This document shows positions 1-22,514 of a stretch of 22,514 nt of DNA, piece by piece. The DNA is from a virus. The notes under the pieces are model-generated. The model searched no databases. It saw only the letters and a list, made by a program, of their open reading frames with translations, and was not told the origin of the DNA. The first letter of the stretch is position 1; every line of letters starts with the position of its first letter. The DNA is taken from the IMG/VR virus record IMGVR_UViG_3300033146_002537, positions 1-22,514 of that record, one strand, 5' to 3'. Both the position numbers and the translations under genes were made by a program.

Positions 1-378
1 CAACACTCAATCAATGCCGCTTTCACTCGACCCCTTGCTGAGCAGGGGGTCGAGGTTGACGTCATCGCGCCGGATGGCGAAACCGTGCTCGGTTCGATTA
101 CCGTTCGGGGGGCGGATTCCGACGCTTTCCAGCTGGCGCTTTGGAACAAGCAACGCGACACCGCGCGCATTCTGGCTTTGCCGGAGCAAGAGCGGGACAA
201 GGAACGCAAGACCGCCGAACGCGCGCTGATTGCCTCTCTTGTCGTCGGGTGGACGTTCAAAGAAAAATGCACGCCGGAGAATGTCGCGAAACTTTTTGCA
301 AATGCGCCTTACGTTCTTGACCTTGTGGATCAAACGGCGGGAAAGCGGGTGCTATTCTGGAACAAGGCGCAAGAATAG
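1..378 (+). CDS. Tail assembly chaperone, lambda gpG-like (5' end missing)
   Basis: The reading frame is open from the window edge to the TAG at 376-378, so the true start lies outside. About 125 residues are visible; they are mixed alpha/beta at the start and helical and charged at the end, with no motif I can name. The call rests on context. The gene lies immediately before the tape measure gene, ends in an overlap with a second open frame, and carries a canonical GGGAAAG slip site in the correct phase. In lambda and many siphophages this arrangement encodes gpG and, by -1 frameshifting, gpGT. Both are chaperones that coat the tape measure protein during tail tube assembly and are absent from the virion. 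I infer the same role here. The sequence itself does not resemble lambda gpG enough for me to claim homology by eye. Confidence 0.75.
   Translation, partial: QHSINAAFTRPLAEQGVEVDVIAPDGETVLGSITVRGADSDAFQLALWNKQRDTARILALPEQERDKERKTAERALIASLVVGWTFKEKCTPENVAKLFANAPYVLDLVDQTAGKRVLFWNKAQE
339..345 (+). promoter_or_regulatory. Programmed -1 ribosomal frameshift site GGGAAAG
   Basis: The heptamer reads G GGA AAG in the phase of the upstream gene, which is the X XXY YYZ pattern for simultaneous -1 slippage. It is the same heptamer used by lambda G/GT. It lies 30 bases before the upstream stop codon, inside the stretch (321-378) where the upstream frame and the -1 frame are both open. I did not find a decisive downstream pseudoknot by eye; lambda does not depend on a strong one. 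Confidence 0.85.
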
Positions 379-683
379 CGTTGCTGGACTACGCGCGAAA
401 TGAGTTTCATTTGATGGAACGCCCGAAGGGAAGCAAGGCAAGTTTTTTTGACCATTACAAGCAAATCGAAAAGACAACCGGCAAGACACATGAAAAGTTG
501 CAAATATCCGACAACCCGCCGCGCTTGCTTTACCTGTGGCAGGCTTATCTTGAAGTCATGGGGCGGCACCCGCTGACATGGCAAGAATTGGAAGCGTGGC
601 AAAGGATGACGGCAAAGCGCGTTACCCCGTTTGAAGCAAAAATTATTTTTCAACTCGACCGCCTGAACAAATGGACGACGTAG
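345..683 (+). CDS. Frameshift extension of the tail chaperone (T domain, gpGT-like)
   Basis: This is the -1 frame relative to the upstream gene. It is open from 321 (after a TGA at 318-320) to the TAG at 681-683. Read from the slip site it adds about 112 residues to the chaperone. There is a TTG at 381, but it has no ribosome binding site, so independent initiation looks unlikely. The segment is rich in Lys, Arg, Trp and Tyr, including the stretch LLYLWQAYLEVMGRHPLTWQ. In lambda the T domain binds the tape measure protein and recruits the tail tube protein; I infer that here. The stop overlaps the tape measure start by 13 bases, consistent with translational coupling. The alternative is a separate small tail gene starting at the TTG. 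Confidence 0.75.
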   Translation, partial: AGAILEQGARIALLDYARNEFHLMERPKGSKASFFDHYKQIEKTTGKTHEKLQISDNPPRLLYLWQAYLEVMGRHPLTWQELEAWQRMTAKRVTPFEAKIIFQLDRLNKWTT

Positions 684-3373
684 TAACACTGCGAATCAAA
701 GTTCTTTCTGAGCAAGTCGCCGTTGCCGAAAGGCGGCTTGGCGCGCTTGAAGCGTCGAGCCTACGCGCGGAGACGGCAACAAAGCGTTTGACAACAAGCA
801 CCGTGCGCACGTCGGCAGTGCTCAAAAGTGTTGCGGGCGTTGTCGGCGGGGCGCTTGCTATGGCGACGGCGAAGGCAACGCGGGAATGGTTGAGTTACGA
901 CAAAGCCGCAAAAGAGGTGATGTCCATAACCTCCAAGTCCCGTGCTGAATTCCAGAAGATGCGCAAGGACGTTTTGCAGCTTTCGCAAGCTTTGGGGGTG
1001 GACGCGACCGACGCGGCCCAGGGACTTTATCAGGCGATTTCGGCGGGTGTGGATCAGGACAAGGCGCTTGCGTTCCTCGACGTTGCCGGGCGCGCGGGCA
1101 TTGCCGGGGTTACCTCGCTGGAAACGTCGGTCAATGGGTTGACCGGTGTGATAAACGCCTTTCATTTGGAAGCGTCGGACGCCGAAGAGGTGGCTGACGT
1201 GCTTTTCACCGCCGTTCGCGAAGGCAAGACAACCTTCGACGAGCTAGCCTCTACGATGGCGAAGGCAACCGTTCCGGTTGCGGCGGCGGGCGGAACATAC
1301 CGCGATCTTTTGGCGGTCACAGTTGCGTTGACAAAGCAGAACGTGCCGACATCGGAGGCAATGACACAAACCGCTTCCGTTATCAAAGCGTTGATTAATC
1401 CGTCAAAGGAGATGGTCGCGATTTACCGCGCGTTGCACGTCGAATCCGGCCAAGCACTCATTCAACAAAAGGGGCTCGTCGGCGCGATGCAGGCGGTTTA
1501 TGGCGCGGTTGACGGGAACCAGCGGGTGCTTTTCAAAGCATTGAAACGGGCGGAAGCCTTCAATGCGGTGCTAGGTGTCTCCGGTAGCAACGCGCAAACG
1601 GCAATCGACGCTCAGGACTCACTAGCCGAATCATCCGGTGCGATGGGCAAGGCTTACAAGACAAACGCCGAAACGCTGGAAAACGCGCTCAACTCCCTCA
1701 AAGCGTCGGCAATTGCCCTTGTGGAAACAATGGAGGGGTCACTTGGTATCATCCAACGCTTTTCCGAGGGGTTGCGCGGTATCGCCATGCTCATGGGATA
1801 CGCACAGGAGTCGGCGGCAACCGCTCGCGCACTGGCCGGAACCGACGTCACAGAACTCGGCCATGCCACTGAGATACTATCTCGTGTGTCCGCCTTGCGC
1901 AAGGAGTTGGAGGAAACCCGGGCGCGGTCGGCGGCGGACTCCGGACTCGCCGGGTCCGGCAGATTGTTCGGCGGCGGACTCGATACCAATGAGATAAAGA
2001 GCGAACTGGACCAACTGCGGAAAGCGTGGGGTGCTATCGACGAGTCGACTCAATCCCAAGCGAAGAACCTACAAGCCATAGTAAGACTACAATCCAAGGT
2101 TACCGCGGGAACCATGACACAGGCCGACTTCGATACCGAAAGACTGAGACTTCTACATAACTTCGACGAAACACAGAAAGCCATTACCGAGGAACAAGAG
2201 AAAGCCGCCAAGGCATCCGCCGCCGACTTGCAGGAACGGAAGTCGGCGATGGAGCGTGCACAGGCGGAGATGGCCGCCGAGAAAGAACATAACAAAGAAC
2301 TCGAACGTGCGTCACGTATGGCTCGGGACCTAGCCACCACAGAACAGGAAAAACTCGACATACAAATCAAGCAGATTGACGCCGCGAGGGAAGCGGGGAG
2401 AATATCCGAGGAAACCGCCCGGAAGGCCACCGATGCATTACTGGAACAGAGGATGGCTCTGACGGCCTCCGGCGGAGGGGGTGGGGGATCGGGAGGGGGC
2501 GGCGGCGGAACGCCCGCCAGTGGACTCTCACTGCCGGGAATCGACGACCCATTCGGCGGCGGCTACAGCGACGCTGACCGCTTGCAGGAGCAAGAGGAAA
2601 TGGTGCGGGAAAGCTATGTTAGACGGCGGGAGGCGATACTTGCGGAAACCGCGTTGACGGTCGAGCAACGGAACGCGCTGCTTGCCGGGGCAGATAAACA
2701 ATATCTTGACATCATGGCGAAAGCCGAGGTGGAACGGCGGGCAATCACCATGCAATCGACCGAGCAGCTTTTCGGTGATTTGGCTAGTATTGCAAACGCT
2801 TTCGGAAAGCGTGGGGCGGACGCCGCGAAAGCACTAGCCATCGCCGGGGCAACGGTCAAGATGTACGAAGGGGCGACGGCGGCCTATGCGTCGGCAGCGT
2901 CAAACGGGCCGCTAGGTTGGCTCATGGCACCGATTGCGGCGGCTTCGGCTTTGGCGGCGGGCGCGGCGAATATCGCGGCCATCCGGTCGACCCCGATGGA
3001 CTACGCCTTTGCAGCCGGCGGCATCGTACCGGGCGGCAACTACTCCGGCGACCACGTGCCCGCGCGCGTCAACTCCGGCGAAATGATTCTGAACCGGCAA
3101 CAGCAAGCCGAGCTTTTCGCGTTTGCAAACGGCAAAGCCGCGCCGACAAGCGGCGGCGGAGATGTCAAAGTGGTTGTCAACAACAACGCGCCCGGCGTGG
3201 ATGTTTCGGTTGCCGAAAGCACTGGACCGGACGGGCGCACAATTGACTTGATTGTCGCGCGCGCTGTGTCACAATCGCGCTTGACGATAGCCAGCGACAT
3301 AGCGCGCGGCGGCAACGGTGTAGCGCAATCGCTCGAAAGAACCTATTCTCTGCCGCGCGGGCGGGGAGTGTAA
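671..3373 (+). CDS. Tail tape measure protein
   Basis: This 900-residue protein sets tail length and is ejected with the DNA, often forming a channel through the cell envelope. The N-terminal third (residues about 80-330) is the conserved TP901/TIGR01760-type core, with runs such as LSQALGVDATDAAQGLYQAI and a TSEAMTQT segment typical of the family. Residues about 400-600 are a long charged, Glu/Lys/Gln-rich, helix-forming stretch. A Gly/Ser-rich linker follows at about 600-617. Near 740-775 there is an Ala-rich hydrophobic region that could insert in a membrane. The C-terminal part has the common tape-measure signature GGIVPGG...VPARVNSGEMIL. The ATG at 671 overlaps the preceding gene and has no clear Shine-Dalgarno site. 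Codons in the middle segment look somewhat different from the flanks (more AGA, ATA and CTA), which hints at mosaic origin. Confidence 0.95.
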   Translation: MDDVVTLRIKVLSEQVAVAERRLGALEASSLRAETATKRLTTSTVRTSAVLKSVAGVVGGALAMATAKATREWLSYDKAAKEVMSITSKSRAEFQKMRKDVLQLSQALGVDATDAAQGLYQAISAGVDQDKALAFLDVAGRAGIAGVTSLETSVNGLTGVINAFHLEASDAEEVADVLFTAVREGKTTFDELASTMAKATVPVAAAGGTYRDLLAVTVALTKQNVPTSEAMTQTASVIKALINPSKEMVAIYRALHVESGQALIQQKGLVGAMQAVYGAVDGNQRVLFKALKRAEAFNAVLGVSGSNAQTAIDAQDSLAESSGAMGKAYKTNAETLENALNSLKASAIALVETMEGSLGIIQRFSEGLRGIAMLMGYAQESAATARALAGTDVTELGHATEILSRVSALRKELEETRARSAADSGLAGSGRLFGGGLDTNEIKSELDQLRKAWGAIDESTQSQAKNLQAIVRLQSKVTAGTMTQADFDTERLRLLHNFDETQKAITEEQEKAAKASAADLQERKSAMERAQAEMAAEKEHNKELERASRMARDLATTEQEKLDIQIKQIDAAREAGRISEETARKATDALLEQRMALTASGGGGGGSGGGGGGTPASGLSLPGIDDPFGGGYSDADRLQEQEEMVRESYVRRREAILAETALTVEQRNALLAGADKQYLDIMAKAEVERRAITMQSTEQLFGDLASIANAFGKRGADAAKALAIAGATVKMYEGATAAYASAASNGPLGWLMAPIAAASALAAGAANIAAIRSTPMDYAFAAGGIVPGGNYSGDHVPARVNSGEMILNRQQQAELFAFANGKAAPTSGGGDVKVVVNNNAPGVDVSVAESTGPDGRTIDLIVARAVSQSRLTIASDIARGGNGVAQSLERTYSLPRGRGV

Positions 3374-3384
3374 AAAATGATACT

Positions 3385-3753
3385 ATGAAACCAAGCTCAA
3401 CACTTACAGCGACGAATGCGGACTCTTTTTGCTTTGCAGAAAGTCATTTTGTTTCAGGCAACGACACCGGCAGCGCGATTTTGTGCAACGGTTGGGTGCC
3501 CGTCGGCATTGTCACACCTGCGGACCTTGCCGGGGCGGCGGCGGCGTCGATGCTTGCGGACGCCGGGGACGGCAATTATTTGCCGACATTTGACCGGGCG
3601 GGCGCTGCTGACGCTATTGTGCTGACCGCCGGCGCGTTCATCAAACTTGCGCCGTCGGATTATCCAGGCTTCGCAAGCGTCAAGTTGAAACTCGACGCAG
3701 CACCGTCCGCCGACATTACCCTGCAAATCATGCTGCGGAGCATCAATGATTGA
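3385..3753 (+). CDS. Small phage protein of unknown function in the tail operon
   Basis: I do not recognise this 122-residue protein. It has no signal peptide or membrane segment. It is rich in Ala, Asp, Ser and Thr with short beta-prone stretches, including near its C-terminus (VKLKLDAAPSADITLQIML). This composition is common in small virion decoration or fibre-associated proteins. It starts 11 bases after the tape measure stop, and its own stop overlaps the next gene start, so it is probably co-translated with the adhesin downstream. A structural or assembly role for that adhesin is a guess from position only. No Shine-Dalgarno site is visible at a normal distance. Confidence 0.75.
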   Translation: MKPSSTLTATNADSFCFAESHFVSGNDTGSAILCNGWVPVGIVTPADLAGAAAASMLADAGDGNYLPTFDRAGAADAIVLTAGAFIKLAPSDYPGFASVKLKLDAAPSADITLQIMLRSIND

Positions 3754-6700
3754 GCCCATGTCCAAACTGCTCACACTTTACGGACGCGACGCGACACCGC
3801 CACCGGTGCCGGTGCCGCCGCGTTGGGCTTACAAGTTCGACTTGATGAACCCGGACCTTACCGAACCTCCTCCGGAGCTTCTGGCCGGGTTCTCGCGTTC
3901 CGGACCTGCGTGGATGTTTGACGCTGAGGGTCACATCGTCATGGTTCCGGAGAATTACCAAGCCTACTCCGGCGCGGTGGCCAGCCTCGAATCGAACCAC
4001 GTCACGTTCGAGAGCACCGCGGCGACAAGCGCAATTCTACGGGTCACTGACAGCTATCCTTACGTCTTCAGCAACGCCGGGTATCGTTCCGAGTTGATAG
4101 CGGGCAAGCGGTTCTTCGCGTCGTTCACCGTCCGGGCCTTCCAAGCCGGGAAGGTCGGGCGAATCGGGTTCTACCGTCCGACGGCGGCGGCAACCGAAAT
4201 TCAGGTGGACTTGGACAACGGGAACGTGGTTTTGGAAGACGGTGCGCCCGGTCATATATTGGTCGAACGTATCGGGGATTTGCACTATCGGATAGGGATG
4301 AGCTGGGTCTGCCCGGACGCCAACAAAGGTTGGTATGCTTTCTTCGGTCTGTCCGGGGCAAGCGTTGGAACGCAGTTCGAAGCGTCCGACATGACGGTTT
4401 CCCTCAATGGTCATTGTCCGTTTGTTCCGGTCGTGGACACAACGCCGATCAAGGACCAGCCACGCTGGAACAACCACCATCCGGACGGGAGTTTCGCCGG
4501 ATGGAAAGTCGAACCGCACGAAGGAAAGAACATGCTCGCATGGAGCGAGAAGTTCGACGAATGGATGGCGGAGCAAGTCGCCGTTTCGCTAGAAGCGGAC
4601 GAATGGGCACCCCGGCGCGGGAAGGCGCACAAAGTCGCGGCGGACGGAGCGTCCGGAACGCACCGGCTGGAATCCGACTCGGTGACGGTCGCGGAGCTTG
4701 CGGACCATGCCGTCGGGTTCCTCCTGAAGAAAGGGGCCGTCGGCGAGTGGGTGCAGATCGGCTACGAAGACGACATCGCGCCGCATTGGGCAAACCTCAA
4801 CTTGAGCACCGGGGAGTTCGGAAACTCGTCGGGGCCGGACGTGATCCCGTCGGTCGAGGAATACAGCAAGGGATGGCTGCTCGGAAAGTTGACGGACAAG
4901 ACGGCAGGCGGGGCGACGCAGGCTGCCGCGTATGTCTGCCCGGTGTCGGGGGACGTGACGGACGCATACCCGGTCGAGACGTGCGACACCGAGATATGGC
5001 TTAACACGGCGCATTTCGGGACTGGTGACTTCCTTCCTCTATACATCCCGACTGCGGGGGCGCTGGGTGTGCGGGCGGCGGAGACTCTGCCGATCGACTC
5101 GCTTCTAGCCGCAGGCGTTCCCTTTTCGGTCGTCATGGCATGGTCGAGAAATGCGGAGACCGGGCAAAAGGAACCGTTCGCCGCAAGCATGGGAGGATTC
5201 GCCCGCCTAGTCCTTTCCACCTATCTCCCGGCGGACAGGCTGGACGCATTCGTTTCCGGCGGTCAAATCGGATTGACTACGCCGGAGGTCGGCGCAGGAC
5301 TCCATATCCCGCAGGCGTTCGCGGCCCGCGTGCTTTCCGGGGACAACCGCATCGCCGTGATCGGCCCTCCGAAGCAGGTCCACGGGCAGAATGACGCAGA
5401 CGCGGCGGAATACGACATCGATGACGCGAGGGTCGGAGCGTCGCTTCCGCTTGATTTCCGGCAACTATTCCTTTCGGAAAAGCCGCTTGAAGACGCGACG
5501 CTAGACGCCGAACTCGCCAAGCTCGACCTCCGCCACACCGTGCCGCCCAGCGGAGCGGTGAGGTTCACCAGCGACAAGGCGGGCGACATCATGTTCACGC
5601 TTCGGAAGACCGGAGCGGACGGATACAGCCACAACACCGACAACGGTCCGGCAAGTTGGGAGCTGGTCGCTGGATCGGCGAGCTACGGCGTCGTCATTCC
5701 GAACGACGGAACGGAGCACGAGTTCGCGGTGTGGTCCAGCGACGGGAAGCCTAACAGCACGGAGAACGGGACCCTGACGTACCTCGACTGCCGCTCGAAC
5801 AACCTGAGCGAGCTGGACGTCTCGGCCAACACGAGCCTGACGTCCCTCAACTGCTCCTCGAACGACCTGACCACCTTCGACGTCTCGGCCAACACGAGCC
5901 TGACGTCCCTCAACTGCTCCTCGAACAACCTGAGCGAGCTGGACGTCTCGGCCAACACGGCGCTGACCACCCTCAACAGCCCCTCGAACGACCTGACCGC
6001 CCTCGACGTCTCGGCCAACACGGCGCTGACCATCCTCTACTGCTCCTCGAACAACCTGAGCGAGCTGGACGTCTCGGCCAACACGGCGCTGACCACCGTC
6101 AACTGCTCCTCGAACACGGCGATGACATCGCTGAGTATCGGCGCGGCGGCGTTTTTGCGAACGGACGGATACGCTCCTCTGAGAGCCTATTCGTGTGCGC
6201 TGACAAGCATCGACGGCGGCAACGCAACATTCCAGAACACGGGCGGAGGATTCGCCTGCGACATCCACGACAACAACCTCTCCGGTCCCGCGCTCAACAA
6301 GTTCTTTACCGACATCGACCCCGCCCCGACTCCGACCCCGGCGAACCACCGCATCGACACGACCGACAACCCCGGATCGGAAGAAGCCGACGATTCGATT
6401 GCGACCGACAAGGGCTATTCCGTCACGTCGGACGCGCGGCTTGTCCATGGCGACATGACGACACAGCGGAGCTTCGACGGCGAGGTTGAAGTCGTCAACG
6501 AGGTGACGATGAGCAAGGACGCGACGATTCGGGAAATCAAAGTCTGGCTCGAACAGGATTCGACGCAGGTCGGGCGGCAGGCGTCTCTCGTGGTCAACGG
6601 AACGGTCAAGAACATCAACATCGTCAACCAGCCGCCCGGATGGGCGAAAGTCTGGACCGGAGGAATCGACGTGAAGGCGGGCGACATTGTGGAACTGCAC

Positions 6701-6880
6701 TACACGATTCAGGACTTGCAACGCCCGACCGAATACGCAATCCTGCCGGACGGGTTCGTCGAACAGCCGCGTTTCGGAACCGTCAGAAGCCGGGTGCTCC
6801 ATGACGACGTGGACATCGGCGCTTCCGACACGGACGCGATGCCAATCTCCTTGAAACTCGCCGTAACGAACGGTATTTGA
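3746..6880 (+). CDS. Large tail adhesin with sugar-binding-like modules and leucine-rich repeats
   Basis: This 1044-residue protein is probably a virion-associated host-recognition protein. Visible domains, in order: a short N-terminal anchor with a Pro-rich hinge (residues 18-26); two copies of a beta-sandwich module common in phage fibres (about 70-240 and 265-435), each ending in a sequence like LPLYIPTAG or CPFVPV; a ConA/LamG-like domain (about 440-600) ending with the usual LFLSEKPLEDATLDAEL element; a linker domain (about 610-675); five 21-residue leucine-rich repeats plus a partial sixth (677-795); an LRR C-terminal cap with a TPTP hinge near 860; and a final beta-rich domain (about 900-1044). 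It overlaps the preceding stop by 8 bases, and a GGAG lies about 8 bases before the start. MSK four codons later is an alternative start. Receptor binding is inferred; no catalytic motif is visible. Confidence 0.85.
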   Translation: MIEPMSKLLTLYGRDATPPPVPVPPRWAYKFDLMNPDLTEPPPELLAGFSRSGPAWMFDAEGHIVMVPENYQAYSGAVASLESNHVTFESTAATSAILRVTDSYPYVFSNAGYRSELIAGKRFFASFTVRAFQAGKVGRIGFYRPTAAATEIQVDLDNGNVVLEDGAPGHILVERIGDLHYRIGMSWVCPDANKGWYAFFGLSGASVGTQFEASDMTVSLNGHCPFVPVVDTTPIKDQPRWNNHHPDGSFAGWKVEPHEGKNMLAWSEKFDEWMAEQVAVSLEADEWAPRRGKAHKVAADGASGTHRLESDSVTVAELADHAVGFLLKKGAVGEWVQIGYEDDIAPHWANLNLSTGEFGNSSGPDVIPSVEEYSKGWLLGKLTDKTAGGATQAAAYVCPVSGDVTDAYPVETCDTEIWLNTAHFGTGDFLPLYIPTAGALGVRAAETLPIDSLLAAGVPFSVVMAWSRNAETGQKEPFAASMGGFARLVLSTYLPADRLDAFVSGGQIGLTTPEVGAGLHIPQAFAARVLSGDNRIAVIGPPKQVHGQNDADAAEYDIDDARVGASLPLDFRQLFLSEKPLEDATLDAELAKLDLRHTVPPSGAVRFTSDKAGDIMFTLRKTGADGYSHNTDNGPASWELVAGSASYGVVIPNDGTEHEFAVWSSDGKPNSTENGTLTYLDCRSNNLSELDVSANTSLTSLNCSSNDLTTFDVSANTSLTSLNCSSNNLSELDVSANTALTTLNSPSNDLTALDVSANTALTILYCSSNNLSELDVSANTALTTVNCSSNTAMTSLSIGAAAFLRTDGYAPLRAYSCALTSIDGGNATFQNTGGGFACDIHDNNLSGPALNKFFTDIDPAPTPTPANHRIDTTDNPGSEEADDSIATDKGYSVTSDARLVHGDMTTQRSFDGEVEVVNEVTMSKDATIREIKVWLEQDSTQVGRQASLVVNGTVKNINIVNQPPGWAKVWTGGIDVKAGDIVELHYTIQDLQRPTEYAILPDGFVEQPRFGTVRSRVLHDDVDIGASDTDAMPISLKLAVTNGI
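5774..6130 (+). repeat. Tandem 63-bp repeats encoding leucine-rich repeats
   Basis: Five in-frame 63-bp units begin at 5774, 5837, 5900, 5963 and 6026, with a degenerate sixth from 6089. Each encodes the pattern LTxLxCSSNxLxxLDVSANT. Near-identical DNA such as CTGAGCGAGCTGGACGTCTC recurs in units 1, 3 and 5, so unit number could change by recombination or slippage. The cysteine at a fixed position in most units resembles the cysteine ladder of InlJ-type bacterial LRRs; unit 4 has replaced it with Pro. Confidence 0.95.
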
Positions 6881-6884
6881 CGCA

Positions 6885-7400
6885 ATGAGAAACACAATCC
6901 CATATCCTAGCGTTCTGCCGAATCCCGCCACGCGCATGGGCGGCGAAAAGCGCGTGCCTGTAACGCGGGTGTCGATGGAGACCGGGCGCACGCGGCAGCT
7001 TATCCGGCACCGCACGCAAGCGGAAATGATTCAGGCGGCGTGGGAGTTGACCGACGACGAACTAGGCGATTTCGACTTTTTCTTTCGCGTCGGGCTCGTC
7101 GGCGGCACGCAGTATTTTGACATGCCCGTGCCGGGGCGTGGCGACACACTGAGCACAGTTCTTGCGCGATTCGTCGGTGGAACCTACCGAAAAAAGTACA
7201 AGCACTTCGGCATGTGGGATGTGACCGCCACGCTTGAAACGGAATCGTTGCCGCTTATTACCGACATGGACTCTTTGATTTTTACCGCTTTGGCAATATG
7301 GGGCGACTTGCAAGGATGTCTTGACTTCTCCGAGCTTTTTCATCGCGTAGTGCACGAAACAATCCCGACGAACATTCAACTTCCAAACCCAAACCCCTGA
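6885..7400 (+). CDS. Minor tail protein, lambda gpM-like
   Basis: This 171-residue protein has the layout of phage minor tail or tail-tip proteins of the gpM type. A Pro-rich start (PYPSVLPNPATR) is followed by an arginine-rich SMETGRTRQ segment, then a Trp/Phe-rich middle (AAWELTDDELGDFDFFFRVG) and a beta-rich end with WDVTATLETE. In many siphophages such a protein sits between the tape measure and the DUF1833/NlpC/gpJ set and helps close the tail tip at the cell-proximal end of the tape measure. It starts 4 bases after the adhesin stop. The residues after about 130 (LIFTALAIWGDLQG onward) extend past the usual end of such proteins, which may be an addition. Assignment is by pattern and position, not by a confirmed family match. 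Confidence 0.7.
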   Translation: MRNTIPYPSVLPNPATRMGGEKRVPVTRVSMETGRTRQLIRHRTQAEMIQAAWELTDDELGDFDFFFRVGLVGGTQYFDMPVPGRGDTLSTVLARFVGGTYRKKYKHFGMWDVTATLETESLPLITDMDSLIFTALAIWGDLQGCLDFSELFHRVVHETIPTNIQLPNPNP

Positions 7401-7414
7401 ACAAAAACAAACAC

Positions 7415-8191
7415 ATGAAAACAACACTTGTCTTGCTCATGGCTGGCGTGCTCGGTGCATCCGGCGCGGTTACAATCAACATCGACTATGCCTCGGCCAC
7501 TCCGGGCGACCCGCTCGACGGCTTCGACGACTGGGCGCAGTCTCCCCCAAACTCGGACCCGCTTTCCCCGCTATCGTGGGTCGGCATTCATGCCGGGAGG
7601 AAGGCGGCGTCCATCGGCGGTTGGTATGACGAGGCACCCGGATACAATAAGGTTTTCGTTGAGCATCCGCTACATATCGCGGCGGACGGACTCAACCTTG
7701 CCCTCGACTTCGGAGTTATCCCGTCGACACCATTCTACCCGGAACAGAATGACTTCGGCATCGCCCTTGTGGACAAATACGGCAACGATATCTTCACAAT
7801 GACGTTAACCGGCGTGGGTCCGCAATGGAATCTTGGCTGGTCGAGTTCGCTCATTGCCCCGGACCCGCCGCCTTTCGCCGGGGTGCTTCCCGGAGGGGAC
7901 TACACATATCTGTTGCACATTAAGAATGACAAGGCGTCGTTTTCGATTCATAGTGACCTGAACTCGGCGGTGGGCGGGGTGGTCATTCCTGGTCTGTCCG
8001 GGGCGGCGGTCGCAGCGATTCGACTCGATTGGTTGCGCGAACCCGGGGAGGCTTGGGGTGATAATGTTATGGGGGTAGGCTCGATTACTGCCTGTGGATT
8101 CGATACGCCAGAGCCGAACGCAATAGGCATTGTTGCCAGCTTGCTTGGCGGGGCGCTCATGCTCCGCACACGAAGGGGGGCGGCGCAATGA
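7415..8191 (+). CDS. Secreted PEP-CTERM sorting-signal protein encoded by the phage
   Basis: The 258-residue product begins with a clear Sec signal peptide (Lys3, hydrophobic core, GASGA before a likely cut near residue 18). It ends with a complete PEP-CTERM tripartite signal: Pro232-Glu233-Pro234, a hydrophobic segment (IGIVASLLGGALML) and a basic RTRR cluster. In bacteria with an exosortase/EpsH system this tail directs processing at the envelope, often linked to extracellular polysaccharide or biofilm. The body is beta-rich, with many Gly, Asp, Trp and Pro, like PEP-CTERM exoproteins. It starts 14 bases after the minor tail gene behind an A/C-rich leader with no Shine-Dalgarno site, and its stop overlaps the lipoprotein start (ATGA). 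The function is unknown. I infer a surface protein displayed on the infected or lysogenic host rather than a virion part. Confidence 0.85.
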   Translation: MKTTLVLLMAGVLGASGAVTINIDYASATPGDPLDGFDDWAQSPPNSDPLSPLSWVGIHAGRKAASIGGWYDEAPGYNKVFVEHPLHIAADGLNLALDFGVIPSTPFYPEQNDFGIALVDKYGNDIFTMTLTGVGPQWNLGWSSSLIAPDPPPFAGVLPGGDYTYLLHIKNDKASFSIHSDLNSAVGGVVIPGLSGAAVAAIRLDWLREPGEAWGDNVMGVGSITACGFDTPEPNAIGIVASLLGGALMLRTRRGAAQ

Positions 8192-8424
8192 GACCAACGC
8201 CCGCATACGCGAAGCTGGCCGTGATTCTGGCTGTGCTTTCGGGCACCGCCGGATGCTCCATGCTCACCCCGCCCGCCGGCGACGCGCAAACGACGGTGAT
8301 CATGCAAGGTCCGGGCAACGCGACAATCCTGACAACCGACAATCCGCGCGTTTCGCGCACGTTCACTTTCGGCGAAAAGCGCCGCGGAAATGAACCAAAC
8401 CAGTTACCGATAGAAAGACGCTAG
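8188..8424 (+). CDS. Small predicted lipoprotein, coupled to the PEP-CTERM gene
   Basis: This 78-residue product has a type II signal peptide: a basic N-region, the hydrophobic core LAVILAVLSG and the lipobox GTAGC with Cys at position 23. The mature part (about 55 residues) is Thr/Pro-rich and ends in a basic tail, with no recognised domain. The ATG overlaps the upstream TGA, so translation is almost certainly coupled to the PEP-CTERM gene, and the two may work together at the envelope. Small phage lipoproteins can block superinfection (for example T5 Llp) or form the outer-membrane half of a spanin. The nearby PEP-CTERM gene favours a surface or exclusion role, but nothing in the sequence decides it. 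Confidence 0.8.
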   Translation: MRPTPAYAKLAVILAVLSGTAGCSMLTPPAGDAQTTVIMQGPGNATILTTDNPRVSRTFTFGEKRRGNEPNQLPIERR

Positions 8425-8427
8425 GCT

Positions 8428-9561
8428 ATGGCACAAGAACGAATCACTGGCGATGAATTGGATGCTGCCGCGCAACAGATTGCGGATGACTCGGAGACTA
8501 TGCACAGCATTGTCCACGGTGCACCGACCGCCCCCGACGTGCCAACCGAAGGCGGCGACGTGCCGCCGTTGGGCAAGGTGGTGGCCGCGATGAACGCCCT
8601 GTGGGGGCCGGGGCTGATCTCCGGCGATGGGGTTCCGGACGATTCACTGGGTATCGATGGCCAGCACTATCTCAACCTATTGGACGGTAGTGTTTACAAA
8701 AAAGCCTCCGGGGTGTGGGGATCGTTCTACGTCCCGGCGACCAATCGTATCTATGCGGTGGTTGCGATGCCGGACGACTCTTTCGGTGCAGACGGCGACC
8801 TCGCCATCATGTACGCCAGCGTTCTTGTGAGTAGCTTTCTGGAAAAATCCGGTGGGACATGGCAACAGTTGGCGCAATGGGCCGGGGCATGGGCACACAA
8901 TGTTCTCGAGTTGACCGACAACTTCATCGGGAACACTGCCAAGCTTGAAGCGGATGGGATTTTCGGGGAAGCCGGATGGCTCTTCCATAACATCGCTGGC
9001 GTCGGCACGGTTCGCATGCGGCACGATGACGGAACTGATCCGTCGCCGGGTACGTGCCAGTTGACAGCGGAGGCGGGGGCCGGTAATGCTTCCTGCTTGA
9101 CTTTTCAACACGACGGCGGAGGTAATGGGTTCTACCTGAGTCAGCTTGCGGCATCCACGGACAATGTGCTTTCATTCGTTTTCAAGCTGAAAACAGCATC
9201 GCAGTGCCATCTTGGTTTCACTAACAGCCTATGGAATGCCACCGACCCGGTATTGAATCGCTTCGGCGGCTTGTTCGGCGATGGGGAAGCGGGCGGTAAC
9301 TTCCTTTTCCGCACAATCGAAGGCGGGACCGTGCAGGACACCGATTTACTGTTGCCTGTGGATACCGAGTGGCACACCTTGCGAATCCGTACGAGCCGTA
9401 TGCCGGAGAACAACTACCACATAACGCTCGACGGACAAGAGTTTATCGTTGCGAATCCGTCGCTGTCAGGTTCGGTTCAGGTGTCAGCGATGACTGTGTC
9501 CACAGCGGCGGCGGCGGGCGCGCTGCATTTGAACTCCTTCAAACTCGCCGCCCTTTACTAA
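8428..9561 (+). CDS. Tail fibre-like protein with a ConA-like C-terminal domain
   Basis: This 377-residue protein opens with a helical anchor (residues 1-60) followed by two copies of a short phage fibre motif. The first is PDDSLGIDGQHYLN...SVYKKASGVWG (69-98) and the second PDDSFGADGDLAIMY...LEKSGGTWQ (115-146). This GxDGD-Y-N-x-VY-K-G-W pattern is common in tail fibre and collar proteins. Residues about 155-377 form a beta-rich, Gly/Phe/Trp-rich region that ends in TEWHTLRIR and DGQEFIV segments, as in concanavalin-like lectin/LamG folds. The likely role is binding cell-surface glycans. It starts 4 bases after the lipoprotein stop and ends 1 base before the phosphoesterase, so the two are probably made together. 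No enzymatic residues are evident. Confidence 0.75.
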   Translation: MAQERITGDELDAAAQQIADDSETMHSIVHGAPTAPDVPTEGGDVPPLGKVVAAMNALWGPGLISGDGVPDDSLGIDGQHYLNLLDGSVYKKASGVWGSFYVPATNRIYAVVAMPDDSFGADGDLAIMYASVLVSSFLEKSGGTWQQLAQWAGAWAHNVLELTDNFIGNTAKLEADGIFGEAGWLFHNIAGVGTVRMRHDDGTDPSPGTCQLTAEAGAGNASCLTFQHDGGGNGFYLSQLAASTDNVLSFVFKLKTASQCHLGFTNSLWNATDPVLNRFGGLFGDGEAGGNFLFRTIEGGTVQDTDLLLPVDTEWHTLRIRTSRMPENNYHITLDGQEFIVANPSLSGSVQVSAMTVSTAAAAGALHLNSFKLAALY

Positions 9562-9562
9562 A

Positions 9563-10900
9563 ATGGCACTGAATCACTACAAGACAACGCGGGCTCTGAG
9601 CGGATACCGAAACGAGGGCAGTCATGACTTGGCGGAAATGTTCGCACAGGTCGGCTTCGATCCGCAAGCGTCGGGTGCCGGCTTTGTGCTCACTCTGACC
9701 GATTCACACATGGTGGGCAATACAGCCAACGGATATGTCACAACGGCTTTCTCCCAACCCACCATCGCGGCCATCCGCAACGCGGGCCACCTCGGACCCG
9801 TCCGTATAGTTCACCTCGGCGATATGCTGACCGATTTCGTTTCTTCTTTCGGCAACCATCCCGGCGATGGAGCGGTAGAGTTCGGCTTGAAGGAAACCAC
9901 ATGGTTCAACTCGATGATGGAAAACCTACTTCAACCTTTCGCGCCTGTTGCGTTGTCGCTCGGAAACCATGACACGCCGCCACGCGAAAACGGAGGAATC
10001 GGCGCATTCTGCCTGGCGAACATGACCGGCTTCGATGCTCTGCATCACACTTTCCATTGCGGCGGAGTTCGTTGGGTTGTTCTTTCCGCCGATCATGGCG
10101 CGGGGTTCGTCGATGGGCAGTTTGATTTGGTGGATGCCGAGTTCGCCGCGAACAACGGCGAGGATATGGTGATGACAATCCACCAGCCGGGTAGCGGGCG
10201 TCCATCGGACTGGCACGCAATGTTGGAGATGTGGCAACATATCCCCGCCGATCTGCCGGGGGAGTTGCTTTTCCTCCACGGGCACACCCACCGAAATCTT
10301 ATTCAACGGCAGCAGAAACCCGGCGGAAAGCTGGTGCATCGGCTCACCTACGGGGCGGCAATCCCGGAGGCACATCCAAGCGGAGACGCCATGAATCCGG
10401 TTCTAGGTGCCATCGCCTGCCGGGATGGCCGGATTGTTGAGAAATTCGTGTGCCATTGCCGTAGCGGCTACTGGTATCGGCTTGTTCCTTTCCAAGAGTT
10501 CGGCATCACAGAACCTGTTTGGGACTACTACGGGCCGCTTTCCTCGGAGACGCGCCTTGCCGACTATCGCGCGGATTCTGACTTGCGACCATATCTTCAT
10601 AATTCACCAAGCGCATCGACCTTCAAGGATACCGGCACCTGGTTTTCATATGTGCATGATCTTCGGGTGAAAATTCCGATGGCCACAGGAGGAACCCGAT
10701 TCTATGTTTGTGCGAACGTGGCACCGAGCAAGGTTGACTTTTCCATCGATGGTCTGACGTGGCTTCCCGGCACGCAGGAAAGTTTCATCGAAAAGTTCGC
10801 CATCATGGGCATACCGGAAGCCGCGCGGGTGGGTCCGGACCTGTACGCCCGCATTGACCTCGACGGTCTGCATATGTCAAGTTGGGGCATCCTACAATGA
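9563..10900 (+). CDS. Calcineurin-like metallophosphoesterase in the tail module
   Basis: All signature motifs of the binuclear metallophosphoesterase superfamily are present and in order in this 445-residue protein: DxH (Asp47, His49), GDMLTD (Asp87), GNHD (Asn135, His136), a lone His (His207 in TIHQPG) and GHTH (His241, His243). The catalytic domain spans about residues 40-300. The remaining 145 residues are beta-rich, with Tyr/Trp-rich segments, and could be a binding domain. There is no signal peptide. The gene sits between a fibre gene and the tail-tip genes and overlaps the next gene by ATGA. A virion enzyme that attacks a phosphorylated surface polymer (lipid A, teichoic-like or capsular phosphodiester) is plausible, as is a cytoplasmic nuclease or phosphatase. 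The substrate cannot be read from sequence. Confidence 0.88.
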   Translation: MALNHYKTTRALSGYRNEGSHDLAEMFAQVGFDPQASGAGFVLTLTDSHMVGNTANGYVTTAFSQPTIAAIRNAGHLGPVRIVHLGDMLTDFVSSFGNHPGDGAVEFGLKETTWFNSMMENLLQPFAPVALSLGNHDTPPRENGGIGAFCLANMTGFDALHHTFHCGGVRWVVLSADHGAGFVDGQFDLVDAEFAANNGEDMVMTIHQPGSGRPSDWHAMLEMWQHIPADLPGELLFLHGHTHRNLIQRQQKPGGKLVHRLTYGAAIPEAHPSGDAMNPVLGAIACRDGRIVEKFVCHCRSGYWYRLVPFQEFGITEPVWDYYGPLSSETRLADYRADSDLRPYLHNSPSASTFKDTGTWFSYVHDLRVKIPMATGGTRFYVCANVAPSKVDFSIDGLTWLPGTQESFIEKFAIMGIPEAARVGPDLYARIDLDGLHMSSWGILQ

Positions 10901-11394
10901 ACAATCTACTTAAAGAGGCACTGAAACAGGCATACGTTCGCGCGCAAGCGGATGTCGTTGTTTTGCATACACTTGAATTTACACATGAAGACATGACCGA
11001 GCCCTTGCGGATTGTGCAAGGCAACGACGCGCAAGAGTTATGGGTTGACGGTGCGCCCGTCGAGTTCTTGCCCGTGCCCTTTGAATTCGTTTTGCCGGAA
11101 ACGACCGACACCTTGCCGGAGCTTGTGCTTGCCGTGGATGATGTCATGGGCGAGGCGTCCGCTTTTGTGCGGCAGTTTGCCGGGACCGCATCCCCCGTTA
11201 CCGTGCTGTATCGCCCATTTTTGGAAGCCGACAAGCAAACGCCACAAATCGACCCGCCTTTGCAGATGTTCTTGAAAGACGCGGTGGTGAAAGACGGGGT
11301 TTTCCGGGCGCGCGCAATCATCCATGATTTCGTCAACAAAAAATTTCCAAATGAGCTTTACCACGTCAAAGCCTTTCCCGGCCTGCAAAGTTGA
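10897..11394 (+). CDS. DUF1833 phage tail protein, likely lambda gpL counterpart
   Basis: This 165-residue protein matches the DUF1833 pattern from memory: an N-terminal LKQAYVRAQADVVVLHTLEF, a VPFEFVLPE...LPELVLAVDDV core, a PVTVLYRPFL strand, a DPPLQMFLKDA strand and the terminal FPNELYHVKAFPGL. In siphophages this family sits just before the NlpC/P60 and gpJ genes and is thought to be part of the tail-tip hub, in the position of lambda gpL. I chose the ATG at 10897, which overlaps the upstream TGA (ATGA). A TTG 15 bases earlier would also be in frame but gives a less typical N-terminus. The 3' end overlaps the next gene by about 44 bases. Confidence 0.85.
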   Translation: MNNLLKEALKQAYVRAQADVVVLHTLEFTHEDMTEPLRIVQGNDAQELWVDGAPVEFLPVPFEFVLPETTDTLPELVLAVDDVMGEASAFVRQFAGTASPVTVLYRPFLEADKQTPQIDPPLQMFLKDAVVKDGVFRARAIIHDFVNKKFPNELYHVKAFPGLQS

Positions 11395-11782
11395 AGCCTT
11401 CCTCGCGCGGGTGCACGGCTTGCCGTATCGCGTCGGGGCGGCGGGACCGGATGCTTTTGATTGTGTCGGCTTGTGCCGGGCGTTTTATGGCGCGGTTATG
11501 GGTTTCGCGTTGCCGTCAATCGTTCCGTCGGAATATCGCGCGCACAGGAATGCGGCGGATTTCGAAGGCAATGGTTGGCGGCGAATCGCCGAACCGGTGC
11601 CGGGGTGCTTGGTTGCGATGTCCCGCGCTGAGCATGTCTCGCATCTTGGGGTTTGGCTTGGCGGCGTGCTCCATGCTACGCGGGCGCAAGGCGTGCGGCT
11701 GCATGCTTTGGCACAGGTTCGCAGTCTCCATTACAAACAGTTTACTTACTACGCGAATGACCGCATACCTTTTGAAGATTGA
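11351..11782 (+). CDS. NlpC/P60 tail-tip peptidase, lambda gpK-like
   Basis: This 143-residue protein carries the NlpC/P60 catalytic pattern: Cys38 in AFDCVGLCRAFYG, His98 in SHLGVWLGG, and a third polar residue, probably His108 in VLHAT. The fold cuts gamma-D-Glu-diaminopimelate or similar bonds in peptidoglycan. In the virion it would open the cell wall locally during DNA injection or help mature the tail tip. It lacks the JAB/Mov34 half found in lambda gpK, so it corresponds to the peptidase half only. The start is uncertain. ATG 11351 (MSFTTS) gives a compact protein overlapping DUF1833 by 44 bases; an in-frame ATG at 11324 adds nine residues. The stop overlaps the gpJ-like gene by 26 bases. 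Confidence 0.88.
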   Translation: MSFTTSKPFPACKVEAFLARVHGLPYRVGAAGPDAFDCVGLCRAFYGAVMGFALPSIVPSEYRAHRNAADFEGNGWRRIAEPVPGCLVAMSRAEHVSHLGVWLGGVLHATRAQGVRLHALAQVRSLHYKQFTYYANDRIPFED

Positions 11783-14192
11783 AAACCCGTTCGAACCGCA
11801 AAAGCATGTCTTTACGGCAATTCCTGCGGGCACGGCCATTGCCGCCGCGTTACGGCGCGGCGGCATCGACCCGGAGACATCGGCGCTTCCGTTGCTTTAC
11901 CTTTTGAATGGTGTTCCGGTGTTGCATGAGACAACGCCGGAGTTTCCAGAAGCAAAGACGTTGGCTTACCGGTTGAAACCGCAAGACATGCTTTCCGTTG
12001 TCGCCATTCCGGGGGACTTCGGCTTTTCATTCATCGTTGCGGCGCTTTCGCTGGTCGTTGCCGTGGCTGCGGCGTTGCTGGTACCTACCCCGTCGAATCC
12101 GGCGCAAGGGCAGGAAAGCATCGACCCGGCATTTACGGTCAAGGGTCAGACAAACCGGTTTCGCCCCGGCGAGCCTGTTGAGGTGCACTATGGGCGCGCG
12201 CGGGTTTGGCCTAGCTACGCCGCGCAACCCTTCAGCTTTTACGACGGCAACGACAATTACCAGACGAGCCTTTTCTGTTGGGGTCAGGGCGAGTATGACT
12301 TCGACGACTTTTTGGTTGAGGATTCACCGCTTGCCGATTTTTCCGACGTGCAAACGGAAATCGTTTTGCCCGGCGCGGCGGGCGCGTTGTATCCGGGTTT
12401 TGTTTTCCGCTCCGGTGAGGTGCAGGGAATCGAACTATACGGCACCAACGAAGATGAATACGGAACAGATGGCTGGTCAACCGCGTTTGTCCTGAACCCG
12501 GCGGGAACCACTGTGGAAAGGCTTTCCATCGATATGGTTTGCCCGCAGGGACTTTTCCGCACCGCCGACGGGCTGTACTATACCACAGATGCGCAATTCG
12601 AGGTGCAACGAATGGCAATTGATGATGACGGCAACGAAACCGGGTCATGGGTTACATGCATCACCGAATACTTTGAACGCGCGGACCCCGCGCCGCAACG
12701 GTTCACCATCGCCGCCGACGTGCCGGCAGGAAGGTACAAGCTCCGGGCGCGGAACACAGGCGAACGGTCGGATGCAGCCAACAAGATGAACCTCTTGCAC
12801 TGGGACGGGGCAACCGGCCTAAACTTTTCGGCGGTGTCGTATCCGGGAAAAACCACCGTGGCGTTGAAGATCCGTGCAACCGCACAGTTGAACGACTCAT
12901 CGCAACGGCGTTTTAATGGATGGGCAACGCGCAAGCTGCCGACATGGACGGCGGGCGCGGGTTGGTCAGCACCTGTGGCAACCCGCAATCCGGTTTGGGC
13001 ATTCTGCGACATTTTTCGTGCGGAGTACGGCGGACGCTTAGCGGACGCGTATTTGCAAATGGATGATTTGAAAGCTCTTGCCGACAAAGCCGATGCGCTC
13101 GGTGTTGTTTTCGACTGGACGTTTGACACGCCCATCACCGCTTGGGAAGCCGCCCGCGCAACGTTGCAGGCGCTTCGGGCGGTGCCGGTGCCGCAGGGGT
13201 CAATCATTACGGTGATCCGCGATGAGCCCGCCGAACTGCCAGCAATGATTTTTACACCGGAAAACACGTTGAAGGGGTCATTTTCGCAAGAGCTGAAATT
13301 GTGGGATGCAGACGCGCCGCATTCTGTCGAAGTCGAGTATTTCGACCCGCAATCTTGGATTGCAAAAACCGTGGTTTGCACGTTGCCGGGATTTGTCGAA
13401 GACACAGTGCCGAAACAAATAAAACTGCCCGGTTGCACGTCGCGGGATTTGGCGTATCAAACCGGACTGTATCATCTTGCTTGCGCAATGTGGCAAAATG
13501 AATTTGTGAGTCTGGAAACCGGCTTGGAAGGGATGGTGCCCGCTTACGGTGCGCTGGTCGATGTGTCGCACCCGACGATTCCGCGCGGGCGGGGCGGTGC
13601 GGTCCTTGCCTGGAGTTCGGCAACGCGGAACATGGAGCTGTCGGAGCCGGTGCTTTTCGAGACGGGCAAGACCTATGCAATCCTTTTGCGGGATATTTCG
13701 GGCGGGGCGGTCGAATTGCCGTTGCCGTGCGAGCATCCCGACGGCGGAACGGGCGAGACGCGGCGTGTGCGCATACCGGGCGGCATCGGCCAAACGCAAT
13801 TGGTTGTTGATGTTAACGCCGCGCCCGCACTCTACATTTTTGGCGAACCGGGCACCCTTGCGTTCCGCGGAAAAGTCACCCGGCTTGCGCCATCGTCGGA
13901 TTCGGCGGTGCAGGTGGACATTGCCAAATATGACGCGCGCGTCTATGCCTTCGAGAATACGCCCGCGCCGTCCGGGGGACCGGCGGCTTGCGCACGTCCC
14001 GCGCCGGGCACGCCGGGGCGAGTGAAGATGCGGCGGGACCCACTCCGGCGCGGTTGGCTCATTCTCCGCTGGCAACCCGTTGCCGACGCTACCGGCTACC
14101 GGGTCGAGGTTCAGCACGGGCGGCACGGCGCTTGGGAAGCGGTTGGGATTGTCGATCAGCCGTTTTTTTCCGTTGCGCGTCCGCTCGCTTAA
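11757..14192 (+). CDS. Tail tip/host specificity protein, lambda gpJ-like
   Basis: This 811-residue protein is the central tail-tip hub. Residues 1-80 look like a small gpI/ubiquitin-like domain (KPQDMLSVVAIPGDFGFSF at its end). A strongly hydrophobic stretch follows (about 86-108, FIVAALSLVVAVAAALL), as found in gpI/gpJ-type proteins. Residues 110-740 contain the gpJ hub with the characteristic RFRPGEPVEVHYGRARVWPS segment and later a WAFCDIF...GRLADAYLQMDDL segment. The end (about 745-811) resembles a single fibronectin type III domain (LILRWQPVADATGYRVEVQ). The open frame extends upstream to 11391, but that part lies on top of the peptidase gene, so I chose ATG 11757. Lambda gpJ is longer (1132 residues) and binds the receptor with its C-terminus. 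Here that part is short, so receptor binding is probably done by the separate adhesins. Confidence 0.9.
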   Translation: MTAYLLKIENPFEPQKHVFTAIPAGTAIAAALRRGGIDPETSALPLLYLLNGVPVLHETTPEFPEAKTLAYRLKPQDMLSVVAIPGDFGFSFIVAALSLVVAVAAALLVPTPSNPAQGQESIDPAFTVKGQTNRFRPGEPVEVHYGRARVWPSYAAQPFSFYDGNDNYQTSLFCWGQGEYDFDDFLVEDSPLADFSDVQTEIVLPGAAGALYPGFVFRSGEVQGIELYGTNEDEYGTDGWSTAFVLNPAGTTVERLSIDMVCPQGLFRTADGLYYTTDAQFEVQRMAIDDDGNETGSWVTCITEYFERADPAPQRFTIAADVPAGRYKLRARNTGERSDAANKMNLLHWDGATGLNFSAVSYPGKTTVALKIRATAQLNDSSQRRFNGWATRKLPTWTAGAGWSAPVATRNPVWAFCDIFRAEYGGRLADAYLQMDDLKALADKADALGVVFDWTFDTPITAWEAARATLQALRAVPVPQGSIITVIRDEPAELPAMIFTPENTLKGSFSQELKLWDADAPHSVEVEYFDPQSWIAKTVVCTLPGFVEDTVPKQIKLPGCTSRDLAYQTGLYHLACAMWQNEFVSLETGLEGMVPAYGALVDVSHPTIPRGRGGAVLAWSSATRNMELSEPVLFETGKTYAILLRDISGGAVELPLPCEHPDGGTGETRRVRIPGGIGQTQLVVDVNAAPALYIFGEPGTLAFRGKVTRLAPSSDSAVQVDIAKYDARVYAFENTPAPSGGPAACARPAPGTPGRVKMRRDPLRRGWLILRWQPVADATGYRVEVQHGRHGAWEAVGIVDQPFFSVARPLA

Positions 14193-14408
14193 TTTTTCGG
14201 TTTCCGTCCTGCTCCGGCACGCTTTCGGGTTGCGTGTCGCCGGGCGGGGCGGGAACCGTCTTTCCTGAGCGCGTGCTTGCCGTGGCGCGTTTTGCGGCGG
14301 CTTTCGAGTGTGACCAGCGGGGCAAGGGCATCCCGGCTTTGTGGGGCGAATACGGGCGCAAAAAAGCACTTCCCGGCGATGCGGGACGGGCGGCGGGCGC
14401 CGGCGCGG
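14193..14408 (+). other. Convergent intergenic region between tail and early blocks
   Basis: This 216-bp stretch separates the 3' ends of the two oppositely transcribed blocks. The plus strand has an open frame running through it, continuous with a shadow of the gpJ gene. It has only a GTG at 14240 as a possible start and a low-complexity Ala/Gly-rich end. I do not count it as a gene. A weak stem-loop with a T-tract for the minus strand is listed separately. No strong terminator for the plus strand is visible. Confidence 0.6.
14360..14388 (-). terminator. Possible weak terminator of the early block
   Basis: On the minus strand, about 20 bases past the last early gene, a short stem (TCCCG pairing with CGGGA around a 6-base loop) is followed within four bases by a run of six T. 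The stem is only 5 bp, so this is a weak candidate. Confidence 0.3.
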
Positions 14409-14606
14409 TCAGCCCTGCAGCTTCCTCTTTAACGCGTCGAGGGTTGCGCCGTAGGTTGCGGCGATTTCCTCGATGGATTCCCGGTCTGTGCCGTTCGGGA
14501 AAAGCTCTGGCCTTTTCGCGGCGTTACGTGGTCCCATGAGTTCCCAAGGGTCGACGCGGATTTTTTCGAGGTCGACAAAAAAGGCTGGTTTCGGTTCTTT
14601 TGTCAT
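14409..14606 (-). CDS. Small phage protein of unknown function, last early gene
   Basis: This 65-residue soluble protein is not recognised. The first half is Pro/Lys-rich (MTKEPKPAFFVDLEKIRVDP). The second half predicts two helices (SIEEIAATYGATLDALKRKL), reminiscent of a small helix-turn-helix, but this is weak. The frame stays open 276 bases upstream. I chose the ATG at 14606 because it follows the stop of the upstream gene by 34 bases and is preceded by the same ACC-rich leader (CGACCAACCGAACCAAG) seen before other early genes. The longer version would overlap the upstream gene heavily. It ends 216 bases from the convergent tail operon. Confidence 0.65.
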   Translation of the reverse strand: MTKEPKPAFFVDLEKIRVDPWELMGPRNAAKRPELFPNGTDRESIEEIAATYGATLDALKRKLQG

Positions 14607-14640
14607 TGTGTCGGTTCTTTCTTGGTTCGGTTGGTCGGGT

Positions 14641-15021
14641 TCAAAAAACGAAATCTGTGCTCTGCTCTGTCCGCGAAAGGCAACGCCAGCCCTCCGGCGT
14701 CGGTTGCGCCCCGGCAACAATGATATGTCCCGGGATTGGTCTGGCATGCGAGCGGGTCTCCAGTCTGCCTTGGACAAGCCTAATCTCGCGTGTGCTTGCG
14801 TCGTAGGCGTAAAACGGCGCCCACATCGTCCATGCGCGGTAATATGCGTTAGGGACGGAGTGCCGGGGGGACCGGGCGTCAATCACGTCGAGGCCGAGGT
14901 TTTCCGCCTTGCGGAGTGCTGACAACAGTGCCCTCGCCGCAAAAAGCGACGCGGCATGCCTGTACTTTTTCAGCGGCGAAAAGCTTGTTTCGATCCGTAT
15001 TCTTTTTTTGGCTTGGCTCAT
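14641..15021 (-). CDS. Small basic phage protein of unknown function behind promoter module A
   Basis: The product (126 residues) is not recognised. It is basic at the start (MSQAKKRIRIETSFSPLKKY), followed by a helical stretch (LFAARALLSALRKAENLGLD) and a Tyr/Trp-rich middle (AYYRAWTMWAPFYAYD). There are no membrane segments or signal peptide. The frame is open further upstream, but those codons run through a conserved non-coding repeat, so the ATG at 15021 is preferred. It is preceded directly by repeat module A with its hairpin and ACC-rich leader, which implies its own promoter and probable early expression. Such small, module-driven genes in phages often act on host functions; that is inference only. 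Confidence 0.7.
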   Translation of the reverse strand: MSQAKKRIRIETSFSPLKKYRHAASLFAARALLSALRKAENLGLDVIDARSPRHSVPNAYYRAWTMWAPFYAYDASTREIRLVQGRLETRSHARPIPGHIIVAGAQPTPEGWRCLSRTEQSTDFVF

Positions 15022-15126
15022 TGTTTCGTTTGGTTCGGGTTGCGGGCGTTGCGCCCGGCGGGGGGAGTGTTGGCCGGGTGCCGGAGCATTGCAAGCACTT
15101 TTTTGCATTTTTCGAAACTTTTTTTC
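15019..15126 (-). promoter_or_regulatory. Repeated promoter/dyad/hairpin-leader module A
   Basis: This 108-bp element is a near copy of module B at 16157-16265. In transcription order it has a TTTCGAAA palindrome (15110-15117), a TGCAA-N8-TTGCA dyad (15090-15107), a candidate -35 TTGCAA (15089-15094), a 17-base spacer and a poor -10 AACACT (15066-15071). A 6-bp hairpin with a CAA loop (15043-15057) then starts about where the transcript would begin. An ACC-rich, G-poor leader follows, ending at the ATG of the 126-residue gene. The A-tract side and the leader are almost identical in both modules, while the spacer and -10 differ. The repeat is certain; the promoter role is inferred. Confidence 0.6.
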
Positions 15127-15211
15127 AAAGGGCGAAAACCGCGACGGTTGCGAGGTAGAAAACCACGGCGAGAAACACCGCGCCGATGATGTCGAGTATC
15201 CATGCAGTCAC
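15125..15211 (-). CDS. 28-residue single-span membrane microprotein
   Basis: A GTG start whose last two bases form part of the upstream TGA (GTGA) opens a 28-codon frame. The product is almost wholly hydrophobic: MTAWILDIIGAVFLAVVFYL then ATVAVFAL, ending at TGA 15125-15127. It would form one transmembrane helix with almost no soluble part. The overlap with the stop of the 190-residue membrane protein gene suggests re-initiation and a paired function in the inner membrane. The stop lies exactly at the edge of repeat module A. It is short enough to be chance, but the overlap, the unbroken hydrophobicity and the neat fit between gene and module argue for a real gene. Possible roles are a holin-like or regulatory peptide of the larger membrane protein. 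Confidence 0.55.
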   Translation of the reverse strand: MTAWILDIIGAVFLAVVFYLATVAVFAL

Positions 15212-15780
15212 TTGGGCACCTCTTCCACTTTGAGAATCCGCGCGGCGCTTGTCTCGTCGGAGCAAGTGATTTTCCACTTGTACCGGACGGGGTGCCCGTA
15301 TTCGATTGTGGAAAACGTGTGGATCCAATAGCGCACTTGCGGTGCGCCGGGCACAAACGCGTGATGTGGTCCTTCCCATTCGTGCGGCGTGTAGCCGGTG
15401 CTGACGGCGGAAATCAAGGCTCGCGCGGCTTGGCGGGGCGGGGCAATCCCCACTTCGGCCATGACTTGCGCCGTTTCGGTTGCGGTCATGTCGCCGAGGG
15501 GCGCAATGTCGGTAGCCGGGGTGCGGCTTCCGAAGTTGACCGGCGCGGCGTTGCGCGCGGGCCTGTGGGGCGGGTTTCCGGTTGAGGCGAGCCAGCCGAC
15601 AATGACAAGCACGGCGACGAAGCCAAGCATGGCGGCAGCGGTTAGGACGAAAACGGCACCGTTGCTTGTCGGCTGCGGTGCGTGCTTGTCGGTTTCGAGT
15701 GCGGCGATTTCCGCGTGAAGGCGTGCAAGGTCCCTCTCGGTTTCTACTTCGCGAACAAGTTCGGCGGTTGTTTTTTTCAT
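15208..15780 (-). CDS. Single-pass membrane protein of unknown function
   Basis: This 190-residue protein has a charged, helical and coiled-coil-prone N-terminus (residues 1-30, AELVREVETERDLARLHAEI), one transmembrane helix (about 41-65) and a C-terminal domain of about 120 residues. The soluble domain has a Pro/Arg-rich linker, a helical part (TATETAQVMAEVGIAPPRQA) and a beta-rich end with a single Cys (Cys173). The likely topology is N-in, with the C-terminal domain in the periplasm. The long open frame upstream runs across the neighbouring gene; the ATG at 15780 follows the ACC-rich leader and a hairpin and is clearly preferred. It precedes and overlaps the 28-residue microprotein. Lysis, spanin-like or superinfection-exclusion roles are possible; nothing is diagnostic. 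Confidence 0.75.
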   Translation of the reverse strand: MKKTTAELVREVETERDLARLHAEIAALETDKHAPQPTSNGAVFVLTAAAMLGFVAVLVIVGWLASTGNPPHRPARNAAPVNFGSRTPATDIAPLGDMTATETAQVMAEVGIAPPRQAARALISAVSTGYTPHEWEGPHHAFVPGAPQVRYWIHTFSTIEYGHPVRYKWKITCSDETSAARILKVEEVPK

Positions 15781-15832
15781 GGTTTCGGTTGGTTCGGTTT
15801 GGTTGGCGGGGGATGGAACCCCGCCCGGTTGG
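15781..15832 (-). promoter_or_regulatory. Hairpin plus ACC-rich leader before the membrane protein gene
   Basis: Between the stop of the 108-residue gene and the ATG at 15780 lies a perfect 7-bp hairpin (arms 15805-15811 and 15819-15825). It is followed by an A/C-rich leader reading AACCAAACCGAACCAACCG. There is no Shine-Dalgarno site. The arrangement copies that of modules A and B but lacks their upstream promoter half. Confidence 0.55.
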
Positions 15833-16159
15833 CTAGCTGATTGCGCGCCAAACTTTGAAATCATCCCAACGGCACGGCTTGCTGATTGTCCACTTTTCCC
15901 AAAGCGGTGAACCGTCGGGGTTTTCGTCGGTTGCAACGCAAAGCACGTTTTTCTGAAGCTTTGCGGCTCGCGCGCCTTTTCCCGGCCCGTAACCAAGCCA
16001 CAAGGTATGCGTCGCGCCGATGGCAGCGAAATGTCCGGCAAGTGCGCCGTCAACAACGGTGTGGACGGTGCCGGAGGTTGTTTCCGTGACGGTCGTGTAA
16101 TCGCGCCCGGAAAGGGCGAAAGCGGCGCGGTCTTGCATTTGTCGGTCGATGTCTTGCAT
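15833..16159 (-). CDS. Small phage protein of unknown function behind promoter module B
   Basis: This 108-residue soluble protein is not recognised. It starts with a Gln/Asp/Arg-rich helix (MQDIDRQMQDRAAFALSGRD), then a beta-prone Thr/Val-rich section (YTTVTETTSGTVHTVVDG), and ends with a Trp-rich segment (WEKWTISKPCRWDDFKVWRA). It has two cysteines and no membrane segment or signal peptide. The ATG at 16159 is set by the conserved leader of module B directly upstream. Together with the 126-residue gene it belongs to a pair of unrelated small genes under near-identical control elements. That suggests the same timing and regulator, possibly early host takeover functions. Confidence 0.72.
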   Translation of the reverse strand: MQDIDRQMQDRAAFALSGRDYTTVTETTSGTVHTVVDGALAGHFAAIGATHTLWLGYGPGKGARAAKLQKNVLCVATDENPDGSPLWEKWTISKPCRWDDFKVWRAIS

Positions 16160-16265
16160 TGTGTCGTTTGGTTCGGTTCGGCGGGCGTTGCGCCCGGCGG
16201 GGCGAGACTACGCCCGGACCGAATTCGATGCAAGCACTTTTTTGCATTTTTCGAAACTTTTTTTC
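16157..16265 (-). promoter_or_regulatory. Repeated promoter/dyad/hairpin-leader module B
   Basis: This is the second copy of the module described at 15019-15126. It fills most of the gap between the polymerase stop and the 108-residue gene. It has the TTTCGAAA palindrome (16249-16256), a perfect ATGCAA-N8-TTGCAT dyad (16228-16247), a -35 candidate TTGCAT (16228-16233), a 17-base spacer and a -10 candidate TAGTCT (16205-16210). A 6-bp hairpin with a CAA loop (16182-16196) and an ACC-rich leader run to the ATG. The -35 candidate lies inside the dyad, as expected for an operator overlapping a promoter. The predicted start of transcription falls at the base of the hairpin in both copies. Confidence 0.65.
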
Positions 16266-16285
16266 CGCCCTTGGAACAAGGGGTT

Positions 16286-18235
16286 TCAGACGCAGTGCCC
16301 CCAGTCCGGCCCGGTTTCGCCGTCCACAAGGACCGGCACCCGGAGCGGGATTGCTCCATTCATCGTCTCCGCAAGAGCTTCCCAAGCGTCGGCGGGTGCG
16401 CCGGCGTCGGAAAAGTCCAGTTCATCGTGGATTGTGAGGCGCGGAACACCGAGCACGTCGAAAAGTCCATCGTCCCACGCCCGGAGCATGGCAACCTTCA
16501 TTAAATCCGCCGCGCTTCCCTGAAGCTTCCGGTTGAGCGCCTTGTGGGTATGCGCAAGGCGGATGTCGCCGCCCCAAACCGCAAGCGCCTTTTCGTAAGG
16601 CAAAGCAAGGGTGTTTTTCGACCATTGCGACGGTTCCCAAAGGTCGAAGCGAGACTTGCGCCCTAGTATGGTTCGAATCGCTCCGGTTGTTTCGGCTTCC
16701 CGCACGGCGGCTTGCATCGTGGTTTTCACAAAGGGCATTGCCCGATGGTACGCTTCAAACAGTTTTTTGCCTGGCGCGTCGGTCAACCCGAGCGAACGAA
16801 TGAGCTTTGCCACGCCCATTCCGTAAATTAAGCCGAACGAAATTGTTTTCGCAGGCTTACGTTTCAGTTCCAATCCGGTCATTTCCGAAACCATGTCTTG
16901 CGCTAGTTTGTGGTAATCGGTGTTCGGGTTCGCGGCATATCTTGCACGGACATCTTCCGCGCCGGGGCCGGTTGCGTAATGCGCTAGAAACCGGTATTCA
17001 ATTTGTGAATAGTCGAAACGTTTCCATCCGACGTGCCCGGCATCGGGAACGAACAGCCCGCGAATCAAAGGCGCAAGTTCTTCGTCTCGACTCGGGACGT
17101 TTTGCAGATTCGGCTTTGAGCTTGCGAAACGCCCGGAGCGGGTGCCGCCCGTCCCGCCCCGGAGCGGGTGGAATTGACAGAAAACTTTGCCGTCCACGTG
17201 AGCGTCGAGAATGTAGCTTTTCAGGAAAGTATCGCGCAATTTTTGAGTCTTGCGGATGTCAACGACTTTCGCGGCGACGGGGTGCGGGCAATTTTGCAGG
17301 TAAGGCTTCGTGAAACTCGGCTTCCCGGTGGCGCTTGTCTCATGTCTCAATCCAAGGGCCTTCCATGCTTGCGCCAACGAAGCCGCCGCGTTGACGTTGA
17401 CCGGGAAGCCGACAAGCGCTGAAAGCTCCGCATTCTGCTTTTCGGCGCGGTTGCCTAGCTCGTCGTAAAGTTGCTCAGCGCGGTCGATGTCCACGGAAAC
17501 CCCTGCGGCGCGCATTTCGAGCAAAAGCGGGATCAAGCGGCATTCCATGTGGAAAACGTCAAGCAAGCCTTCGGCGGCAAGTAGCGGCCATTGCTTTTCC
17601 ATTATGCGCAAGGGCAGCTCCACGTCGCTTGCCGCGTAGGGACCGACCAGCGACGCAGGCGCGGCATGGATGTGTTTGCGCATTGCCGAGCTTGGTTTTT
17701 CGCCGAACCACTCCGCAAGCCAAGTGTAAAGCAAAGTGCTTTCCTTTCCTGCACCCAAATACTTTTGCCCCAAGTGCTCCAAATTTGTCTTGCCGCTTTC
17801 CGTCAAGAGTGCTTCGGCGAATTGCACGTCATGGAGCGGACCTTGCACCTGCACGCCTTCGGCGCGCATCCATCCGACATCGTAAAGCAGATTTGCCCCA
17901 ACCTTCGGAATGTGCGGCGTTTCCATGACTTGCCGCAGCCATGGCAAAATCTTGTCCGGCGCGAAGTTCTCCCCTGTGCGGTGTCGCAACGGGTAATATG
18001 CGCGGAAGCCGTCGGGCGTTCCGAGAGCGAATCCGACGACGTGCCCGCTTCCGCGCGCCCATCCCGGTCCTTGCGTCAAAAGCGCCGGGTCGAACGTCTC
18101 GACATCGAAGGCAATTGCCGACGCTTCCCAAAGGCGCGGCAAGGCCTTCGGCATGCGCCACCCGGTATCCGGCAGATACGGCTGCGGGCGCGTCGGCAGG
18201 TGCCGTGTTTCGTTTTCGTTCCAGAATAATCCCAT
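16286..18235 (-). CDS. Family A DNA polymerase with 3'-5' exonuclease
   Basis: This 649-residue replicative polymerase has both expected domains. The exonuclease part shows ExoI (AFDVETFDP), ExoII (NLLYDVGW) and ExoIII (YAASDVELP). The polymerase part shows motif A (DYSQIEYRFLAHY), motif B on the O-helix (RKPAKTISFGLIYGMG, with Phe at the dideoxy-discrimination site) and motif C (IHDELDF). No 5'-3' nuclease domain is present, as usual for phage PolA-type enzymes. I chose ATG 18235, four bases after the clamp stop; a TTG at 18247 would add four residues. It follows the sliding-clamp gene directly, so the two probably form a phage replication pair. Downstream lie a short hairpin and promoter module B, so it may be the last gene of the main replication transcript. 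Confidence 0.96.
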   Translation of the reverse strand: MGLFWNENETRHLPTRPQPYLPDTGWRMPKALPRLWEASAIAFDVETFDPALLTQGPGWARGSGHVVGFALGTPDGFRAYYPLRHRTGENFAPDKILPWLRQVMETPHIPKVGANLLYDVGWMRAEGVQVQGPLHDVQFAEALLTESGKTNLEHLGQKYLGAGKESTLLYTWLAEWFGEKPSSAMRKHIHAAPASLVGPYAASDVELPLRIMEKQWPLLAAEGLLDVFHMECRLIPLLLEMRAAGVSVDIDRAEQLYDELGNRAEKQNAELSALVGFPVNVNAAASLAQAWKALGLRHETSATGKPSFTKPYLQNCPHPVAAKVVDIRKTQKLRDTFLKSYILDAHVDGKVFCQFHPLRGGTGGTRSGRFASSKPNLQNVPSRDEELAPLIRGLFVPDAGHVGWKRFDYSQIEYRFLAHYATGPGAEDVRARYAANPNTDYHKLAQDMVSEMTGLELKRKPAKTISFGLIYGMGVAKLIRSLGLTDAPGKKLFEAYHRAMPFVKTTMQAAVREAETTGAIRTILGRKSRFDLWEPSQWSKNTLALPYEKALAVWGGDIRLAHTHKALNRKLQGSAADLMKVAMLRAWDDGLFDVLGVPRLTIHDELDFSDAGAPADAWEALAETMNGAIPLRVPVLVDGETGPDWGHCV

Positions 18236-18239
18236 GACG

Positions 18240-19223
18240 TCACACAATTTTTACGCCCATGAGAGCACCGCGCAAGTTTTTTTCCGGACATTGAAACGCT
18301 ACCTTTTCCGGGTAGGCGCGGAAATCGGCATGCGTCGCCGCCTGCAGCACGGGTCGCAAGGTGCGCATGCTGAACGCGCATTGTGGAAACGCAACACCCG
18401 GCAACGTGACGCTAGCCTGTTGCCCGTCATGTTGCGTTACGGTGACGGTTTCGCCGGCCAGATGCACGGTGCGCAATTTCGAATCGTTAAACGGCGCAAG
18501 CGTTTGCACGGCGGCCTTGAGTGCTTCGGGTATGCGTGAAAGCGTTGCGCCGGTGTCGAGAATCGGTGTAACGTCTGGCCATTCCAGTGCCGATGTCTTG
18601 GCCAGAATCCATGTTCCATCGGCAAGGTAGAATGTAATGCGGTCTTCGCCGATACGCGCCGAAACGGGCTGTTCCGGCAACGCGGCGATGATTGCGGCGG
18701 CATGTTTCGGCACGGCGCATGCGACGGGAAACTTCCCGCCTAGCCGAATTTGCGCAATCACAATGTTATTCGTTGCCGTGGCGCAATCGCCGTGCAACGC
18801 AATTGTTTGCGCGAATGGGCGCGCGTTATCGTCGCCGACGAACGGCGCAAGCATGGCAAACGCCGCGCGGAAGTCAACCGCTAACGGGAACGGTTCGCCG
18901 CGCGGTTTAACGTCGGGGATGTCTTCGGCGTCCACGTTTGCGATGCTCGTCGAAAAAGTGCCGTCACCGACGACAAGACACTCGCCGCGTCTGGTGAGTG
19001 TGGGCACGCCTTTGCATGCTTTGACGCCCAACAAAAACTTTGCGGCGTCCGGGCATGCGTCGAGCCCGATATCAAAAGGCGTGGAAATCGCAAGATGAGC
19101 ATTGAAACCGTAAAGCCGTCCGTCGGCAATGCGGAAATGCCGCAAGCTCGGAATGATTGCGGCGCGCGTCGCCGTTGCGTGCCGGGCAAGCGACAGCTTT
19201 GCAATGATGTCTTTTCGGGTCAT
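18240..19223 (-). CDS. Sliding-clamp-like processivity factor (DnaN-type fold)
   Basis: The product (327 residues) has the beta-rich, low-Cys pattern of bacterial and phage beta clamps. The segment RIADGRLYGFNAHLAISTPF resembles the first clamp repeat, and ARIGEDRITFYLADGTWILA resembles the strand pair typical of a later clamp domain. It is a little shorter than E. coli DnaN (366 residues), consistent with three divergent domains. It would form a ring that tethers the adjacent family A polymerase. The ATG overlaps the upstream stop (ATGA), and the polymerase starts four bases after its end. I rate clamp identity as likely rather than proven because no single residue motif defines the family. 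The alternative is an unrelated beta-rich replication accessory protein. Confidence 0.75.
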   Translation of the reverse strand: MTRKDIIAKLSLARHATATRAAIIPSLRHFRIADGRLYGFNAHLAISTPFDIGLDACPDAAKFLLGVKACKGVPTLTRRGECLVVGDGTFSTSIANVDAEDIPDVKPRGEPFPLAVDFRAAFAMLAPFVGDDNARPFAQTIALHGDCATATNNIVIAQIRLGGKFPVACAVPKHAAAIIAALPEQPVSARIGEDRITFYLADGTWILAKTSALEWPDVTPILDTGATLSRIPEALKAAVQTLAPFNDSKLRTVHLAGETVTVTQHDGQQASVTLPGVAFPQCAFSMRTLRPVLQAATHADFRAYPEKVAFQCPEKNLRGALMGVKIV

Positions 19224-19456
19224 TTTCTGAGCGGGTCGGGGATGAAGCCGGTAACGCTGTAAAACCGTCGCCAGCGACGATAATACATGTTAACGGTTAT
19301 GGGGGATATGCCGGTTGTTTCGCGCAGTACTTCCCCGAGTGCGGGCGCGGCTTTGTTGCGGCGCGCTATTGCCGTGCAAGTTTGCCACACGGTCAAGCCT
19401 TTGCCAGACTTTGGGGCAACAATTCCGTTGCTGGTTTGTCGTTGTTTTTTGTTCAT
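19220..19456 (-). CDS. Small basic protein, putative helix-turn-helix DNA-binding
   Basis: This 78-residue product is basic and helical, with a likely helix-turn-helix: a first helix in WQTCTAIARRNK, then VLRETTGISPITVNMYYRRW, where ISPITVNMYYRRWRRF would be the recognition helix. It could be a transcription regulator of the early block or a replication accessory factor. The ATG at 19456 lies 19 bases after the helicase stop and is preceded by an ACC-rich leader (AACGAACCAACCCGC). In-frame ATGs further up lie inside the helicase C-terminal codons and would add about a dozen residues. The stop overlaps the clamp start. It is a possible candidate for the factor reading the dyads in modules A and B, but that is speculation. 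Confidence 0.65.
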   Translation of the reverse strand: MNKKQRQTSNGIVAPKSGKGLTVWQTCTAIARRNKAAPALGEVLRETTGISPITVNMYYRRWRRFYSVTGFIPDPLRK

Positions 19457-19475
19457 TTTGCGGGTTGGTTCGTTG

Positions 19476-21023
19476 TCAAAAAGGGATGTCGTCATCGTCA
19501 TCGGGTGCCGGTTCGGCTGCGTCGGGTGCCGGTCCCCCGAAAACGGCGGATATGATTTCAGGAAATTTTTTGTTTGTCCAAACTTTAATCCGTGTCGGGC
19601 GAAAAAGATCGTCAACCCGCGTTAAAGCTTCGTCGATTGTTTCTGGAAAGGGTTTGTCCCCGTTGCGGTCGGTCCACCATGCGAGAGCCTTGCGCAACGC
19701 GAAGCCTTTGTGCTCAAAGCATACCCACTCCGCAAACACGCGCATTCCGCACTGATAGGAAACCTTCAGGCTTGGCGGCTTTGCCTTGTCGCGCGGGCGG
19801 TGCTTAGCGTAGGTCACAAAGTGCACGGCGAAGCTTGTGACCACCGGGGCACTGTCGATGATGAGTGCTTCACCAGCGGCGACCGCGCCGAAATTCACCT
19901 TGCGCGGAAACTCGAAACCGCAAAACGGGCAGACACGCGCGGATGCGTGGCAATAGCAAGCACACTCCGGGCATTCGCGCACAGGTGCCGCGCCTCCGCC
20001 TTTGCCTTTGCGTTTCGGCAAGATCGGGTCATTGACCGGACCCAAGCGCCGGGTATTTGCCGCGAAGTCAAGCACCAGGCAATTCTCTTTTCCGGGTGCC
20101 GGGCGGGTGCCGCGTCCGAGCATTTGCACCCACAGGCCCGGTGACGCGGTTGGGCGTAGCATGATAATGCAGTCGATGCCTGGGAAATCAAACCCCGTGG
20201 TCAACACGTTATTGTTGACTACGGCGCGGATGCGCCCGGCTTTGAAGCTGTCGAGAATGCGCGCGCGTTCATCGTTCGAAATTTGCGAATGCACGGCGGC
20301 GGCGGGTACCGTTTCGTCGAGTGCAGCGCGCGTCACCGCTTCCCGGTCGACGGCGGCTTGCAAGGCGTGCTGCACGAAGTCGCCGCCCGACATGCGGACG
20401 CCGGACACGTCGAGCGTTTCGCTCGTCGCTTTCGGCACGAGCATGGCAAGAAAGCCGTCCTTTATGAGTTGCAGAAAGTCCCCGCTTCGGGTGTTATCGA
20501 AACAAATGTCTGTGAAAAGACCGCCTTCGGTGAGCATCCCGCCTTTCAGCCTGTAGGGTGTCGCCGACAAACCGATTATTTTTAAAAGCGGATTTGTTGC
20601 GCGCAACGCGTCGAAAAGCTTTTGATACATCGACCCTTGCTTGTCGGAAACTAGGTGGCACTCATCCACAATGCACAAATCCACTTTCCCGAAAAGCTCC
20701 GGTTTTTTCCATGCCGACGCAACCCCGGCAAAGGTGATCGGGCGCACCTCACGCATACCCAACCCCGCTGAATAGATACCAAGCGGCGCGGCGTTCCACA
20801 TCGCAAGCAACTTTTCGGCGTTCTGCTGTAACAGCTCTTTAACATGGGTCAGCATCAATACCCGCTGGCTTGGATAAGCCATCACGCGCCGGATGATTTC
20901 GGCGACAAGCAAAGCCTTTCCGGTTCCGGTCGGCATGGCGACAACCGGGTTTCCGGCGTGGTTTTCAAAATACCGGAACACGGATTCGACGGCGGCTTGC
21001 TGGTATGGGCGGAGTGTGTACAT
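19476..21023 (-). CDS. SF2 DEAD/DEAH-type helicase with Zn ribbon and SSB-like C-terminal tip
   Basis: The 515-residue protein has the SF2 helicase motifs in order: Q-like start (LRPYQQAAV), Walker A (MPTGTGKA, Lys36), DECH box (residues 120-123), SAT (153-155) and motif VI (QMLGRGTRP). After the ATPase core comes a four-Cys ribbon (CPECACYCH...CPFCG, about 375-395), then a Trp/Tyr-rich domain (about 400-490) found at the end of many phage helicases. A short PAPDAAEPAP linker follows. The last eight residues are DDDDDIPF, matching the acidic DDDIPF tip of bacterial SSB. Translation starts one base after the nuclease stop. The likely role is unwinding during phage replication or recombination, working with the adjacent nuclease. 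The SSB-like tip is unusual for a helicase. Confidence 0.95.
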   Translation of the reverse strand: MYTLRPYQQAAVESVFRYFENHAGNPVVAMPTGTGKALLVAEIIRRVMAYPSQRVLMLTHVKELLQQNAEKLLAMWNAAPLGIYSAGLGMREVRPITFAGVASAWKKPELFGKVDLCIVDECHLVSDKQGSMYQKLFDALRATNPLLKIIGLSATPYRLKGGMLTEGGLFTDICFDNTRSGDFLQLIKDGFLAMLVPKATSETLDVSGVRMSGGDFVQHALQAAVDREAVTRAALDETVPAAAVHSQISNDERARILDSFKAGRIRAVVNNNVLTTGFDFPGIDCIIMLRPTASPGLWVQMLGRGTRPAPGKENCLVLDFAANTRRLGPVNDPILPKRKGKGGGAAPVRECPECACYCHASARVCPFCGFEFPRKVNFGAVAAGEALIIDSAPVVTSFAVHFVTYAKHRPRDKAKPPSLKVSYQCGMRVFAEWVCFEHKGFALRKALAWWTDRNGDKPFPETIDEALTRVDDLFRPTRIKVWTNKKFPEIISAVFGGPAPDAAEPAPDDDDDIPF

Positions 21024-21024
21024 A

Positions 21025-21864
21025 TCACATTGCCCTCAGCGCGTAGTTTACACAAGCCGCCGCTTGCGCGGTCTTGTCCGGTATCGGGCCGAAAAGCGCA
21101 CAAGTCCATTGCCCTTGCGGCGCGGGGCGGGAGTGCTGGCATGTGCGGCAATTGCGCAACGGTGCCGCGTTCTCGTGGCAAATGGCCGAGAAGGGGCAAA
21201 AACGACATCGCCACCACGCCGGGCTGTTGCTTTCACGCGGCGGCGGCAACTCGGAAAAAACAATGTCTTTCGCGGTTTCCCGATAGCGTGCGGCAATGTG
21301 CGGCGCGGCGTCCACAAGCTCGAAGTGAAGCGTGTCGTCATTTTTGTTGACAGCGCAATACAGCCCCGCAGGCAGGTTGAAAAAGTGCATGTAAATCTGC
21401 ATTTGCGCGTAATGGACAGGCTTTGCTCGCATCACGCCTTGCGCGGCTACCGACCTGAAGTTTTTGTCGTTGCATGTCTTGATCTCTAGCAGGAATGGTC
21501 CGGGGCGGTTAGGGCAGTCCGGTAGCGCGTCGCAAATTCCGTCCGCACTGCCTCGGAAGTGGTCTAACGTGTCCGGGTCGGAGAAATTGAACTGCTTCCC
21601 GGTTGCCGGGTCGCTGTCCTGAACACGAAACCCCGCCATTTCCAGCCAGCGTATTAAGCGGCTTTCCTCGGTGTGCCCGCGATTGAACAGGCGGAGCATG
21701 CGCCCCGAAAAGTCTTCGAATTGCGCCCATCGGAACGAATACCAGACTTTGCGGCGGCATGAATCACCGAGTTGAGAAGCGCCAAGGTGCCCGCGCGGGG
21801 AGGCGTCCGCAAGCACCTTGGCTGTTGCGTTCTCAACAAGTTGCGCTGTGATTTTTGCGGTCAT
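21025..21864 (-). CDS. Cas4/RecB-like PD-(D/E)XK nuclease with Fe-S cluster
   Basis: This 279-residue exonuclease-type protein shows the RecB-family nuclease pattern: His64 with Glu66/67, Asp108 in GSADGI, Glu127 and Lys129 in LLEIKT, and Gln154/Gln156 with Tyr158 in YAQMQIYM. One Cys near the start (Cys36 in GDSCRRKVWY) and three later (Cys220, Cys223, Cys229 in CRFCPFSAIC) make the 4Fe-4S arrangement seen in Cas4 and AddB. A second C-terminal cluster (Cys239, Cys242, Cys255, Cys271, with His244) looks like an added zinc finger. It lies next to the SF2 helicase, with overlapping starts on both sides, which suggests a helicase-nuclease pair for end processing, recombination or degradation of host DNA. 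Confidence 0.88.
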   Translation of the reverse strand: MTAKITAQLVENATAKVLADASPRGHLGASQLGDSCRRKVWYSFRWAQFEDFSGRMLRLFNRGHTEESRLIRWLEMAGFRVQDSDPATGKQFNFSDPDTLDHFRGSADGICDALPDCPNRPGPFLLEIKTCNDKNFRSVAAQGVMRAKPVHYAQMQIYMHFFNLPAGLYCAVNKNDDTLHFELVDAAPHIAARYRETAKDIVFSELPPPRESNSPAWWRCRFCPFSAICHENAAPLRNCRTCQHSRPAPQGQWTCALFGPIPDKTAQAAACVNYALRAM

Positions 21865-22136
21865 CGCAGACGCGCGGACTCGGCTTTCGCGTCGGTGTAA
21901 AGTTCCAGCAGCGCCAACACCATCGGGTCAGCGCCATATGCGAAACGGAAGGCGCGGTCGATAAACTCGACGTTTTCCGCATTTCCGTTTTTGCCGTGGC
22001 GGTGGATTTCAGCGGCTTCGGCTTCAACGCGTTGCGTCATCTCGCGCGCCTTTGTGATGTTCATAATTTCGACGCATGCCGCTAGCCGTTTGTGGCAAGG
22101 GTAGCATCGTGCTTTGATTTTGTCTTTCAGTGTCAT
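21861..22136 (-). CDS. Small helical phage protein with an N-terminal Cys/His cluster
   Basis: The product (91 residues) is not recognised. Near the start it has a CYPCHKRLAAC segment (Cys11, Cys14, His15, Cys21) that could bind zinc. It then has two helical, charged stretches (REMTQRVEAEAAEIHRHGKN and MVLALLELYTDAKAESARLR). There is no signal peptide or membrane segment. It is locked into the operon by ATGA overlaps at both ends, with the 59-residue gene before it and the nuclease after it. It therefore probably serves the same replication/recombination pathway. A nucleic-acid or protein adaptor is the most that can be said. Confidence 0.75.
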   Translation of the reverse strand: MTLKDKIKARCYPCHKRLAACVEIMNITKAREMTQRVEAEAAEIHRHGKNGNAENVEFIDRAFRFAYGADPMVLALLELYTDAKAESARLR

Positions 22137-22312
22137 TGGTTCTCTGGTTTCTGTGATTCGGTTTTGTGCGCGTCAATCAGCAAGGCTTGCGCGTTGCGTA
22201 GCGCTGCGATTGTTTCGGCCAGGTAGGCGTCGCCGTCGAGCATGCGCAAGACACGCAAGACGGCGTGCACGTTGTCGGCGGCTTCAAGCAAGATTTGCAG
22301 TTTTGTTGTCAT
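22133..22312 (-). CDS. Small helical phage protein of unknown function
   Basis: This 59-residue soluble protein is not recognised. It is nearly all helix-forming (TTKLQILLEAADNVHAVLRV then AYLAETIAALRNAQALLIDA), with a charged C-terminal tail. The frame is open to 22417, but those upstream codons are Arg/Pro-rich and cross an inverted repeat, so ATG 22312 is preferred. It lies 10 bases after that inverted repeat. The stop overlaps the next ATG (ATGA), making it the first visible gene of a tightly coupled run ending with the nuclease and helicase. Confidence 0.7.
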   Translation of the reverse strand: MTTKLQILLEAADNVHAVLRVLRMLDGDAYLAETIAALRNAQALLIDAHKTESQKPENQ

Positions 22313-22322
22313 ATGAAAAGAA

Positions 22323-22382
22323 GGCTTGCCGGGGCGTGGTGTGCTGTCCTTACGTCCCGTTGCCGGGGTGCCCCGACAAGCC
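22323..22382 (-). promoter_or_regulatory. Large intercistronic stem-loop, terminator or attenuator candidate
   Basis: Arms of 13 bases (22323-22335 and 22370-22382) pair with only one G-U wobble in the minus-strand RNA (GGCUUGUCGGGGC with GCCCCGGCAAGCC). They enclose a 34-base loop that can fold further. The stem is followed by TTCTTTTC and then the ATG of the 59-residue gene. It lies 10 bases after the stop of the Pro/Ala-rich gene. A leaky rho-independent terminator or an attenuator is the simplest reading. Confidence 0.5.
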
Positions 22383-22392
22383 AAGTTTGCGT

Positions 22393-22514
22393 TTACGCGC
22401 CGGGCGGGCGTGCCCATGGCGGTGCGGCGACGGGTGCGGCGTCGGGTGCCGGGGCGGGTGCCGGAGCGGGTGCGGCGTCGGGTGCCGGGGCGGGTGCCGG
22501 CGCGGGTGCCGGGG
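22393..22514 (-). CDS. 3' end of an unseen gene with a Pro/Ala-rich C-terminal tail
   Basis: On the minus strand a frame is open from the window edge to the TAA at 22393-22395. The last 39 or so residues are a low-complexity run of PAPAP and PDAAP units (for example APAPDAAPVAAPPWARPPGA). Such tails are disordered linkers or tethers. The body of the protein lies outside the window, so its function is unknown. The position at the head of the replication operon would suit a DNA-binding or primase-like protein, but that is a guess. The other two minus-strand frames give Arg/Gly/Thr repeats that look less protein-like. Confidence 0.6.
   Translation of the reverse strand, partial: PAPAPAPAPAPDAAPAPAPAPAPDAAPVAAPPWARPPGA
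22411..22514. repeat. GC-rich short-period tandem repeat at the window edge
   Basis: About 100 bases made of 12-base-like units around GCGGGTGCCGG, with variants GCGTCGGGTGCC. They encode the Pro/Ala-rich tail on the minus strand. Similar GTCGGGTGCCGGT units occur at 19500-19532 inside the helicase C-terminal linker codons. Confidence 0.8.

Follow-up and report, generated by a model that had tools for sequence, protein, structure and literature searches.

A 22,514-base IMG/VR virus record (IMGVR_UViG_3300033146_002537; the whole stretch is referred to here as the window) carries, within a siphovirus tail operon, a gene for a predicted exported protein with the tripartite C-terminal architecture of PEP-CTERM proteins, and a recurrent family of phage genes with a conserved PEP-CTERM motif is present in other viral contigs. 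We consider it reasonably likely that the window gene is a genuine accessory gene of the phage late operon, the product of which would be handled by a host exosortase and would mask or alter the surface of the infected cell.

A PEP-CTERM-like gene in a siphovirus tail operon

The gene occupies positions 7415–8191 on the plus strand, where the ORF and its translation, from an ATG start, confirm a protein of 258 aa at exactly these coordinates. Hydropathy and reading by eye identify a hydrophobic N-terminus, MKTTLVLLMAGVLGASGA followed by VT, which is predicted to be a Sec signal peptide (residues 1–18; 7415–7468) with a signal-peptidase-I-like cleavage site between SGA and V. The ectodomain is predicted to be beta-rich, and single-sequence structure prediction of the protein was uninformative (pLDDT 35). 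After a Gly/Pro-rich middle of ~210 residues comes the tail TPEPNAIGIVASLLGGALMLRTRRGAAQ, and the C-terminus reads ...DTPEPNAIGIVASLLGGALMLRTRRGAAQ. The PEP-CTERM-like sorting tail (residues 231–258; 8105–8188) comprises TPEP, a hydrophobic helix, AIGIVASLLGGALML, and a basic RTRR; the PEP, transmembrane helix and basic cluster together (TPEPNAIGIVASLLGGALMLRTRR) lie 28 aa from the end. The protein thus has the arrangement claimed for it in an initial annotation of the window, which had described a full PEP-CTERM surface protein in a phage tail operon.

That annotation had named the PEP-CTERM models TIGR02595 and PF07589 as a check on the product, and here formal membership was narrowly missed. 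The 33-aa tail alone scores 15.2 bits on TIGR02595 against a cut-off of 16 (E 0.029 over 18,950 models) and 15.2 bits on PF07589 against a cut-off of 20.7, and the full-length protein gave no reported match to either model. The window tail is therefore a near miss, having the architecture and falling just outside the formal family; a phage protein with a clear PEPxxWA-type tail (L062) likewise scores just 14.2 on TIGR02595. When the final 45 residues of the protein were shuffled 1,000,000 times, 172 of the shuffles satisfied a positional rule that calls for PE[PAT], then a hydrophobic stretch and then basic residues, suitably spaced from the C-terminus. Among 483 ORFs from the window and 32 related phage loci, the window PEP protein alone passed this rule. 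A tail profile built mostly from alphaproteobacterial-type PEPxxWA phage tails recognized the window tail poorly and gave no discrimination; since this profile misses it, we assign the window tail to a different PEP-CTERM subtype.

The plus strand of the window is a tail operon ordered from assembly chaperones to the tip protein J, and the minus strand carries replication genes (PolA, processivity factor, helicase and Cas4-type exonuclease), a module that we take to be Septimatrevirus-like. Tail genes flank the PEP gene on both sides, as had been claimed. Upstream on the same strand are the genes for the tail tape measure protein (671–3373; PF10145 5.6e-28, TIGR01760 1.8e-27), a large tail protein with an internalin-type LRR block at residues ~670–800 that is a probable receptor-binding component (3746–6880) and, directly before the PEP gene, a virion structural protein (6885–7400; phrog_384). 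Downstream, also on the plus strand, follow a small putative lipoprotein of 78 aa with a lipobox-like SGTAGC (8188–8424), a tail-fibre-like protein whose C-terminal half reads by eye as LamG-like (8428–9561), a metallophosphoesterase-like protein (9563–10900; Metallophos 18.9 bits against a cut-off of 21.5), a DUF1833 minor tail protein (10882–11394; phrog_396) and tail tip attachment protein J (11391–14192; phrog_469/phrog_31). The LRR block is internalin-J-like (E 9.8e-28 to NF033187), and a receptor-binding element of this kind is unusual in a phage tail operon. The metallophosphoesterase-like protein, whose place is taken by a GDSL lipase in a related phage, may be a receptor-modifying enzyme on the tail.

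The PEP gene starts 14 bp past the phrog_384 gene and shares a 4-bp ATGA overlap with the lipoprotein gene. Its GC content is 59.2% (58.9% for the window) and its codon-usage z-score, -1.34, is inside the range of the flanking phage genes. We found no terminator-like sites around it and two promoter-like matches, neither in the upstream gap, a number near chance given a shuffled mean of 1.0.

The same position in related phages

In relatives found via J, the gene order is tape measure, phrog_384-like gene, host-specificity gene, a slot of variable content, DUF1833 and J. As read by eye, the slot holds lipoproteins in four relatives (L003, L005, L012 and L019), that of L012 with a C-terminal transmembrane segment, and a lysozyme-like ORF with transmembrane proteins in a fifth (L001); across these five the slot genes are holin-like, endolysin or lipoprotein. 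By the positional rule, none of the 32 related-phage loci has a PEP gene. Because the relatives' slot holds envelope or lysis genes and no PEP gene, the window gene is an accessory gene of one phage, situated in a slot for envelope-acting proteins and not conserved in the lineage. In one further relative (L025) the slot product (5780–6637) is 285 aa long and has a signal peptide, a start that reads by eye as fibronectin-III-like, and no PEP tail.

The closest isolate for the tail is Janthinobacterium phage Donnerlittchen (J 36%), and for PolA it is Stenotrophomonas phage ply2008005c (56% identical). Donnerlittchen, which has a Mesyanzhinovviridae-type tail module, shares with the window the order and homology of tape measure, DUF1833 and J; it differs in having no PEP gene, its slot being occupied by genes for a GDSL lipase and for a protein of 238 aa that lacks a PEP tail. 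Phages related through PolA likewise contained no relative of the window PEP protein.

Searches with the whole window protein found no homologue in viral_contigs, genome_contigs, phages, plasmids or PDB sequences (the genome_contigs scans returned no locus), and it had no match in a defence-gene library, in virion families or in PHROG lysis families. A weak match to a laccase (E 0.017) was not accepted as real. Because the searched collections contain no homologue, exosortase processing of the window protein is something that we infer.

PEP-CTERM genes in other viral contigs

The initial annotation held that such proteins are usually chromosomal. This was too strong, as soil viral contigs commonly carry PEP-CTERM genes. 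With a composite of PEP-CTERM tails, just six 8-residue patterns led to 35 IMG/VR viral loci. The profile of one recurrent family (alignment A2) matched 154 stretches of viral contigs, and the best 80 of these represent 79 loci; some of the 154 matches are tail-only, and some of their contigs overlap with the 35 probe loci. The initial annotation had suggested looking in viral databases for PEP-CTERM hits near tail genes, and the neighbours in these contigs include tail-fibre genes. Prophage-flank status was checked for part of the 35 loci, some of which are probably host DNA flanking a prophage, likely cases being L039, where there are four PEP genes, and L043, whose PEP gene is on the strand opposite its neighbours. 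In clear-phage loci, the neighbours include M15 endolysin, tail collar fibres, primase/helicase, PolA with PurZ, lysozyme and terminase. Nine of ten phage PEP proteins scanned exceeded the TIGR02595 cut-off, and three of the ten the stricter PEPxxWA cut-off. A second tail probe, of the non-WA type, added one further contig (L068).

Several of these contigs have features of their own. On L068, a 49-kb viral contig, three tandem PEP-CTERM genes with non-WA tails (6825–8684) lie downstream of a 981-aa ORF. Five phage contigs (L118, L119, L121, L123 and L124) each carry two adjacent PEP-CTERM genes, which suggests duplication or cassettes. In six others (L106, L108, L115, L048, L051 and L047), PEP-CTERM genes are near genes for PolA and a PurZ-like 2-aminoadenylosuccinate synthetase; the PurZ-like protein of L048 is phrog_1211, and such phages may have 2-aminoadenine DNA.

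In 35 non-redundant members of the recurrent PEPxxWA family, the P, E and W of the motif and the following G are invariant (mean column conservation 0.67), and pairwise dN/dS is 0.08–0.54, rough values given that many dS exceed 1. Of 78 family loci, 14 gave a match to an M15 endolysin, which in 12 of these 14 is at most ~1.3 kb from the PEP gene, and terminase (phrog_2) is present in 19 of 35 such contigs. An AlphaFold model of the family (mean pLDDT 79, pTM 0.71) consists of a 12-strand beta-sandwich and then a C-terminal helix from the PEP. Its nearest solved folds are beta-sandwiches, several of them glycan-binding, with Z of ~8–9, a weak likeness without bearing on function. Members of this family (L046, L058, L066 and others) resemble the window protein in being exported and beta-rich, with a PEP tail, beside lysis or tail genes and without an exosortase of their own. 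They differ in tail subtype, which is PEPxxWA, in belonging to other phage groups and in having no similarity to the window protein, blastp and phmmer (alignment A3) having found no ectodomain homology between the two.

None of 36 contigs, the window included, matched the exosortase model PF09721, the control match of which was only in M. jannaschii, so that its alphaproteobacterial reach is not established. The lack of a phage exosortase in these contigs is what would be expected if the host enzyme is used. That phages exploit the host exosortase pathway, as the initial annotation had suggested, is independently supported by the many viral contigs that carry PEP-CTERM genes; for the window protein itself, such processing is the part of the claim that stays provisional.

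In a 50,697-record set of isolate phages, we found no match to two viral PEP proteins and none to the PEP-tail composite, the latter search being limited by the shortness of the tails and by low-complexity filtering in BLAST. In literature coverage that largely excludes subscription papers and preprints, we found no paper that connects phage genomes with PEP-CTERM or exosortase; a Microcystis paper naming both PEP-CTERM and phage concerns host genes. PEP-CTERM itself is known, and its use by phages appears to be new. In the account of Haft et al. 2006, PEP-CTERM genes mostly form operons of one gene, preceded by large intergenic regions, and phages go unmentioned (PMC1569441).

Proposed role and competing explanations

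Proteins of the PEP-CTERM pathway are directed to Sec by a signal peptide, parked in the membrane by a transmembrane segment, acted on by exosortase at the PEP and delivered to the outer surface or exopolysaccharide (PMC1569441, PMC3237569). The window protein resembles those of the PEP-CTERM/exosortase (EpsH) system in its signal peptide, PEP motif, transmembrane helix, basic C-terminus and otherwise non-homologous ectodomain; it differs in that its gene is part of a phage tail operon and that its score is just under the cut-off (PMC1569441). Following the same route, its signal peptide would lead to Sec export and its C-terminal helix would park it in the inner membrane; an exosortase would then act at the PEP, and the beta-rich, possibly glycan-binding domain would be displayed at the outer surface or in exopolysaccharide. 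As the gene lies inside the tail operon with no promoter-sized gap, the protein would be made late, alongside the virion proteins and the adjacent lipoprotein. Its most likely job would be masking or altering glycans or receptors on the surface of the dying cell, such that neither progeny nor rival phages re-adsorb to the infected cell or its debris; a second-choice role would be to aid release through the envelope or matrix. The roles suggested in the initial annotation, namely receptor masking, exclusion of other phages, a change in biofilm or labelling of the host, are likewise conjectural. The phage exclusion lipoproteins T5 Llp and TP-J34 Ltp are small exported proteins that alter adsorption or entry. 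They are akin to the window protein as exported phage products and unlike it in being lipoproteins, with other anchors.

Other explanations must be weighed against this one. The window protein could be an ordinary secreted protein that a C-terminal segment anchors in the membrane, its PEP being incidental; with the lipoprotein it would form a spanin-like pair, a holin-regulator pair or some other inner-membrane device. We regard this as unlikely, but as the likeliest of the alternatives. In its favour, relatives have lysis or lipoprotein genes in the slot, including the L012 lipoprotein with its C-terminal transmembrane segment, the window tail is under both curated cut-offs, and the overlap with the lipoprotein gene resembles that of paired spanin genes. 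Comparison with the two-component spanin Rz/Rz1, in which the i-spanin has an N-terminal transmembrane segment and a periplasmic coiled coil and the o-spanin is a lipoprotein, gives a mixed picture: the window has the lipoprotein, but the PEP partner has a cleavable-looking signal, a C-terminal transmembrane helix and a beta-rich domain, and there is no match to a PHROG lysis family. Against the explanation, the ectodomain is Gly/Pro- and beta-rich and not coiled-coil, and the distance of the PEP from the end and the RTRR fit a sorting tail far better than do shuffles, a fit seen in only the one ORF of 483.

The absence of the gene from related phages, together with its lack of phage relatives, would also suit recent capture of a PEP-CTERM gene from a host, as a moron with no selected function for the phage. 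This we judge improbable in view of the tight operon, the start-stop overlap and the phage-like composition, and given that PEP-CTERM genes of other phages are recurrent and under purifying selection. The location among tail fibre and tail tip genes, with a LamG-like domain next door, might instead indicate a virion component, that is, a tail protein merely resembling an exported one; a signal peptide, C-terminal transmembrane helix and RTRR would be unexpected in such a protein, the window protein matches no virion family, and we think this very improbable. The contig is metagenomic, and a chimera with bacterial DNA had been named among the findings that would overturn the initial annotation. 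An assembly chimera or bacterial contamination seems to us the least probable explanation of all, with phage genes directly on both sides, the 14-bp gap, the ATGA overlap, and GC content and codon use that match the phage.

Beyond the window, the occurrence of similarly tagged proteins in dozens of soil viruses suggests that phages redecorate infected cells. We think it probable that phages of exosortase-bearing Gram-negatives have repeatedly and independently acquired PEP-CTERM-addressed surface proteins and keep them under selection for late redecoration of the infected cell, in a Gram-negative parallel to the LPXTG surface proteins of phages. To our knowledge, almost nothing is known of the roles of individual PEP-CTERM proteins. 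Phage PEP-CTERM genes, under purifying selection and beside lysis and receptor-binding genes, amount to a natural assay of function, in that whatever these proteins do has to be of use to the phage, probably on the surface of the cell or within the matrix. If our reading is correct, such genes would constitute a new class of phage surface-modification genes and a marker of exosortase-positive hosts for uncultured viruses. Shine-Dalgarno sequences are scarce before most starts in the window (for example, AACAAAAACAAACACATG ahead of the PEP gene), which may hint at the host group.
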